A stretch of DNA of 64,000 nucleotides from Desulfovibrio gilichinskyi. Lineage in GTDB: Bacteria > Desulfobacterota > Desulfovibrionia > Desulfovibrionales > Desulfovibrionaceae. A program made the translations under genes and the position numbers. The notes beneath the pieces are model-generated. The model was not told where the DNA came from. It saw only the letters and a list, made by a program, of their open reading frames with translations, and ran no database searches. The stretch spans positions 372,001 through 436,000 of the forward strand of contig NZ_FWZU01000004.1 of assembly GCF_900177375.1 (NCBI RefSeq). Reading direction: 5' to 3'. Each line of letters opens with the position of its first letter. Positions within the stretch are counted from its first letter, which is position 1. Shown piece by piece: positions 1 through 64,000 of the stretch.

Positions 1-1124
1 CAGTCGGCCTCTCTGGGATTTGGAACAGCGCAGGCATCCTGAACAGCCAGATGACATATTTCTTCCAGATGATTGTTATCAGGAAGGATATCACGCAGCC
101 TCATTGGAATACCCAGATCTTCAAACATATGCTGCAATGTGTTGCAAACCTGTTCGGCCTGTATCTCTGTCGAGCAGATGTGTGCACCGTTAATAGTACG
201 GGCTATAATTGCCATTTTGGTTTTACAGCTTGGGATGTTGAAGCGCATGACCGCCGGAAGTAATATAGGAAGAGTCATGCCGTGCATTACATCATAGCGA
301 CCGCCGAGCGAATGAGCCACCGCATGTCCTATACCTAGTCCTGCATTGCTGAAAGACATCCCTGCCGCGGTACTTGCAATTGATAGATTCGTTAACGCTT
401 CTGGATCTTTCGTATCTGCCGCAGGTTTGAGGTTTTCAGTAATCAGCTTGATAGCGTTTAAAGCTTGCGATTCCGTGAAAGGAGAAGCGAGCCTCGAAAC
501 ATAGGACTCAATGGCGTGAGTCAGTGCGTCAACAGCTGAGGACAGGATTAATTTACGGGATTTAGTAATGAGTAGGTCTGGATCTATGATTGAAATATTG
601 GGAACCAGTGAACGGCTGATAATGGACATCTTTACTTGCCGTTTTGTGTCTGTGATAATTGCGTACTGTGATACATCTGATCCGCCGCCGGCAGTGGTAG
701 GGATAAAAATCATGGGCGGCAGGGGGTGGCTTATTCTGTTTGCTCCCTCGTAGTCGCTGATTTGTCCGCCGTTGCTGACTATTGTTGCGATTCCTTTTGC
801 TGTGTCAATGGGACTTCCGCCGCCCAGTCCGATTATGACATCGGCCTTGTGCTCAATATACAACTTTGCCCCTTCATGAATTTGGGTGTCACGAGGGTTT
901 GAAGTCACATCATTAAAATATGCACAGTCCATCTTTGAATTTTCAAGAATCTTTAGAACTTGTTTCACCCATCCGGAGTCTTCAAGTCCTTTATCGCTGA
1001 CCAGTAAAACCCTTTTGGCCCCAAGTCGCTGTGCACATGAAGCAAGGTACTTGATACTGCCGTTACCGAAGATTATTTCCGGTATGGCAAACTTAGTTAT
1101 CTGCACAAAGACTCCTTGTTTCAT
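1..1124 (-). CDS. iron-containing alcohol dehydrogenase, 3' end outside the window
   Basis: Reading the minus strand gives about 374 open residues that run off the left edge. The family is usually near 385 residues, so only a few C-terminal residues are missing. Typical features are an N-terminal strand rich in I/F/G, the nucleotide-binding GLGGGSPIDTAKG, the TAGGGSDVS segment and the metal-binding histidine region (DALTHAIE, GIGHAVAHSLGG, YDVMHG). These enzymes interconvert primary alcohols and aldehydes with NAD(P)H, with iron or zinc bound by Asp/His. ATG at 1124 has no ribosome site. An in-frame GTG at 1106 is preceded by AAGGAG at five bases, so the true start may be 1106. It lies last in the aldehyde oxidoreductase cluster, which fits a role in aldehyde/alcohol exchange (inference). 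Confidence 0.9.
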   Translation of the reverse strand, partial: MKQGVFVQITKFAIPEIIFGNGSIKYLASCAQRLGAKRVLLVSDKGLEDSGWVKQVLKILENSKMDCAYFNDVTSNPRDTQIHEGAKLYIEHKADVIIGLGGGSPIDTAKGIATIVSNGGQISDYEGANRISHPLPPMIFIPTTAGGGSDVSQYAIITDTKRQVKMSIISRSLVPNISIIDPDLLITKSRKLILSSAVDALTHAIESYVSRLASPFTESQALNAIKLITENLKPAADTKDPEALTNLSIASTAAGMSFSNAGLGIGHAVAHSLGGRYDVMHGMTLPILLPAVMRFNIPSCKTKMAIIARTINGAHICSTEIQAEQVCNTLQHMFEDLGIPMRLRDILPDNNHLEEICHLAVQDACAVPNPREAD

Positions 1125-1208
1125 AAGGTATATATATTATTATAAAAATTCTATTTATCATTTTATTCTCCGCGCTGAAAGCTGTAAAGTCAATAGGCCC
1201 TTTAGGCT

Positions 1209-1793
1209 TTAGCTTGGAAGTATATTGAAGTTTTCAAGAATTAACCCTGAAGATTTTTTTTTCAAAACAGTAGTACAGCAGTGTAGAGGAGACAGTTTAA
1301 ATATATTGGATAAAGGAAATTGGAGAGTAATATGAAGGATGATGCGGATAACTCCGGCATGAGTAACAATGACTACAGGTTTTTTATGTGCAAGGATTTT
1401 ATCCAGCCCGGTTTGAACCCTTTGCTTCAAGTCTGCAAAGCTTTCTCCCTTGGGAGGACGATAGTTTGCGAAATCCACTCCTCGCTTGATGTATTCATTT
1501 GGAAATTGTTCTTTTATTTGCTTGAAACTAAGTCCGTCCCAGTCTCCTAAGTTAATCTCAGCAAATTCCGGGCAGGATACAGCTGTAAGATTGCACTTTG
1601 TTTCAATTTCCGCAGCTGTTTCGCGTGTTCGTAAAAGAGGGCTTGTGTAGAGATGATCAAACGGTACATGACATAGTGATTTAGCTAGAATCTTAGCCTG
1701 TTTCAGTCCTGTATATGAAAGCGGAAGATCCGTTTGTCCTATGGCACATCCTTCAGCTTTTTCAGCCTCACCATGACGGATGAGTATAATCAT
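1209..1793 (-). CDS. histidine phosphatase family protein
   Basis: A 194-residue protein of the phosphoglycerate mutase-like phosphatase fold. The phosphohistidine loop LIRHGEAE is at residues 4-11, and the second catalytic histidine is in VVIVTHAGVIR near residue 145. The size fits alpha-ribazole phosphatase (CobC) and small phosphosugar phosphatases, but no residue I can see decides the substrate. It starts at ATG 1793, 43 bases after the MocA-HD gene, and is the penultimate gene of the cluster. The link to molybdenum cofactor or aldehyde chemistry is by position only. Confidence 0.85.
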   Translation of the reverse strand: MIILIRHGEAEKAEGCAIGQTDLPLSYTGLKQAKILAKSLCHVPFDHLYTSPLLRTRETAAEIETKCNLTAVSCPEFAEINLGDWDGLSFKQIKEQFPNEYIKRGVDFANYRPPKGESFADLKQRVQTGLDKILAHKKPVVIVTHAGVIRIILHITLQFPLSNIFKLSPLHCCTTVLKKKSSGLILENFNILPS

Positions 1794-1836
1794 ATTTGAG
1801 CCTTGATGCTTTTAATTGCGTATAGTCAGTAAAATC

Positions 1837-2970
1837 TTAGGATACGAGTATTTGGTCTGACAACAAATCAATTATTCTGATTTTTGTTTCATCTTCATAT
1901 CTGGCCAGCAGGTTCTCGGCTCTTTTCTGGCGTTCTCCGATAGCTTTTGCGGCTTCGGGGTCGTCAGCCCATTTACACATTGTTTTTTCATATCGTTTTT
2001 TCAAACTTATCAATGCGGTTCCTTTAAAAAATTTGTCAGCTAAAAAGACCATCTCTTTTTCCGTTAGCGGAGAGTTTTGATCAATTTTTGTGTCGCGATG
2101 TGAGGCTACAATTTCTGAAATTCCTGTGAATCCGTAGCCAGCCAGAAGATTGCCGCCTATAGCTTCATGATTCCTGCGTGTTTTGGCAACATCATGCATC
2201 AGTGCTGCGCTCTGTACGATATTCATATCTAACAAAGGTCCATTTTGGCGTGCTGCATTGAGAGCTTTGGTTATAATGCAAGCCCCTTTTGCGACAGCTT
2301 TGCAATGTTCCTGTGTTGCTTCCGGTGTTTCAGCCAGTTCCCAGAGGGCTTCGCATTCTTCGAGAAGTGGAAAACGTTTGTTACGGGAAAATCGAAGAGC
2401 TGTTGTATAATCTTCCGGTGTGTCAAGGTCATGCAGGATTCCGAGATCCGGCATGTTTTTGTCTCGGGAATTTGAATCATGCTTTTCTAAAATTTTGCGT
2501 AGCCCGCCATTACCGTCATGTTGTAGAATTTCAGGGATAAGTTTTGCACTTATAAGCGGAGGGTGTCCTCGTTTCCCCTTAAACGCCGGGTAAAGAATAT
2601 CTGATGGTGATTTATTAAAATCAAAAGTAAGGGCCCTTATTGTTGAGGATCTTACCAGCGGGATATCGACCGGCAAAACAAAAAAGGCTGAGGCATCGTC
2701 AGGGAGAGCATGTATTCCGGTAATGACAGAAGAAAACATACCCTGTTCATAGTCAGGATTGTATACCGAGTTTATTCCTAGTTTACGGACTTCCGATTCA
2801 ACTTCATCTGCTTTGTATCCGGTTACGACAAAGACTTCTGAAGCTCCCCCGTCAAGCAAAGAGCGGACACAGTTTGAAAGCACACTCCCTCCGTCCAGAG
2901 GCAGCAGAGCCTTAAGATTTCCCATGCGTGATGACAGCCCTGCGGCCAGCACCAGTCCATAAATTTTCAT
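1837..2970 (-). CDS. MocA-like nucleotidyltransferase fused to an HD domain
   Basis: About 377 residues. The N-terminal 190 residues are a MobA/MocA-type nucleotidyltransferase with LAAGLSSRMG at residues 8-17 followed by a lysine (NLKALLPL), and the acidic metal site near PVDIPLV. MocA transfers CMP from CTP to molybdopterin to give the cytosine dinucleotide cofactor used by xanthine-oxidase-family enzymes such as the aldehyde oxidoreductase of this cluster. The C-terminal half is an HD-type domain with MHDVAKTRRNHEAIGG and a later SHRDTK, suggesting a metal-dependent phosphohydrolase. An upstream in-frame TTG at 2976 would overlap xdhC. ATG at 2970, with GGGG seven bases before it, is preferred. 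MocA specificity rather than MobA is inferred from the neighbours. Confidence 0.85.
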   Translation of the reverse strand: MKIYGLVLAAGLSSRMGNLKALLPLDGGSVLSNCVRSLLDGGASEVFVVTGYKADEVESEVRKLGINSVYNPDYEQGMFSSVITGIHALPDDASAFFVLPVDIPLVRSSTIRALTFDFNKSPSDILYPAFKGKRGHPPLISAKLIPEILQHDGNGGLRKILEKHDSNSRDKNMPDLGILHDLDTPEDYTTALRFSRNKRFPLLEECEALWELAETPEATQEHCKAVAKGACIITKALNAARQNGPLLDMNIVQSAALMHDVAKTRRNHEAIGGNLLAGYGFTGISEIVASHRDTKIDQNSPLTEKEMVFLADKFFKGTALISLKKRYEKTMCKWADDPEAAKAIGERQKRAENLLARYEDETKIRIIDLLSDQILVS

Positions 2971-2972
2971 GA

Positions 2973-4019
2973 TCAATCCCCGGATCTTTCTTGAATCAGT
3001 TCTGCAACAATGCTGACAGCTATTTCTTCAGGAGTCTGCCCGCCGATATTAATTCCTATAGGACAATGGCAGCGATCTATATTTTCCTGCGTAACGCCTT
3101 CTTTAATAAGCGCATCATAGATGGCGTTGCGTTTTTTTGTACTTCCTATCATTCCCACGTAACGGGCTGGAGTCTTCAGTGCTTCTGCAAGTACTGTTTT
3201 ATCATGCAGGTGCCCACGGGTAACTATTATAATGTATGAACTTTCAGTCACATTCAGGTTTGCAAATGCGTTATCAAAATTAGGAAGAACTTCAATTTCA
3301 TCTGCCAGCGGAAAGCGGTCGGCATTTGCAAAGTCGCTTCTGTCGTCCAGAACTACAGTCCTGAAATTTACAGAGGTTGCCAAGGCCGCAGTGGGGCGCG
3401 AAACATGACCTGCTCCGAAAATAAATAAACTGGGTTGCGGAGCAAGGGTTTCCGCAACAATCTGTTTTGTTGCAGATTCCAGGATAATAGGCTCATCTGT
3501 TTTGCGGGATTTTATGAGAAGCGTTAAAAGATCTTCTTTTGCAAACTCATTTATTACGGGTAGATCCTGGTCAAAATTTAAAACGATTTTGTTCGAAGTA
3601 AGGGATGTTTCGCCTTTATCCATCAGAGTGAGGGTAGTCACCTTTTGTCCGAGTCTTAAGCCGTTATTAATGTCTGAAAATGTTTTGGCATTTTCTTTAC
3701 TCGCAGAAATATACTCAAGCATTACCGTGACGTTGCCACCGCAAATCATGTCTGCGTTTGCCGCCAGCTCATTCGAAAGGTCAAATCCTATAAAAGTAAC
3801 AGCATTTTCCGGGGCGATAAAAAGTTTTGCGGCAGTTTGCTGGACAAGAGCTTCTACAAGACCTCCTCCTATAGTGCCGTCAATCTCTCCATTGCGAAGA
3901 ATTACCATTTTGCTGCCTGAGGAACGCGGGGTGGAACCTGAACTTTTAACAATGCTTGCAAGGATGAGATCATTACCTGATTCTAACTGCAAACTAATAT
4001 TATGAATGAGCTTTTTCAT
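2973..4019 (-). CDS. XdhC/CoxI family molybdenum cofactor insertion protein
   Basis: 348 residues. The N-terminal XdhC domain shows SSGSTPRSSGSKM (residues 26-38) and DGTIGGGLVEA (48-58). The C-terminal Rossmann domain has FGAGHVSRPTAALA near residue 200 and ends with GMIGSTKKR and the IGINIGGQTPEEIAVSIVAE signature. XdhC proteins bind the molybdenum cofactor, promote its sulfuration and deliver it to xanthine-dehydrogenase-family apoenzymes. Here the partner would be the aldehyde oxidoreductase at 10454-13177. The stop codon is two bases from the MocA-HD start, so the two are translationally linked, which fits sequential cofactor handling. Confidence 0.92.
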   Translation of the reverse strand: MKKLIHNISLQLESGNDLILASIVKSSGSTPRSSGSKMVILRNGEIDGTIGGGLVEALVQQTAAKLFIAPENAVTFIGFDLSNELAANADMICGGNVTVMLEYISASKENAKTFSDINNGLRLGQKVTTLTLMDKGETSLTSNKIVLNFDQDLPVINEFAKEDLLTLLIKSRKTDEPIILESATKQIVAETLAPQPSLFIFGAGHVSRPTAALATSVNFRTVVLDDRSDFANADRFPLADEIEVLPNFDNAFANLNVTESSYIIIVTRGHLHDKTVLAEALKTPARYVGMIGSTKKRNAIYDALIKEGVTQENIDRCHCPIGINIGGQTPEEIAVSIVAELIQERSGD

Positions 4020-4043
4020 TGGATGAAGCCTTTTCCGGTTTGT

Positions 4044-5357
4044 TTAAGATGACGTTATTAATCTTTTCCCAAAACCTGAACTGATGCTGCCGTCATTGTT
4101 ATCAATAATAATGTTAATTTTCAAATTGTTTTCTAAAACGGTGCGGCTCAGTTTTGGGTATGAAGTTAAGGCTCTGGAAAGATCTGTCGGGATTTTTGAC
4201 TCAGGGGCTATATCCAAAGCAATGTTAAGGGCAAGTGATTGTTGCTGATAATTGACTTTGAAATCCAGCACTCCTACATACTGCAGGATTATTTCATTGA
4301 GTTCTGCCATGGACAGGTATTCTGAGGTAGGTAAAAGGATGTCGGTATCAAGCCTGCCTTTTACGTCTCCTAACCTGCGCATGGAAAGCCCGCATGTGCA
4401 CGGTCCAGATATAATTTGTCCGAGGTCACCTGTTTTATATCTGATAAGCGGCATTGCCCTTCTTGAGAGAGTTGTAAAAAGTATCTCACCACTGGTTCCG
4501 TCAGGGACAGGTAAACCTGTTTCAGGGTCGGCTATTTCAAGATAAAAATCAGGTTCACGAAGGTGCATACCTGACCCCTGAAAGCATTCAACTGCGCCTC
4601 CGAGGCAAGTTTCAGTCATGCCCCAGTGAGAAAAAATTTCACAGCCGAATGTATTTGAGATTGTCTCAATTGCTACCGGGGGCAATAGATCCCAGCAGAG
4701 GAGGGCAGAACGGACTTGATTTTTGGGGAGTCGTTTACTTTTCCAGAGCCGCGCCAGTGCGTGAATATGTATGGCCGGTCCTAAAAGACAGCTCGCTCGT
4801 GAATTTAAAAGTAAATTCAGAATAGTTGGAATGTCGGATGGGTCTTCAGGGTAAACAGTCTTCGCCCCAAGCCTTGAGATGCTTTCAGCAAAGAGGTTTC
4901 CTACGCCGCCTGGGCGAGAATCCGGTAACAATGCGAGTACCGTTTCTCCTTCTCCCACCAATGGTCCCATGCCATATTGAAAAAACTCAGTAGTGCGCTC
5001 TAAATCTCCGGATGTAAAAAAGAGACGTTTCGGGGTACCGCTTGATCCTGAGCTTGAAAGAGTTATGGCACGTGCTACCTCATCTTGAGATACGCATAGA
5101 AAGCTGTTTGGATTTTTTCGAAGATCCTCAGGGGTTGTTACGGGTAATTTGTTGAGGTCCGCAGGACTGAGAATTTCATCGGGGACAACGCCCTGTAATT
5201 GCTTTGAATAGAAAGGTGAAGATTTAACGGCATGACTTATAGTTTTTCGTAACAGACCAAATTGCCACGCCTGCAATTCCTCAGGGGAAACACTACCTGA
5301 GTTAAGTGGGCGGTCCATGCGTAGATTCAGCCAGCATTCAAGGGGATGATTAATCAT
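4044..5357 (-). CDS. AMP-dependent CoA ligase, PaaK-like (DVU_1553 type)
   Basis: 437 residues of the adenylate-forming superfamily, resembling phenylacetate-CoA ligase. The phosphate-binding loop is SSSGSSGTPKR near residue 100, the adenine/Mg motif is SHWGMTETCLGG near 245 and the hinge aspartate is in YKTGDLG near 310. Such enzymes activate a carboxylate as acyl-AMP and then usually make a CoA thioester. The substrate cannot be read from the sequence. Product chemistry fits the operon: the aldehyde oxidoreductase makes carboxylates that a CoA ligase could activate, or run in reverse. It overlaps the radical SAM gene by eight bases, and GAGGAAAAA precedes the ATG. Confidence 0.85.
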   Translation of the reverse strand: MINHPLECWLNLRMDRPLNSGSVSPEELQAWQFGLLRKTISHAVKSSPFYSKQLQGVVPDEILSPADLNKLPVTTPEDLRKNPNSFLCVSQDEVARAITLSSSGSSGTPKRLFFTSGDLERTTEFFQYGMGPLVGEGETVLALLPDSRPGGVGNLFAESISRLGAKTVYPEDPSDIPTILNLLLNSRASCLLGPAIHIHALARLWKSKRLPKNQVRSALLCWDLLPPVAIETISNTFGCEIFSHWGMTETCLGGAVECFQGSGMHLREPDFYLEIADPETGLPVPDGTSGEILFTTLSRRAMPLIRYKTGDLGQIISGPCTCGLSMRRLGDVKGRLDTDILLPTSEYLSMAELNEIILQYVGVLDFKVNYQQQSLALNIALDIAPESKIPTDLSRALTSYPKLSRTVLENNLKINIIIDNNDGSISSGFGKRLITSS

Positions 5358-6738
5358 TTTTTCCTCGGTAAAGAGATGATCCTTCCATTGAAGTCAGGTT
5401 GTAAGCGCAAAACGGAATTAATTTTCCGTCGGGCGCAGCTACGTGGATGCAGCAACCTTTCAGTCTTTCAAGATCAAGTGTCCATGCGTCTTGAAAAGCC
5501 ATACCTGAAACCGCTAGAATATGCGTTTTTGCCCGTTGAATGAAGCGATCAAGATCATCAAGAGGCTTCGTACAGCAACATTCGCTCACCACCGGAGCAG
5601 CCCATTGTCTGCGTACAAATGATTTTGATTTCTCCGCACCTTCCGCTGCAGGGCGCGTAGAGCAGCATGCTTCACCCTTTCCGGAAAGTTTTTTCAGATT
5701 TCCATTCTCCATCACCATATAATTACTGTGAAAAGAGCATAAAGCGTGTTCACATGCCGGAGGTAAAAAATCTGTTTTATGCACGAGACTTGAAGTCTGT
5801 TCTTCAAGCTTAGTCATTATTTCCGGCAGTGTTATACGGGCCTTGTCTGATGGAGATTGCGGATAGCGTCCGAAATAGCTGACAGGTTGAAAATGTACGC
5901 CTCGTACTCCTGGAGCATGCTCAACCGCTAACTTAAGTATCTCTCCGATATTGTCATCATTTACACCCGGAACAATTGTCGGAACCAGAACAACTCCGAT
6001 TCCGGCTTCGATTAGGTTAGTGATTGCACACATTTTTTCTTTAAGCAATGAACGCCCACGAATTGATTCATAAATATCATCGCGCGTGCCATCAAATTGC
6101 AAAAATACGGAATCAACGCCCGCGTCTGCCCATATTTTAGCTAATTCTTTCTGACGGGCTATTCTAAGGCCGTTAGTGTTGATTTGTACAAATGGGAATC
6201 CAAGTTCTTTAGCAATAGTTGCCAGTTGCGGCAGATCATCTCGAACTGCAGGTTCACCACCTGAAAGTTGTAAATTGCAAGGTCCGGCTGTTTCACGGAC
6301 CTTTGCCAGTAAAATTTTAAGTTCATCAACAGTCGGATCAGGGCGAGGCAAAATTTTGTTCTTGGAACTTTTAACAGAGTGGTTCTCTACGTTGCCGGCA
6401 GACGCAAAGCATATCTTGCAGTTAAGATCGCAACGCCATGTTATTTCTACCAGAGCTGTGCAAGTGTGCTGATTGTGTTCTGGGCATAAACCGCAATCAA
6501 AAGGGCAGCCTTTTAAGGCTGTTGTATCTGTTACCGGAGGAACTGAAGGTGTTTTGGGACGTGCCCAGTTTTGTATGGCAGGCTCACCACGCCACACAGG
6601 CGTGCTGAATTCTCCATGTTCAATGCATTTTTTTATAATGCGGGTTTCACCGTTTTCAGTAACTCTTCGGGCAGATATCTTTTTTAAGCAAACAGGACAG
6701 ACGCTTTCAGTTTCATAGCTATAAGGATCAGAATCCAT
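5350..6738 (-). CDS. radical SAM protein with N-terminal cysteine motifs
   Basis: 462 residues from ATG 6738, which is preceded by GGGAAG. A longer frame to 6873 is rejected because it lies inside the upstream gene. The radical SAM cluster motif is CDLNCKIC near residue 110, followed by the SAM-binding LQLSGGEP. Before it lie CPVC, a KKCIEHGEF segment and CPFDCGLCPEH, an arrangement shared with the Tes/MJ0619-like branch of radical SAM enzymes. Further cysteines (CEH, CSF, EACCST, ECCCTK) could hold auxiliary clusters. Family function is radical chemistry on an unknown substrate. The neighbours (methyltransferase, C-GCAxxG protein) recur with it in Desulfovibrio, as far as I recall. Confidence 0.87.
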   Translation of the reverse strand: MDSDPYSYETESVCPVCLKKISARRVTENGETRIIKKCIEHGEFSTPVWRGEPAIQNWARPKTPSVPPVTDTTALKGCPFDCGLCPEHNQHTCTALVEITWRCDLNCKICFASAGNVENHSVKSSKNKILPRPDPTVDELKILLAKVRETAGPCNLQLSGGEPAVRDDLPQLATIAKELGFPFVQINTNGLRIARQKELAKIWADAGVDSVFLQFDGTRDDIYESIRGRSLLKEKMCAITNLIEAGIGVVLVPTIVPGVNDDNIGEILKLAVEHAPGVRGVHFQPVSYFGRYPQSPSDKARITLPEIMTKLEEQTSSLVHKTDFLPPACEHALCSFHSNYMVMENGNLKKLSGKGEACCSTRPAAEGAEKSKSFVRRQWAAPVVSECCCTKPLDDLDRFIQRAKTHILAVSGMAFQDAWTLDLERLKGCCIHVAAPDGKLIPFCAYNLTSMEGSSLYRGKND

Positions 6739-7192
6739 CGTTTGCTTCCCTGCCTGTATATGGATCAAAACCTTCAGCAACAAGAATTTGAATAAGCTGC
6801 GTATAGGCATCAACAAGGAGCTTGCCGCAGCGGTCCGGTTTTGGTGCGCCGCATTCGTCCCCGATAATATCACTGCATTTTATGCCGCCGAATTGCTGAA
6901 TTGAAGTGTTTCTAAACCACTCTCTGAAATTTTCTGTGATTAAAGGAAGTCGCTCATCTTCTTCTTCGCTGTCAACTCCTTTACCTGCGTATAGAGCAAG
7001 GGCGCATATTCCACTGCTGAGAATTCCGCATGTGCCTGAGCAGTCGCCCATACCGAGGCAAAGCCCCTGCATGGAACGTACAAGATCCGGATTTTCACGC
7101 TGTAAATTATCAAGACAAAGAAGGGTCATTATTTGTGCACAGCAATAGCCTGCACCGTTTAATTGTAGGATGCGCAGATCGGTATCATTCAT
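6728..7192 (-). CDS. C-GCAxxG-C-C family protein (DVU_1555 type)
   Basis: 154 residues from ATG 7192, which has GGAG eight bases upstream. The open frame continues to 7315 but would overlap the methyltransferase. The family signature is clear: GYCCAQ near residue 15, GMGDCSGTCGILSSG near 50-64, then a cysteine in GGIKCSDIIG and two more in GDECGAPKPDRCG. These conserved cysteines suggest a redox or metal-binding role, but no member function is firmly established to my knowledge. It overlaps the radical SAM gene by 11 bases. Confidence 0.85.
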   Translation of the reverse strand: MNDTDLRILQLNGAGYCCAQIMTLLCLDNLQRENPDLVRSMQGLCLGMGDCSGTCGILSSGICALALYAGKGVDSEEEDERLPLITENFREWFRNTSIQQFGGIKCSDIIGDECGAPKPDRCGKLLVDAYTQLIQILVAEGFDPYTGREANDGF

Positions 7193-7214
7193 ATGAACAT
7201 CTCCGTGATTAGGA

Positions 7215-7880
7215 TTAGCTCTGCTTTGCAATAAGCAGCATATAACCGGGTTTGGAGCAGCAATTTCCTTTGGGAATGATGGACTTTTCACCTGTGAAAA
7301 TAAGTCGCGCTGCAAGTTCTGCCAGTAGTTTCGAGTGGTCCTCTTTAATAATAGTATGAAATTTGTGATTGGAAATTGTCTTTTCTAAGATGCTTATATT
7401 TAAAGGATTCGTTGCGCAAGATCCTGAAATTGAGCCTGAACTGTTTTGACCTCGCTGATAGATGTCAGTGATAATCAGTGTCCCTGTTGAATTCAGGACT
7501 CTTCTAAATTCACCGATAGTTTTAGAAATATCAGGAAGAAGTGAAAGAACACATTCGCATATTATTCCGTCAAAGGAATCATCGGCAAAGGGAAGGATGT
7601 CCGCATTCGCAAGAGTAAGCCGCATATCTGATGGAGCCTGGCTTAATTGTTTAGCGGAAATGTCGATACCGTATCCTTTGAAGTGGTGGACATTGTTCAG
7701 ATGTTCAACGGTTGCACCGAGTCCACAGCCCACATCAAGTATACGGCTATGCGCAGGAAAATTTGTTAGTGATAAGGCCCTGTCGGTTAGGGCCAGTCCT
7801 CCAGGACGTAATGTTTTTCCCGCGGCATCCTGCAGTGTTGACCGCTCCCAAAGTGGAACGGTTGAAGCCGTGGAATTCAT
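7215..7880 (-). CDS. class I SAM-dependent methyltransferase (DVU_1556 type)
   Basis: 221 residues with the SAM-binding glycine motif ILDVGCGLGATVEHL near residue 45, an acidic end of strand two (GYGIDIS), motif II-like ANADILPFADDSFDGIICECVLSLL and a post-motif GTLIITDIY. The acceptor is unknown. The C-terminal part carries GNCCSKPGYMLLIAKQS, so a thiol or metal may be involved. The ribosome site GGAGG lies in the last codons of the preceding two-CXXC gene, two bases apart, so expression is coupled. Confidence 0.85.
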   Translation of the reverse strand: MNSTASTVPLWERSTLQDAAGKTLRPGGLALTDRALSLTNFPAHSRILDVGCGLGATVEHLNNVHHFKGYGIDISAKQLSQAPSDMRLTLANADILPFADDSFDGIICECVLSLLPDISKTIGEFRRVLNSTGTLIITDIYQRGQNSSGSISGSCATNPLNISILEKTISNHKFHTIIKEDHSKLLAELAARLIFTGEKSIIPKGNCCSKPGYMLLIAKQS

Positions 7881-7882
7881 TA

Positions 7883-8098
7883 CTATTTGTCCTCCAGAAG
7901 GCTCTCCACTTCGGCCATTTTCCCAAGTGCCAGATCTTCAGGGATAAGTACCAATCCGCAAACAGGGCAGGCGGGGAGTTCAACTTTGAATTTACTTTCA
8001 AGGTAGCCCAGTTCAATTGGTCTTGGAACAAGCTTTTCGCCGCAAGCCTCACATTTCCAAGATGAAAAATCTGCATCAAGAACTTTTAAAGTACTCAC
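7883..8098 (-). CDS. small two-CXXC redox/zinc-ribbon protein (DVU_1557 type)
   Basis: 71 residues with two CXXC pairs (CEAC near residue 17 and CPVC near residue 45) separated by 24 residues, as in rubredoxin-like or zinc-ribbon folds. It starts at GTG 8098, overlapping the stop of the preceding gene in a GTGA, with GGAGG six bases upstream. A role as a small electron carrier or metal chaperone for the cluster is inference. Confidence 0.85.
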   Translation of the reverse strand: MSTLKVLDADFSSWKCEACGEKLVPRPIELGYLESKFKVELPACPVCGLVLIPEDLALGKMAEVESLLEDK

Positions 8099-10374
8099 TT
8101 ACTACCTCCCAATATCTTCATGCGATGACTCCAGACTCTGTGGACTAAATAAGTGTTTTCATCCGTCATTTCGTATTCAACCCAGTAAGTAACTATTGTC
8201 GGTCTGTAGTATATAAGTTTATGACCTGTATCGGTATTTTCTAGTACTTTTCCTGTTTTCTGTACTGCTTCAATGGTCTTCTTAATATCAGAAACAAGGA
8301 TGCGTCGTTCTTCCATAAGCTTTTCAGCTTCTTCAGTAAAAGAGACTTGAATTGATTCATAATCTGGGCGTGGCGTAGGTGAATCTTTCCAAATATTTTC
8401 CAGCAGCTGTTCTTTAAGCCGGACTCTGTTTTCACGCCTTTCAGAGTAGCGCGGCGCAGTCCGTGCGGCCGGGTCGATATCTTCTGAAGGGAAAATAAGA
8501 TCCAGTATGTTGAGACAGCGTTTACCTGTTTTTGCAAGCAGATCACGGCACATTGCGCAATATGTAATTCCGTCGCCGTCCAGCTTTGACGCTCTGTTTT
8601 CCGCAACTTTTTTGGATAACGGCTCGTTGGCATCGCTCAGCAATCCTCCGAAACCGCAACATTCTGTATAAAGCCCTGAAAGTTCAGGTTCTGTGAATTC
8701 TATTCCTAAATCTGAAAGTAAAAGGCGGACATCTGTTAAGAGTTTGTCGTTGTGTCTGGCCGAACATGGATCTTGTAAAGCTGGAATTGTTTTTGGCAAA
8801 ACAGGCTTTAAACTTTTACGATATTGGCTGAGCAAAGACCAGAGCGATGTGATATCTGCTTCCGGAATGGCTTTATGCAAAGTTTCCATGCACGAAGGAC
8901 AGGCTGCGATTATTTTGGGTTTGCCAAGGGATTCCCAATCAGAACGCAATTCAGCAGATTTTTTATCAAAAAGATCAACTATTCCTGACCAATCCGCCGG
9001 AGCGGAGCAGCAGCGGAGCATAAGTCCAGTTCCGCCAGTTAATGTGCCGCACAGATAACTGTACACACGTTTTACAGCATCCGGATCTGATGCCGGAAGC
9101 TGACATCCGGGAAAGAACGCCCACTCACTCTGTTCGAACCCGTCCTGATGGCGGTTGATAGCGCAAGCATCGCTGTCCGCAAATTCCATGTCACGCAGAG
9201 CAAACTCATGAGCTGATTGAGGCATAACCCCTTGCTCTACCAGATCTTTTCTTGCTTCTATGCAAAGGTTTTTCATGGAGAAATTTTCTGGGCATATCTC
9301 AGTGCACAAGTCGCATAGCATGCAGGAATTAATAAGCTTATTAGCTCTTCGTGTTCCCATTACGATGGACGCATTGTTGTATATCTGGCGGGCGAAAATC
9401 TTTGGATACTCTTTGAAGTTCTCTAGATATACGCAATTTTTAACACATTCCATACATTCGCAAAGAAGACAGCGGGAAGCCTCTTCTTTTGCTGATTCCG
9501 CAGTATACCCTTCGTTTGGAATGGCAACAGGAGGAAGCGGCTCAACTTTACTGATGTTTGTGAATAGTTTTGTCTCAAAAGGTTCATCACGTTCGCGCCC
9601 TGCAGACAGAGATGCATTCTGCATAAACCGTTCAATGGATAATGCTCCTTTGCGGCCTATTGCTATGAGTGTAATCGGTGATGTGTTCTTTTCCGGCTGA
9701 GATGCGGCAAAAAGTCCCTTCTTTTCCGTTTCAAGAGTTATGGAAGAAGGGGCGGAAATTTTAAGATTTTCAGGGGTGCATGCTATGGGGTCTGCAAATA
9801 CTGCATCGAAATTTTTAAGAGATTCTTCGGTAAAATTATCATCAAAAGTACTGTTTTCAACAAAAGTTACACCCATTTTTTTGATGACTTCAATTTCCTG
9901 ATTGAAAATTTCTATCGTCAGTAAGTCTTGGGGCAGCGTTTTAAAAACTTCATTCAGCTTGCCTAAAAAGAGTGTGACAGTAAAACCTTTTTTAGCAAGG
10001 TCCCATGCGGCAGTCAGTCCTGGCAGAAATCCACCGAGAACAGCAACTGTTTTTCCTCGTGGAGGTAATGGCCTGAAAGGAGGAGTACGCTTTGTATTTT
10101 CAGCGCAAAATCTTTCAAGACCGGCCATTTCAATACCGCCGCCGACTTCCTCGCGCAGGCATGAATTTTTACATGGAGCATCACAAATACGCGCTGTTAC
10201 GGCAGGGAACGGTAATGTCCGGCACAGAACGGCCCATGCTTTGTCTACTTGTCCCGCTGCAATCAGCTTACAGAATTCCCGTCCATCAACGTGAAGAGGG
10301 CAAGCTGCTTTACAACGCGGCGGTTCTTCCTGAATACATTTGGCTTCCCATTCGCGAAGTGAATTCTGTTCCAT
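8095..10374 (-). CDS. dicluster-binding / CCG-domain redox protein
   Basis: 759 residues. The N-terminal domain has the GltD-type dicluster cysteines (CKAACPLHVDGREF, then ICDAPCKNSC). Next is a flavin/NAD Rossmann segment reading VAVLGGFLPGLTAA, where the middle glycine of GXGXXG is replaced by phenylalanine. Two ferredoxin-like cluster motifs follow near 300-360 (CLLCECMECVKNC and CMLCDLCTEICP). After these come heterodisulfide-reductase-like CCG motifs (FFPGCQLPAS, CPSCMETL, TECCGFGG, CAMCRDLL). A basic tail of about 110 residues is unassigned. It probably accepts electrons from the aldehyde oxidoreductase made by the gene immediately before it. Whether it still binds FAD is doubtful. Confidence 0.85.
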   Translation of the reverse strand: MEQNSLREWEAKCIQEEPPRCKAACPLHVDGREFCKLIAAGQVDKAWAVLCRTLPFPAVTARICDAPCKNSCLREEVGGGIEMAGLERFCAENTKRTPPFRPLPPRGKTVAVLGGFLPGLTAAWDLAKKGFTVTLFLGKLNEVFKTLPQDLLTIEIFNQEIEVIKKMGVTFVENSTFDDNFTEESLKNFDAVFADPIACTPENLKISAPSSITLETEKKGLFAASQPEKNTSPITLIAIGRKGALSIERFMQNASLSAGRERDEPFETKLFTNISKVEPLPPVAIPNEGYTAESAKEEASRCLLCECMECVKNCVYLENFKEYPKIFARQIYNNASIVMGTRRANKLINSCMLCDLCTEICPENFSMKNLCIEARKDLVEQGVMPQSAHEFALRDMEFADSDACAINRHQDGFEQSEWAFFPGCQLPASDPDAVKRVYSYLCGTLTGGTGLMLRCCSAPADWSGIVDLFDKKSAELRSDWESLGKPKIIAACPSCMETLHKAIPEADITSLWSLLSQYRKSLKPVLPKTIPALQDPCSARHNDKLLTDVRLLLSDLGIEFTEPELSGLYTECCGFGGLLSDANEPLSKKVAENRASKLDGDGITYCAMCRDLLAKTGKRCLNILDLIFPSEDIDPAARTAPRYSERRENRVRLKEQLLENIWKDSPTPRPDYESIQVSFTEEAEKLMEERRILVSDIKKTIEAVQKTGKVLENTDTGHKLIYYRPTIVTYWVEYEMTDENTYLVHRVWSHRMKILGGSK

Positions 10375-10400
10375 AATGCTCCCGTGGCTGTTAAATAAAG

Positions 10401-10444
10401 AAGGCCGTGATCGCGTGCTCTAAAACACACGACCACGACCTTTT
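10401..10444 (-). terminator. 15-bp hairpin after the aldehyde oxidoreductase gene
   Basis: Two 15-base arms (10403-10417 and 10426-10440) enclose an eight-base loop. As a minus-strand RNA all 15 positions pair, three of them as G-U wobbles. On the plus strand those three would be C-A mismatches. A U-rich tail follows on the minus strand. It sits between mop and the redox gene and may act as a partial terminator or 3' end stabiliser that favours high mop expression. Confidence 0.7.
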
Positions 10445-10453
10445 AAGATATAA

Positions 10454-13177
10454 CTAAGCTTTTGCTTTCATTGCAGCAAGAACCTTTTCAGGTCTGGCCG
10501 GCAGATGAGTAACGCGTGCGCCGCATGCGTTGTAGATAGCGTTGATAACTGCGCCATGAGGACATGTCAAAGGCAGTTCACCAACTCCGGATGCCCCATG
10601 AGGACCTTCTGGACGAGCAGTTTCAACATAAACAATTTCCATATCGTCTGGAATTTGCTTGATGTAAGGGAAACCTGCGCCGACCATGGTAGAATGTTTA
10701 ATGATATCTTCATAGTCTTCAGTAAGAGCAATTCCGATACCCTGAGCAAGTCCACCGTAGATCTGACCGTCAACAACGAGTCTGTTGTTGATTTTACCGA
10801 TGTCGGTAACGAGAGTTGCTTTTTCAACGGATGTTTTACCAGTTGCAATCTCTACAGCAACTTCCATCATGAACAGTCCGTACATGTAGCATGCAAATGG
10901 GCTACCCTGACCGTCTGCATCACATTCAGTACAAGGGGAGGTCCAAGAACCGCTGTAGCGAAGGGCTTTGTTTTCTTTGACCATTTCGTCATAAGAGCGA
11001 TATTTGCCGTCTGCTTTACGCATAGCATCCAGTAATTCTCTACATGTTGCGACAATGGCATTACCGATAACAACCTGTGAACGGCTACCACCTGCAGGTC
11101 CGCCGTTAGGGCAGGTGCGGGTGTCGTTCATGACAAGGTGAATCTGTTCAGGAGCAAGTCCGAGCGGACGGAGAGTTTCGTGAGCTGTTCCAAGAACACC
11201 CATGTCAGCACCCTGACCATGATCAAGCCAGCAGGCATACATGGTTACAGTTCCGTCAGCGTGGAGTTCAATTTCAGCACCGGCACTGTCCGGTCCATCA
11301 AGTCCGCAACCGTAAACACCGAGGGCAAGACCTACACCGTGTTTAATAGTGTCGGTGGATTTTTTAGCAACGCGTTTTTTGGCTGCTTCATACAAAGGAC
11401 GAGCCTGAGTGAATATTTCTTCAAGGCTTAAGACTTCAGGAGTCTGGCCTGTCGGAGTTGTAGAACCTTCGCGGTAGATGTTCTTATAGCGAAGATCAAA
11501 TGGATCCATGTTGAGTTTTTCTGCCAATTCATCCATCAGAACTTCGGATGCAAATTCAACTTCTGTTGAACCGTATCCACGGAAAGCAGAACCCCATGCG
11601 TGGTTGGTACAAACAGTGCGACCTTTACCACGGATGGAAGCGATGTCGTAACCTGCGCCGATGAACTGAGCCCCGCGGAGAGTTAGCAGGTCACCGAATT
11701 CGGAGTATGGACCGTGGTCACAAATCCAGTCGGTTTCCATGGAGCGGAGTTTGCCGTCGCTGTCAGCGGCAAGGCGAACTGTTGTGAAGAACGGTGAACG
11801 TTTTCCTGTGTAAGTCTGCTGCTGGAACCATGTGTAGTTAAGGAATACTGGTTTTCCGGTAGCAAGACATGCAACACCGACAAGGGCTTCCATGGTAGGG
11901 CTGAATTTGTAACCGAAAGTACCGCCTGCAAAGTTCTGGACCATGATCAGGTTTTCAAGTTCGATTCCCATACCCGGAGCAATCATTGCTGCATGGAGAT
12001 GCAGGCCGATTGACTTGGAGTGTATGCAAAGTTTGCCGTCGTCATCCATGTATGCAAAACCTACATCTGGTTCAATCGGCATGTGCGGCTGACGTGAAAC
12101 ATAAAAGTTATCTTCGATAACAGCATCAGCCTTATCAAAAATAGCAGCAGTATCTTCGCCTTTGGCAACTTTCTGTTCAAAGTAAACGTTAGGTGTGCCG
12201 GGATGAATTTCGATTGCATCATCAGCCATCGCTGCAGGTGCGCTCATGTATTCTGGCAACTGTTCAATTTTTACAACAACTTTTTCAGCTGCGGCTTTTG
12301 CGTGTTTTTCTGTGTCAGCACAGACAATGGCAATTGCATCACCGAACTGGAATATTTTCTTTTCAGCAAGAATAGGTCTGTCCCATCCGTCACCTTTATT
12401 AGTCGGGAAGGTGATCAGACCGGTAATGAGGTTCTTACCTTTGATATCTTTGTGGGTAACAATCTTAAAAACACCTTCCATCTTTTCAGCTTCACTGGTG
12501 TCGATGGAAAGAATGTTTGCATGTGACACTTCAGCCTGTACCAACGCACATCTGAGAGTTCCTTCAGGCATCTTGATACCGAGGTCTGCGCCGTAATCAA
12601 GTGTTCCGGTAACTTTGGCAACAGCTGTTGGGCGTGGGTATTTTGAACCCCAGATGCGTCCGTCTTCAGGAATCTTGAAGAGTAGGTCTTCAACTTTCAT
12701 GTCACCGCGCATAACTGCGGCAGCGTCCATGGTTGCATCAACAAGCTGTTTGTAACCTGTACAACGGCAGGCGTTACGATGTTTCTGGAACCAGTTGCGG
12801 ACATCTTCGCGAGTTGGAGACGGGTTTGATAAAATGAGACCGTAGGTGGAAATAATAAAACCTGGAGTACAGAATCCGCACTGTGCAGCGCCATGTGCCA
12901 TCCATGCAATCTGGATAGGATGCATCTGAGTTGGTGTTCCGATTCCTTCAGTGGTCAGGATTTCAGTAAAGTCTTCAACTCGGCTCATTTTAAGGGAACA
13001 TGTGCGTTTTACTTTTCCATCCATAAGGACAGAACAACTACCGCATTGTCCGGTTCCGCAACCAATTTTAACACTGGTCAGACCCAAATTTTCGCGTAAA
13101 ACCGTAGCTAACGGGGTGTCGTTCTCCACAATCACCACGCGTTCTACTCCGTTAACTTTAAGAGTTCTTTTGATCAT
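10454..13177 (-). CDS. mop: molybdenum aldehyde oxidoreductase (MOP type)
   Basis: 907 residues, the same length as the D. gigas enzyme of the xanthine oxidase family. Two [2Fe-2S] sites are visible: C40, C45, C48, C60 (plant ferredoxin-like) and C100, C103, C137, C139. The large molybdenum domain follows directly without an FAD domain, as expected for MOP. The catalytic glutamate lies in GVGELP near residue 867. The enzyme oxidises aldehydes to carboxylates in the cytoplasm using molybdopterin cytosine dinucleotide. The start ATG is preceded by AAGGAGG at eight bases. The upstream neighbour is a Mog-like protein, and downstream genes supply electron transfer, MocA and XdhC functions. Confidence 0.96.
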   Translation of the reverse strand: MIKRTLKVNGVERVVIVENDTPLATVLRENLGLTSVKIGCGTGQCGSCSVLMDGKVKRTCSLKMSRVEDFTEILTTEGIGTPTQMHPIQIAWMAHGAAQCGFCTPGFIISTYGLILSNPSPTREDVRNWFQKHRNACRCTGYKQLVDATMDAAAVMRGDMKVEDLLFKIPEDGRIWGSKYPRPTAVAKVTGTLDYGADLGIKMPEGTLRCALVQAEVSHANILSIDTSEAEKMEGVFKIVTHKDIKGKNLITGLITFPTNKGDGWDRPILAEKKIFQFGDAIAIVCADTEKHAKAAAEKVVVKIEQLPEYMSAPAAMADDAIEIHPGTPNVYFEQKVAKGEDTAAIFDKADAVIEDNFYVSRQPHMPIEPDVGFAYMDDDGKLCIHSKSIGLHLHAAMIAPGMGIELENLIMVQNFAGGTFGYKFSPTMEALVGVACLATGKPVFLNYTWFQQQTYTGKRSPFFTTVRLAADSDGKLRSMETDWICDHGPYSEFGDLLTLRGAQFIGAGYDIASIRGKGRTVCTNHAWGSAFRGYGSTEVEFASEVLMDELAEKLNMDPFDLRYKNIYREGSTTPTGQTPEVLSLEEIFTQARPLYEAAKKRVAKKSTDTIKHGVGLALGVYGCGLDGPDSAGAEIELHADGTVTMYACWLDHGQGADMGVLGTAHETLRPLGLAPEQIHLVMNDTRTCPNGGPAGGSRSQVVIGNAIVATCRELLDAMRKADGKYRSYDEMVKENKALRYSGSWTSPCTECDADGQGSPFACYMYGLFMMEVAVEIATGKTSVEKATLVTDIGKINNRLVVDGQIYGGLAQGIGIALTEDYEDIIKHSTMVGAGFPYIKQIPDDMEIVYVETARPEGPHGASGVGELPLTCPHGAVINAIYNACGARVTHLPARPEKVLAAMKAKA

Positions 13178-13244
13178 CCTAGGAGCCTCCTTAAAAGAAT
13201 TTCTGTTTTAATATAATTAGGCGCCCGAAACAGGCGTCAATTGA

Positions 13245-14264
13245 CTATTTACCAAAGGAACAGAGAGGGTAGCGGCAAGTCTCGCATCCGGCACAGAATC
13301 CTCCGTGCCCGAGAGCCGCAATTTCTTTTCGTGTCGGACGTTCTCCCGCAACAATTCGCGGCACGATCAGGTCAAAAATACTGGCCCGGTAATACATCAC
13401 GCAGCCGGGCAGCCCGATAATCGGCACGCCGTTAAGGTATGCCAGCATGAACATTACTCCTGGGAATGACGGTGTTCCGTAAGTGACCACCTCTGCTCCG
13501 GTTGAGCGGATACTTGCGGGGGTCTGGTCATCTGGATCAACGCTCATCCCACCGGTCAGCACAACCATTTGCGCCCCGTCATCAATACATTTCATGATTG
13601 CGGCACGGGTCATTTCAGGGTCATCGCTGACAAGTGTCTGGGAAATTACTTCAGAATTTAAGGCATTGAATTTTTTGCGGATAACAGGTCCGAATTTGTC
13701 TTGAATGCGTCCTGTGTAAACTTCGCTTCCTGTTGTTATGAGGGCTACGTTCAAATGCTTGAAAGGTTTAACACTGACAATTGGTCCGGATTCTCTGCAG
13801 ATTTTCTCAACTTCTATTATTTTACTCTCATCAATGACGAGTGGAACTACCCGTGTTCCGGCAACATCGCGTGGTTCAGTAATTTGAATTCCGTTATGCA
13901 TAGTCGCCAGTACGACTTCATCAATGGAATTAATACGTTCAAGAGCTTCTACATTGATGGAAAGCAACCCTGGGGCAGCCTTCATATTGATGCGTCCTTC
14001 AGATATGGCGGAAAGAGTTATTCCAGGACCTGCTGCAGCATTGGCAATGCGTCGCGCTGCATCATTTTCATGCAGCTGACCTTCTTCAAGTGTAAGAATA
14101 TAAACGTGTTCTTTGCCTATTTCGAGCAGAACAGGAATATCTTCCTGTTTGATAATATGTCCTTTTCTAAAAGCAGGACCTTTGAATTCGCCCGGAACAA
14201 TACGGGTCATATCATGGCAAAGCACGCTTCCTATGGAATCCTGAACAGGCACTGTTTTCATCAT
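13245..14264 (-). CDS. MoeA/Mog-like molybdopterin-binding protein with a four-cysteine tail
   Basis: 339 residues. After an N-terminal MoeA-like region the molybdopterin-binding (MoCF) fold is seen from about residue 170: LITTGSEVYTGRIQDKFGPVI, LTGGMSVDPDDQTPASI and a GLPGCVMYY segment. The protein ends in C-AG-C-ET-C-RYPL-C followed by SFGK, a CX2CX2CX4C tail not found in ordinary MoeA or MogA. The C-terminal two thirds resemble residues 220-562 of the FmdE fusion at 21783. It is probably involved in molybdate or tungstate insertion into cofactor for the aldehyde oxidoreductase encoded next. Adjacent ATG codons make the exact start (14264 or 14261) uncertain. Confidence 0.85.
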   Translation of the reverse strand: MMKTVPVQDSIGSVLCHDMTRIVPGEFKGPAFRKGHIIKQEDIPVLLEIGKEHVYILTLEEGQLHENDAARRIANAAAGPGITLSAISEGRINMKAAPGLLSINVEALERINSIDEVVLATMHNGIQITEPRDVAGTRVVPLVIDESKIIEVEKICRESGPIVSVKPFKHLNVALITTGSEVYTGRIQDKFGPVIRKKFNALNSEVISQTLVSDDPEMTRAAIMKCIDDGAQMVVLTGGMSVDPDDQTPASIRSTGAEVVTYGTPSFPGVMFMLAYLNGVPIIGLPGCVMYYRASIFDLIVPRIVAGERPTRKEIAALGHGGFCAGCETCRYPLCSFGK

Positions 14265-14376
14265 GAGTGAGTGGCTCCAGAGTATGGTTTTATGCTTATT
14301 GCTTGCGTCTTTCGCGTAGACACAGTTTTCGAATTAATAAGTATTTTGCAATTTTTGTTGTTATAATTCGAATCTG

Positions 14377-14394
14377 TATGTCTAGGTAGACATA
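14377..14394. promoter_or_regulatory. inverted-repeat operator TATGTCTA-GG-TAGACATA
   Basis: A perfect 8-bp inverted repeat with a two-base spacer, about 113 bp upstream of the Mog-like gene that opens the aldehyde oxidoreductase cluster. TTGACT (minus strand, 14402-14397) just upstream could be a -35 element, which would place the repeat over the promoter as a repressor site. The same 8-2-8 layout and the identical right half occur at 21740-21757. TunR or the ModE-like protein of this window are the likely binders (inference). Confidence 0.6.
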
Positions 14395-14749
14395 ATAAGT
14401 CAAGCTGTTAATCCGAACAGATATGAAAAATATAGCGGCTTTGATCTATTCTTCGCATCTGAAAATTTGATAACAACAGAAGGCAGCTCCTTTTTTGGGA
14501 GCTAATTAAAGGACTCTTTAAGCAAGAAGAGGTCCAAAATAATATTGTTGATATTCCAAATGGTTAAGTGATTGGCGGTGTGGCAAAGTGGATCGTTTAT
14601 AGAATGAAAAGAATAAAGAAAGATGTAAGTAATATTATTACAATAAAACTAATATGCGTTAGGTGGCATAAAAAATGAGTTAAAACGTGCTGTGTCGTTT
14701 TGTCTCACTTTTGAAGGAATGTGTGTCACAAGTTGTTGCAGTTAAATTA
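14395..14749. other. non-coding interval between the mop and mod clusters
   Basis: About 355 AT-rich bases between the operator and the end of the DUF364 gene. A short AGCTCC/GGAGCT inverted repeat near 14488-14506 has a T-rich loop rather than a T-run tail. I see no gene or clear terminator here. Confidence 0.5.
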
Positions 14750-15481
14750 CTAGCTGCTTTCAGCGCAAAAACGGGTCCATCCCATTAAATCTGCAGCTGC
14801 GGAAACGGTGGTGCCAAAGAAAATAGTCGGCTTGTTTTCGACCAAAAAGTCAGTGATGGTTTCGTTAACAAGGGTTGATCCTGTGACAATAAGCAGGTCC
14901 GCTGAGTCGATAGCTTTTGCCGTGTCAGCAGGGCCTTCAATAATTATTCCGCATTTGTTGACGCCGATGTTGTCGGGATCCAAATCAACAACTCTAAGAT
15001 CGAATTTAGGGGCAAAAGCTTTAATCATTGCCGGCTGATATCCTATTTGTGTGATGCGGATTTTGCCGTATTTTTCCATAACATATTCAGCAAATTTAGG
15101 AGCGCAAAGGGCTGGTCCTTCATTGCGACAGTGAATAGTATGATCAGTTTGCCCTAAATTAGATTGAACTGCATTAAGGGAGGATACGAATATTGCACGG
15201 CGAAAGTTGTTTTCAAGTTTCATTTCGCAAACTTCCCGAAGCGAAGTGCTGAAATCTCCAAAACGGTCTGTGAAAGCTTGTCCTTTGGAACCGCGGAATT
15301 CTGCTTCCATCAGTTTTTCTTTACCGCGCAGCAAAGGAAAATCATCACCTTCAGGGTTGCCTATAGCTTCTTCTGTGCTCAGTATTCTGGCTGTAATGGA
15401 AATGTTTTCATCAAGAATACCTTCTTTTTCCCAAATTTTGCGCGCTTTTTCCTGAATCTGATTTAAAATTGATTTACTCAT
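14750..15481 (-). CDS. DUF364-type Rossmann-like protein
   Basis: 243 residues resembling the DUF364 family, annotated as putative heavy-metal chelation proteins. Visible features are RRAIFVSSLNAVQSN near residue 92, a C/H-containing HCRNEGPALCAPKF segment, GKIRITQIGYQPAMI, VVDLDPDNIG and ADLLIVTGSTLVNETI. It is the last gene of the operon for molybdate/tungstate uptake, 42 bases after modB2. Position suggests a role in handling the imported oxyanion. No enzymatic residue can be assigned. Confidence 0.75.
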   Translation of the reverse strand: MSKSILNQIQEKARKIWEKEGILDENISITARILSTEEAIGNPEGDDFPLLRGKEKLMEAEFRGSKGQAFTDRFGDFSTSLREVCEMKLENNFRRAIFVSSLNAVQSNLGQTDHTIHCRNEGPALCAPKFAEYVMEKYGKIRITQIGYQPAMIKAFAPKFDLRVVDLDPDNIGVNKCGIIIEGPADTAKAIDSADLLIVTGSTLVNETITDFLVENKPTIFFGTTVSAAADLMGWTRFCAESS

Positions 15482-15523
15482 TTTATGCCTTAATTCTTTG
15501 AAGTTATATTCTCAGCCATTAAT

Positions 15524-16195
15524 TTAATTGTCGGAGACTTTTTTTAAAACAACAAACATTGCAACCGATACTGCGCCTATAATCATCGAAAGTACTATAG
15601 CTCTTTCAAATTCACCATTGAAAACAGAATTGTATATTTCCAGTGAAAGAGTGTTTGTTCTGCCTATAATGTTCCCGCCAAGCATCAATGTCATACCGAC
15701 TTCGCCAAGTGATCTGCCAAGTGCCAGCAACATCCCTGCTGCAATGCTGCGTTTGGCATATGGCAGTAATACCCGCAGAAGAATTACAGTTTCTGATTTT
15801 CCAAGTACTGCCGCTACTTCGCTAAGTCTAGCTGCTTCTGCCGATTTAAGTGCGGCTTGAATCGGCTTTACAGCTAGAGGAAGTCCCGCAATGAATGCAG
15901 CAACCACCAGCCCGGGAAAACTGAAAATGATGTTGTCTCCGAACAAAGGGCTCATCGGTCCGCTTCTGCCTAGCAGCAGAAGAAGTCCGAAGCCCATTGC
16001 AACGGGTGGAAAAACAAGTGGCATTGTCACAGCTGTATCCATGATATTGTTAAGAGTTCCATGCGAACGGGCAAGCCAGCACGCAAGAGGAATTCCGAGC
16101 AATATCTGCAGGAGTCCGGAAACAGCCAGAACTTTACCCGAAAGAATAAGCGGGCGCATTGTTGAGCTGTCTGAAAGGATAGCCGTGAAATCCAT
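15524..16195 (-). CDS. ABC permease, molybdate/tungstate type (second copy)
   Basis: 223 residues with five or more membrane segments. The cytoplasmic coupling loop is EVAAVLGKSETVILLRVLLPYAKRSI near residues 127-152, and the segment ALGRSLGEVGMTLMLGG is typical of ModB, TupB and WtpB. It is translated right after the second binding protein: the TAG of that gene is within the ribosome-binding stretch. Together with the first permease it must share the one ATPase at 16926-17630. Confidence 0.88.
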   Translation of the reverse strand: MDFTAILSDSSTMRPLILSGKVLAVSGLLQILLGIPLACWLARSHGTLNNIMDTAVTMPLVFPPVAMGFGLLLLLGRSGPMSPLFGDNIIFSFPGLVVAAFIAGLPLAVKPIQAALKSAEAARLSEVAAVLGKSETVILLRVLLPYAKRSIAAGMLLALGRSLGEVGMTLMLGGNIIGRTNTLSLEIYNSVFNGEFERAIVLSMIIGAVSVAMFVVLKKVSDN

Positions 16196-16203
16196 TAATT
16201 AAC

Positions 16204-16926
16204 CTACATGCCGTGTTTGGCAGTAATTTTAGCCGCTTCCTCAGTTGTGAGGAATTTTAAAAAGTCTTCACAGTCTTTCTGATTTGCGGAGGTTTCCAGC
16301 TGACCGATAATAATGTTGATAGGAGAATAATCTTTCTGATCAATAAGAACATACCCGCCGATTGAGTTAGCGATTTTGCGTGCATGTGTAAGATTGATAA
16401 ATGCGTAATCAACTTCTCCTGCAACAACATATGATGCGGATTGCGGAACCGTGGCAACAATGAGTAATTTTGACTCGATTTTATCGTATATTCCCGTGTT
16501 TTTGAAATATTGCAGAGCGGCCTTTCCATAGATGGCCCGATTGGTGTCAGGAATAGCTATACGGGTCACTTTAGCATTCAGCAGGTCAGTTTTATCATGA
16601 AAACTGCTTCCTTTTGGAAATGCTACAACAAGTTTGCCGTTGCCTATTTTGTGTGTGGTTTTGAAAGGCAATTTTGCTTTTTTAAGGAAATTAGCATCAC
16701 CGAGAACCATATCGACTGCTCCGCTGACACTGGCCTGCGCCGTAACGCGAGACATATTGCCGTAGATGCGTTCAATCTGGTTGCCGGTTTCTTTTGTGTA
16801 GGTATCGGCTAAGTCGTCAACAAGTGAACGGTAACCTGCACCGGAAGCGAGTATCATTTTAGATTGAGCTGCCGCAGGAATGCATAGAACTAATAAAAAA
16901 ATCAGAAACAGTTGATTGATACGCAT
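16204..16926 (-). CDS. periplasmic molybdate/tungstate-binding protein (second copy)
   Basis: 240 residues with a signal peptide (hydrophobic core residues 5-18, likely cleavage after PAAAQS). The mature protein begins MILASGAGYRSLVDDLADTY, as in ModA-like binding proteins that bind the oxyanion through Ser/Thr and backbone groups. DMVLGDANFL and GEVDYAFINLTHAR are ligand-region motifs. It differs clearly from the first ModA at 18285. Its start overlaps the stop of modC by one base (TAATG). Different anion preference of the two binding proteins is inference. Confidence 0.87.
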   Translation of the reverse strand: MRINQLFLIFLLVLCIPAAAQSKMILASGAGYRSLVDDLADTYTKETGNQIERIYGNMSRVTAQASVSGAVDMVLGDANFLKKAKLPFKTTHKIGNGKLVVAFPKGSSFHDKTDLLNAKVTRIAIPDTNRAIYGKAALQYFKNTGIYDKIESKLLIVATVPQSASYVVAGEVDYAFINLTHARKIANSIGGYVLIDQKDYSPINIIIGQLETSANQKDCEDFLKFLTTEEAAKITAKHGM

Positions 16927-17630
16927 TACATGTTCTCCACAAGTTCATATTGATTAGGAATTACATAGTTTATATTCCGGCGTGCGTTCTGCCTTTCCAG
17001 CCATTGCGGTGAGGCAATTCCGTTTTCCATTACAAAAATTTTGTCTGCGAGGTAGTAAGCTTCTTCCAGATCATGCGTGACATGAATTATCGGGATGTTC
17101 AGTTCTTTTTTGAGCTCTCTGAGTTCACGGCGTAATGATTCGCGCGTAGCGATATCAAGTGCTGAGAATGGTTCATCAAGTAGGAGCAACACCGGCTCAC
17201 GGGCCAACGCCTGGCAAAAAGCCGCGCGCTGTCTTTCTCCGCCGGAAATACCGGAAGGTTTGCGGTCTGCAATGTGGGCAATGCCGAATTTATTAAGCAA
17301 CCCTTGGACACAGTTTTTATCCACCGCTGCGAAAGCGACATTTTTGCGAACCGTCAAATGAGGAAAAAGAGTATATTCCTGAAAAACCAATCCTAAACCT
17401 CTTTTCTGAGGTGTTGCATGAAAATTTTTTGAAGTATCATTCCAGCAGACATTCCCGAGTGAAACAGTTCCTTCATCAGGAGACTCAAGGCCTGAAATAA
17501 TTCTGACTAAAGTACTCTTGCCTGCTCCGGACGGCCCGACAATGGCTGTAAGAGTTCCGGCGGGACAGGAAAGAGAAACATCCAATGTAAAGTTTGCAAG
17601 TTTTTTGCGAATATCAAGATGAAGAGTCAT
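16926..17630 (-). CDS. modC: molybdate/tungstate ABC transporter ATPase
   Basis: 234 residues: Walker A GPSGAGKST at residues 33-41, Q-loop VFQEYTLFPHL, signature SGGERQRAAF, Walker B VLLLLDEPFSALD, and H-loop HVTHDLEEAY. It is shorter than classical ModC (about 350) and ends soon after the ATPase domain, so the C-terminal Mop/TOBE regulatory domain is absent. It is the only ATPase in an operon with two permeases and two binding proteins. It overlaps the first modB by four bases. Confidence 0.9.
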   Translation of the reverse strand: MTLHLDIRKKLANFTLDVSLSCPAGTLTAIVGPSGAGKSTLVRIISGLESPDEGTVSLGNVCWNDTSKNFHATPQKRGLGLVFQEYTLFPHLTVRKNVAFAAVDKNCVQGLLNKFGIAHIADRKPSGISGGERQRAAFCQALAREPVLLLLDEPFSALDIATRESLRRELRELKKELNIPIIHVTHDLEEAYYLADKIFVMENGIASPQWLERQNARRNINYVIPNQYELVENM

Positions 17631-18283
17631 CGACGCCTTCCGTTGATGTAGTTAATGGCAAGCAGAGCAAGAAAGCTGACCGGAATTATTGCAAGCGACA
17701 TATACAGAGCGTCCTGATAGCGCATAGCTTCCACAGCCTCATAAATTGCAATGGACGCAACCTTTGTAGAACCCGGAATACTGCCGCCGACCATGAGAAT
17801 TACTCCGAACTCACCAAGGCTGTGTGCAAACACAAGCATCGCCGCCGCAGTAAGTCCCGGAATACTGTTAGGCAGGACTACGCGGAAGAAAGTAGCAGTA
17901 GGAGAAAGTCCGAGAACTGCGGAGTTCTCAAGCAATCTGATATCCAGTTTGTCAAAGGCGGCGCGCATGGGTTGAACCGCGAAGGGGAGATTATAAACCA
18001 GCGAAGCCACTAAAATTCCTGAAAAACTGAAAACCATTCGTTCGCCGGTAGCATCTCTCCAAAGTCCTCCCAGCGGACCTTGGGGACCCATCAGAATGAG
18101 GAGCCCGAACCCAAGGACCGTGGGAGGCAAAACCATAGGAAGAGAGACAACAGCATCAAACAGACTTTTTCCACGAAATCGGCAAAACGCCAGTATGTAT
18201 GCCGTTGGCGCTGCAACAACCGGAATGAACAGGGTTGTTGCAACGGCCAGTTTGGCAGACAGAACGAGCGGGTAAAAATCCAT
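17627..18283 (-). CDS. modB: molybdate ABC permease
   Basis: 218 residues with about five membrane helices. It has LPMVLPPTVLGFGLLILMG, the coupling loop NSAVLGLSPTATFFRVVLPNSIPG and AHSLGEFGVILMVGGSIPG, all standard for ModB. It lies one base after modA and overlaps modC by four, so the three are a tight modABC unit. It lacks any C-terminal fusion. Confidence 0.93.
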   Translation of the reverse strand: MDFYPLVLSAKLAVATTLFIPVVAAPTAYILAFCRFRGKSLFDAVVSLPMVLPPTVLGFGLLILMGPQGPLGGLWRDATGERMVFSFSGILVASLVYNLPFAVQPMRAAFDKLDIRLLENSAVLGLSPTATFFRVVLPNSIPGLTAAAMLVFAHSLGEFGVILMVGGSIPGSTKVASIAIYEAVEAMRYQDALYMSLAIIPVSFLALLAINYINGRRR

Positions 18284-18284
18284 G

Positions 18285-19019
18285 TTATTCGTATCCGTAT
18301 TTGCTCTTGATAGCTTTAACTTCAGGGCCAGCTAAGAATTTAACGAATTTAGCAGCAGCGTCTTTATGCTCTGAAGACTTAAGTACACAGGCAGCCTGCA
18401 CAACCAGAGGAGCTTCTTTTACAACGGTAAAGAATCCTTTTTTACCTTCGTCTGTGAAAACGGAGGAATATGCACAGAAACCTGCATCAGCCGCGCCGGT
18501 TGCAGCATACTGAAATGTCTGAGAAATGGACTGAGCATATGCCAGTTCAGGTTTTACTTTTTCCCAGAGATTAACTTTTTTAAGAGCGTTCATAGCTGCA
18601 GTTCCGTAAGGAGCCGTCTCTACGTTTGCGATAGAAATCTTTTTCAGTTTCGGATTAACAACAGCTTTCTGCCAAGGAGCGGAGCCGAATTCTTTGTTAA
18701 GAGACCAGAAAACAAGTTTACCGTTTGCATATACAAAAGGTTTTTCCGCAAGACCGTCTGCAAAAAGTTTGGCTGGGCGTTTTTCATCTGCAGCAAGGAA
18801 AACATCGAACGGTGCGCCATTGGTGATCTGTGCGTAGAGTTTTCCTGTTGATGTATAAGTTGCCTGAACTTCGAGTCCTGTAGCTTTTTTGAAAGCCGGG
18901 ATAATCTCCTGCATTGCCGGAGTAAAGTTTGCAGCCTGCCCGATAAGCAGGTCAGCAGCATTTGCCGCAATAGGCAGAGCCAGAAGTACTGTAAGAACTA
19001 GTGTAAGAATGCGTTTCAT
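18285..19019 (-). CDS. modA: periplasmic molybdate-binding protein
   Basis: 244 residues with a signal peptide (MKRILTLVLTVLLALPIAANA). The mature part shows ADLLIGQAANFTPAMQEII, GAPFDVFLAADEKRPAKL, GKLVFWSL and ANVETAPYGTAAMNALKK, all typical of ModA, which captures molybdate or tungstate in the periplasm. It is the first gene of the uptake operon and is transcribed divergently from tunR, the likely repressor. Confidence 0.93.
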   Translation of the reverse strand: MKRILTLVLTVLLALPIAANAADLLIGQAANFTPAMQEIIPAFKKATGLEVQATYTSTGKLYAQITNGAPFDVFLAADEKRPAKLFADGLAEKPFVYANGKLVFWSLNKEFGSAPWQKAVVNPKLKKISIANVETAPYGTAAMNALKKVNLWEKVKPELAYAQSISQTFQYAATGAADAGFCAYSSVFTDEGKKGFFTVVKEAPLVVQAACVLKSSEHKDAAAKFVKFLAGPEVKAIKSKYGYE

Positions 19020-19153
19020 CGTAAAATCTCCAATTTCATTGTGATTATGTCAAATTATGACTATTAGACGATCAAACACTTATGCAGGTCTGATGAAAGA
19101 AACAATGCCGTCACGCTAATTATAAAAAACGTGATTCTACGAAGGGATATTTT
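19020..19153. promoter_or_regulatory. divergent modA-tunR control region
   Basis: This 134-bp interval separates modA and tunR. On the minus strand it holds two near-identical 10-mers in tandem, TAGTCATAAT and TTGACATAAT, at 19063-19042. The second contains GACATAAT, which is also in the right half of the operators at 14377 and 21740. A second inverted pair, TCACG-N14-CGTGA, lies at about 19112-19135 nearer tunR. Binding by TunR is inference. Confidence 0.5.
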
Positions 19154-20197
19154 ATGGGAACAGGTAAATTAGCCCCGTGTAAATTCTTTGATGTGCCGGA
19201 TAATATTAAACATCTGGACACAAAAATGCTTGATTCTCTTGAGTCAGCTTATCGCTTATGGCGGGATGAATCCGGGCGAGCTGACCACTTGAGATCACGT
19301 ACACGAGTCTTTTGTCTGTTTCTTATATTGCGGCATACCGGTGCGAGGCTTGGCGAAATTCTTAAAATGGATGAGAGAAAAAGTATAAATTTCGGACGTG
19401 CGACAGTCACTCTCGGAACAGAGAAATTCAGCCGCGAAGTTCCTCTGCCGCAAAATGTCTGCCGTGAACTTAAAGCTTTGATTGAAGGCCCGATGGGAAT
19501 GGGACTAGAATCTCAGGTTTTTCATCTTGATCCGGGCTATGTGCGGCGTATTTTTTATGACAGGGCTGAGGCGTGTAGCCTCCCCCGTGCATTAGGTGCT
19601 CCAAGTGTGCTAAGGCGGTCCCGCGCTGTTGAGCTGCTCAGAAACGGAGTGCCGCTGGGGGTTGTACGTAAAGTACTTGGCCAATCTTCGGCAGATCTGT
19701 CAGCCGTTTATCAGGAGTGGTCTGAAGGTGATGTGCAGAACATTGTCCGGCGGATGGCTCTTGAAGAATCTTCCTTAAAATCCAGTGCCCGTAATACCTT
19801 CATAGGGCATGTCGCACAGATCCGTCGCGATGGAATCCTTGCTGACGTTGAATTTGAGACTGCTGAAGGGTTGCGAATAAGTTCGGTAATTACCCTTGAG
19901 AGTCTATATAAACTTGATCTTGAAGTAGGAGTTCCCGTTTCTGCAACGATTAAAGCTCCGCTTGTTTCTGTCCGGCCTGCGGAAGGTTGTACTTCCAGCA
20001 CACGAAACTGTGTTATTGCAACGGTTACAGAAATAAAAAGTACTGAAATACTTGCCGAAGTTTCCGGCGAGACAGCGTCCGGAACAAGGTTATGTGCGCT
20101 TGTCGCCTCATGGAGTATCGACGAAGAAGGGATGAATGTTGGCGATAAGATAGAATTTTGTTTTAAAGCATTGTCCATTGTCCTTCATGTAGTTTAA
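19154..20197 (+). CDS. tunR: TunR-like tungstate-responsive regulator: integrase-type DNA-binding domain plus two TOBE/Mop domains
   Basis: 347 residues. Residues 1-200 have the fold of a tyrosine recombinase: HTGARLGE with R65, LRRSR with R154, VLGQSSADLSAVYQ with Y186. The first catalytic histidine is replaced (SVLRR) and the second is Q177, so strand exchange is unlikely. Residues about 211-275 and 283-346 are two TOBE/Mop repeats that bind molybdate or tungstate. This architecture is that of TunR, described in sulfate reducers as a tungstate-responsive regulator of mod and related genes. It is divergent from modA, which is the expected context. ATG 19154 follows AGGGAT. Confidence 0.85.
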   Translation: MGTGKLAPCKFFDVPDNIKHLDTKMLDSLESAYRLWRDESGRADHLRSRTRVFCLFLILRHTGARLGEILKMDERKSINFGRATVTLGTEKFSREVPLPQNVCRELKALIEGPMGMGLESQVFHLDPGYVRRIFYDRAEACSLPRALGAPSVLRRSRAVELLRNGVPLGVVRKVLGQSSADLSAVYQEWSEGDVQNIVRRMALEESSLKSSARNTFIGHVAQIRRDGILADVEFETAEGLRISSVITLESLYKLDLEVGVPVSATIKAPLVSVRPAEGCTSSTRNCVIATVTEIKSTEILAEVSGETASGTRLCALVASWSIDEEGMNVGDKIEFCFKALSIVLHVV

Positions 20198-20285
20198 GAT
20201 TAAGTTATAATTAATTGAACGTTGCCGCAATTTCCCAGTTGTGGTATTTTGCGTAGAAATTAAAATAAACAATGGAGTATACATT

Positions 20286-20801
20286 ATGAGCGAAAGAACC
20301 GGAGTAATTACTTTCCAAGGGAATCCCCTCACACTTATCGGGGCTGAAGTAAAAGTCGGAGATAAAGCACCTGATTTCAGCGTGACTGATAACGGTCTGG
20401 CTCCTAAAACTCTTGCTGATTACAAAGGAAAAGTGCTTATTTTGAGTGCTGTTCCTTCTCTTGATACACCGGTATGTGACATGGAAACCCGCAGATTCAA
20501 CAACGAAGCTGCAAAGCTGAGTGATGATATTGCAATTTTGACTCTAAGCATGGATCTTCCGTTTGCTCAGGCTCGCTGGTGCGGAGCTGCCGGAGTGGAA
20601 GCAGTTAAGACCCTCTCCGATCACAAAGACGCATCCTTCGGTGAAGGTTACGGATCGTTGATCAAAGAACTTCGTCTGCTTACCAGAGCAGTGTTTGTTG
20701 TCGGCAAAGACGGCGTTGTTAAGTACGTTCAGTATCTGAAAGAAATCACAGAAGAACCGGATTACGATGCAGCATTAGCCGCAGCTAAGAAACTCGTTTA
20801 G
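20286..20801 (+). CDS. tpx: thiol peroxidase, atypical 2-Cys peroxiredoxin
   Basis: 171 residues starting at ATG 20286 with GGAG upstream. The upstream in-frame ATG at 20241 lacks a ribosome site. The peroxidatic cysteine is C64 in SLDTPVCDMETRRFN and the resolving cysteine is C99 in LPFAQARWCGAAG, both standard for Tpx. It reduces hydroperoxides in the cytoplasm using thioredoxin, an oxygen-defence role common in anaerobes. It stands alone and ends at a strong terminator. Confidence 0.95.
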   Translation: MSERTGVITFQGNPLTLIGAEVKVGDKAPDFSVTDNGLAPKTLADYKGKVLILSAVPSLDTPVCDMETRRFNNEAAKLSDDIAILTLSMDLPFAQARWCGAAGVEAVKTLSDHKDASFGEGYGSLIKELRLLTRAVFVVGKDGVVKYVQYLKEITEEPDYDAALAAAKKLV

Positions 20802-20821
20802 ATTAAATTAGAATCGACTTT

Positions 20822-20864
20822 AAGAAGCCCCTTGCAGGATATCCTGCAAGGGGCTTCTTTTTTT
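20822..20864 (+). terminator. intrinsic terminator of tpx
   Basis: A perfect 19-bp-arm palindrome (20822-20859) centred at 20840/20841, with GCCCCTTGCAGG in the left arm and a run of seven T from 20858. Confidence 0.93.
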
Positions 20865-21054
20865 ATGAAATAGTAGAAATTTTATTTGTAAGCACTCTGT
20901 TGAATATGAGGTGTGTTAATATTGAAGTAATAATAAAGTTATAGTGTATGGGGTAAAGATATTAATACATGCTCCGATAAATCCTTTAATATTGCGGTTA
21001 TTTGGTGTCTAAAAAGTGTTTTTGGGCATAATTAAACAGTTTAAAGGAGAAATT

Positions 21055-21555
21055 ATGAAACGTTTAATGAGTGTCGTGTTGTCGATGGTTGTGGTTTTGA
21101 TGATGTGCGGTGGGGCAATGGCGGAGGATTTTAATGCACAGGGGAGTACTTTAGTTCCTAGTTTATATTTTGACTTTATGGCTGCTAATAATTGGACTTC
21201 CCCATATATAATTATCAGCAATATTACAGCCGAGAAAGTTCAATGCAGAGTTACAATGTATAATCATGATGGAAGTGATGTGACTTCATTAGGTTATGTA
21301 ATGACTGGAGGAACAAATTGGGTTGCTGTCTCACATGGTGTTGGCGATTTTGATCTTCCTGCTTATTCTTCACGAATTTACAGTTTGCTGCCAAGTGGTG
21401 GGACAAAAGCAATCGTTGGGTATGCAACTATTGAATGGAAGTCTGATAACGTAAAATTGAGGAAGGCTTTGGTCGGTGGAGTGATGCGTTATCGTGCTCA
21501 TCCAGGAGGAGCCGCCGAATCTCAAGTGCTTATTAACCACGGTGATCCTTTCTAA
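21055..21555 (+). CDS. small exported protein of unknown function
   Basis: 166 residues from ATG 21055, which has AAAGGAG upstream. Residues 1-23 are a signal peptide (MKRLMSVVLSMVVVLMMCGG then AMA before EDF). The mature part is rich in S, T, Y and alternating hydrophobic residues (YIIISNITAEKVQCRVTMYN, IVGYATIEW), suggesting a beta-sandwich. I do not recognise the family. It has its own terminator and stands between tpx and the FmdE-Mog gene without obvious link to either. Confidence 0.75.
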   Translation: MKRLMSVVLSMVVVLMMCGGAMAEDFNAQGSTLVPSLYFDFMAANNWTSPYIIISNITAEKVQCRVTMYNHDGSDVTSLGYVMTGGTNWVAVSHGVGDFDLPAYSSRIYSLLPSGGTKAIVGYATIEWKSDNVKLRKALVGGVMRYRAHPGGAAESQVLINHGDPF

Positions 21556-21569
21556 GTCGATTAATATTA

Positions 21570-21610
21570 ACGGGCAAAGCCATCCGGTGAACTGCTTTGC
21601 CCGTTTTTTT
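21570..21610 (+). terminator. intrinsic terminator after the exported protein gene
   Basis: Arms ACGGGCAAAGC (21570-21580) and GCTTTGCCCGT (21594-21604) form an 11-bp stem with a 13-base loop, followed by seven T. Confidence 0.92.
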
Positions 21611-21739
21611 CTTCCCATCTTTCATTCTCCACCACTCACCCATTGCCAATCCCCCATCCATTAAATAAAAGACTCACTCGTTAGTTCCAAACTAAACGCA
21701 ATAGCCATTACATTGTCATTTGTCATAGATAAAACTATT

Positions 21740-21757
21740 TATGCTCATCTAGACATA
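21740..21757. promoter_or_regulatory. operator related to 14377: TATGCTCA-TC-TAGACATA
   Basis: Same 8-2-8 layout as 14377-14394. The right half TAGACATA is identical and the match runs on through TAATAA beyond it; the left half matches at five of eight positions. It lies 26 bp upstream of the FmdE-Mog gene, whose product is paralogous to the gene controlled by the other copy. TunR or ModE-like binding is inferred. Confidence 0.55.
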
Positions 21758-21782
21758 ATAAAATTCATCTATGGAGTGACAT

Positions 21783-23471
21783 ATGAATCTTGAAATCCAC
21801 ATGGCATCAAAAGCAGATACAGATTTGCATGACGATTCAATAGGGTCATATTCTTATGAAGAGTTCTATGAAGCTGCTCGGAGGTTTCATGGATATCCTG
21901 CTCCCGGGTTGATGCTCGGTGGTTATATGATGGAAGAAGCCCGCAAGCATCTTCCAGAAGGAACACTTTTCGATGCCATCAGCGAGACTTCCTGGTGTTT
22001 GCCGGATGCTGTGCAGATGCTCTCTCTTTGCAGCATCGGTAACGGTTGGCTCAAGATCAAAAATCTCGGAGTTTACGCTCTTTCACTCTACGATAAATAT
22101 ACAGGCAAGGGTGTGCGCGTCCGTGTCGACCCCTCAAAACTTGAAGAATGGCCTGAAATTAAATCTTGGTTTCTTAAGGAAAAGCCCAAAAAAGAGCAGG
22201 ATACTGAAAAACTGCAAGCTGAAATCCGCATGGCAGGGGCTTCCTTATGCACCATTGAGATTGTTCAGATAAAGCCGGAAGTAATGGGTCATCGCAGTAA
22301 GGGCGGCATAACTATCTGTCCGTTGTGCGGCGATGCGTATCCCGGATCATTCGGTGCTATCTGTCGTACCTGTCAGGGAGAAGGCCCATATCTTGAGCGT
22401 GAGTCCGGTCGGCAGTTTAAGATGGAAGATCTGCCTAATGGATTAAAATCTGTTCCCATCAGCGAGGCTGAAGGTAAGAAGGCCGTTCATGACATGACCC
22501 GCATTAATCCTGGCGACAGCAAGGGGCCTGAGTTTTTCAAAGATCATAATTTCAGTGCCGGAGATGTGTGCCGCTTACAACTTATCGGCAAGAATCATAT
22601 TTATGTTGATGAAGGTGACATTCCTGCCGGTGAATGGGTGCATGAAAATGAAGTTGCCGAAACCTTCGGGCGCATCATGGCCGGAGAAGGTGTAGTTCAG
22701 GAAGGAATGCCGCGCGAAGGAAAAGTTAATCTGGTGGCGGAGCAGGATGGAGTTCTTGTTACCAACCTTGAAATGATGACTCAGTTCAACTTTGTACCGG
22801 ATGTAATGGTCGCGGCCCGTAAAAGCGGATCTCTTGTAAAAGCCGGTACGCGCCTTGCCGGAACCAGAGCTATTCCTCTTTATCTTTCCCGTGATAATTT
22901 TTCCAGAGCTCTTTCTGTCCTGAACGGCGAACCTTTGTTCAAAATTGCTCCGCTGCGTAAAGCCAAAGTCGGTTTACTCATTACCGGAGATGAAGTTTTC
23001 AACGGATTGATTGAGGATAAGTTTGAAGCAATCATTAACGCAAAAATTCATGCACTCGGAAGTGAAGTCATTTGTACAATGATTAAACCGGACAGCCGCG
23101 AACAAATACGTAATGCAGCAATATCGCTGATGGATAAAGGTTGTGATCTGATTATTACAACTGCCGGAATGTCTGTAGATCCTGATGATGTTACCCGGCA
23201 TGGATTGAGAGATGCCGGAGTGACAGATATTCATTACGGAGTGCCTGTTCTGCCCGGAACTATGCTGATGCTCGCCCGTGCAGGTGGTGTTCAGGTTATA
23301 GGTGTTCCTGCATGTGCTCTTTTCTTTAAAACAACCAGCCTTGATCTTGTCCTGCCGCGTATGCTTGCCGGGCAGACTTTAACTCGTAAAGACCTCACTG
23401 CTTTCGCTGATGGCGGATATTGTATGGAATGCAAAACTTGCACCTTCCCCAAATGTCCTTTCGGAAAATAA
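21783..23471 (+). CDS. FmdE domain - zinc ribbon - Mog-like fusion with four-cysteine tail
   Basis: 562 residues. Residues about 25-130 are an FmdE-type domain (RRFHGYPAPGLMLGGYMMEE, then SWCLPDAVQMLSLCSIGNGW), though the usual cysteine of HGHXCPG is an alanine here. A zinc ribbon follows near 178-196 (CPLCGDAYPGSFGAICRTC). Residues from about 220 repeat the protein at 13245, including LLITGDEVFNGLIEDKFEAI and TTAGMSVDPDDVT. The end is C-ME-C-KT-C-TFPK-C-PFGK, the same CX2CX2CX4C tail. It is followed by a ModE-like gene and the selenoprotein formate dehydrogenase. A role in Mo/W cofactor handling for FdhA is likely but inferred. Confidence 0.85.
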   Translation: MNLEIHMASKADTDLHDDSIGSYSYEEFYEAARRFHGYPAPGLMLGGYMMEEARKHLPEGTLFDAISETSWCLPDAVQMLSLCSIGNGWLKIKNLGVYALSLYDKYTGKGVRVRVDPSKLEEWPEIKSWFLKEKPKKEQDTEKLQAEIRMAGASLCTIEIVQIKPEVMGHRSKGGITICPLCGDAYPGSFGAICRTCQGEGPYLERESGRQFKMEDLPNGLKSVPISEAEGKKAVHDMTRINPGDSKGPEFFKDHNFSAGDVCRLQLIGKNHIYVDEGDIPAGEWVHENEVAETFGRIMAGEGVVQEGMPREGKVNLVAEQDGVLVTNLEMMTQFNFVPDVMVAARKSGSLVKAGTRLAGTRAIPLYLSRDNFSRALSVLNGEPLFKIAPLRKAKVGLLITGDEVFNGLIEDKFEAIINAKIHALGSEVICTMIKPDSREQIRNAAISLMDKGCDLIITTAGMSVDPDDVTRHGLRDAGVTDIHYGVPVLPGTMLMLARAGGVQVIGVPACALFFKTTSLDLVLPRMLAGQTLTRKDLTAFADGGYCMECKTCTFPKCPFGK

Positions 23472-23481
23472 GGAGGATGAA

Positions 23482-23901
23482 ATGCAGGATATTACTGCTA
23501 ATCCGGACTTTAGTTACCTGAATGATCCGTCTGCCGTTGATGGGCACAGTCCTACAATACGTCTTCATCTTTGGCTTGAAGGAGATGAAGGAGTGTTTTT
23601 CGGGTACGGTCGTTTGCAACTCTTAGATCAGATTGAAAAATGTGGTTCTTTGAAAAAAGCAGCTGAGGAACTTGGAATGTCGTATAGAGCTGCATGGGGG
23701 AAAATTAAGCAGACCGAACAGGTGCTCGGATTTCAGCTCATTGAGAGGATTGGATGCAGGCGCAGCGGGTATCGTTTAACCGAAGCAGGGCGGCTTGTGC
23801 GTGATAAGTTCTTCGAATGGTTTAAACAGGTTGAATGCGATGCCAGACAACGGGCAGACGAAATTTTCCCGTGGCGTTCAAAAAGTTTCGGAGAATCTTG
23901 A
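23482..23901 (+). CDS. ModE-like winged-helix regulator without TOBE domains
   Basis: 139 residues from ATG 23482, ten bases after the previous stop and preceded by AGGAGG. The winged helix is typical of the ModE N-terminal domain: FGYGRLQLLDQIEKCGSLKK, AAEELGMSYRAAWGKIKQTE and an RSGYRLTEAGRL wing. The molybdate-binding C-terminal domains of full ModE are absent, so oxyanion sensing would need a partner. Position between the Mog fusion and fdhA suggests control of formate dehydrogenase or cofactor genes. Confidence 0.87.
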   Translation: MQDITANPDFSYLNDPSAVDGHSPTIRLHLWLEGDEGVFFGYGRLQLLDQIEKCGSLKKAAEELGMSYRAAWGKIKQTEQVLGFQLIERIGCRRSGYRLTEAGRLVRDKFFEWFKQVECDARQRADEIFPWRSKSFGES

Positions 23902-24042
23902 TATGATTATATGTGTTATTTTTAACATATTGCAATCATTGACTTTATTTAACTAATCTTCTTTAGTGTAATAATCAACACAACTATCGGGCGAAAAGCA
24001 GCCAAGGGTGCTCTCTGTCCGGTAAAAATTAGGAGGTTCTCC

Positions 24043-27000
24043 ATGAATATTTCACGGCGCGGCTTTATGAAGCTTGCCGGGATAGGCGTGGCAAGCATCA
24101 GTTTGAGCCAGATGGGGCTCGATCTTTCTCCGGTCAAGGCTTACGCCGCCGGACTTAAGATCGAAGGATCTCAGGAGTTTATCTCCATCTGTCCATTCTG
24201 CGCAGTCAGTTGCCATTTTATCGCTCATGTAAAAGACGGTAAAATTGTCAGCACCGAAGGTGACCCTGATTATCCGGTCAGTGAAGGCGCACTCTGCGCA
24301 AAAGGCGCAGCAATGCTGTCCATGCACAACAGCCATCACAGATTGCAGAAACCTAAATATCGCGCGCCTTACAGCGATAAATGGGAAGAAAAAGAATGGG
24401 ATTGGGTTATCGATCGCATTGCTAAAAACGTTAAGAAAACCCGTGACGCGGACTTCAAAACTCACAATGCTAAAGGGCAGGAAGTTAACCGCGTAGAATC
24501 CATCTTCCATCTCGGTTCCTCGCAGATGGATAACGAAGAGTGTGCATTAGTCCATCAGGGAGTGCGCGGTCTCGGCCTGGTGCATTTCGATCATCAGGCA
24601 AGGATCTGACACAGCGCAACAGTTGCGGCTCTGGCAGAGTCGTTCGGGCGCGGTGCGATGACAAACCATTGGTGCGATATTGAAAACGCAGATGCTATCA
24701 TGATTATCGGTAGTAACGCTGCGGAGCACCATCCTATCTCCTTTAAATGGGTCTTACGGGCCAAAGACAAAGGTGCCACTGTTATGCATGTGGACCCTAA
24801 ATTTTCCCGTACCTCCGCAAGAAGTGATTTTCATGTCCCTCTCCGTTCAGGAACGGATATCCCGTTTATGTGCGGTATGATCAATTATGTTCTTACCAAC
24901 AAGCTGTACTTTAAAGAGTACGTTACCAATTACACCAATGCTGCATTCATCGTAGGGAAAGATTACAAGTTCAAAGACGGACTATTCTCCGGCTACGATG
25001 CGAAAACACGCACATACGATAAATCTAAGTGGGCGTTTGAGCTTGACGATAAAGGTGTGCCGAAGCGCGATCTTACTTTGAAAGATCCCCGCTGTGTTTT
25101 CCAGATGCTTAAAAAGCATTACTCTCGCTATACTTTGGATAATGTTTCCAAAACAACCGGTGTCAGCGAAGATAATCTCCTAAAAGTCTGGAAGACTTTT
25201 GCCGCAACAGGTAAGAAAGATAAAGCCGGAACTATTATGTATGCACTGGGGTGGACTCAGCATACTGTCGGCGTGCAGAATATTCGCAGTAGTGCGATGC
25301 TTCAGCTCCTTCTTGGTAATATCGGTGTCGCGGGTGGCGGTATCAATGCTTTGCGCGGTGAACCGAATGTTCAGGGATCTACCGACCACTGCATTCTCTG
25401 GCATATCCTGCCGGGATATCTGCCTATGCCTAAAGCAAGCCTCTCGACCTTTGAAGATTATACCAAGGCAACAACGCCTGTAAGCAATGATCCTCAAAGT
25501 GCGAACTGGTGGCAGCATAAGCCTAAATATATGGCTAGCTTGCTCAAGTCATGGCGTGGCGATAATGCTACTGCCGAGAATGGTTTCGGCTACAAGATGC
25601 TGCCTAAAGCGGATGACGGTGAAGATTATTCCTACATCTACATTTTCGACCGGATGTACAAGGATCAAATCCGTGGCGGGTTTGTTTTTGGTACCAATCC
25701 GGCTCAAAGTGTGCCGAATTCCAATAAAGCCCGCAAGGGGCTGGATAATCTTGACTGGCTGGTTGTCGGTGAACTGCATCATACTGAAACATCTGACAAC
25801 TGGCATCGCCCGGGTGTCGATCCTCTGAAGAATAAGACCGAGGTCTTCCTTCTTCCTTCTGCTCAGCGCGCTGAAAAAGCCGGTTCCATCAGTAACAGCG
25901 GTCGCTGGCTGCTGTGGCACTATAAAGCATGCGAACCTATGGGACAGAGTAAGAGTATGGGGCAAATGTACGTGGAAATTATTAACCGCGTTCGTGACTT
26001 ATACAGTTCCAAGGATGGTGCATACCCTGATCCTATCCTGACTCTTGATTGGCCTTCTTACTATGATGCCGAAGATGTGGCTCAGAGAATTAACGGCAGA
26101 TTTACCAAAGACGTTGAATTCAAAGGAACGAAATATAAGAAAGGACAGCAGGTTCCTTCATTCGTTGCTCTTGGTGATGACGGTTCCACTTCCAGCATGA
26201 ACTGGCTCTATGCCGGCAGCTACACTGAAGAAGGTGGAAACAAGGCAAAACGGCGCAGTCTGGAACAGACTCCTATGCAGGCTAAGATCGGTTTATTCCC
26301 GAACTTCGCATGGTGTTGGCCTGTTAACCGCCGTATCCTTTATAACCGTGCATCTGTTGATGCAAACGGTAAGCCTTGGGCTCCTCAGAAAGCTGTTATT
26401 GAATGGAACGGAACGAAGTGGGAAGGTGATGTTCCTGACGGTGGCTGGCCGCCGAATGCAACTGGTAAGGGGCGTTATCCATTTATCATGCGTACGGAAG
26501 GACACGGACAATTATACGGAACAGGTCTTAAAGACGGCCCTATGCCTGATCATTATGAACCGGCAGAAACTCCGCTTAAGAGTCATCCATTCTCTAAACA
26601 GCTTAGCAGTCCATGTTATAAGAGTGTTAAGAGTGATATGGATAAGCTTGCAGAACCCGGGGATAAACGATTCCCTATAGTTCTGACTACTTATAGTATG
26701 ACAGAGCATTGGTGTGGTGGCGGTGAAACCCGTAATATTCCTCCGCTTCTGGAAGCTGAACCTCAGCTTTATGTGGAAATGAGTCCTGAACTTGCCAAAG
26801 AAAAGGGTATTGCCAACGGTGATGCTGTTATCGTGGAAAGTATTCGCGGCAAAGTTGAAGCGATTGCGATGGTAACTGTTCGTATGACTCCGTTTAAAAT
26901 CAAAGGCAGAATTATCCACGAAGTGGGTATGCCGTTCTGTTTTGGATGGACAACAAAAGGAGTAGGTGACGCAACTAACCGTCTGACTCCGGCTGTAGGT

Positions 27001-27081
27001 GATCCGAACACTACTATTCCTGAGTATAAGGCCTCTCTTGTGAATGTTCGCAAAGCGAAAAAAGTCACAGAGCTTGTGTAA
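24043..27081 (+). CDS. fdhA: formate dehydrogenase catalytic subunit, selenocysteine at residue 189
   Basis: 1012 residues if UGA 24607-24609 is read as selenocysteine. The frame continues in phase past UGA into SATVAALAESFGRGAMTNH, so this is one gene. The N-terminus carries a twin-arginine signal (SRRGFMKLAGIG), so the enzyme is exported. The [4Fe-4S] ligands are C50, C53, C57 and C85. Sec189-H190 is the expected active-site pair at the Mo or W bis-MGD cofactor. Length and the FdhB partner match the periplasmic dimeric or trimeric Desulfovibrio enzymes that oxidise formate or reduce CO2. AGGAGG precedes the start. Confidence 0.96.
24607..24642 (+). promoter_or_regulatory. UGA selenocysteine codon and candidate SECIS hairpin
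   Basis: After the UGA codon, CGGCTCT (24626-24632) and AGAGTCG (24636-24642) form a seven-pair stem with one G-U and a GGC loop. It is about 17 bases downstream of UGA, within the coding sequence, where bacterial SECIS elements that bind SelB lie. Fine structure was judged by eye. Confidence 0.75.
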
Positions 27082-27128
27082 TTCGCAACTAAGCCGGGTC
27101 AGCAGACCCGTCCGATATGGAGTAAAAA

Positions 27129-27869
27129 ATGCCTAAAGCATTCTTTGTCGATACATCGAGATGTACGGCTTGTCGCGGTTGCCAGATAGCCTGTAAGGAA
27201 TGGCACGATCTACCTGCGACAGAAACAAAACAACGCGGTTCGCATCAGAATCCACCTGAGCTGAACGCTTCTACTTATAAACTGGTTCGTTTTAGCGAGC
27301 ATCGTATCGATGGCAAAGTCGAGTGGTTTTTCTTCCCCGAACAATGCCGTCATTGCCTTGATGCTCCTTGTAAAGAAATTGCCGATGGTTATGTGGAAGG
27401 TGCGGTAGTTCAGGATAAGAAAACAGGTGCAATTATATACACTGATCTTAGCAAGCAATTGAGTGAAGCACAGTGCGACGAAATCACCGAAGCTTGTCCT
27501 TACAATGTCCCGCGCCGTAATTCCGGCACTGGAATGATGATGAAGTGTGATATGTGTATTGATCGTCAACAGGCAGGTCTTATACCTATGTGTGTAAAGA
27601 CTTGTCCTACCGGAACAATGAACTTCGGTGATCGTGAAGAGATGCTCGCATTGGCGGAGAAAACTCTTGTGAAAGTAAAAAAAGACTACCCGAGAGCCTC
27701 AATTGTTGATGCGGACGATGTTAACGTGATCTATCTGGTCATGGATAAGCCGGAACTCTACTATGAGTTTGTGACGGCTGATAATTCAGACACAGGAGTC
27801 GGTAAGGGCATGACCCGCAAGAATTTTCTTGCAGGTCTGACAAAACCGGCAAAGCGTATCTTCGGATAG
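27129..27869 (+). CDS. fdhB: formate dehydrogenase iron-sulfur subunit
   Basis: 246 residues with four cysteine groups for [4Fe-4S] clusters: CTACRGCQIACKEWH near residue 13, CRHCLDAPCKEI near 74, CDEITEACPYNVPRR near 116, and CDMCIDRQQAG with MCVKTCPTG near 140-160. It passes electrons from FdhA, probably to periplasmic cytochrome c3, since no membrane cytochrome subunit follows. It has no signal peptide, so it is presumably co-exported with FdhA through Tat. It begins 47 bases after fdhA. Confidence 0.94.
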   Translation: MPKAFFVDTSRCTACRGCQIACKEWHDLPATETKQRGSHQNPPELNASTYKLVRFSEHRIDGKVEWFFFPEQCRHCLDAPCKEIADGYVEGAVVQDKKTGAIIYTDLSKQLSEAQCDEITEACPYNVPRRNSGTGMMMKCDMCIDRQQAGLIPMCVKTCPTGTMNFGDREEMLALAEKTLVKVKKDYPRASIVDADDVNVIYLVMDKPELYYEFVTADNSDTGVGKGMTRKNFLAGLTKPAKRIFG

Positions 27870-27883
27870 TTGTCTTTATAACC

Positions 27884-27913
27884 CGAGACCCGGATTTATC
27901 CGGGTCTCGTTTT
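27884..27913 (+). terminator. terminator between fdhB and fdhE
   Basis: Perfect 11-bp arms CGAGACCCGGA (27884-27894) and TCCGGGTCTCG (27899-27909) with a four-base loop and TTTT. It probably reduces fdhE transcription relative to fdhAB. Confidence 0.88.
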
Positions 27914-27932
27914 AAAGCAGGACCAGATTCCC

Positions 27933-28856
27933 ATGAAAAAAAATCAATCCACTCCATCCAATAAGCATGATGTTCGAACAGGGCTCCTTGCTTTACGTGA
28001 ACAGACTCCCGCTTTGAAAAATATTTTTGATGCCTTCGGTCCGATTGCGATGGCACAGGAAGATGGATGTAAGTTAATAGAAAAATGGAATAATTTCACC
28101 ATCCCGGAAGCAGATGCTTTGCGCTTTGAGCAGGGGGTACCCCTTTTTTCAGATATGGATATGCCTAACTTTGAAGATTACTATGCAGACGTTTTTTGGG
28201 CGACCAGCGTTGCTGTGGCGGAAGGAATGCCTGCGCTTGCTGAAAGAGTAAGTATGATCAGAGCTGACTTGCAAGGCCGTGCCGATATGAATGAGCTTGC
28301 AAAAGCTGTGTGGGAAGAAGATAACGAAATAATTGAAAGTGTCGCGAAAAAATCAAATCTTGATGGCTCAGTTTTGTTGATGCTGGCATCGCTTGCAATA
28401 AAACCTTTCATGACCCGCCTGAAGGATGAAGCCATAGCCAAGATTGAAAAAATGCAGTGGAGCAAGGGGTATTGCCCTATATGCGGATCTTTTCCAGATA
28501 TTGCACTTCTTAAGAAGCAGCTGACGGAGAATGCCGAGTATATGGCCGGACATGGCGGTCAACGCTGGATGCATTGTTCCTGCTGTGATCACCAGTGGCG
28601 CATTAAACGAAATATTTGCCCATGGTGTGAAAGTGAGGATTATTCGAAACTAAGGTACCTACAATCCGATGAGCGCAAAACAGAGCGTGTTGATATTTGT
28701 GATAATTGCAAACATTATTTTGTAACTATTGATACTCGCGAGCTTTCCGAAATGCCGGATGCCCGGATAGCACCGCTTGGGCTGGTTTATTTGGATATTA
28801 AAGCACAGGAAGAAAATTTCACACCTATGGCTCAAACGCCTTGGAATGTACTTTGA
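27933..28856 (+). CDS. fdhE: formate dehydrogenase accessory protein FdhE
   Basis: 307 residues with the FdhE rubredoxin-like cysteine pairs: CPICGSFP near residue 183, CSCCDHQWR near 212, CPWCESED near 227 and CDNCKHYF near 252. FdhE is a cytoplasmic chaperone needed for maturation of exported formate dehydrogenases. Its place directly after fdhAB supports dedicated use for this enzyme. Confidence 0.93.
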   Translation: MKKNQSTPSNKHDVRTGLLALREQTPALKNIFDAFGPIAMAQEDGCKLIEKWNNFTIPEADALRFEQGVPLFSDMDMPNFEDYYADVFWATSVAVAEGMPALAERVSMIRADLQGRADMNELAKAVWEEDNEIIESVAKKSNLDGSVLLMLASLAIKPFMTRLKDEAIAKIEKMQWSKGYCPICGSFPDIALLKKQLTENAEYMAGHGGQRWMHCSCCDHQWRIKRNICPWCESEDYSKLRYLQSDERKTERVDICDNCKHYFVTIDTRELSEMPDARIAPLGLVYLDIKAQEENFTPMAQTPWNVL

Positions 28857-28943
28857 CCAATTCTTTCTAATAAGTAATGGTTTATATAACAGTCTGAACA
28901 ATAGCAGTGTTGTAGAAAAGTACAGATCACAATGCAGCAAGGC

Positions 28944-28970
28944 TTGACCGTGACTAATTCCCAGTATATT
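28944..28970 (+). promoter_or_regulatory. possible tRNA-Thr promoter
   Basis: TTGACC (28944-28949) and TATATT (28965-28970) lie 17 bases before the tRNA. The 15-base spacing is shorter than ideal. Confidence 0.35.
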
Positions 28971-28987
28971 CAGTTTTTCAAATGAGT

Positions 28988-29063
<76 letters not shown>

Positions 29064-29073
29064 TAAGCAAATC

Positions 29074-29106
29074 AAGGGTTTACATGTAAAGTGTAAGCCC
29101 TTTTGT
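29074..29106 (+). terminator. terminator for tRNA-Thr supplied by the element
   Basis: Arms AAGGGTTTACA (29074-29084) and TGTAAGCCCTT (29092-29102) pair with one G-U, then a T-rich run. The native tRNA terminator was displaced to 38077 by the insertion. Confidence 0.75.
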
Positions 29107-29126
29107 TTTATCTAAAATATAGTTTA

Positions 29127-29144
29127 TCCCCATTTTTGTCCCCA
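29127..29144 (+). repeat. arm-type repeat, left copy (18 bp)
   Basis: TCCCCATTTTTGTCCCCA, identical to 37883-37900 in the same orientation. Each copy holds two TCCCCA units 12 bases apart. Placement inside both ends fits integrase arm or excisionase sites. Confidence 0.65.
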
Positions 29145-29524
29145 TTATTGTCCTTTGTTACTCGTTTGTGCTTCTTCATATACTCCCGAAATAGATGTTT
29201 TATCTGTAACTACAAAGAACAGATAATAACTGTCGCAGAAATCATGTCTTAATTCCTTTATTCATTTTTAAAGACGTAAAAATAATTTGTTAAAATAATG
29301 CAAGCTTTGTTTTAATTGAACTTATTGTTTTAAACTTAAAAGTATGTTTAAGGTGTTCCCACTAATGCATGGCAGGGGCATTTGGGTAAATCAAAAGTCT
29401 TAGATGTACTAAAAAGAATATTGCAATTGTTCACATCTTAAAGATTTTTGTTTCGCCTCAATTGTTAAAAACATCCCTTAATAACAGAGAAGTCACGTTA
29501 AGGGATTTAGCGAAAGGAAATAGT
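29145..29524. other. non-coding left arm of the element
   Basis: 380 AT-rich bases before the AlpA-like gene. I see no gene remnant. It must hold the promoter for the AlpA/Rep genes, but no convincing -35/-10 pair stands out. Confidence 0.5.
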
Positions 29525-29776
29525 ATGGTAAAAGTTCAAACCTCTCTTATTGATTTAGCAGAAAAATTACCTCCCATTATCAGCCGTAGTCATGTTGAAA
29601 GGTTTCTTGGTGGGATTATATCCTCTAAGAGTCTTGCCAATCTGGACAGCCTTGGTGAAGGGCCTCCCCGAGTGAAAGTAAGTGGTAGAGTTGCCTATCG
29701 AACCGAAGAACTACTTTCATGGTTGAGTGCAAGAAGTTTTGCCATTGAAAAGGGGGAAGGCCATGTCTCAAGGTAA
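29525..29776 (+). CDS. AlpA/excisionase-like DNA-binding protein
   Basis: 83 residues from ATG 29525, which has AAAGGAA upstream; an upstream in-frame TTG at 29462 has no ribosome site. SRSHVERFLGGIISSKSLANLD is a MerR-like helix-turn-helix and PPRVKVSGRVAYRTEELLSWL is the wing and following helix typical of excisionase/AlpA proteins. Such proteins steer integrase toward excision or regulate element genes. It overlaps the next gene by 14 bases. Confidence 0.72.
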   Translation: MVKVQTSLIDLAEKLPPIISRSHVERFLGGIISSKSLANLDSLGEGPPRVKVSGRVAYRTEELLSWLSARSFAIEKGEGHVSR

Positions 29777-30743
29777 GCTTAAATTGGTCGGTGCAAATGG
29801 CGGTGCTAACGCCTCGTCAACCGTTAATGCTGCTGCAATTGCCGCGGCGAATCGCGGCGCGGTTGACGGAGCAAATAGAGTCTCTCTGAAATCTGTTTTT
29901 ACTAGCCTCACCAAAAATATGAATGCGGTCCTTTCTTTTCTGATCAGGGAATACGGTATTGGGTCATGCTTCAAAGTAAGGTGTATTGATATTCATTACG
30001 CAACAGGTGTTAGTGTTGATACTGTGCAGAGAATATTAACAAAATTTGCGTATGAAGGGTTCCTGACGAAAAGGAAAATTCGGGACGGACGTTTTCAAGG
30101 GCTTGAGATTAACTTGAAGCCAATTTGCAACCATTATCAGAATTATATTTTGAATGAGGCGTCAGTTGCACTCGCAACCGTTACGGGTTTCCAGTCTAGT
30201 ATAGTAAGTAGTTTTAATAAATCTACTTACTCTGAAGAGGCTTTGAAAATTCTCGCAGTGACTGATGAAGAAATTAAAAGCAAATATCCTTCTGTTGCAG
30301 GAATTGGATTTGGAACTGACCAACTGCGACAAATTGTCGATAAAAGAGACAAGTACGGCGAGCATCTTAACATGCTGCTGATGTCTTTAGAGTATGTTAA
30401 TTATGAAATTGAAAATGGGGGATTCAAAGATAGTAAGGGTAAGCCTGTTGAAAAGACCCTTGGTTATATCTTTCAAGTCCTTTTACGCGCGGGGAGGCTA
30501 AGTAAGCCTGAAGGGTTCAAAACAGCTGAAGAGCAAGCTGCTGATGAAGTTGAAGAGCAATTGAGAGCCGTTAAAGAGGCAAAGAAGCGGAAAATTGATG
30601 CCTTATATGAAATCTGGCTGCATGATCTTTCAGACGAGGAGAGAGAAGCAATACTTCAAAAAACCAACACGCCTTCCACAAGATACTTACGGCACTATTG
30701 GGATACGAACATTTATGGGCAGAAAGGAGGTGGTAATGACTGA
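29763..30743 (+). CDS. winged-helix protein, candidate replication initiator
   Basis: 326 residues from ATG 29763, with GGGGGAAGG upstream. An alanine/asparagine-rich N-terminus (about 40 residues) is followed by a winged-helix-like region: VLSFLIREYGIG, IHYATGVSVDTVQRILTKFA, YEGFLTKRKIRDGRFQGLEI. The C-terminal half has a charged helical stretch (AEEQAADEVEEQLRAVKEAK). I do not recognise a named family. The role in replication is inferred from the iteron array about 400 bp downstream. Confidence 0.6.
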   Translation: MSQGKLKLVGANGGANASSTVNAAAIAAANRGAVDGANRVSLKSVFTSLTKNMNAVLSFLIREYGIGSCFKVRCIDIHYATGVSVDTVQRILTKFAYEGFLTKRKIRDGRFQGLEINLKPICNHYQNYILNEASVALATVTGFQSSIVSSFNKSTYSEEALKILAVTDEEIKSKYPSVAGIGFGTDQLRQIVDKRDKYGEHLNMLLMSLEYVNYEIENGGFKDSKGKPVEKTLGYIFQVLLRAGRLSKPEGFKTAEEQAADEVEEQLRAVKEAKKRKIDALYEIWLHDLSDEEREAILQKTNTPSTRYLRHYWDTNIYGQKGGGND

Positions 30744-31083
30744 GCGTAAAAGTATTACCATTTTCGTAGATCTGCCGGAACATCTACGCGACAAAGAGAT
30801 GATCGCGGAGTCCAGCGGGGCAATGTATTATCTTTTTGAAAAAATACCTAATCTTCCGAAGGTTCCAGATTATCTGGATAAGGATTTGAAGACCACGCGC
30901 ATCAAACTAAGTCCAGCAGCGCAAAGATATTATGCACTCCTGCGGCTAGATTTTGAAAGCGATCGGCATTTATTCATAACCGCGTATACCCTCCTTTCAA
31001 GTAAGCATAAATATTGGTGGAGAATCGAACTCGATAAATACTATCGTTGGAAGAAATGTTATTCGGAGGAAGAAATGCTCTAG
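30736..31083 (+). CDS. hypothetical element protein
   Basis: 115 residues from ATG 30736 with AAAGGAGG upstream, overlapping the previous gene by eight bases, so co-translated with it. Basic and aromatic, with KYWWRIELDKYYRWKKCYSEEE at the C-terminus. No family recognised. Tight coupling to the Rep-like gene suggests a replication or control role. Confidence 0.7.
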   Translation: MTERKSITIFVDLPEHLRDKEMIAESSGAMYYLFEKIPNLPKVPDYLDKDLKTTRIKLSPAAQRYYALLRLDFESDRHLFITAYTLLSSKHKYWWRIELDKYYRWKKCYSEEEML

Positions 31084-31092
31084 CTGGTAGTC

Positions 31093-31128
31093 AAAAAGGA
31101 GTGCTGATTCTTTCAGTGCTCCTTTTTT
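31093..31128 (+). terminator. terminator after the Rep-like operon
   Basis: AAAAAGGAG ... CTCCTTTTTT with an inner CTGA/TCAG pairing and a T run ending at 31128, ten bases after the stop codon. Confidence 0.75.
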
Positions 31129-31157
31129 GTGATTATGCCTATTTTCTATAATTAAAA

Positions 31158-31272
31158 GGCCCCTACGGGTATAGAAGATGTCCCCACGCCCTAAAACAGG
31201 CCCCCTACACCGAAAATTAAGGCCCCTACAGCATAAAATGATGTCCCTACAGCGATATGAGCTGTCCCTACG
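31158..31272 (+). repeat. iteron array, six copies at about 21 bp
   Basis: Six related units start at 31158, 31179, 31199, 31221, 31242 and 31263, a spacing of 20-22 bp. Each begins GGCCCCTAC or TGTCCCTAC (variants GGCCCCCTAC, TGTCCCCAC). The period of two helical turns places all units on one face of the DNA, as in plasmid iterons bound by Rep. It is followed by AT-rich DNA, and is probably the replication origin of the element in circular form. Confidence 0.72.
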
Positions 31273-31425
31273 TTTTGAGCACTTATGAATATCTATCGGT
31301 TTAAGTTAATTATATTAGAGTGTTATTGTTTGAGTGGTCTGGGTAAATGTTGAGAACTGTGGTTTTTCAAAAATTAAGTGGTTTTTTATATATAAAAATA
31401 GGGGAAAAAGTAGGAGGCAGGATAC

Positions 31426-31526
31426 GCATTTTGTCAGACAAAATGCCTCAGCTTCGCTTTCGCCTGTCTCGATTGCATCGAGATGGACTCAACCCCGAGG
31501 GTTTCGTCTAAGCTTTCCCTAAAGGG
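31426..31526 (+). other. oriT-like series of inverted repeats upstream of mobC
   Basis: Three perfect inverted repeats in about 80 bp: GCATTTTGTC-A-GACAAAATGC (31426-31446), TCTCGAT-TGC-ATCGAGA (31467-31483) and AACCC-CGA-GGGTT (31491-31503). A weaker CCCT-AA-AGGG follows at 31517-31526. Hairpins just upstream of mobC are the usual layout of a mobilisable oriT. The nick site cannot be told by eye. Confidence 0.6.
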
Positions 31527-31552
31527 CCCCTGCTAAGAAAAAGGAGTAAGAA

Positions 31553-31918
31553 ATGAAGGATGAGAGAATCATATTCAGATTAGATTCAAAGCTGTCTGAA
31601 CAGCTTAAGAAAAGAGCCAAAAAAGAGAAGACCACTATATCTCAACTTGTGAGAGATATGGTTCGATACAATTTACAAGGGATAAGTCCCGTTGCACAGA
31701 AGGCTCTCACAGAAAGACATACTCAAATTATGCAGTGGATGCAGGAGAGTAGTCGAATAGGTGGTAACTTGAATCAAATTAGCTACGTTCTAAACGAGTC
31801 AGGCAAGCTTGATAGAGATGGTCTTGCAAAAAGTCATGAAGAGCTTCGAAAGCTGTTTTGTGAGACGATTAAGCGTATGCAGGGTGTTGGGTTGGAGATT
31901 CGGGGTGCCTTACTTTAA
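31553..31918 (+). CDS. mobC: MobC-like mobilisation accessory protein
   Basis: 121 residues preceded by AAGGAG. The N-terminal RIIFRLDSKLSEQLKKRAKK with TISQLVRDMVRYNL is a ribbon-helix-helix DNA-binding unit. The C-terminal SSRIGGNLNQISYVLNESGK matches the MobC signature of relaxosome proteins that help melt oriT. No relaxase follows: the next gene is on the opposite strand and overlaps by nine bases. Confidence 0.82.
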   Translation: MKDERIIFRLDSKLSEQLKKRAKKEKTTISQLVRDMVRYNLQGISPVAQKALTERHTQIMQWMQESSRIGGNLNQISYVLNESGKLDRDGLAKSHEELRKLFCETIKRMQGVGLEIRGALL

Positions 31919-33997
31919 GCTTTGCATGAGAAGTTTTTTTTGTTTCTTGAGTTCGCAAATCTTGTTTAGGCAGACTCCATGGTGAGTGTAGATTTTTTGT
32001 CGAATTGCAGATTGGATTTTATCCTTTAGTCCAACTGGACTGAGTATTGTGATTCCAAGTCCAGTTATTAGTAATGCGATTAATTCGACATATATTTTAT
32101 ATTCAGCAAGTTGCGGCTCAAGAGTGTTCCAATTTATGCTTTGGAAGTATATATGGACTCCATAGCATAGTGTTAAAAATGCAGATACAATAATAAATAC
32201 AAGTCCATAGCAACATATGGTGCACTGCTTGTCAGCTTTCGACTTATGATTTTCAAGGTTAGCCAGATCTTTATCCCTTGCAGTTATTTTTTTGTTAGTT
32301 AGTTCGTTTTGAAGGGCTGTTGTTAATTCTTCAATTTTTTCTCTATCCTGTCTTTGCTCTTGGAGTAGGCGTTTTTTCTCTTCGTATTGCTTTTCTTGTC
32401 GTATCCTTTCAGCTTCTTTTTCTGTTCTATAGTATTCAAGCGAATCTCTTTGTAGTAACTCTAGGTTTAAGTCAATTGATTGTGCATTTACTTCTTCTGG
32501 ATTGACGGTCTGTTCAACTAAATCAAAGATGATTTCCTGAACTAATCCTTTAGTTAGTTCTCCCTTTTCATGTTTTTCTAGAAGCATATCATATTGTGTT
32601 CCAAGATTTCTGTTAAAAATAGTAGAAAAAACTACCCGTGCTTTGGCCAACACGTGAGACGATGTAGGGAAAATATTTTTTTCAAATCCTTTATTTAGTT
32701 TAAACCAGAATTTATTGGTCACCCAATCAAGATAATTGGCTAGTGGTACGGATTCAGAACCTTTTACTAACTCGTGCCAAGCTGTTTTTAAAGTTAATTC
32801 TGTTCCAGTCAAAAAATGATATTTAACGTTGTAGAAATTTTTAGAATGGGACTCTCCCCGGAGGCAGTGAATTTTATTAAGGATAGTCAAAGAGCTGTTT
32901 ATTTTTTCTTTAAATTTATTTTTTCTAGAATCGTCTTCATTAGGATTTTCTATAGAGGGTTCTTTCCAAAAGTCTTCAACTATTGTGTTTGTTATTTCTT
33001 CTGAAAGAATATTATGGGAGTATTTGGATTTATCAAAAATAAAGCTGTCATCAATACAGATACCGATCGTATTTAAATAGTGATAAAATTTAGTGCGTTT
33101 TTCAATAACGTCGCTTGTATTTTGGCATCCATTTACTATTGCTTTCATCGCAGAATTGTCGGGGCGCAGGGGCATTTTATTTCTAACAACAAGCATAGCA
33201 TATGAAAAGAATGAGTCCACTTCGTCTTTCGTTTCAGGGAAAAATCGCAGTTTGATAAATTTTCCTTTCCCCATACTGTTTATCTCTTTCACAAAACTGT
33301 AGAAATCCTCGAAGTAAGATTTGAAAAGCTCACCGTTTAACCCGTAACAATGAAAGAGGATTTCTTGATCAAGAAATAAGGTTAGACTGCTTTTCCAGCG
33401 CTTAGCTTCTAACGGTTTGTCATTGTAAGTGAGTCCTGAGTATAAAATTACACCTTCACGTATTTCATTTAGCTCATTCAAGAATTGTTGGTCATTTTCA
33501 TTGCTTAGTATGAATGAGCTAATGTATTCGGAGTATTTTTCGCCATTTTTCTCATTAAGCAGGAAAGCACAAAATGAGCTGATTGCATCCTTTTCCTGCA
33601 AAGTGGAAAGTGGTTGCTTTGTTTTGTTGTTTATATAGGTGATAAGGCGATCAAAAATCGCTTCATTTGTCGCTTGTCTCTCAGTGTATCTTGTATTAAT
33701 TTCTGAAGCCTTTCCATTTGGATTATGTTCAATTGTAAATTCGTCCTTTCCTTGTTTTGAGCAGTAGTCATTCTTTTTAGAAAGGGAAATTAGCGCTGAT
33801 TTCACCACAGCTTCAGGAACACGGATTCCAAAATTCTTGGCTAACTCGGCAGTAATTGTAGTGGAGGAAATTGAATATAATTTTTGTGAAAAAATTATTT
33901 CAACTATAAATTCTTGGAGTATGTCATATAAGTTTTTTTGTTCTTCAAATAATTCTCGAAACACAGCTAATGCCGCTAGGCGAAGATGGTCATCCAT
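31910..33997 (-). CDS. large cargo protein: possible PIN-like domain, coiled coil, two membrane helices
   Basis: 695 residues from ATG 33997, with AAGGAG ten bases upstream. I do not recognise a named family. Residues 1-90 look helical with a winged-helix-like segment (LAKNFGIRVPEAVVKSALIS). Near 210-440, SLTLFLDQEILFHCYG, FFPETKDEVDSFF and KYHFLTGTELTLKTA are placed like the acidic strands of a PIN-type nuclease domain, but the last acidic position is not clear. Residues about 525-600 are a charged coiled coil. Two hydrophobic helices near 605-625 and 645-665 anchor it. It lies in the cargo position of the element; a defence role is a guess. Confidence 0.7.
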   Translation of the reverse strand: MDDHLRLAALAVFRELFEEQKNLYDILQEFIVEIIFSQKLYSISSTTITAELAKNFGIRVPEAVVKSALISLSKKNDYCSKQGKDEFTIEHNPNGKASEINTRYTERQATNEAIFDRLITYINNKTKQPLSTLQEKDAISSFCAFLLNEKNGEKYSEYISSFILSNENDQQFLNELNEIREGVILYSGLTYNDKPLEAKRWKSSLTLFLDQEILFHCYGLNGELFKSYFEDFYSFVKEINSMGKGKFIKLRFFPETKDEVDSFFSYAMLVVRNKMPLRPDNSAMKAIVNGCQNTSDVIEKRTKFYHYLNTIGICIDDSFIFDKSKYSHNILSEEITNTIVEDFWKEPSIENPNEDDSRKNKFKEKINSSLTILNKIHCLRGESHSKNFYNVKYHFLTGTELTLKTAWHELVKGSESVPLANYLDWVTNKFWFKLNKGFEKNIFPTSSHVLAKARVVFSTIFNRNLGTQYDMLLEKHEKGELTKGLVQEIIFDLVEQTVNPEEVNAQSIDLNLELLQRDSLEYYRTEKEAERIRQEKQYEEKKRLLQEQRQDREKIEELTTALQNELTNKKITARDKDLANLENHKSKADKQCTICCYGLVFIIVSAFLTLCYGVHIYFQSINWNTLEPQLAEYKIYVELIALLITGLGITILSPVGLKDKIQSAIRQKIYTHHGVCLNKICELKKQKKLLMQSLK

Positions 33998-34137
33998 GTG
34001 GGAAACTCTCCTTAAAACCAAGGCTGATATAAAAACTAATAGCTTTGCATATATATTTGCGGGTACGAAATCAAGACTATCTGTTAATTAAGTTAATATA
34101 TTAATATGTTCCAATTTAATCATTAAAAAGAAAATAG

Positions 34138-34266
34138 TCGGTTGTTTGTCTAAAGGGTGAGAATAAGATACTGCCGCAAAAATGTCGTCTTGGTGACCTT
34201 AAAGATGTTTATGCCTTTTTAAAAATGATGGAGGAGCTTGCGTACGTGGGAAAGTTGAAAATTTGA
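34138..34266 (+). pseudogene. possible 3' remnant of an unknown gene
   Basis: A 42-codon open stretch ends at TGA 34266 with a protein-like reading (KILPQKCRLGDLKDVYAFLK, then MMEELAYVGKLKI) but no usable start. It lies in the 340-bp gap between the two cargo genes and could be the tail of a gene removed by cargo exchange. The rest of the gap is AT-rich without features. Confidence 0.3.
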
Positions 34267-34339
34267 TTTTTGACATAGCATTTTTTCTTTTAAAATTAAG
34301 ACAATTTTTAGGCATAATTTTAACAACAACTGAATATCT

Positions 34340-36544
34340 TTAGCTCAAAATTTCTATAGCTTCACGCAGTAAATTGTTTTTCTTTTCTCGGTCTAAGTCG
34401 TTAAGAGCTATTTCAATTTCAGAGCGAGAATATCTATGATTCGCAACAGGAGAGATGGCTTCCGACAAATCGTTAATTGCTGAGTTTTTGATGTTATCTG
34501 GGAAAGATTCAGCTAGAGATTTAATTTGTTCCTTTGTCTTTTCAAAGAAAGCTTGATTCTCTGTGGCAATAACGAAAGCGCACATTCCAAGAATCCCTCT
34601 ACTAGCAATTCCCAATCCTGTTTCATATTTGCCAGCCTTCTTTGTCCATTCAAAAAGTATCTCTTGCAGTTGTTCCGATAGTTCTGAATTGGCTTTTTGC
34701 CATGCATATTGGCAACAAGAAAAAATATTACTGGTAATACTGTTGGTTTCAAGGTGTGAAAATATTTCCTTGCTTCCTTCTGTGCAAATGAAAGCCCTAG
34801 ATAGGCCAACAATATTTCCATTAAGTTCAAGAACTAGTTCTTCTGGGCAGTGAGGTGATTTTGTTAGGTTGATAAGCCCTTTAATTATTGAAGTTGTCCA
34901 CATTGTTAATTCTGTACAAATTGGCAACTGGGAGCTGGCTGCTTGATTAAATGTTTTAATGTGATTGTCTTGGATTGACTTTAACCATTCAAGAATGTTC
35001 CAAAAATGATACTCGCTGCTATCAATAAACTCACTTTCTTGTCGTGATAGTTCTGCTGTTAACTCAAGAAATAGATACATGAAGCCTTGAGTGTTCATAG
35101 GTGAATACAAGGCGCTTAAATAACTGCCGTGGTTGTTTAAAAGTGGATAGTCAGGAATATTTTTTAAAACGGCACTGGTGAGCAAAAAAGAACTATAAGA
35201 TATCTGTGCAAATAAGTATGATGTATCTTCTTTGATGTTATAAAGTGCATTTAGGGTAAGTTTTGAAAGTTGTTCGCTAGCGATTTGAACTACAGGCAAT
35301 GAGTCTGGTGATCTCATTCTAGTTAGAGATATTTTGCATATTATTTCTGCAAATTTTACTAAATCATTAGGTTGAGATTGTAATGAATATTCTCTTGAAA
35401 GATCTCCAATGTCTCTAAGTCCGTTCATTACAACATCATCCATGCCAAGTGGCACTACGTTCATTATAGATCTTTCTAAGTATCCACAGGCGAGATTGGC
35501 ATGTGTTTTCAAGTCGCGGTTTGAGGGATACTTGATTGACAAGTATATGTGAGAAACGGATTTTAAAGTCAACAAGGTTTGTTCTATATGTCTTTCATCT
35601 TTGTTAAATATTCCTGTTGCGATGTGCTTCCTCAACAGCTCTAAAGTATGTCGAATAAAAGTATCTTGGCTGTTGTCGTTGTGAAAAAGAAGATTACTTG
35701 AAAAAAAAGTTGAAGCTTTGGTTTCAACATATTCAATGTTAATAAAAGCAATGCATTCTAATGCCATATTAGAAACTTCGTAATCGCCTCTTGCGCTGTA
35801 TTTATTGGCAAAGGCTATGGCGTGGTTGCATGCTGTAACAGCTTCTCTTGTCCAGAAGCTATGTATATCGAAATACGCTCTTAGAGGAATATCTACAGAT
35901 GAATTGTTTTCAGTCAAAGAAAATAAGGGCCTCGCTCTCTCACTTCTTTTTTTCCAAGTTTGAAATCCTTTTTGAGTATTATTAAGAATAATTTCTAATT
36001 GCTTAGATGGGTTTATTAAATAAAGTGCTCGTTTGTATCCACACAGAAAAAAGACAAATATTGCGGTTGTTCCTATGGCTGAATTTGCTACTGCAAAAGT
36101 TGCCCATGGCGAGGCTGGGATCATCGATAGTGAAGCGATCGAGATAGCGAGTCCAAGAGATCCAGTTAAATAGAATAGTAGCTTTCTGTCCGAGCTGAAC
36201 TTATGGAAAAGCCCGTGCGGAAGCCGCTCAATGTTAACTTGCATAGCAAACATCATAAACGAGAAGGCTATTGCAGAAGATCCCAGCAAGGCGCATCCTA
36301 GAGATAGAAATAAATCGGTTAGGGAGTTAAAACTATTTGAGAAAAACTCGTTACAGAACAGTCCGAAGTGCGGAAGTAAAGCAAAAGTGGATATATAAGT
36401 AATAACAAGGACTGTTAAGAATGTTTTTGAAGCGTATTTATTTGTAGCGATGCTAACATGGTATTGAAGCCAATGCCATTTGTTCCAAGCTTTAGCTTTC
36501 CATATTTCCGGTGATTTTTTTGTTTTTTGTTTTTCGTCTGTCAT
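34340..36544 (-). CDS. large cargo membrane protein with helical cytoplasmic domain
   Basis: 734 residues of unrecognised family. Four membrane helices are visible near 41-62, 78-103, 122-144 and 148-168 (for example LFLSLGCALLGSSAIAFSFM). A basic stretch follows, then about 550 residues of predicted helix without long hydrophobic segments. The C-terminus is charged. ATG 36544 has no clear ribosome site and lies near an imperfect inverted repeat, so it may be leaderless or weakly translated. It is AT-rich like the other cargo gene and sits between that gene and the integrase. Function unknown. Confidence 0.72.
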   Translation of the reverse strand: MTDEKQKTKKSPEIWKAKAWNKWHWLQYHVSIATNKYASKTFLTVLVITYISTFALLPHFGLFCNEFFSNSFNSLTDLFLSLGCALLGSSAIAFSFMMFAMQVNIERLPHGLFHKFSSDRKLLFYLTGSLGLAISIASLSMIPASPWATFAVANSAIGTTAIFVFFLCGYKRALYLINPSKQLEIILNNTQKGFQTWKKRSERARPLFSLTENNSSVDIPLRAYFDIHSFWTREAVTACNHAIAFANKYSARGDYEVSNMALECIAFINIEYVETKASTFFSSNLLFHNDNSQDTFIRHTLELLRKHIATGIFNKDERHIEQTLLTLKSVSHIYLSIKYPSNRDLKTHANLACGYLERSIMNVVPLGMDDVVMNGLRDIGDLSREYSLQSQPNDLVKFAEIICKISLTRMRSPDSLPVVQIASEQLSKLTLNALYNIKEDTSYLFAQISYSSFLLTSAVLKNIPDYPLLNNHGSYLSALYSPMNTQGFMYLFLELTAELSRQESEFIDSSEYHFWNILEWLKSIQDNHIKTFNQAASSQLPICTELTMWTTSIIKGLINLTKSPHCPEELVLELNGNIVGLSRAFICTEGSKEIFSHLETNSITSNIFSCCQYAWQKANSELSEQLQEILFEWTKKAGKYETGLGIASRGILGMCAFVIATENQAFFEKTKEQIKSLAESFPDNIKNSAINDLSEAISPVANHRYSRSEIEIALNDLDREKKNNLLREAIEILS

Positions 36545-36656
36545 AACTAAGTGGTTATAGTTTTTATGTAACCGCTATAGTTATAACAAGATTGGATGGC
36601 TAGCAATGCCTTAGACTTATTTCAGAGTTTATATTGGAGGTTTTTTTATAGTGCTG

Positions 36657-37856
36657 TTAAAATGCTGACCCAATAAGTTCTTTCTCCCAGACCCCCATAA
36701 CCTCCAATTTTTCAGCTAAATGCAAAGACCTGTCATAATGCTTTTCCCCGACTTCCTGTTTTCCATGATTGAAATGAATGTTGAGCAGGTAGCTAGGAAC
36801 TTGCTTGTCAGCTAGCATGGTTCGGACTGTTCTGCGCAGGTCGCGCGGGGTCCAGTGCTCCATTTCTACCCGTTTGCAAAACCGTGTAATTGCTCTGCCA
36901 AGGCTTGGAAGTTCGCGCGGATCGCTTAGGCGTGTCGCATTGGGGAATAGATGAAGATATTTTGACTTGTTGGCTGAAACTATTTCTTTTGCCATATCTG
37001 TGAGCGGAACAACATGCTCACGTCCATTTTTCACCCTCTCAGCGGGGATAGTCCATAACCCTGCGTCAAGGTCGAACTCTGTGCGTTGTGCATGTAGAAC
37101 CTCCATTACTCGTTGCCCACCTGTTGCTAATATCAATTGTATTGCTGGCTGGTTTGCTTCATGCCAGACAATTTTTAATTCTTCAGGTGTTAGGACTCTG
37201 TTAACGATTTTTTCAGATTTTGAATCTTTAGGGATAGCCGCAACAGGATTTGCGACAAGATCAAATGTGACATCCTGAGCCGAACGTGTGTAGTCGTGTT
37301 CTCGCATTATTCCAAAGTTGAATGCGCTATGAAGATATACACGAAGGTGGGAGGCCATAGAAGGGCCACGCCTGTATGTTTCCTTAAGTAAGGATTGGAG
37401 CTGTTTAGATGTTATGTCTTTTGCTTTAATATTTCTGCCAAGTGTTTCAACTGCGGCATATTTGCCCGTGAGTAAGGCCCGTTCGACTTCTTTCCAAGAT
37501 TTCTTACCATGGCTTTTAAGGTCTTCGATATAAGTTCTAAAAAGTCTATCAACCGAGCCTTTTTGTGATTCTTCAAGCTCTATCTGTTTAACAGCTTCTC
37601 GCTCATGCTGAAGGCGATAGCTTTGATCACCTGCCCGAGCCTTGGCTTTTAGTTCTGCGGCTTTAGCTATAGCCATTTTCTCGCTGATTCCACTGGAAGC
37701 CCATCCATATGCTTCTTCAATTCGCTTACCATTTACCTGAAAGCGGATAGTGTAATATTTATCGGCTATTACTCCGTGTTTGCGGGTTTCATGCTTTCTG
37801 TAGCGCACTCCGCAATTTTTACCGAGCTCATCTTTTACGTTTATCCATTTCGTCAT
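36657..37856 (-). CDS. int: tyrosine integrase of the element
   Basis: 399 residues from ATG 37856, with AAAGGAA upstream. The open frame extends to 37901 through the TCCCCA repeat and is not used here. It has an N-terminal arm-binding region, a SAM-like core-binding domain near 130-210 (VDRLFRTYIEDLKSHGKKSW) and a catalytic domain. Catalytic residues are arginine in ATGGQRVMEVL, PRDLRRT (second arginine; histidine of HXXR replaced by P/R), FNHG and the nucleophile tyrosine in GEKHYDRS. It is encoded next to attR and reads inward. It catalyses insertion into tRNA-Thr. Confidence 0.93.
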   Translation of the reverse strand: MTKWINVKDELGKNCGVRYRKHETRKHGVIADKYYTIRFQVNGKRIEEAYGWASSGISEKMAIAKAAELKAKARAGDQSYRLQHEREAVKQIELEESQKGSVDRLFRTYIEDLKSHGKKSWKEVERALLTGKYAAVETLGRNIKAKDITSKQLQSLLKETYRRGPSMASHLRVYLHSAFNFGIMREHDYTRSAQDVTFDLVANPVAAIPKDSKSEKIVNRVLTPEELKIVWHEANQPAIQLILATGGQRVMEVLHAQRTEFDLDAGLWTIPAERVKNGREHVVPLTDMAKEIVSANKSKYLHLFPNATRLSDPRELPSLGRAITRFCKRVEMEHWTPRDLRRTVRTMLADKQVPSYLLNIHFNHGKQEVGEKHYDRSLHLAEKLEVMGVWEKELIGSAF

Positions 37857-37882
37857 TTTGGCTTCCTTTGAATGTGCATCTG

Positions 37883-37900
37883 TCCCCATTTTTGTCCCCA
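37883..37900 (+). repeat. arm-type repeat, right copy (18 bp)
   Basis: Identical to 29127-29144 and in the same orientation, between the integrase start and attR. It lies over the integrase upstream region, so binding could also repress int. Confidence 0.65.
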
Positions 37901-38019
37901 CTTTGAGTGGGAAGGGTGGGGATAGAGTTGGTCGATGTAGGAAGTGTATATCTCATTTATTGCTTTTAAACAAACGAATTTATGGAGCTGGTAGGAAACT
38001 GAGGGAATGGTGTTGGTAA

Positions 38020-38067
38020 TGATTCGTAATCAGTAGGTCGTCAGTTCAACTCTGATCGTTGGCTCCA
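38020..38067 (+). repeat. attR: 48-bp direct repeat, right copy
   Basis: Exact copy of the 3' 48 bases of tRNA-Thr. It is followed directly by the native tRNA downstream sequence and its terminator. Confidence 0.95.
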
Positions 38068-38113
38068 GTAAAGATTAAGCCTCACAGTGTGTTATCACGT
38101 TGTGAGGCTTTTT
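38047..38113 (+). repeat. 67-bp repeat, first copy: tRNA 3' end plus terminator
   Basis: Includes the last 21 bases of attR and 46 bases downstream, with a 10-bp stem AAGCCTCACA/TGTGAGGCTT and T run. It is identical to 41702-41768. The hairpin is the native tRNA-Thr terminator. Confidence 0.93.
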
Positions 38114-38188
38114 TGTTTGGGGTGAAAAGTGGAGGTGTACGCAAATCTCAAGCTTATAAACCAGAATCGAATTGAAAGAATATCTTAG

Positions 38189-38315
38189 ATCAGAAGCTAG
38201 TTTAACGGCAGACTTCTTAAATTCTTCTGAATACTTTTGATTACTCATGAGCGTTTCGCCTGCATGAGCTGACCTTAACCTCTCGGGCTGTGTCCGTCAT
38301 CTATAGAGCAGTTCA
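38189..38315 (-). pseudogene. IS3-family insertion sequence remnant (orfA 5' end)
   Basis: From ATG 38248 the minus strand reads MSNQKYSEEFKKSAVKLASD, the start of an IS3/IS911-type OrfA helix-turn-helix. The match then ends abruptly. A terminal-repeat-like end begins at 38315 (minus) with TGAACTGC and continues toward GGACACAG, as in IS3-family ends. OrfB and the other end are absent. The rest of the 38115-38445 interval shows nothing else. Confidence 0.65.
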
Positions 38316-38445
38316 GAGGCCTAATTATTGGTCCTGTGTACTTCATTTCAAATCTACCTGTGGTTTTTTATATTACAGTTGTGTTCGTTAGTTGGCGAAG
38401 CAGTCCGTTCGCCAACCCGACATTCTTTGCTGAACAATATAGAAA

Positions 38446-39012
38446 TCATAGTTTTTCAGCAATTGCCATAGCATCCTGTATCAGATCTTCTCTCGACTTC
38501 AATGCTCCTAATTCGTTTAATTCGCCCCCGCGTAGGACATGTGTTTCTTCAAAAAAGTTCAGCATTTCAAAAAAAGTATTATATCGATCAAATAGTTCGG
38601 TGAACATCTCTTCCGGTCCCCCTTGGGATTGTATAAAAACCAATTTTTTACCCCTTGGAAGCCGGTGTTTAACCTCTTTTTCTGCAAAATCTGGCATGAG
38701 GTATGAGTAGGTTCTGTCGATAAACTTTTTCAGTTGGGCAGAGATGTCGCCCCAGTACACAGGAGTTGCCATCATTATTACATCAGCCTTTTTCACCGCA
38801 TCCAGAACGGGTGTAAGGTCATCCTTAAGGATACATATTTCGCTTTTATTCTTACAGGCTCCACAGGCCTGACAGCCTCTGAAATCTAAGCTATTCAGAA
38901 AATACCTGGTCACCCTGTTGCCTTTATCTTCAAGAGCGGAGGCTACGATCTCAGCCATTTGAGTGGAGTTCCCTTTTTTTCGTGGACTACCTAAAAGTGA
39001 TACTATTTCCAT
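38446..39012 (-). CDS. iron-sulfur flavoprotein / NADPH-dependent FMN reductase family
   Basis: 188 residues from ATG 39012, with AGGAG upstream. Flavodoxin-like fold: LLGSPRKKGNSTQMAE binds the FMN phosphate and TPVYWGDISAQLKKFIDR surrounds the isoalloxazine. A compact CX2CX2C-X6-C cluster (CQACGACKNKSEIC) near residues 47-60 resembles archaeal iron-sulfur flavoproteins that carry [4Fe-4S]. Likely an electron-transfer or oxidant/quinone-detoxifying protein. A TetR gene and operator lie upstream. Confidence 0.87.
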   Translation of the reverse strand: MEIVSLLGSPRKKGNSTQMAEIVASALEDKGNRVTRYFLNSLDFRGCQACGACKNKSEICILKDDLTPVLDAVKKADVIMMATPVYWGDISAQLKKFIDRTYSYLMPDFAEKEVKHRLPRGKKLVFIQSQGGPEEMFTELFDRYNTFFEMLNFFEETHVLRGGELNELGALKSREDLIQDAMAIAEKL

Positions 39013-39234
39013 CTTGCTTCTCCTATTGTAAATTGTTCTTGTGGGTTCTTGGATCAATCACTCAACCCATCGATAATGAAGGCGTTGATGTTAGTGGTTT
39101 CTTTTAACAGATATGCTTTCAGTGTATTGTCTCCATTTAATACCTTAGAAATTTTGCCATTATATGAGTGGATTTCTGAGGCGTTTATCCCCTTTTATCG
39201 GGGTTAGTTTTGTTTCAAAATCACCACGCCCGAA

Positions 39235-39249
39235 TAGACCGGTCGTCTA
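39235..39249. promoter_or_regulatory. TetR operator A: TAGAC-CGGTC-GTCTA
   Basis: Inverted repeat with 5-bp arms, differing by one base from the copy at 39885. It lies just beyond the 3' end of the tetR gene and upstream of the flavoprotein gene. Confidence 0.65.
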
Positions 39250-39270
39250 GTGAAAGGGCTAAAAAAAATG

Positions 39271-39909
39271 CTACTCTATCATCATGCTGCTGATACTTGA
39301 TTTTGTGTGTTCTACTGCGTTACGCACAGGTTCTACACTGCGATTTATAACCGCCCGCTGTATGGCGCCGGACATAAGGTCATGTATAAGCTGGGCTTCC
39401 GACGCACAGTTAAAGTTTGCAGGGAGCTGGTTTGCTGCGACAGCCTCCTCGAGGACCTCGCAGAAAATACTGATCCAGTCTTCAAAACCTTGGGCAAGTT
39501 CCTTTCGCATATATTCACTGAGATCAGACACTTCAGAGGCCAGCTTTAACGCAAGGCAGGGGAATGTACCCGCAGTGGACTGAATGTAATCAATGCTTCC
39601 ATCCAGATATATAAAGAGTCGCTTTAGTGGGTCTGACTCATTATCTTTACATATAAGCATTTGACGCTTATTTTCACATGCCTGATCCATGTAATGCTTG
39701 ATCATCTCAGTACCAAACTTCTCTTTGGACTCAAAGTAATGGTAAAACGAACCTTTCGGAACTTTTGCGACAGTAAGTATCTGCTTCAGGCCGACGGAGT
39801 GAAAACTCTTTTCCAGCATGATTTCTTCAGCGGCATCTAAAATGCGATCTTTTGTTGTTTGTCTATCTTTCACACAAGCAGGAATAGACCAGTCGTCTAA
39901 AAAAAGCAA
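39271..39909 (-). CDS. TetR family regulator
   Basis: Up to 212 residues. The TetR helix-turn-helix spans about residues 17-62 (TKDRILDAAEEIMLEKSF, VGLKQILTVAKVPKGSFYHY, FESKEKF). The ligand domain is variable. The first 12 codons from ATG 39909 coincide with operator B, so the real start may be the in-frame GTG at 39873 (VKDRQTTK). No ribosome site is clear for either. Matching operators on both sides suggest self-control and control of the flavoprotein gene. Confidence 0.88.
   Translation of the reverse strand: MLFLDDWSIPACVKDRQTTKDRILDAAEEIMLEKSFHSVGLKQILTVAKVPKGSFYHYFESKEKFGTEMIKHYMDQACENKRQMLICKDNESDPLKRLFIYLDGSIDYIQSTAGTFPCLALKLASEVSDLSEYMRKELAQGFEDWISIFCEVLEEAVAANQLPANFNCASEAQLIHDLMSGAIQRAVINRSVEPVRNAVEHTKSSISSMMIE
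39885..39899. promoter_or_regulatory. TetR operator B: TAGAC-CAGTC-GTCTA
   Basis: Second copy of the 15-bp inverted repeat, over the 5' end of the tetR reading frame, consistent with autorepression. Confidence 0.65.
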
Positions 39910-40117
39910 GAGAAAAGTAATAGCTAACTAATTTTTAACTTAAGACCATTGTTGAGCTTGCCCTATTAAATAAAGGAGTAATCCACTAGTTTTACTGGTG
40001 GGTCCCAGCTACGCTTTGCATGTATGTTGGTGATAAAAGCTGAATATCTCCTTATCATCCCGTGGTGGCGACTCGGAAGGGTAAAGAAAAGTATGAATCT
40101 GATAGTTTTTTATTCTC

Positions 40118-40576
40118 TCATGGTTCTTTTGAAGTAATTTTTTTTCCAAACATGGTATCGAATTTTCCGAACATGATATCGAGCCGATAGACGTGTGCGG
40201 GATAGGCAAGCATCTCATCTAGTTCTACGACCCTGAGGAAGTTACGGCCACCCGGACCGATGTTATGAGCGTTTCGTCCTGCATTGTCGGGAAAAGCTTC
40301 AAATATTCCAAAAGTTGTGTCGGAGAACCGGAGGCTAAACCATGGACCGGTGTCTGGTTCTTGCTCGACGCCGGCTAAAATGTCCCGGAGGAATTGTTCT
40401 ACTTTGTCGCCCTTTCCGGGCTTGGCTTCAAGATTGATATAGTAGGCTTTACGCCCCGGTGTGTTGTCTACGCCACTCAGAACACAGCCTGGGCGGACCT
40501 CAAGTTGCTCGGTTTTGTGACCGCGATTGGGACCGGGTGATGTTGCGGCTTCATGGTTTATCGTATTTTGGATCAT
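40118..40576 (-). CDS. ABM-type (antibiotic biosynthesis monooxygenase-like) protein
   Basis: 152 residues from ATG 40576, with AAGGAG six bases upstream. The ferredoxin-like ABM fold is seen in KAYYINLEAKPGKGDKVEQF, FSLRFSDTTFGIFEAF and NIGPGGRNFLRVVELDEM. Family members act on quinones or haem without added cofactor; the substrate here is unknown. It is divergent from a TetR gene with two operators between them, so the pair looks like a self-contained inducible unit, probably transferred. Confidence 0.82.
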   Translation of the reverse strand: MIQNTINHEAATSPGPNRGHKTEQLEVRPGCVLSGVDNTPGRKAYYINLEAKPGKGDKVEQFLRDILAGVEQEPDTGPWFSLRFSDTTFGIFEAFPDNAGRNAHNIGPGGRNFLRVVELDEMLAYPAHVYRLDIMFGKFDTMFGKKITSKEP

Positions 40577-40697
40577 GTGAGTCTCCTTAGTTAATCGTTT
40601 GTTTTCCAGTTGAAATGAACGACTGCGCCAGTGCAAGCGGGCTCAGCCACGGACTGGCAACAAAAATTTTGCCAGCTATCTTAATTGTAGACTTTTC

Positions 40698-40753
40698 TAT
40701 CTGCCACGTGATAATAATTACATTTGAAACATTACCTACCTGCCACATGGTAG
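40698..40753. promoter_or_regulatory. two TetR-type operators with core TGCCACRT
   Basis: TATC-TGCCACGT-GATA (40698-40713) and CTACC-TGCCACAT-GGTAG (40736-40753) share the same eight-base core flanked by inverted arms. They lie between the divergent ABM and TetR genes. Confidence 0.65.
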
Positions 40754-40773
40754 ATTTAATTCTAGAGGTCAAA

Positions 40774-41391
40774 ATGGACTTTGTCAACACCAGTTTTAAC
40801 ATGGAAGTGAGTTCAAACTCTCGGGAGAAGATATTGGCAGCTGCCAGAAGGGTAGCGCAGGCACACGGCTACAGCGGATTGAACTTTCGTGATCTCGCGA
40901 AAGATGTAGGCATTAAAGCCGCGAGCATCTACTATTACTTCCCAAGCAAGGAAGATCTCGGCGCAGCGGTAGCTAAGCGCTATTGGGAGGACTTAGCGGC
41001 CGTTCTGGAGTCGCTGCTGGGCGAATCCTCGGACCCGTTCCTCGCCCTGCGCCAATATCACGATATGTTTCGCAAGGCGCTTGAGAATGATAATCGCATA
41101 TGTCTCTGCAGCTTTATGGCTGCCGAATATGACGACCTGCCAGAGTCGGTGAAAAAAGAGGTCCAGACCTTTGCCGATGTCAATGTGGCGTGGCTGAGCA
41201 AGGTTCTATCCGCTGCGGCCGTGGTCAGCTCCCAGGAGAGTGAACAGCGGGCTCGCGCTATCTTCGCTGCCCTCGCAGGCGCACAGCTCATTGCTAGGAG
41301 CCGCTCAGATATTTCACTCTATGACGATATAATCGATAGCTACGGTGTAGCTGGTCTTTTACCGGTAAGCAACCACACTTTGGTTCGCTGA
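40774..41391 (+). CDS. TetR family regulator divergent from the ABM gene
   Basis: 205 residues from ATG 40774, preceded by AGAGGT. Earlier in-frame ATGs overlap the operators and are rejected. The helix-turn-helix is SREKILAAARRVAQAHGYSG, LNFRDLAKDVGIKAASIYYY, FPSKEDLG. The C-terminal domain resembles regulators of quinone or electrophile response. The gene appears more GC-rich than its neighbours. Confidence 0.88.
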   Translation: MDFVNTSFNMEVSSNSREKILAAARRVAQAHGYSGLNFRDLAKDVGIKAASIYYYFPSKEDLGAAVAKRYWEDLAAVLESLLGESSDPFLALRQYHDMFRKALENDNRICLCSFMAAEYDDLPESVKKEVQTFADVNVAWLSKVLSAAAVVSSQESEQRARAIFAALAGAQLIARSRSDISLYDDIIDSYGVAGLLPVSNHTLVR

Positions 41392-41701
41392 AATACAGCC
41401 AATGTGGGTTCTATCTCAAACAGGAACACTTCTGCAGGTTTTCGGACTGACTACAGGTAACGAGAGGATATGGGGTCATCCATTAAAAGGCTGTAGGCAA
41501 TGGCAAAAACGTACCCTATGCAAGAAAAAAGATTTTGAAAAGAAAAGAGAAACTATATTGGTATTGGTCTGAAAAATTTGAAAAACTCCAAATTGGAGCT
41601 GATTTTGAGCATCGCTCACCATGATCCCGCAACACAATTTAAAAAGTCAATCCCAATAAGGGGTTTGAAGCCTGCTCGGGTCTACACTAAAGAAAGGGGC
41701 G
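41392..41701. other. non-coding interval before the second 67-bp repeat
   Basis: 310 bases with no supported gene; short open stretches lack starts or similarity that I can recognise. The boundary with the repeat at 41702 is abrupt. Confidence 0.5.
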
Positions 41702-41768
41702 CAACTCTGATCGTTGGCTCCAGTAAAGATTAAGCCTCACAGTGTGTTATCACGTTGTGAGGCTTTTT
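41702..41768 (+). repeat. 67-bp repeat, second copy
   Basis: Identical to 38047-38113: 21 bases of the tRNA 3' end plus 46 bases with the terminator. It marks the right limit of the inserted DNA. The hairpin can also terminate the dus gene arriving on the minus strand. Confidence 0.93.
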
Positions 41769-41837
41769 GTGTTTCAGATATGTATAAAGTAGCCATGATC
41801 CAGAAGAGGATATGCAACCTCTTCAAATGAGACTGCC

Positions 41838-42914
41838 TCAAAGATTGTACAAATTCATGTTGGGAGACTGGTTCAAGTCCATGTCCGGCCTGATGTGTTC
41901 TTTGGCCAACCGGCGGACATCATCCATGGTCTTTGCCGTGGAAAAGGTAGCCAGCAGGCTGTGACCAAATTGGAAATTGGCGGCAAAATAGGGTATGAAC
42001 ATCCTAAATCGTTTGAGTCCTCGGATAGGATCAAACTCCTGTTCCAAGGCTGTGGCCAGACGCAGGACGTAGTCCTGAAAAATAGTGTCGTCCGGCATGT
42101 AACCTGCTGTCCATTGGGCAAAGAGCCAAGGCCGGGCTATAGCCATACGTCCTACAGACACTCCATCGCAGCCTGTCGTGGCTAGCATATCATGACAGTG
42201 ATGCTGGGTTGTCACATTGCCGTTACCAAAGACGGGAATGGAAACCGCTTCCTTGATGAAGCGGATGTGGTCAATGATTGGGGGACGGGTGCGCTTGTCC
42301 GGGGACACGCGCGGGTGGAAAACTAGGCAATCGGCTCCTGCTGCCTCAAGTTCTTTGGCCAGATCCACTGCCGGTCCGATCTCCTTGGACCAGCCGGTGC
42401 GGAATTTGACAAAAACAGGAATGGACACAGCCTTTCGTACTGCTTTCACCACAGCTACGGCTTTCTCAGGGGTCTTGAGCAGGGCCGCCCCTGCCTCGCG
42501 TTTGATCATTCCCCGTGCGGAGCAACCCATGTTGATGTCAACGCCAAAGAATCCCTCTCGTTCCACGCGCTCTGCTGCAATCACCAACTCGTCTGGCGTA
42601 GAGCCTGCCAATTGGCATACCAAGCTGGGGAGTTCCCACTTATGCCACCGGAATACTGGGGATATCTTGGGGTTCTCTGTTGGCACAGCCTTGGCACTGC
42701 ACATTTCCGTAAAGGCCAAGCCGCAGGAGCCGTAGTGGGCCAGAACCTGACGAAAGGCACTGTGGGTCAATCCAGCCATGGGGGCTAGCCACAGGCGATT
42801 GGAGATGGTTTTTCCGCCAATAGTAATGGGGGTGTTGAGTTGGTCCGCCAGCTTGGGAAAATGTGGAGGGATGGATTTGTTCATGGGAGCTGCAATACTG
42901 GTTGATGGTGTCAT
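41838..42914 (-). CDS. dus: tRNA-dihydrouridine synthase
   Basis: 358 residues. The Dus TIM-barrel begins ISNRLWLAPMAGLTHSAFRQ (FMN site), with INMGCSARGMIKREAGAALL holding the catalytic cysteine, FVKFRTGW, and the C-terminal barrel part VFGNGNVTTQHHCHDMLATT and GVSVGRMAIARPWLF. The enzyme reduces uridine in tRNA D-loops. No good ribosome site precedes either ATG 42914 or ATG 42881. Probably the native chromosomal neighbour of tRNA-Thr before insertions. Confidence 0.93.
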   Translation of the reverse strand: MTPSTSIAAPMNKSIPPHFPKLADQLNTPITIGGKTISNRLWLAPMAGLTHSAFRQVLAHYGSCGLAFTEMCSAKAVPTENPKISPVFRWHKWELPSLVCQLAGSTPDELVIAAERVEREGFFGVDINMGCSARGMIKREAGAALLKTPEKAVAVVKAVRKAVSIPVFVKFRTGWSKEIGPAVDLAKELEAAGADCLVFHPRVSPDKRTRPPIIDHIRFIKEAVSIPVFGNGNVTTQHHCHDMLATTGCDGVSVGRMAIARPWLFAQWTAGYMPDDTIFQDYVLRLATALEQEFDPIRGLKRFRMFIPYFAANFQFGHSLLATFSTAKTMDDVRRLAKEHIRPDMDLNQSPNMNLYNL

Positions 42915-43312
42915 GTGGTGCAGCGTTACGTATCCTGTTGTTGCATGATGGGCAAGTATTGAGATCCACTGTCAGCAAATTTGCGCGCAAAACTAGATAT
43001 CTTTAGGGCGGTTCCGGTAGGTTTGAAGTTCGCCTAGATTGCGAAATATCTTGTTAATAATGGTTTACATATAAGATGTAAGCTTTTTTTACAGGTATCA
43101 TTGTATTTGATCAAACCTCACGGAATTATTTTTAAAAATAAGGTACAAGGGTAAAAAGAGCTTATTTGTAATTTTGTGAGAATAATATTCATTAAAATAG
43201 TCTAAAAATGACATTTATGTGCCAATTGAGGTAGAAAACTATTGCAAACAGGCTGGCGATCAAGGAGACTAATCCGAATTTAAAGAATTTCAAATACCTC
43301 CCGAGTGATGCC
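42915..43312. other. intergenic region before the sigma-54 regulator
   Basis: 398 AT-rich bases upstream of both dus (minus) and the regulator (plus). AAGGAG at 43262 is too far from ATG 43313 and an in-frame stop follows it. No clear operator or RNA gene seen. Confidence 0.5.
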
Positions 43313-45049
43313 ATGCAGTATGAGATGATCCAGCAAGTAATGAATTGTGTTAGCTATGCTATTGTAGTTGTTGATACAAATTGTATTGTAACTAATATGA
43401 ATAACGTGGCCATGGATTTTCTTAAGCGGCATGACAGGGCTGCCGTCATCGGCATTGATTCAAAGTTTATACTTCCGATTGCAACTCCTTTTATAAAACA
43501 GGGTTTAGCTTCAGAGGATTTTAAAAATGGGACTGGCAGAATTGTAAAAAAAGGAGCCGAGCTTTTTTTTGAAATAACCCCTCTGATCGTGGCCGGCGTG
43601 CTTAAAGGAGCTGTCATCAGTCTTCAGAAGCCATCCCGTTTCGAAGAACTGGCGGTTGAACTCAGCTCTTTTCAAGAAATGGCAATTACCCTGCAAGCTA
43701 TTTTTGACTCATCAAGTGACGGTATATGGGTTACCAGCGGCGACGGCATAGTTACCAATATAAATAAAGCTTCGGAAAACCTTAACGGAGTGAAGGCCGG
43801 TAAAGTCCTTGGAAAGAGAATTGATGTGATCGTCAAGCAGGGTTTTGTTGATGTATCTGTCTCCAAGGAGGTTTTGGAAAAAAAACGTCAGGTCAGTATG
43901 CTTCAAAACATAACTAAAACAGGGCGGCAACTGCTTTGTACCGGTACTCCGGTTTTTGATAAGAAAGGTACTCTTTCCATGGTTGTTGTGAACGAAAGAG
44001 ATGTGACTGAATTGCTTGATCTTCGGGAACATTTGAAGACTGCCAGAGAAATTACCGAAAAAGCCCGTAAGGAAATCACCAGTCTCAATATGCTGGAACT
44101 CGGAAAAGGAGCTTTCATCGCTGAAAGTAAATCCATACGCCGTTTGCTTGGTAGTGCTCTCAAATTGTCCCAGTTGGAGGTGTCGGGTATTTTGTTGCTT
44201 GGAGAATCCGGTACAGGCAAATCGCTAATGGCAAAACTTCTGCATCAGCAGAGTCCTAGAGCGTCAGGGCCTTTTTTGGCAATCAACTGTGCGGCGGTTC
44301 CCGAACAGCTCTTTGAAGCGGAACTTTTCGGTTATGAAAAAGGAGCTTTCACGGGAGCAAGGGAGACAGGCAAAGCCGGACTAATGGCTCTTGCTGACGG
44401 CGGAACTTTTTTTCTTGATGAAGTTGGCGAAATGCCCCCCTCGGTTCAGGCTAAACTGCTTAAGTGTATCGATGAAAAAGAATTTACTCCGCTAGGCGGC
44501 TCAACTCCCAAAAAAATTAATTGTGTCATAATCGCTGCTACCAATAAAGATCTGGAAGAGCAGGTGACTAAAAAGCAGTTCCGTAAAGATCTTTTTTACC
44601 GATTAAATGTATTTACCCTGACCATGCCTCCCCTGCGCGAAAGAGTAGAAGATATTTTCGCGCTGGCAACCGCGTTTCTAAAAAAATACAATGAAAGGTA
44701 CGGTAAATTTAAAACCTTCTCTCCTAAGAGTTTAAGAACTCTACAAAATTATTCATTTCCCGGTAATATTCGTGAGCTGGACAGTCTTATCAAAAAAGGT
44801 GTTGCAGTGGCTGAAGAGCAGTTACTGGATAACTATCTTGAGCAAAGTCTTAATGGTGCTGAGGGTGGCGAAGTTAGCTTTGAACGCGGAGCATCCCTTC
44901 AGGAAGCGCTTGATAAAGTTGAACGCGATATTCTTATTGAAGCTAAGAAGACATGCGGAACCACACGTGAAATGGCTGAATATCTAAATACAAGTCAGCC
45001 TTCAGTTGTGCGAAAGCTGAAAAAGCATGGACTTAACCACTCTAAGTGA
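43313..45049 (+). CDS. sigma-54-dependent PAS-AAA-HTH activator
   Basis: 578 residues. Two PAS-like domains occupy about 5-110 and 125-235. The AAA+ domain has Walker A GESGTGKS at 297-304, GAFTGA at 344-349 (the sigma-54 contact loop) and Walker [13 protein letters not shown]. The C-terminal helix-turn-helix [20 protein letters not shown] resembles TyrR. It lacks a receiver domain, so the PAS region likely senses a ligand or redox signal. It almost certainly drives the catabolic operon just downstream from the paired palindromes at 45177 and 45228. Confidence 0.93.
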
Positions 45050-45176
45050 TCTTTGATTCATAAATGTATCAACATCTATGTAGTACAGTCTTTTCTGCAA
45101 TATGCCATTATATAAGTGTTTATTTAATAAATACGCTGCTTAAAATATTTATCTGATCATATTTCAGTTAATTTAA

Positions 45177-45248
45177 GATTCAAATTTGAATCAAAAAACT
45201 CTTAAAAATCTTTTATATGTGATTTTTGATTCATATTTGAATCAAAAA
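45177..45248 (+). promoter_or_regulatory. paired enhancer palindromes for the sigma-54 activator
   Basis: GATTCAAATTTGAATC (45177-45192) is a perfect 16-bp palindrome. GATTCATATTTGAATC (45228-45243) differs by one base and extends to 26 bp with flanking T5/A5. Centres are 51 bp apart, about five helical turns. A weaker copy (12 of 16) is at 45055-45070. They lie 65-130 bp before the promoter. Confidence 0.8.
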
Positions 45249-45307
45249 TGGCTTAAATTGAAGCTTTTGTTTATGTTATCTATCTGTTTTTATTATATAA
45301 TTTTATG

Positions 45308-45323
45308 TGGCACAGGAGATGCA
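45308..45323 (+). promoter_or_regulatory. sigma-54 promoter
   Basis: TGGCAC-AGGAG-ATGCA: GG and GC are exactly ten bases apart and TGGCAC is consensus, with one mismatch in TTGCA. Transcription would start near 45334, so the aminotransferase must start after this point. Confidence 0.82.
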
Positions 45324-45359
45324 TTATGTGACCAAACACAAAAAAGGACGGTTAAACAG

Positions 45360-46658
45360 ATGAGTAAGACAGAAAAGCTCTTGGAAAGAAGAAACAAGGC
45401 AGTCGCTCTGGGAGTCGGCAACTTGGGTCCGATTTTCGCAGATCATGCCTCAAATTCCACCATTACAGATGTGGACGGGGAAGAGTACATTGATTTTGTT
45501 GGCGGAATCGGAGTCAACAATGTCGGCCATTGTAATGAAAAGGTTGTCGCCGCAATCACGGCGCAGGCTGAAAAACTGGTCCATTCCTGTTTTCACATTG
45601 CCATGTATGAGCCATATGTCGCTCTGGCGGAAAAGCTTATCGAAATGACTCCAGGAAACTTTGAAAAGAAGGCTGTCCTTCTTAACAGTGGGGCCGAAGC
45701 TGTTGAGAATGCAGTTAAAATTGCAAGACTTGCCAGTGGTAAAAGTGGAATTGTCGTTTATGAAGGCGGCTTCCACGGTAGAACATTACTCACCATGAGT
45801 ATGACCAGCAAGGTTAAACCATACAAATTGGGTTTTGGTCCTTACGCACCTGAAATTTACAGAATTCCTTATCCTTATTGTTACCGCTGTCCTTACGGTA
45901 AAGAATATCCTTCCTGCGATGTATATTGCGCTGAGCAGTTCAAAAAATGGTTTATCGGCAATGCCGCTCCTGAAAACATTGCGGCACTGGTGGCCGAACC
46001 TATCGCAGGTGAAGGCGGATTCCTTGTTCCTCCTCCAGAATATTTCCCCAGAATAAAAGAGATATGTGCTGACAACGGCATTTATTTCGTTGCCGATGAA
46101 ATTCAGAGCGGTGGCGGCCGTACAGGTAAGATGTGCGCCATGGAGCACTGGGGAGTCGAAGCTGACCTCGTCACTATGGCTAAGAGTATCGGCGGCGGAA
46201 TGCCTATCTCTGCTGTTGTCGGTAAAAAAGAAATTATGGACGCCGTGCATCCCGGCGGACTCGGCGGAACTTACGGCGGAAACCCCGTGTCATGTGCTGC
46301 CGCCTTAGCATCTATTGAATCCCTCGAAGATGGCGGTATCCTTGAAAAAGGACAGGTGCTTGGTGATAAACTTAAAAAAACCTTCCTTGCATGGCAGGAC
46401 AAGTATTCAATCATAGGTGAAGTGCGCGGACTTGGTGCAATGATCGCTCTTGAAATAGTGGCTGATCGTGAAAGCAAAACTCCTGATGCAGTTGTGACCA
46501 AAAAGATTGTCGCTGATGTTGTTAAAAAGAAATTACTCCTTCTCTCCTGCGGAAACTTCGGCAATGTACTTAGAGTACTGGTCCCTCTTTCTGTAGACGA
46601 GGAAACTTTGAATAAAGGTCTTTCCATTCTTGAAGAGGCAATTGCAGAATATAGTTAA
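45360..46658 (+). CDS. gabT: class III aminotransferase, 4-aminobutyrate type
   Basis: 432 residues from ATG 45360; the longer frame from 45186 would contain the promoter and is rejected. PLP lysine K275 is in TMAKSIGGG. Other motifs are LLNSGAEAVENAVKIAR (phosphate-binding), YEGGFHGRT and FVADEIQSGGGRTGK with the cofactor aspartate. GabT-like enzymes move the amino group of GABA or another omega-amino acid to 2-oxoglutarate. The succinate-semialdehyde dehydrogenase at the operon end supports GABA. A CPYGKEYPSCDVYC segment near 180-193 is cysteine-rich. Confidence 0.9.
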   Translation: MSKTEKLLERRNKAVALGVGNLGPIFADHASNSTITDVDGEEYIDFVGGIGVNNVGHCNEKVVAAITAQAEKLVHSCFHIAMYEPYVALAEKLIEMTPGNFEKKAVLLNSGAEAVENAVKIARLASGKSGIVVYEGGFHGRTLLTMSMTSKVKPYKLGFGPYAPEIYRIPYPYCYRCPYGKEYPSCDVYCAEQFKKWFIGNAAPENIAALVAEPIAGEGGFLVPPPEYFPRIKEICADNGIYFVADEIQSGGGRTGKMCAMEHWGVEADLVTMAKSIGGGMPISAVVGKKEIMDAVHPGGLGGTYGGNPVSCAAALASIESLEDGGILEKGQVLGDKLKKTFLAWQDKYSIIGEVRGLGAMIALEIVADRESKTPDAVVTKKIVADVVKKKLLLLSCGNFGNVLRVLVPLSVDEETLNKGLSILEEAIAEYS

Positions 46659-46663
46659 TAATT

Positions 46664-46700
46664 AAAGAGGCCTGTTCATTTTACAGGCCTCTTTCTTTTT
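46664..46700 (+). terminator. attenuating hairpin after gabT
   Basis: AAAGAGGCCTGT (46664-46675) and ACAGGCCTCTTT (46683-46694) form a 12-bp stem followed by CTTTTT. Probably partial, since the transporter genes have no evident promoter of their own. Confidence 0.8.
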
Positions 46701-46730
46701 ATAAACACCACATTTAAAAGGAGATTAAAG

Positions 46731-47969
46731 ATGAAAATTTTTAAATCGCTTGTGGGTACGGGACTTCTCTGTGCCTTAGTGCTTGGTTTCAGTTCATTTG
46801 CTTTGGCCACCGAGACGGTCAAAGTAGGTAACATCCTTCCTCTTTCCGGTCCATCTGCGGCAGTAGGTCAGCAGGGTAAACAGGCCAGAGAGATGGCTGT
46901 TGAAGAGATCAATGCTGCCGGGGGTATTAAAGCTCTCGGAGGTGCAAAGCTGGAAATGTTTTATGCAGATTCCAAAAGTGACCCGAATGTAGGTGTTACC
47001 GCGGCAGAAAGATTAATCAATACTGAAAAAGTCAACGTTCTCAGCGGTTGCTGGAACTCAGGTGTAACTTATCCTTCCACTGCTGTTGCTGAACGTTACG
47101 GCATTCCTTTCATCGTTCCTGTTTCAGTAAGAGATACCATCACTGAACGCGGATTCAAAAATGTTTTCCGTATTGCCGCTAAAGATTCATGGTGGGCAAG
47201 AGATCAGTTCGCGTTCCTTAAAGATATCTCCAAGGAATTCGGAACTGAACTTAAAACTATCGCAATGGTTTATGAAAACGGCGACTGGGGAACCGGTCTT
47301 GCCGCTCAGTGGAAAAAGCTTATCGAAAAGAGCGGATACAAAGTCGTTCTTGATGAACCATATCCTTCCAGCGCAACTGACCTTACTCCTGTTGTTAACA
47401 AGATCCGCCGTGCAAGACCTGATGTTCTTCTGCTCGTTTCCAACGCAGCAGACGCTGTTTTGCTGACCAACACTATGGCTGATTACAGAGTCCGTCCAAA
47501 AGTAATCCTCGGAACAGGCGGCGGCCATGCTGATCCTACCTTCCTTAGCGGAACCAAAGATAATGCGCAGTACATCTTTGATATCGTCGAATGGGAAACT
47601 GACGTTAATAAGCCCGGTGTTAAGGAAGTTAACGCTAAGTACAAAGCTGAATACGGCAACAACTTAACCGGTGAAGCTGTAGATGCTTACGTATCAATGT
47701 ATGTTCTTGCCGATGCACTTGAAAGAGCCGGTTCCGCTTCCCCAGATAAATTGCGCGCTGCTTTAGCTGCAACAAATCTTAAAACAGGTCCTGCGGCAAT
47801 TGTTTCTTACGATTCTATCGAATTCGATAAAACCGGGCAGAACATGCATGCCTCTCCTGTTGTTGTGCAGATCAATGATCTGGGCAAAGGACTTGAGCGC
47901 ATCACGATCTGGCCTAAGTCTGCACGTCGCGCAGGCTATACTCCTGTGTTCCCGATTCCTAAAAAATAA
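46731..47969 (+). CDS. ABC transporter amino acid-binding protein (Liv type)
   Basis: 412 residues with signal peptide (core LLCALVLGFSSFALA). The mature protein begins ETVKVGNILPLSGPSAAVGQ, typical of type I periplasmic binding proteins of the branched-chain amino acid family. VLSGCWNSGVTYPSTAVAE and AMVYENGDWGTGLAAQWKKL line the ligand cleft. In this operon the ligand is probably the aminotransferase substrate rather than leucine. AAAGGAG precedes the ATG. Confidence 0.92.
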   Translation: MKIFKSLVGTGLLCALVLGFSSFALATETVKVGNILPLSGPSAAVGQQGKQAREMAVEEINAAGGIKALGGAKLEMFYADSKSDPNVGVTAAERLINTEKVNVLSGCWNSGVTYPSTAVAERYGIPFIVPVSVRDTITERGFKNVFRIAAKDSWWARDQFAFLKDISKEFGTELKTIAMVYENGDWGTGLAAQWKKLIEKSGYKVVLDEPYPSSATDLTPVVNKIRRARPDVLLLVSNAADAVLLTNTMADYRVRPKVILGTGGGHADPTFLSGTKDNAQYIFDIVEWETDVNKPGVKEVNAKYKAEYGNNLTGEAVDAYVSMYVLADALERAGSASPDKLRAALAATNLKTGPAAIVSYDSIEFDKTGQNMHASPVVVQINDLGKGLERITIWPKSARRAGYTPVFPIPKK

Positions 47970-47977
47970 GCTGAGCG

Positions 47978-48007
47978 GGGCGGCTGCGTTACGGAGCCGC
48001 CCTCTTT
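47978..48007 (+). terminator. hairpin between binding protein and permease genes
   Basis: GGGCGGCT (47978-47985) and AGCCGCCC (47995-48002) with a nine-base loop and TCTTT. Such hairpins stabilise the abundant binding-protein transcript and lower permease expression. Confidence 0.8.
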
Positions 48008-48055
48008 AATGAATGCTCTTTCGTTAAAACTAACTTCTTATCTTTGGCGGTTTCT

Positions 48056-48949
48056 ATGGATTTCTCATATCTCATACAGGACATCATCAGCGGAATTCTC
48101 ATGGGCTCTATCTACGGCCTTATTGCGCTGGGTCTGACTCTGGTTTTCGGGGTGTTGAAGGTTATCAACTTCGCCCACGGGTCGTTTCTGATGGTGGGCA
48201 TGTACGCCGCATATTGGGCCGTTTCAATTACGGGTCTTCATCCTTACGTCGCTCTTGTAATCGTTGTTCCGGTAATGTTTTTCTTCGGGTATTATCTGCA
48301 GAATTTTCTCATCAAGCCTATCTTTGTGGCTGAAAAGGACGTCAGGGAACCTACTACCGTAATTATTGTCACCACCGGAATCTGGTATATCCTTGATAAC
48401 ATCACCCTGCTTTTTTTCGGCCCGGCCTACAGAGCGTTAACTCCGAACCCGCTTAAGGGAAAGATGATGGAGTTCGGTGATATTTTTATTTCTATTCCGA
48501 AATTTTACGGCTTTCTGATCGCCATCGGCACCGCTTTATTGCTTTACCTCTTTTTACAGAAAACCCGCACCGGGAGAGCCATCAGAGCAACCAGTCTTGA
48601 CCGTGACGCCGCCTCACTCATGGGCATCAATCAATGGAAAATTTTTAATGTCGCTTTCGGGATAGGTACAGCCGTAGCCGGAATCTCAGGAGTAGTGCTT
48701 ACCACGTTTTATAATGTTTACCCTACAGTCGGTGTTCCGTTTGATGTAAAATCTTTTGTAATTGTTGTTCTTGGAGGGCTTGGATCAATTCCGGGGGCAA
48801 TTATCGGCGGTATTATCATAGGGCTGATTGAATCCATCGGGCCGACATTTATGACATCTACCTGGACAGAAGCCATTGTTTACGTGTTGTTTCTGCTGGT
48901 TCTCTTTGTAAAACCATCTGGCCTGTTCGGTCAGAAATACGATTGGTAG
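48056..48949 (+). CDS. livH: ABC permease, LivH type
   Basis: 297 residues from ATG 48056; a TTG four codons upstream lacks a ribosome site. About eight membrane helices. LivH hallmarks are GLIALGLTLVFGVLKVINFAHG near residues 22-43 and the EAA-like loop RAIRATSLDRDAASLMGINQ. It forms the membrane pore with LivM. Confidence 0.92.
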   Translation: MDFSYLIQDIISGILMGSIYGLIALGLTLVFGVLKVINFAHGSFLMVGMYAAYWAVSITGLHPYVALVIVVPVMFFFGYYLQNFLIKPIFVAEKDVREPTTVIIVTTGIWYILDNITLLFFGPAYRALTPNPLKGKMMEFGDIFISIPKFYGFLIAIGTALLLYLFLQKTRTGRAIRATSLDRDAASLMGINQWKIFNVAFGIGTAVAGISGVVLTTFYNVYPTVGVPFDVKSFVIVVLGGLGSIPGAIIGGIIIGLIESIGPTFMTSTWTEAIVYVLFLLVLFVKPSGLFGQKYDW

Positions 48950-48958
48950 GAACATATT

Positions 48959-49996
48959 ATGACTGAAAAATTTATTAAAAAATGTTGTTTGGCTGCATGC
49001 GTCCTTTTCGCTTTCGGAATGCCGCTTGTGGTTCATAGCCCTACTTATCTCCATATTTCAATAATGCTACTTCTTTTTGCCTACATGACCACTTCATGGA
49101 ATCTTGTTGGCGGATTTGCAGGAGTGCTGCCTCTCGGGCACGCGGTCTTCGTTGGTATAGGTGCTTATACATCCACAATACTATGGTTGCAGTATTCCAT
49201 ATCCCCTTGGATAGGTATGCTTGTAGGCGGAGTACTTTCTGCAATAGTCGGTTTCCTGATCGGCAAACCTACTCTCAAAATGCGCGGTGCATACTTTGCC
49301 CTTTCCACAATGGCTTTTGTGGAAGGCGTAAGAGTTGTGGTCGAGAATCTTCCATACATCGGACCTTTTAAACTTAACGGTCCCAGAGGGCTTAATATTC
49401 CGCCTATTGAAGCTGGGCATAATGACTTTTTCGCATTTCAGTTCGCAGGCAAAGAACCTTATTACTATATTATTCTAACCATGCTTGTCGGGGTTTTGGC
49501 TTTTACTTGGTATATTTCTCGCTCGAAGCTCGGTTATTATCTCATTGCTGGCGGTGAGGAACCTGAAGCCGCAGAGGCACTTGGAGTCAATGTTGCCAGA
49601 TGTAAAGTCTGGGCGATGGTCATGAGTGCCTTTCTTACCTCACTTGCGGGAACCTTTATGGCGCAGCTTACTTTGTTCATTTATCCCAAGTCTGTGCTCA
49701 CGCTTGATCTTTCATTCGAGCTTGCATTCATTGCGCTTATCGGAGGCCGCGGTTCGATTGCAGGACCGGTAATCGGAGCATTGCTTCTTCGTCCGGTAAG
49801 TGAATTCAGCCGCATCTATTTAAGTGACTCATTACCTGGAATGCATCTGATTCTTTATGGTGTAATTCTTATCGTAGTTATGTTGCTACAGCCTAGCGGA
49901 CTGACAGATCCACTTACAAAGAAGTTTAATGCCATAGTCAAATTTATTGCCAAAAAAACAAACAAAAAAAAGGACTTCAACGATGAGTATGCTTAA
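48959..49996 (+). CDS. livM: ABC permease, LivM type
   Basis: 345 residues with about nine membrane helices. The LivM motifs are TTSWNLVGGFAGVLPLGHAV near residue 43 and GGEEPEAAEALGVNVARCKV as coupling loop. Ten bases after livH; it overlaps livG by 14 bases. Confidence 0.92.
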   Translation: MTEKFIKKCCLAACVLFAFGMPLVVHSPTYLHISIMLLLFAYMTTSWNLVGGFAGVLPLGHAVFVGIGAYTSTILWLQYSISPWIGMLVGGVLSAIVGFLIGKPTLKMRGAYFALSTMAFVEGVRVVVENLPYIGPFKLNGPRGLNIPPIEAGHNDFFAFQFAGKEPYYYIILTMLVGVLAFTWYISRSKLGYYLIAGGEEPEAAEALGVNVARCKVWAMVMSAFLTSLAGTFMAQLTLFIYPKSVLTLDLSFELAFIALIGGRGSIAGPVIGALLLRPVSEFSRIYLSDSLPGMHLILYGVILIVVMLLQPSGLTDPLTKKFNAIVKFIAKKTNKKKDFNDEYA

Positions 49997-50708
49997 ATTC
50001 GAAGAAGTAACCATGAAATTTGGTGGACTGACCGCAGTAAATTCTCTGAATCTTGAAATTGAAAAAGGGCAGATACTTGGACTTATCGGGCCGAATGGAG
50101 CCGGAAAATCAACCGCCTTCAACTGTGCCTCCGGTGTTTATACTCCAAGTACAGGCAAAGTTTTTTTTGATGGTGAGGATATTACCGGATACAAGCCTTG
50201 GGACTTATGCCGCAAGGGACTGGCTCGCACATTTCAGATTGTTAAGCCGTTTGCCACTAAAACCGTTCTTTACAATACTACTGTTGCAGCGTTTGCAAAT
50301 ACTAACAGTCGTGATGAAGCAGAGTCTATAGCTCTTGATGTTCTTAAGAGTATGCATCTTGATCATCGTAAGGATGACATTTCCGGTTCTTTGACCATTG
50401 CTGACCGTAAGCGTCTTGAGATTGCAAAGGCTATGGCAACTAAACCTAAGCTTCTGCTTCTTGATGAAGTTATGGCTGGACTTAGACCTACCGAAGTTGA
50501 TGAAATGATCGATGTGTTCAGGGAAATCCGCGAAAACGGGATCACCATCTTTGTAATTGAACACATCATGCGCGCAATTATGGCCCTATCTGATGAGCTT
50601 GTTGTAATTCATTTCGGTACCAAAATATCGGAAGGTAAGCCTGAAGAAGTCGCTCAGGATGAGAATGTAATTAAAGCGTACCTCGGGGGTGACTATGTCG
50701 CTGCTTAA
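49983..50708 (+). CDS. livG: ABC ATPase, LivG type
   Basis: 241 residues from ATG 49983, preceded by AAGGAC. Walker A GPNGAGKST, the LivG-specific LARTFQIVKPF (Q-loop), a divergent signature SLTIADRKRLEIAKAMATKP in which LSGG is replaced, Walker B LLLLDEVMAGL and H-loop EHIMRAI. It overlaps livF by 14 bases. Confidence 0.92.
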   Translation: MSMLKFEEVTMKFGGLTAVNSLNLEIEKGQILGLIGPNGAGKSTAFNCASGVYTPSTGKVFFDGEDITGYKPWDLCRKGLARTFQIVKPFATKTVLYNTTVAAFANTNSRDEAESIALDVLKSMHLDHRKDDISGSLTIADRKRLEIAKAMATKPKLLLLDEVMAGLRPTEVDEMIDVFREIRENGITIFVIEHIMRAIMALSDELVVIHFGTKISEGKPEEVAQDENVIKAYLGGDYVAA

Positions 50709-51405
50709 TATAAATAAGATAGATGTGAGCTACGGTGACGTTCAGGTCATCTATGATCTTTCTTTGCATGTTAATGAAGGCGAGGTTGTTTCTATTATCG
50801 GTGGTAACGGAGCGGGGAAGTCTACCTTGCTGCGGACCATTTCCGGATTGCTCAACCCGTCGGGCGGTGAAATTAAATTTGCATCGGATAATATTCAGGG
50901 CAGTACTCCTGAGAAGATAGTCGATGCCGGATTGATCCATATACCGGAAGGGCGTAGATTGTTTTCGCTGATGTCGGTTTACGATAACCTTATCGTCGGG
51001 GCATACAGCAAAAGAGCTAAGGATCACGTGGAAAAATCACTTGCAACCGTTTATGAAATGTTTCCGCGTCTTGAGGAACGTAAAGACCAGCTTGCTATGA
51101 CTCTTTCCGGTGGTGAGCAGCAAATGGTTGCAATCGGCAGAGGGATTATGGCTTGTCCCAAGCTTATGATGCTTGATGAACCCTCACTCGGTTTGGCTCC
51201 GATATTGATCAACGAGATTTTTGCCAATGTTCGTGCTATTGCTGATAAGGGAACAACTGTACTGCTGGTTGAGCAGGATGTTCAGCATTCACTTTCTCTT
51301 TCTGACAGAGGCTATGTTCTGGAGCATGGACGGGTATCGATGGAAGGAAGTGCCAAGGATCTTCTTAATAATCCTCACATCAAGACCGCCTATTTGGGAA
51401 TTTAA
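50695..51405 (+). CDS. livF: ABC ATPase, LivF type
   Basis: 236 residues. An in-frame GTG at 50689 is possible, but ATG 50695 has GGGGGT upstream. Walker A GGNGAGKST, IPEGRRLFSLMSVYDNL (LivF-specific), signature TLSGGEQQMVAIGRGIM, Walker B LMMLDEPSLGLAP and a glutamine in EQDVQHSL where the H-loop histidine usually follows. It completes the transporter. Confidence 0.92.
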   Translation: MSLLNINKIDVSYGDVQVIYDLSLHVNEGEVVSIIGGNGAGKSTLLRTISGLLNPSGGEIKFASDNIQGSTPEKIVDAGLIHIPEGRRLFSLMSVYDNLIVGAYSKRAKDHVEKSLATVYEMFPRLEERKDQLAMTLSGGEQQMVAIGRGIMACPKLMMLDEPSLGLAPILINEIFANVRAIADKGTTVLLVEQDVQHSLSLSDRGYVLEHGRVSMEGSAKDLLNNPHIKTAYLGI

Positions 51406-51454
51406 CCTTAATAGTAATTTAATTTATATAGATTTAAATACAAGGAGCCTTTTT

Positions 51455-52819
51455 ATGAGTATTCAGAGTCTTAATCCGGCTACCGAAGAAATAGTCGCCT
51501 CTTTTGATCCATTGTCAGAAAGCGATTTGCAGGACGTTCTTGATTCCACCGCGGAGTCTTGGACCGCGTGGAAATTAAAAAGTTACAGCGAACGGGCCGG
51601 ACTCCTGAAAAAAGCCGCAGAACAGTTACGTATTCAGAGTAAAAAGCTTGCTGAAATTATGGCCGTAGAAATGGGCAAGCCTGTACGTATGGGCGAAGGT
51701 GAAGCTCTAAAATGCGCCGCGGTATGCGAATATTACGCAGATGAAGGCGAGGGGATGCTTGCTCCTGTCCCTGTCGAAGGTGTGGGGCGTAAAGCATATA
51801 TCACTTTCGAACCGCTTGGCACTGTGCTGACAGTTATGCCTTGGAATTTCCCGTTCTGGCAGGTGTTCCGCATAGCAGCTCCTTCGCTTATGGCTGGGAA
51901 CACAGTTGTTCTCAAACATGCCTCCAACGTCCCGCAGTGTGCTTTGGCTATTGAAAAAATATTTGTGGATGCAGGATTTCCTGCAAATGTATTCAGAACG
52001 TTGCTCATAGGGGCCGGTCAGGTTGAAACTGTTCTGGATCATAAATCAGTGTTCGCCGTAAGTCTTACCGGAAGTGAACATGCCGGTCAGAAAGTGGCTT
52101 CCGCCGCTGGCGCAAGACTGAAAAAATCAGTCATGGAACTGGGCGGCAGTGATCCTTTGATTGTGCTTGCCGATGCCGATCTTGAAGAAGCTGTAAAGGT
52201 TGCAACCATGTCTAGGTGCGGTAACACAGGGCAAACCTGCATTGCTGCAAAAAGGTTTATCGTGATGGACGAGGTTTACGATGAATTCTTATCCCGACTC
52301 ACGGAAAGCATGTCTAATCTGGTTGTAGGTGATCCTCTTGATCCGAAAACGGACATGGGGCCGATGTCATCCGGTCCTTTGCGCGCAGAGTTGCAGAAAC
52401 AGGTTGATCGCTGTGTTAAAGTCGGCGGAAAGATTTTGATCGGCGGCAGTATCCCTGACGGAAAAGGATATTACTACCCGCCAACCATAGTTACTGATAT
52501 GCCGACAAGTGCGGATGTTTGCAAAGAGGAATTGTTCGGACCTGTTGCAATGGTTTTCCGCGTGTCTTCCGTTGACGAAGCTGTCACCGTAGCAAACGAT
52601 ACTCCGTTCGGCCTTGGCGGTTCGGTTTGGTCTAAGGATGAGGATATGGCGGCAAAGGTCGCGTCTCGCATCAAAACCGGTTGTGTTTTCATCAACAGTC
52701 TTGTCCGCAGTGATGTGCATCTGCCGTTCGGTGGAATCGGCATTTCCGGCTATGGTCGTGAACTTGGAAGTTACGGAATCCGCGAATTCGTTAATGTAAA
52801 ACCGATTTGTATCGGCTGA
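51455..52819 (+). CDS. gabD: NAD(P)-dependent succinate-semialdehyde dehydrogenase
   Basis: 454 residues from ATG 51455, with AAGGAG upstream. Aldehyde dehydrogenase fold: VMPWNFPFWQVFRIAAPSLM (cofactor site), catalytic base E228 in MELGGSDP, nucleophile C262 in NTGQTCIAAKRF. Length and the N-terminus SIQSLNPATEEI match the Sad/YneI-like branch acting on succinate semialdehyde. It completes GABA to succinate: transporter, aminotransferase, dehydrogenase. Confidence 0.9.
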   Translation: MSIQSLNPATEEIVASFDPLSESDLQDVLDSTAESWTAWKLKSYSERAGLLKKAAEQLRIQSKKLAEIMAVEMGKPVRMGEGEALKCAAVCEYYADEGEGMLAPVPVEGVGRKAYITFEPLGTVLTVMPWNFPFWQVFRIAAPSLMAGNTVVLKHASNVPQCALAIEKIFVDAGFPANVFRTLLIGAGQVETVLDHKSVFAVSLTGSEHAGQKVASAAGARLKKSVMELGGSDPLIVLADADLEEAVKVATMSRCGNTGQTCIAAKRFIVMDEVYDEFLSRLTESMSNLVVGDPLDPKTDMGPMSSGPLRAELQKQVDRCVKVGGKILIGGSIPDGKGYYYPPTIVTDMPTSADVCKEELFGPVAMVFRVSSVDEAVTVANDTPFGLGGSVWSKDEDMAAKVASRIKTGCVFINSLVRSDVHLPFGGIGISGYGRELGSYGIREFVNVKPICIG

Positions 52820-52861
52820 TTATAGATAAGTTTTCTTAGGGATAAATTAGAATTGCTTGGA

Positions 52862-52899
52862 TAGGCTTCACTGGGCGGGGTGCTCAGTGGAGCCTATTT
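52862..52899 (+). terminator. terminator of the gab/liv operon
   Basis: TAGGCTTCACTG (52862-52873) and CAGTGGAGCCTA (52885-52896) form a 12-bp stem with one G-U, followed by TTTGGTTT. Confidence 0.78.
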
Positions 52900-53071
52900 G
52901 GTTTCAATAAAATATAATCGGCGACCACGATTAAATTATAAAGACTTTGCACTTAGAATATATTATCTCATCCCTTGCTATTCTTGGCAACATGATAACA
53001 GGTTTTTAGGGTGATATCCTGTTGTTATTAATATTATATCTTTAAAATTTATTTGTCGGGGAAACCGTAAA

Positions 53072-56000
53072 ATGCGTCAAATTAATTTTGCTGCGGCTTT
53101 AAGCCTATTTGTTATTTTGACATTTGCTCTTTTCTTTCAACCAAGCTCCGCCCACTGTTCAGATATAGATACTTCTGCTCCTAAGCTTTTTTTCCAAAAT
53201 AAGCAGGTTGACCCGTTAAAGGGAACTCTCGGGTCTACGATGTTACCATCAAACGATACTTCTTCCTCTGAAAACGAGAATCGTTCAAGTTCTACGCCAA
53301 GTTTAGCAAAAACTATAGCCCGGATTTTCTCCTCTTCCGATACTACCTCTGTTGAAGAATATGATTATTATGTTGTTCAATTTTCCGGCCCTGTTCAACC
53401 TTCATGGAAAGAAGCTCTTTCAGGCCTAGGGGCTGTCTTTTTTGACTATATCCCTCAATATGCATTCATCATAAAGCTCGGAAATGCAAAGGTTGATGCC
53501 GTTAGTGAGCTGGGATTTGTGCGCTGGATCGGTAAATATGATGCTGACCTGAAGCTGTCCAGAGATGTATATGATATCAGTCCAGAGAAATTGAAGGCAC
53601 AGGAGTCTATTTTAAAAGTCAGAGTCGTTGCTTTTCCGGGCGAAGACATTAATTCGCTGGTAAATGCAATAAGTTCTGCCGGCGGAACTGTTGTTTCAAG
53701 TTCTTCCTCAACGTGGAGTATTCGAGTCGAAGTTAAAATTTCGATTAAAAATGTACGCGGACTTAAAAATATAAAAGGCGTTAAATGGGTCGAAAGAGTA
53801 CCGGAGCATCACACGAATAACAATATTGCAACCGGTATCGTTGAGGCTCGCTCAGCTCAGGGAAAAACATGGCCAGTTTCAGGCGGTAATCTGTTTGGTG
53901 AAGGGCAGATTATAGCCGTGTGCGACAGCGGGATTGATACTGGGAATATCTCCACTATCCATAAGGATTTCAGCGATGGACAGGGCGGGAGCAGGATTAT
54001 AGATAATATAGTTTTTCCAGATGCAAGTGCCATAGATTACCTAGGCCATGGAACTCATGTTGCTGGAACTATTGCCGGAAACGGTATTAAGTCAGGAGCT
54101 TCTCCTTTAGCTAACGTTTTCCCGAGCACCTCGTACGCAGGGATGGCTCCGAAGTCTAAATTGTTTTTTGAAACTGTTGGTTCTATTGACATACATGAGA
54201 GTCTGAAGCTTCCTCCGGACCTCGCGGATATTTTTCAACTGGCTTATGACGCCGGAGCCCGTGTCCACAGCAACAGTTGGGGGTCCTCAGGAACAGGGGA
54301 TTATGACAGTGAATGTGTCAGCGTTGATCAGTTCACGTGGACTAATAAAGATTTTCTTATTCTCTTTGCGGCGGGCAATGAAGGTTCCGATAAGGATGCT
54401 GACGGGGTTATCGACCATTATTGCATTGGTACTCCGGCCTCTGCCAAAAACTGTTTGACAGTAGGAGCTTCTGAATCCTACCGAACTGGAAGCAATGAAG
54501 GATATGCTGCCTATAAATTGAAAGCTTTTGGATATTCTGCTGAACCCTTAGCATCTGATTTTATCTCTGATAAACCTTACGGTATAGCTGCCTTTTCAAG
54601 TCGCGGTCCGACTCTGGACGGTCGCTACAAACCTGAAGTAGTCGCTCCGGGAACTAATATTCTTTCAACAAGATCTTCGGCGCAACTAGGGAATGCATGG
54701 GGGGCTTTCAACGAGTATTACTACTGGTCAGGTGGGACCAGTATGGCCACTCCGCTGGTTTCGGGCATGGCGGCAATAATGCGTGAATACCTTATGAAGG
54801 AGGAAGGCTTTACAGCACCAAGCGCGGCTTTAATTAAGACGAGTCTTATTCATGGCGCAATCTCGCTTGTTCCAGGTCAGTATGGAACAGGAGCGGCTCA
54901 GGAGATTACCGGAGTTCCGGATGATGTTCAGGGGTGGGGGAGAGTAGATCTTGAATCATCTATTAATTCTGACAGCCGTTATAAAATTAAATATTACGAT
55001 ATTAAAGATTCCGCTCCGGCTGATACAACTTATTCCCGCACCTTTTCTTTTGATGTTAAAAATGACCAAAAACCTTTTAAAGCAGTTCTTGGTTGGACCG
55101 ACTATCCTGGTTCTGTAGCTGCATCCGGGGGGCTGGTTAATGATTTGGACCTCAGGGTCAAAAAACCAGACGGAACATGGCTTTATCCTGATAATGCTCG
55201 CAGTTTGAGTCCACTCACAAAATGTTCTTATGTTACAGAGGTTAGTGACAGTTTTTACACGGGTAACGGAATCGGTGTGCGAGTGACTCCTCCATCATAC
55301 CCATGCACGCTTGAGTCAGTGGTTCTTGCTTTCGCCAACAGTGGCCGAGTGATTAAAGATGTTTCCGTTGTCATATACCGATATGCCGGGGGTGTTGGAG
55401 CTGAACTTTTCAGAAAAAAATTCGCATATATTCCGTCAGGCGAGTATGCTTTTCCAATAGGACTGAGTCTCACAGAGGGAGAAGTTTTGGTTGCTGTGGA
55501 AAAGGATGGTACTGCGTTCGGGGTGAACTATGACTCCGTGACTCCTACGTCCAGAGGATTTATACAACAAGTCGGCGGATCTTGGGAAGTTGCCGCTTTT
55601 ACTCCTGCTATAGGAGCTAATTTCAGAACGAATATAACTTCTACAGGTTTTGACCGTTTGAATAATTCTGTCTCTGTAACGATCCCTAAACCGCAGATCG
55701 GCACATACCAAGCGGAGATTACCGCCAATAATATTCCAAACGGTCCACAGCCTTATGCCTTGATTTTAAGCGGTATGGTGGGAGAAAATCCTACAAATGG
55801 AGAAATTGCGCTGAACGCAGATCAACCAAATGCTCCAATCTCAACTTTTCTGAGCAAAACGCACTCTCCTAAAACTGCTGAAAATATAAACGCTGTGTAT
55901 GGAACTGCGCTTGAAAATGTGTATAGCGATAAGTCTTCATTTTGTGTGCAGACCGAAGCAGACCGTGTTATCAGCATACAGTATTCTGTAAGCGGACTGC

Positions 56001-56401
56001 CTGCAGTTGCGGCCGGTAAATTGGCTTTAGAGAAATTATTCAGTAACGGCACACATATACAGTTTAAATATGCTGCCTTTGAAGATTATACCGATGGTAA
56101 CTGGTGGCTCACTGACGTATCGGGAAATTATGTTAATCCTGTGCAGACACTAAATTCAACAACTCCATATTATGTTATCTCGGCCATTAAAGACGGCGGA
56201 GCCTATGATGAAAACCCAGATTCCGGAGTAATCAATGATCCGCAGATTCTAGGTATGAGTTCACCTGGTTCCGGCGGAACAGGCTGTACCGTGGGAATGA
56301 ATGACGATTATGGACCGGTTCTTTTTCTGCTGATAGCAATAATTTCTCTGCTGTTACGGCGCAAAATCTCAAAACGACTGATGGTTCACAGTGATCAGTG
56401 A
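53072..56401 (+). CDS. secreted subtilisin-like (S8) serine protease with C-terminal anchor
   Basis: 1109 residues. Signal peptide at 1-28 (LSLFVILTFALFFQPSSAHC). Catalytic triad: D285 in VCDSGIDTG, H326 in GHGTHVAGT and S557 in GGTSMATPLVSG, with the oxyanion asparagine in AAGNEGSDK. A propeptide-like region fills 30-250. After residue 640 come beta-rich P/jelly-roll-like domains (AVLGWTDYPGSVAASGG). The C-terminus has GSGGTGCTVGMNDD, a hydrophobic helix (GPVLFLLIAIISLLLRR) and a basic end, a three-part sorting-type tail. Probably surface-anchored or processed; role in peptide scavenging is inferred. Single gene with its own leader. Confidence 0.9.
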   Translation: MRQINFAAALSLFVILTFALFFQPSSAHCSDIDTSAPKLFFQNKQVDPLKGTLGSTMLPSNDTSSSENENRSSSTPSLAKTIARIFSSSDTTSVEEYDYYVVQFSGPVQPSWKEALSGLGAVFFDYIPQYAFIIKLGNAKVDAVSELGFVRWIGKYDADLKLSRDVYDISPEKLKAQESILKVRVVAFPGEDINSLVNAISSAGGTVVSSSSSTWSIRVEVKISIKNVRGLKNIKGVKWVERVPEHHTNNNIATGIVEARSAQGKTWPVSGGNLFGEGQIIAVCDSGIDTGNISTIHKDFSDGQGGSRIIDNIVFPDASAIDYLGHGTHVAGTIAGNGIKSGASPLANVFPSTSYAGMAPKSKLFFETVGSIDIHESLKLPPDLADIFQLAYDAGARVHSNSWGSSGTGDYDSECVSVDQFTWTNKDFLILFAAGNEGSDKDADGVIDHYCIGTPASAKNCLTVGASESYRTGSNEGYAAYKLKAFGYSAEPLASDFISDKPYGIAAFSSRGPTLDGRYKPEVVAPGTNILSTRSSAQLGNAWGAFNEYYYWSGGTSMATPLVSGMAAIMREYLMKEEGFTAPSAALIKTSLIHGAISLVPGQYGTGAAQEITGVPDDVQGWGRVDLESSINSDSRYKIKYYDIKDSAPADTTYSRTFSFDVKNDQKPFKAVLGWTDYPGSVAASGGLVNDLDLRVKKPDGTWLYPDNARSLSPLTKCSYVTEVSDSFYTGNGIGVRVTPPSYPCTLESVVLAFANSGRVIKDVSVVIYRYAGGVGAELFRKKFAYIPSGEYAFPIGLSLTEGEVLVAVEKDGTAFGVNYDSVTPTSRGFIQQVGGSWEVAAFTPAIGANFRTNITSTGFDRLNNSVSVTIPKPQIGTYQAEITANNIPNGPQPYALILSGMVGENPTNGEIALNADQPNAPISTFLSKTHSPKTAENINAVYGTALENVYSDKSSFCVQTEADRVISIQYSVSGLPAVAAGKLALEKLFSNGTHIQFKYAAFEDYTDGNWWLTDVSGNYVNPVQTLNSTTPYYVISAIKDGGAYDENPDSGVINDPQILGMSSPGSGGTGCTVGMNDDYGPVLFLLIAIISLLLRRKISKRLMVHSDQ

Positions 56402-56438
56402 GTACCGTTGTCTTTTGGTCATGTGATGATGGCTCTGT

Positions 56439-58619
56439 CTATCTCTTAACCATCTCCTGAATGAGTTTGTCCAGAGAATGGACCATTTTGTTGACTTGTG
56501 AGACGGACTGCGCGGCGTCGTTCATAGCATGACCTGTTTCCAGTGATATCCTGTTCACGTCCTCGCTTGAACGGGATATTTCTTCTGCGGCAGCGGATTG
56601 TTCTTCAGAAGCTGTAGCTATGGATGCTACCTGACCAGATGAATCTTCCGCGTAGCCAACTATTTCAGCCAGAATGTCGCCCGCCTTGTCAACCAGAGAC
56701 GTGCTGTTGCCGACTTCCTGAGCCGCAGTGTCAGTAGCCGTGACGTTGCGCTTACACGAATCCTGAACCGCGCTGATGGCATTATTGACTTCGATTGTAG
56801 CTGTCATTGTTCTTTCCGCAAGTTTTCTGACTTCGTCGGCAACCACGGCAAATCCTCGTCCTGCTTCTCCGGCTCTTGCCGCCTCAATGGCAGCGTTAAG
56901 TGCCAGCAGGTTGGTTTGGTCGGCGATGTCACTGATAACCTCTATGACATGTCCGATGGATTCAGCCTGAGTTCCTAGGCTAACCATATCAGCTTTCAGG
57001 GTTTGGGTTTGCTGATTGATCTTGCCGATGGCAAGCACTACCGCGTCCACGCTTGACTTGCCTTCCAGAGCTTTTTTCATTGTCATGGTCGTGTTTTCGG
57101 CGGCGTGAGAGGCGTTTTGGGCTACTTCCATGACTGTGGCATTCATTTCTTCCATAGCCGTGGCGGTCTCGGTGGCCCGTTCAGATTGTATTTTGGCCCC
57201 TTGATTGGCCTGTTCGATCTGACCGGTAAGGCTCTGGGATGATTCAGCAAGGCTTTTGGATATATCCGATGCCTGGTCGGCCAGATTGGCGACCTTCCGC
57301 TGCATGCTGACAATTTCGGTCTGGTCGATGACTACTTCGAATGCACCGCAAACCTTTTCAGTACTATCGGTGAGGGGAATGGCTATATACTTTATTTCCA
57401 GATCCATATTCTGAGGATGGGCGTCCGTTTCCGAATACCCGGACTGCATGGTTTTCATGGCCTTGGAACAGGCACATTTCTCTGTCTGGCAGTCAGAGGT
57501 CTTGAATACATCCCAACATTGAGTCTTGCCGTGGTATTGCTCGCGATTTTTGAATCCTCCGAGCTCCTGCGCGGTCTTATTGAAATACAGAATTGTGTAT
57601 TCCAGATTGATGGCCATAAGCGGTAAGGGAATGGCATCTATGATTTCAAGATACGATTCGCTGCAATGGTTGATTCGTGCCACAAGGGATTTGAATTCAC
57701 CTTGCAATCCTTCATCGGAAATCACGTCTCTGAGATTACCGACTTCGATCTTGTCGGTGGTATGAGCTATCCTGTTCATGATCATTTTGAGCACTTTGGG
57801 AACTTCGGCCAAAGCTCTGCACATTTTGCCTATCTCATCCTCATTGTTTACTTTCAGCTCGGCGTCCAAATTCCCTTTGGCGATTTCGGCGGAAAAAATC
57901 ATGGCTCTCTTCAGAGGAGTCGAAATGCTGCGGTAGATGAAAAGTCCTATGAAAATCACTACCAGTATCGCTGCCAGCAGGGTTCTCAGGGCCATGGCTG
58001 AAGCTTCAGTTTTCACACTCTGGGCTTTTGCTATGGTTGCAGCTTTGGCCGGGTCAACGCGGGTTTCCATGATGTTTCTTAATTCAGCCAGCAATGACGA
58101 AATGGTTTCATTTTCAGAGACTGCGGCAGCCTCCTTCGTGTCAACGAGAGTCTTATATTGCATCCCGTGGACAGTGTCTTCGTTCACCATGCCATCCCAT
58201 TCACCTTCAAGAGTCTTCATACGTGCTGTCAGGTCATCGATTTGGGTGTTGATTTTTTTGATGTTTGCAATTTTTTCCTGAACAGGCCCGGCTGCGTCCT
58301 TCAACTCTATGTGATCTTCCAGCAGTGAACTCCATTCTGTAACGCCTTCATCCAGATCGGAAAACGCCTTGGATGCTTTGGTGCTAAGTTCCTCATTATT
58401 TCGCAAGTTTTTTAAGGTGAGAATCTTATCCAGAGTGATAACACGCTGGATCACCGCTTCGTTCATAGTTTCATCCATTTTTCCCCATTCCATGTACTTA
58501 TTCATTTCAGCGTACGTGGTGTCGAGTGAAAGGATACTCATGTAGCTGATAACTACAGAAGAGATGAGGGCTATGGAAAAACCTAAAATCAACTTGCTGC
58601 GAATGCTGAGCGAAATCAT
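56439..58619 (-). CDS. methyl-accepting chemotaxis protein with cysteine-rich PAS
   Basis: 726 residues. Membrane helix 1 at about 10-32, a helical periplasmic sensor to about 205, helix 2 at about 210-232, then HAMP. A PAS domain (about 320-440) contains C368, C377, C382 and C384 and a later cysteine in EKVCGAFEV. The signalling domain ends the protein, with the hairpin [20 protein letters not shown]. It relays to CheA/CheW. The clustered cysteines may bind metal or an Fe-S cluster, giving redox sensing, by inference. Confidence 0.92.
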
Positions 58620-58896
58620 GAGGTGGTTACTCCAAAAAAATCAAATGTGTTAGGAATATAAAACGATTATTTTAAATTATATTTTCAAATATTTGTTTAA
58701 AAAAAACAATACCTAATAATCATACTTAAATCATTACCAAGGAATGGTATCAAAATCATCAGAAATTTTGTGTTTCTACATTGTTTAGAAATAGGTTTTT
58801 TAAATCAATATCAATAGATTTTTTCTATCAATAAATTCCAAAAATAATGCAGTGTTAGCACGGGAATCGTTATGTGGGGTTCGTGTGCCTTAGCCT

Positions 58897-59321
58897 ATGT
58901 ATCGCGCTTCCTACAGCTATAAATGGGAAGAAAAAAGCTGGGACTGGATTGTCGATCGTATCGCCCACAAGGTCAAAGAAACCCGCGACAAAGAATTTGT
59001 CCGCACTCGGCGAAAGCTTCGGCCGAGGTGCTATGACCAACCATTTGATCGACATTAAGAATGCCGACTCCATTCTGATCATGAGCAGTAACGCCGCAGA
59101 GCATCATCCGATCTCATTCAAGCGGGTTCTCCGTGCCAAGGACAAAGGCGCAACCGTGATGCACGTTGACCCTAAATTCTCCAGAACTTCAGCGCGTTCC
59201 GACTTTCATATTCCCTTGCGCTCTGGTACTGATATCGCCTTTCAGGGCGGCATGATCAAATACATCATCGACAATAAGAAATACTTCAACGAATACGTGG
59301 TCGAATACACCAATGCTATCG
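58897..59321 (+). pseudogene. fdhA fragment with the selenocysteine segment deleted
   Basis: Frame 58897 reads MYRASYSYKWEEKSWDWIVD and on to KETRDKEFV, matching FdhA residues about 106-138. The match then jumps, in another frame, to ALGESFGRGAMTNHLIDIKN and on to EYTNA, matching from residue 196. About 57 codons, including Sec189, are missing and the frame is broken. The N-terminal cluster domain and the C-terminal 70 percent are absent. Differences from the intact gene are spread out, so it derives from a separate paralogue. The 277 bases before it are AT-rich with no gene seen. Confidence 0.88.
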
Positions 59322-59392
59322 CTGATAGTAGGGAAGGGTGCCGGAACTGTTTTTAGAGTTGAAAGATGCCTTCGAACATCGGCAGAACCTTT

Positions 59393-60958
59393 TTAAAAGT
59401 ACAGGATCAACGCATGCCGCAGCACCCCCATAAGAGTGACTAAATCAAGACGGGTGTTTTCAGGAAGTGCCCGATAAGGTTGCATCACCGTGCCTGAATA
59501 ACCTTCGGAGATGACTTTGAAGGCCCGATCCGGTTCTAAAGAATATCTCTGCAAATTCGGCGGTGCAGGGCGTAAGGTTTGTCCGAAATCACTGACCTCA
59601 CCTTTTTGTCCATGACAGGTCGCACAAGTCTCTTTCCATACTTGACGGGATTCATCGGATACGGTTCGGTCCGGGATAGTAACCTGTTTGAACATGGCAA
59701 ATCGTTTGTCCATTTCCGCAAGCAGACTGTCGATTTTTTCACCGTCAAACACCGTGAAATAAGGCATGCCGGAACCGTCTATTCCTGTAAGCAAAATGGA
59801 GCGTATATATGTTTTTTCAGCACGTATGGCTGTAAGATCCTCGGCCTTGATCAATAGCTTCCGTCCCGCAGTCCCGTTTCCCATCCCGCCTGCTCCATGG
59901 CATGGCTGACAGCTTCCGCTATAGATGGTGGCACCGTTATCGTACACCGTTGCCAGCTTTGTTTTAAATGTTTTCAAAGCCTGCTCCCGGTATTTGTCCA
60001 GATTGGCAGATTCCTGCTTTAAGGAGGTCACCGCTTCATTATGTAATCGTGTCAGTGTAATATCCTGCAACGATTGACGAGCCGTTAGCATCGATACAAA
60101 TATTACAGGCAGAAGGATCAGTATGCCCCACCCGCGCGGTTCCGCCGGAGCGCATGACGGGCGCAAAGTCCAGATGAGAAATACCGCGGCTATTACTCCA
60201 AGAGTGACCGCAGTCAGCACAGGCCAATTAAATACGTCTGCTATGGTGAACAGTAGAGGCACGCCCACCGCAACCTGAAAGAGAGTTCCCCCTAACAGCC
60301 AGCGTTGAAGTTTGGCGTTTTTGAGTTTGTCCCCTTTGGAGAAAAACAGATGGAAGGCCGCGCCGAAGACAAGGGCTGCGCCGAGCACATGCAGGTAGCG
60401 AAACAGCCAGTGCGGCATGTAAATTGAAGACAATGATAGTTTTTTGGCTCCGAATTCTGCCCATAATTCAGGACGTTCCATTAGAGACAGTGCTCCGGTG
60501 AATACCGCCGGTACAGTGAGCAACGCTCCCACTCCCAGCACTCCGCACAGGAATGGAATCCACGGAGTTGCGAGCATCTTGCGTTCGAACAGTTCTATGC
60601 TCAAAAAAGCGAAGATGAGCAGGGGAATGATGGACAGCCAAGTGTAGGCGAATAATCCCGTCGCAGTGAAAAATCCCATTGAAGAGATTACCTGAATGAT
60701 CAAAAGCGGTGCCACACCTAGGACGACAGCCAGACTTTTGAGTCCCAGATGGGACTTAATCAGCCGCTGGTTCCAAGCCAGACCCTCTCTGTCGCCGGGA
60801 AACTTCCTCTGTAGAAAGAAAACAAACCCGAGCATGGCAGTACCCAGCATGAGCAGAACAAACAACAGGTGCAGTCCGAAAGAAACGAAAAGCAGGAATC
60901 GCAGCCAACCCTCGCTGAGCGGTAGTGTAAGAAACAGATCTGTCCATTGTTTCATCAC
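59393..60958 (-). CDS. membrane protein with two c-type haem sites, bd-oxidase-like partner subunit
   Basis: 521 residues. About eight membrane helices fill residues 15-300, with histidines in KSHLGLKSLAV and MPHWLFRYLHVLGAALVFGA like those of CydA-related subunits. The C-terminal 200 residues are a periplasmic dihaem cytochrome c: C350-X2-C353-H and C445-X2-C448-H. It overlaps the preceding gene by four bases. Probably forms a complex with the 60955 protein, passing electrons between cytochrome c haems and b-type haems. No exact family known to me. Confidence 0.82.
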   Translation of the reverse strand: MMKQWTDLFLTLPLSEGWLRFLLFVSFGLHLLFVLLMLGTAMLGFVFFLQRKFPGDREGLAWNQRLIKSHLGLKSLAVVLGVAPLLIIQVISSMGFFTATGLFAYTWLSIIPLLIFAFLSIELFERKMLATPWIPFLCGVLGVGALLTVPAVFTGALSLMERPELWAEFGAKKLSLSSIYMPHWLFRYLHVLGAALVFGAAFHLFFSKGDKLKNAKLQRWLLGGTLFQVAVGVPLLFTIADVFNWPVLTAVTLGVIAAVFLIWTLRPSCAPAEPRGWGILILLPVIFVSMLTARQSLQDITLTRLHNEAVTSLKQESANLDKYREQALKTFKTKLATVYDNGATIYSGSCQPCHGAGGMGNGTAGRKLLIKAEDLTAIRAEKTYIRSILLTGIDGSGMPYFTVFDGEKIDSLLAEMDKRFAMFKQVTIPDRTVSDESRQVWKETCATCHGQKGEVSDFGQTLRPAPPNLQRYSLEPDRAFKVISEGYSGTVMQPYRALPENTRLDLVTLMGVLRHALILYF

Positions 60959-62310
60959 TTCTTCTCCTTGAGCAGTTGGGGCCTCGGGCGAACGTCCTTG
61001 TTGGCCATGTAGTAAAGATAGGTGGACATAGTCAGACGCTCTTGCTCCGAACCGGTAAAGGGGGGCATGAAAGGAACCATACTTTCGGTTATGGACGTTA
61101 TGGCATTGACCCCTTCAAGGGTTCGGCCTCGCAAGCGTTGATTGATATCATTAATCCCGCCGAATGTGTGACATCCACCGCAGTTCGCGTTGAATAGAGC
61201 TCGTCCGGCTAGGGCATAAGGGGCTTCGTCTTCGGTAGTATTTATCCAGCGCAGGGAATTAAGCAAAGTATTGTCATCAGCGCGGGCCCCTTCGGTGCGT
61301 ACCATAGATATCTGGTTGGCGTACATGTAACCAGGCAGCAGATACGGACCGCGTACAAACTCGCGTACACGTTCAAATTCAGTCACCATGCCCATGCTGA
61401 AGATTACGCATGGAATGAACAGGATCATACTCAGCTTGCGCTGACGCAGAAGTGCTCCCAGTCCGGCAAAGATAAGACAGGTTGCAGCCACGATATTAAT
61501 CACTGGTAAGAACGCCGTGTTTTGAGACCACACTGAGGTGGCTACGGCGAATTTCCAATGCGTCAGATAGGTTTCAGGAATACGTGAAAAATAGATGGTG
61601 GTTGCCGTTGCCGTGCAGAAGCCGGCAATGAGCATGACGAGTCCACAGGTGCGAAGCAACCGTCCGCGTTCTTCTGTGGTCCCTTTGTAACGCCATGCTG
61701 TCCAGCCCATAGCGAGAAGTGCGCCCATAGTTATACCTGCAGCGATGCGCAGGATGCATTGGGGTAGAAATGTCGGGTTAAAATAAGCCTGAACGAATTC
61801 CCGTCCTTGAGGCCAACCGTCAGGTGTCAGCATGAAACCTAGAATGCCGGAGATAAGTATAGCGGAACTGAATGCTACAAAGAGATACCCCCAACCTACA
61901 AACATGAGTTTTCGGGGATTCTTCTCGGCTAAGCGATCCCAGAGGAAATAATAGATGAGCAGAAAGATAACCTCAACGGTGAAAGCTATCCATTCTATGA
62001 ACCAAGGCCAGAAAAACAGATGAATCAAAGACCCGATACCCTGCGGGGACAGAATCCCGGTGATGAACCAGATTCCAACGCCTGTAACTGCTCCGATAGA
62101 AGTGGTCACGACCACCACAGGGCCAAGCAAAGAACGCGCGGAGTCCTGCCAGAACCGGCCATGCCCGAGGGTGTGGATGGTTTGAAACAGGACAATCATG
62201 AATGTTGTGCCGATGGCCAAAGCATGGCTGATCAGCACGTGAATCACAGCGTTTAAGGCGATGGTCATCCCGTCGCCAAGTACAGGGATATGCAGCACAG
62301 GGAAAGTCAT
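60955..62310 (-). CDS. cytochrome bd subunit I-like protein with C-terminal haem c
   Basis: 451 residues with about nine membrane helices. The N-terminus (NAVIHVLISHALAIGTTFMI) and WFIEWIAFTVEVIF supply histidine and glutamate residues as in CydA haem sites. The long Q-loop and GRQPW quinol motif of classical CydA are missing. EFERVREFVRGPYLLPGYMY precedes a c-type haem motif C377-X2-C380-H381. This fits the branches of the bd superfamily that lack a quinol site, some of which carry haem c. It overlaps both neighbours by four bases (ATGA). O2 as acceptor is not proven. Confidence 0.83.
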   Translation of the reverse strand: MTFPVLHIPVLGDGMTIALNAVIHVLISHALAIGTTFMIVLFQTIHTLGHGRFWQDSARSLLGPVVVVTTSIGAVTGVGIWFITGILSPQGIGSLIHLFFWPWFIEWIAFTVEVIFLLIYYFLWDRLAEKNPRKLMFVGWGYLFVAFSSAILISGILGFMLTPDGWPQGREFVQAYFNPTFLPQCILRIAAGITMGALLAMGWTAWRYKGTTEERGRLLRTCGLVMLIAGFCTATATTIYFSRIPETYLTHWKFAVATSVWSQNTAFLPVINIVAATCLIFAGLGALLRQRKLSMILFIPCVIFSMGMVTEFERVREFVRGPYLLPGYMYANQISMVRTEGARADDNTLLNSLRWINTTEDEAPYALAGRALFNANCGGCHTFGGINDINQRLRGRTLEGVNAITSITESMVPFMPPFTGSEQERLTMSTYLYYMANKDVRPRPQLLKEKK

Positions 62311-63188
62311 TTGCTTGCCTCCACCGGGAGCTTGATAACTCGCTTGATTTTGTTGGGATGGGTGGCAATGAATTTTGGGCGAGGTTGTTCGTGAACGTAA
62401 GCAGTCACGTTCAAAGCCTCTTCTTTGGTTAAAGTAGGTGCTGATTTAGGCATAAAACGCCATGAAAAAACCGAGAAAGTTCTGACTCGATTCATGCCAG
62501 CACCATCATTAAAGGATCCATCGCCCCAAAGCGGTGGTGCAATGGGCGTTCCGTAGCCGTCATTACCGTGACATCTGGCACAGACATCCTCATAAATTTT
62601 CTTGCCGGCTATAACGTCCGGCGTGCTGTTGATACCGAGATCATGGGGGATTCCCAGCCACGGGGGATTGGAATAAATGGGTACTCCCTTGGAAATCCAT
62701 TGATAGTAAACCAGCAGTGACTGCATAATCTGGCTGTCCGGAGCCGGAGCTTTGCCGTTCATGCTGCGTTCGAAGCAGCCCTGAGTACGCAGAGCCAGGT
62801 CCGCAGTATATTCACGGCGGCCTCGATAAGCTGGATATTTAGCCCCCACGCCGACCAAAGAAAGGGTGTTTTTACTGCGCCCTCCGTCAAAATGGCAATT
62901 GGTGCAAGCCAGGTTGTTGCCTACGTATTCTCCGGCATATTTTTGGGTTTCGGTCATGATCTTGTAGCCGAGCATAACTTGCTCACGGATGGATTCGGGT
63001 GCTTCTTCCAGCCCCGGAGGGTTGAAAAGCGGCCCTGATCCGATAACTGATTCACTGGAATTGGAAACGGCGGAATTGGCTATTCTGGGCTGGGTGGCAG
63101 TCCACTGGAAAAACATGGCAAGCCATGCTCCGAATCCTAATAGCAGGGTGACTAATGCGAGCGAGAAATATAACTTTTTATCGTTCAT
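62307..63188 (-). CDS. tsdA: TsdA-like dihaem cytochrome c (thiosulfate dehydrogenase/tetrathionate reductase family)
   Basis: 293 residues, anchored by an N-terminal helix (7-29). Haem 1 is C95-X2-C98-H99 and haem 2 is C203-X2-C206-H207. The TsdA signature LALRTQGCFERSMNGK contains C138, placed like the unusual axial cysteine of thiosulfate dehydrogenase. MQSLLVYYQWISKGVP follows as in the family. M246 is a candidate ligand for haem 2. TsdA interconverts thiosulfate and tetrathionate in the periplasm. It is first in a three-gene operon with bd-like haem-c proteins, which suggests those accept or donate its electrons. Confidence 0.85.
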   Translation of the reverse strand: MNDKKLYFSLALVTLLLGFGAWLAMFFQWTATQPRIANSAVSNSSESVIGSGPLFNPPGLEEAPESIREQVMLGYKIMTETQKYAGEYVGNNLACTNCHFDGGRSKNTLSLVGVGAKYPAYRGRREYTADLALRTQGCFERSMNGKAPAPDSQIMQSLLVYYQWISKGVPIYSNPPWLGIPHDLGINSTPDVIAGKKIYEDVCARCHGNDGYGTPIAPPLWGDGSFNDGAGMNRVRTFSVFSWRFMPKSAPTLTKEEALNVTAYVHEQPRPKFIATHPNKIKRVIKLPVEASK

Positions 63189-63433
63189 ATTATAACTCCT
63201 TTTGGAACTCGTGGAGATCTGAAGGCAAACAGTCCGAAAATAAGCGCGAAGTTGACTTGAAAGCAGGATTATAAAATTTGCCCGAAGTTTGATTGTAAGA
63301 GTCGGCGACGGGAATTTAATAATACAGAGAATAGCGAAGATTATGGATACAAATAGCAGTATTCAAATAATTCGGCAACTTTTCCCCTGCAAAATTATTA
63401 TAAACATCGAAGGATCGGGGGCTTAGAAGTAGA

Positions 63434-64000
63434 TTAGCTTTGACCGTTGAGGTAGACTTTGCGATTTTGGACCAGATTAAGGAATGCGGTTCGAGCTGGA
63501 TTGTCCCTAACCGTATTCCAGCAGATCAGGAGAGGAATAGGGGATGGAGACGGGATAATAGGTACAAAGGACAATTGATTTTCGCGCAAGTTTAGGACTC
63601 CTTCCGGTACTATGCTCACACCTTGTTCAGCCGCTACCATCATAAGTAACGTGTTCATAAGGTCCGGTGTGTGCATAACGATTGGAGAGAAGCCGCTTTC
63701 ACGACACATTGAGATTACATGGTCGTAAAGGCTCACGGCTACCGGACGATCTAAAAGCACAAATTGCTCTGCAGCCAGTTCTGAAAGCCGGAGACTGGTA
63801 CGTCCTGCTAGAGGGTGTGTCTCAGGTAACACTGCAAGTAAACGTTCCTCGAAAAGAATTACACTTTTAAGATATTGATAACCTGAAGGTAATGGACGTG
63901 TGAACCCCACATCTATTTCGTTCCGAGCGAAGGCTTCAAGTTGTTTATCCGGAGTCAATTCCTTTAATTGCACCGTCACTGCCTGGTGTGTTACCCGGAA
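63434..64000 (-). CDS. LysR family regulator, N-terminus outside the window
   Basis: About 188 residues of the effector-binding domain; the frame stays open to the right edge (FRVTHQAVTVQLKELTPDKQ). Typical features are NEIDVGFTRPLPSGYQYLKS, ERLLAVLPETHPLAGR and EQGVSIVPEGVLNL. The DNA-binding domain lies beyond 64000. It is encoded upstream of the tsdA operon on the same strand with a 245-bp gap, so regulation of that operon is possible. Confidence 0.9.
   Translation of the reverse strand, partial: FRVTHQAVTVQLKELTPDKQLEAFARNEIDVGFTRPLPSGYQYLKSVILFEERLLAVLPETHPLAGRTSLRLSELAAEQFVLLDRPVAVSLYDHVISMCRESGFSPIVMHTPDLMNTLLMMVAAEQGVSIVPEGVLNLRENQLSFVPIIPSPSPIPLLICWNTVRDNPARTAFLNLVQNRKVYLNGQS

Follow-up and report, generated by a model that had tools for sequence, protein, structure and literature searches.

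The usual partner of the thiosulfate dehydrogenase TsdA is a small cytochrome, TsdB. Within the cytochrome bd superfamily, Murali et al. reportedly distinguished OR-C and OR-N classes in 2021, and we take OR-C to comprise CydA relatives that carry haem c and lack the quinol site. These names for quinol-less bd members appear in the accessible text of PMC13189123 and PMC10839748; the latter gives cytochrome c as the proposed donor for OR-N, termed putative or uncharacterised, and the accessible text of PMC12342949 gives the affinity of quinol-less bd enzymes as unknown. CydA fused to multiple c-type cytochromes occurs in more than 50 deltaproteobacteria and was set aside in that study (PMC5322542). 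CydAh of cable bacteria is likened to the present protein by description, and the main text of its report mentions neither TsdA nor thiosulfate dehydrogenase (PMC13047784). TsdA enzymes work in both directions, and the Campylobacter enzyme, which has Asn-Met at haem 2, is a tetrathionate reductase in vivo (PMC5146829). Among the open-access matches listed, titles and abstract openings described no pairing of TsdA with a CydA-type protein. In the accessible portions of individual papers, PMC10989961 has a single mention of thiosulfate dehydrogenase, where it lists known pathways; PMC9326234 and PMC10423856 mention tsdA and cydA apart, without linking them; PMC5573963 tabulates tsdA among sulfur enzymes; and PMC8117226 holds no TsdA-CydA link.

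Such a pairing is present in Desulfovibrio gilichinskyi. In the window, the whole 64,000-nt stretch analysed, we confirmed three ORFs on the minus strand, encoding a TsdA-like protein, a CydA-like protein, and a second membrane protein, here called subunit B (Table 1). A first-pass annotation had all three genes overlapping by ATGA. This is correct for the tsdA/cydA junction but not for the cydA/subunit B junction, which is a GTGA overlap only if subunit B starts at GTG and otherwise a single shared base (TGATG, with the ATG at 60955). The promoter/terminator scan was no richer than shuffles (5 compared with 6.6 shuffled, and 4 compared with 5.7 shuffled). The same annotation regarded the operon as a putative link between thiosulfate/tetrathionate chemistry and a bd-like haem centre, a proposal that homology, residues, and gene order support. 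We consider it somewhat probable that the three proteins form a membrane-bound cytochrome bd-superfamily enzyme that oxidises thiosulfate and in which electrons from TsdA reach O2 without quinol.

Table 1. Features of the operon (window coordinates) and of the haem-c CydA paralogue in the same genome
Feature	Position	Strand	Remark
tsdA-like gene	62307..63188	-	293 aa
TsdA haem 1 CXXCH (C95-H99)	62892..62906	-	aligned with Av C49/C52/H53
Cys138, putative catalytic residue and axial ligand of haem 1 (AvTsdA Cys96)	62775..62777	-	alignment
TsdA haem 2 CXXCH (C203-H207)	62568..62582	-	aligned with Av C160/C163/H164
Met246, putative axial ligand of haem 2 (Av Met209)	62451..62453	-	alignment
cydA-like gene	60955..62310	-	451 aa
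His24 (Geobacillus (Gt) CydA His21), active-site haem ligand position	62239..62241	-	invariant 28/28 orthologues, 49/49 paralogues
Glu106 (Gt Glu101)	61993..61995	-	invariant 28/28 orthologues, 49/49 paralogues
Glu113 (Gt Glu108)	61972..61974	-	invariant 28/28 orthologues, 49/49 paralogues
Arg188 at b558 ligand His186 position	61747..61749	-	Arg in 28/28 orthologues, 49/49 paralogues; aligned with Gt His186
Glu317-x-x-Arg320 (xPY)	61351..61362	-	by-eye match to CydA E-x-x-R-x-P-W; invariant 28/28 orthologues, 49/49 paralogues
Haem c CXXCH (C377-H381) of CydA-like protein	61168..61182	-	single C-terminal site
bd-fold subunit B gene	59393..60958	-	521 aa (520 if start is ATG 60955)
Subunit B His30, candidate ligand of haem b	60869..60871	-	invariant 25/25
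Subunit B His190 (RYLHVLG), candidate second ligand of haem b	60389..60391	-	invariant 25/25
Subunit B haem c CXXCH (C350-H354)	59897..59911	-	invariant (25 sequences)
Subunit B haem c CXXCH (C445-H449)	59612..59626	-	invariant (25 sequences)
Haem-c CydA paralogue, same genome	C2:202232-203512		multihaem extension

By its sequence, the product of the first gene is a TsdA-family dihaem cytochrome c. Residues 66-273 match AvTsdA (4wq7; phmmer, 9.5e-39), and the protein also matches 5lo9, which we take to be the Marichromatium TsdBA fusion (phmmer, 2.5e-32), and Pfam SoxA-TsdA_cyt-c (2.4e-9). The two CXXCH motifs and the alignment of Cys138 with the AvTsdA cysteine bear out the first-pass description of a TsdA-family dihaem cytochrome with an axial C138. 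Cysteine occupies this position in 30 of 32 aligned TsdA rows (the others are one gap and one Pro), methionine occupies the Met246 position in 31 (gap in one), and Arg134 (Av R92) is conserved in 27, as is Ser142 (Av S100). Thus the protein resembles TsdA of Allochromatium vinosum and Campylobacter jejuni and 5lo9 in overall sequence, in having two sites for haem c, and in its catalytic Cys and the Met at haem 2. Unlike these proteins, the TsdA-like protein is predicted from hydropathy to have an N-terminal anchor: a hydrophobic helix begins all 22 rows examined (28 loci, minus six whose start is truncated or uncertain), and the protein is probably membrane-anchored through it. It also differs in its neighbour, a bd-type oxidase rather than TsdB, and in the residue just before the haem 2 Met. 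This residue, Lys208 in AvTsdA, is Phe in the window's protein; across the 32 rows, it is Phe in 17, Asn in 14, and a gap in one.

Since Asn-Met at haem 2 in these 14 rows is the Campylobacter arrangement, the direction of our main reading is weakened. With flow reversed, the operon would be a tetrathionate reductase, in which the membrane module takes electrons from periplasmic cytochromes, or at a quinol site of subunit B that escaped detection, and hands them to TsdA for the reduction of tetrathionate. The reversibility of TsdA fits this alternative, as does a host that has dsrA, as in sulfate reducers. However, a tetrathionate reductase has no evident need for the CydA active-site positions, yet these are invariant in 28/28 orthologues and 49/49 paralogues; moreover, the quinol motif is absent, and SoxB-like and SorA genes, which belong to oxidative sulfur pathways, lie near several relatives. 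We regard this alternative as distinctly unlikely.

The second protein was described at first pass as CydA-like, with a haem c site at C377 but no quinol loop, and the data agree. Residues 17-234 match Pfam Cyt_bd_oxida_I (5.5e-18), and the protein consists of an 8-helix bd-oxidase subunit I core, recovered as the CydA helix core when the predicted model was compared with structures, followed by a C-terminal haem c domain. The active-site His and Glu positions are those of CydA, His24 presumably corresponding to E. coli His19. E317, R320, and P322 are also invariant, in a motif like that of both canonical CydA copies of the genome and presumably equivalent to E445/R448 in E. coli, although the profile alignment there (domain 2) is not significant; model confidence is below 50 from residue 322 onward. 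The QPxK quinol-site motif occurs in none of 28 orthologues and in both canonical copies. Because Arg188 stands at the position of the ligand His186, the low-spin haem b558 site has probably been lost from this subunit. The gap between Arg188 and Glu317 is 129 residues, while the equivalent His-Glu gaps in the canonical copies are 192 and 201 (His placed by eye). Compared with canonical CydAB quinol oxidases (qOR), therefore, the helix core and active-site positions are shared, while the quinol motif and b558 His are missing, both subunits carry haem c, and the CydB Pfam family is unmatched. As a CydA relative with haem c and without a quinol site, the protein fits OR-C as we understand that class; what sets the operon apart from OR-C and OR-N is the dedicated TsdA gene and a second subunit that bears two haem c domains. 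We judge it very unlikely that the bd-like module performs no O2 chemistry and is instead an electron-transfer or charge-translocating membrane anchor joining TsdA to other redox partners.

Subunit B, expected from the first pass to be a membrane protein with two haem-c sites, has 8 long helices in its model, then two C-terminal haem c domains. The predicted fold is a bd-type helix bundle, so that models of both membrane proteins, when compared with CydA, bear out the proposed kinship. However, there was no match to the Pfam CydB/bd subunit II family (presumably PF02322) up to E 1, and the longer subunit, CydA, was the best chain in 9 of the 10 top bd entries. For these reasons we dropped the name CydB, and "bd-fold subunit B" is safer. 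We also rejected subunit B as a sequence relative of canonical CydA, since the profile match was not significant; a 96% match to the profile of the window's CydA may derive partly from shared haem c and helices. Equivalents of His30 and His190 are His in all paralogue partners that align at these positions (42/42 and 39/39, of 43 partners).

The paralogues, including one in this genome, are probably the deltaproteobacterial CydA-cytochrome c fusions of PMC5322542. They share the invariant CydA positions and a partner with the His30/His190 equivalents, but are only about 27-34% identical. Gene order separates the two groups: of 38 orthologous loci, 36 have TsdA directly upstream of the cydA-like gene, but none of 49 paralogue loci does, and TsdA was absent from all 21 paralogue neighbourhoods of 10-17 kb. 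The tsdA-cydA order is hence not a chance arrangement, the outcome that the first-pass annotation had allowed for, and TsdA is ruled out as a marker of all haem-c CydA. Among 297 genomes of the phylum (own included), 9 have the orthologue and 13 have TsdA, and the two genes are adjacent in 9/9; in a 58-genome set (own included), both occur in the same 3. In a tree built without the two canonical CydA (no tblastn match), the orthologues all fall to the same side of a branch whose support is 100, and TsdA accompanies 35 of 37 orthologue rows. The two TsdA-free orthologous loci, L058 and L060, branch near the base; the oxidase can therefore exist without TsdA. The three proteins have correlated distance matrices (0.80, 0.83, and 0.96 for 30 loci, levels that none of 2000 permutations attained), which can reflect shared organismal history.

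Together, the conserved operon suggests a putative machine dedicated to moving electrons from thiosulfate to oxygen. In the thiosulfate oxidase that we propose, TsdA would sit at the periplasmic face through its N-terminal helix and join two thiosulfate molecules into tetrathionate at the Cys/His-ligated haem 1. Electrons would pass to the Met-ligated haem 2 and on to the c-haems of subunit B and the CydA-like subunit, probably helped by a b-haem on His30/His190 of subunit B. O2 would be reduced at a di-haem site in the CydA-like bundle (His24, Glu106, Glu113, and Glu317/Arg320), and quinol would not be used. In a sulfate reducer, the likely role would be scavenging of O2 with sulfur intermediates at oxic-anoxic interfaces.

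SoxB-like, SorA, DsrE, TauE, or DsrC genes lie near 11 of 27 relatives, a count that has no random-locus baseline, and such neighbours were not seen beside the window's operon or near the 16 other loci. L038, a seventh member of the SoxB-like cluster, fits nucleotidase families better and was not counted. In the D. gilichinskyi genome, SoxB gave one match of 117 bits, far below the 550 cut-off and at a score that control genomes partly reach as well; we therefore do not extend the relatives' SoxB link to this genome. The neighbourhoods also bear on whether thiosulfate is the substrate. The TsdA-like protein might act on another sulfur compound (sulfite, polysulfide, or persulfide) or be a mere dihaem electron-entry module for a cytochrome that reduces O2 or scavenges NO or peroxide. 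Cys-haem enzymes of the SoxA/TsdA type make up a wider family (Pfam SoxA-TsdA), L058 has a DsrC-like gene upstream and lacks TsdA, and MauG-TsdA, DsrE, and solute-binding genes follow the module in L041, with similar ORFs in L048. We nevertheless find this reading unlikely: the best solved relatives are thiosulfate dehydrogenases, and the Cys138, Arg134, and Ser142 positions are largely kept.

Besides dsrA, the genome has one TsdA and two canonical CydA, which offer other routes to O2. Neither COX1 nor PF00033 cytochrome b was matched in it, so a classical bc1/haem-copper route for TsdA electrons was not found there. Sulfate reducers reportedly couple the oxidation of inorganic sulfur compounds, thiosulfate among them, to O2 (Dannenberg et al., in 1992), and the operon is a concrete candidate enzyme for this activity. 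With an Em of +198 mV for thiosulfate/tetrathionate (PMC9562282), electron transfer from thiosulfate to O2 would be downhill. Whereas donors of quinol-less bd enzymes are only proposed in the papers cited here, TsdA is a specific candidate donor for one clade that can now be tested. More tentatively, the operon may represent an enzyme devoted to thiosulfate:oxygen oxidoreduction, in which a bd-superfamily oxidase is wired directly to a Cys-haem sulfur dehydrogenase, with neither quinol nor a soluble cytochrome c pool in between. Such an enzyme would be distributed among sulfate reducers and other bacteria of the sulfur cycle, and quite possibly accounts for part of the reported O2-dependent sulfur oxidation by sulfate reducers. 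The operon is also present in a culture-collection strain, Desulfogranum japonicum DSM 18378 (locus L035).

Three consecutive ORFs overlap head to tail in the operon. The first product is matched by solved thiosulfate dehydrogenases (9.5e-39). In the second, a cytochrome c domain comes after a match to Pfam's cytochrome bd subunit I family (5.5e-18). The third (subunit B) combines an integral membrane part with two cytochrome c domains behind it and has no match to Pfam CydB. The first-pass annotation had reported ATGA overlaps throughout; this is correct for tsdA/cydA, but not for cydA and the third gene, where the overlap depends on the start chosen. The simplest reading is that the operon encodes a membrane thiosulfate oxidase. 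Electrons from thiosulfate would enter at the TsdA haems, pass to the c-haems on subunit B and the CydA-like subunit A, and reach O2 through a bd-like di-haem site. Since the Em of the thiosulfate/tetrathionate couple is +198 mV (PMC9562282), this transfer would be downhill. We infer both the direction of the TsdA reaction and O2 as the acceptor.

Coordinates of the operon, its surroundings and features at related loci
Feature	Location	Position	Strand	Detail
Operon, three ORFs	window	63188 to 59393	-	
tsdA/cydA junction	window		-	overlap ATGA
Subunit B start	window	60958	-	GTG; GTGA overlap with cydA
Subunit B start, other choice	window	60955	-	ATG; TGATG
Flanking remnant	window	58874-59356	+	
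Flanking remnant	L003	7435-8142	-	
Flanking remnant	L003	7901-8599	+	
Subtilase	window	53072-56401	+	1109 aa; Peptidase_S8 1.6e-42
DsrC-like gene	L058	5416-5757		next upstream of cydA
Four-CXXCH protein	L041	9579-11510		
Four-CXXCH protein	L048	9618-11528		
Second haem-c CydA and its partner	L004 (contig C2, own genome)	6145-9701		CydA 822 aa; multihaem extension

The proposed pairing of tsdA with such genes recurs in other genomes. TsdA lies directly upstream of cydA in 36 of the 38 loci carrying window-type cydA (3/3 for the window, L005 and L006; 25/27 for L034-L060; 8/8 for L061-L068), versus none of the 49 loci with paralogous cydA genes (L002, L007-L033 and L069-L089; within up to about 1.5 kb). 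The 36 include L049, with only the TsdA end at a contig edge, and L056, where TsdA is split in frame. As CydA is identical in L048 and L066, the distinct orthologous loci number 37, of which 35 have TsdA; further near-duplicates may exist between the two locus collections. TsdA was also absent from 21 wider paralogue stretches of 10-17 kb (20 stretches plus L004). Subunit B follows cydA in 37/38 orthologous loci, the contig of L053 ending before it. The two orthologous loci without upstream TsdA are L058 and L060; the DsrC-like gene at L058 may supply this oxidase with another sulfur partner. Because the queries were window peptides, the contig search favours close relatives. Many loci are MAGs, and organism labels, taken from record titles, may be misassigned.

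A search of 297 phylum genomes, including the host's own, was run without TsdA as query. The A1 profile recovered nine orthologues at 667-718 bits, the next match scoring 297 bits. TsdA was present (1e-15) in 13/297 genomes and adjacent by coordinates in 9/9 orthologue genomes. The remaining four TsdA genomes comprise G174 and G228, with ORFs of 751 and 674 aa and four CXXCH (like the L041 MauG-TsdA protein by resemblance); G186, with a match inside a larger ORF; and G339 (L126), with a partial match beside ORFs that look transposase-like by eye. The module is present in two genomes of the same genus as G339 (G110 and G253). Among 58 genomes (own plus 57 relatives), the orthologue occurs in three and TsdA in the same three. 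As 3/17 own-genus genomes checked carry the module, its distribution is patchy.

In a CydA tree of 86 rows, built by a quick method, rooted at the midpoint and with SH-aLRT as its sole support measure (L056 was left out, as was canonical CydA for want of a match), a branch with support 100 set the 37 orthologues apart, and TsdA adjacency required 2 changes versus a shuffled mean of 27.3. Rows L058, L059 and L060 branch openly near the base on long branches, and the tree program warns of long-branch joins, so TsdA may, but need not, have belonged to the module from the outset. Distance matrices correlated at 0.80 (TsdA-CydA), 0.83 (TsdA-B) and 0.96 (CydA-B) across 30 loci with complete sets, which shared organismal history could also produce.

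We aligned 32 TsdA rows to Allochromatium vinosum TsdA (Av; 4wq7). Twenty-eight loci supplied rows, joined by the TsdA portions of two larger proteins with four haems (L041b, L048b), the latter half of the split L056 gene and the second TsdA of L059. The axial cysteine proposed earlier, C138, aligns with Av Cys96 and is Cys in 30/32 rows (otherwise one gap, one Pro). The Av Met209 position (window Met246) is Met in 31/32; Arg82 is retained in 25 rows, and Arg92 and Ser100 in 27 each. At Av Lys208, 17 rows have Phe and 14 have Asn, the latter resembling Campylobacter TsdA, which has Asn-Met at a Met-ligated haem 2 and whose direction is shifted by haem 2 exchanges (PMC5146829). Because an N-terminal helix is present in 22/22 TsdA checked (six of 28 loci were omitted for a cut or unsure start) and an AxA-like site behind it is absent in 14/22, this helix is probably a membrane anchor.

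Sulfur-type genes lie near 11/27 loci (L034-L060, scanned or clustered within flanks of at most 6 kb; an uncontrolled raw count), with none of these kinds beside the window's operon. By clustering, a SoxB-like gene directly follows subunit B in L042, L044, L055 and L057 and is close by in L046 and L054. On scanning, TIGR04486 was the best family for L042 (3.2e-105) and L054 (2.8e-103), under the 550-bit cut-off; no leader was seen by eye on the L042 protein. SorA-type sulfite dehydrogenase was the best family in L044 and L050, under its 600-bit cut-off, and was assigned in L054 by clustering. DsrE occurs in L041, L045 and (by clustering) L048, TauE in L045 and L055, DsrC in L058, and a MauG-TsdA protein in L041, with a similar ORF in L048. 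The L041 protein joins a MauG/di-haem peroxidase domain to a TsdA domain and adjoins DsrE-like and solute-binding genes; the L048, L124, L125 and L128 proteins (all ~640-750 aa with four CXXCH) are likened to it by resemblance only.

The own genome encodes dsrA (over cut-off), one TsdA and four CydA (two canonical, the operon copy and one multihaem paralogue); SoxB gave only a weak match (117 bits). Searches for COX1 and for cytochrome b family PF00033 gave no match, so the customary exit for TsdA electrons through bc1 and cytochrome c oxidase was not found. Periplasmic cytochromes c3 could accept these electrons. The partner of the L004 CydA is a separate protein with His30 and His190 equivalents; such relatives occur in most of 58 order genomes checked, with some match in 42/58.

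In earlier work, qOR, OR-C and OR-N are named as classes (PMC13189123), and OR-N CydAA' is treated as a likely terminal oxidase (PMC10839748, PMC12342949), called putative and probably cytochrome c-using (PMC10839748). CydA-c-type cytochrome fusions in over 50 deltaproteobacteria were judged not proper bd oxidases and discarded (PMC5322542), a CydA homologue bearing a cytochrome c domain was proposed as one possible O2 reduction route in cable bacteria (PMC13047784), and a part in O2 detoxification is implied for the bd oxidases of Desulfovibrio (PMC10591310). Titles and abstract openings of the open-access papers listed yielded no description of TsdA with such haem-c cydA genes.

Apparent gene remnants flank the operon: a piece of a formate dehydrogenase alpha gene lies to one side, and an ORF with only a LysR effector domain plus an MFS fragment to the other. 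They might indicate that DNA was recently inserted or lost here. The window's subtilase, whose tail matched no NCBIfam tail model, ends in a short hydrophobic stretch and basic residues, resembling a sorting/anchoring signal.
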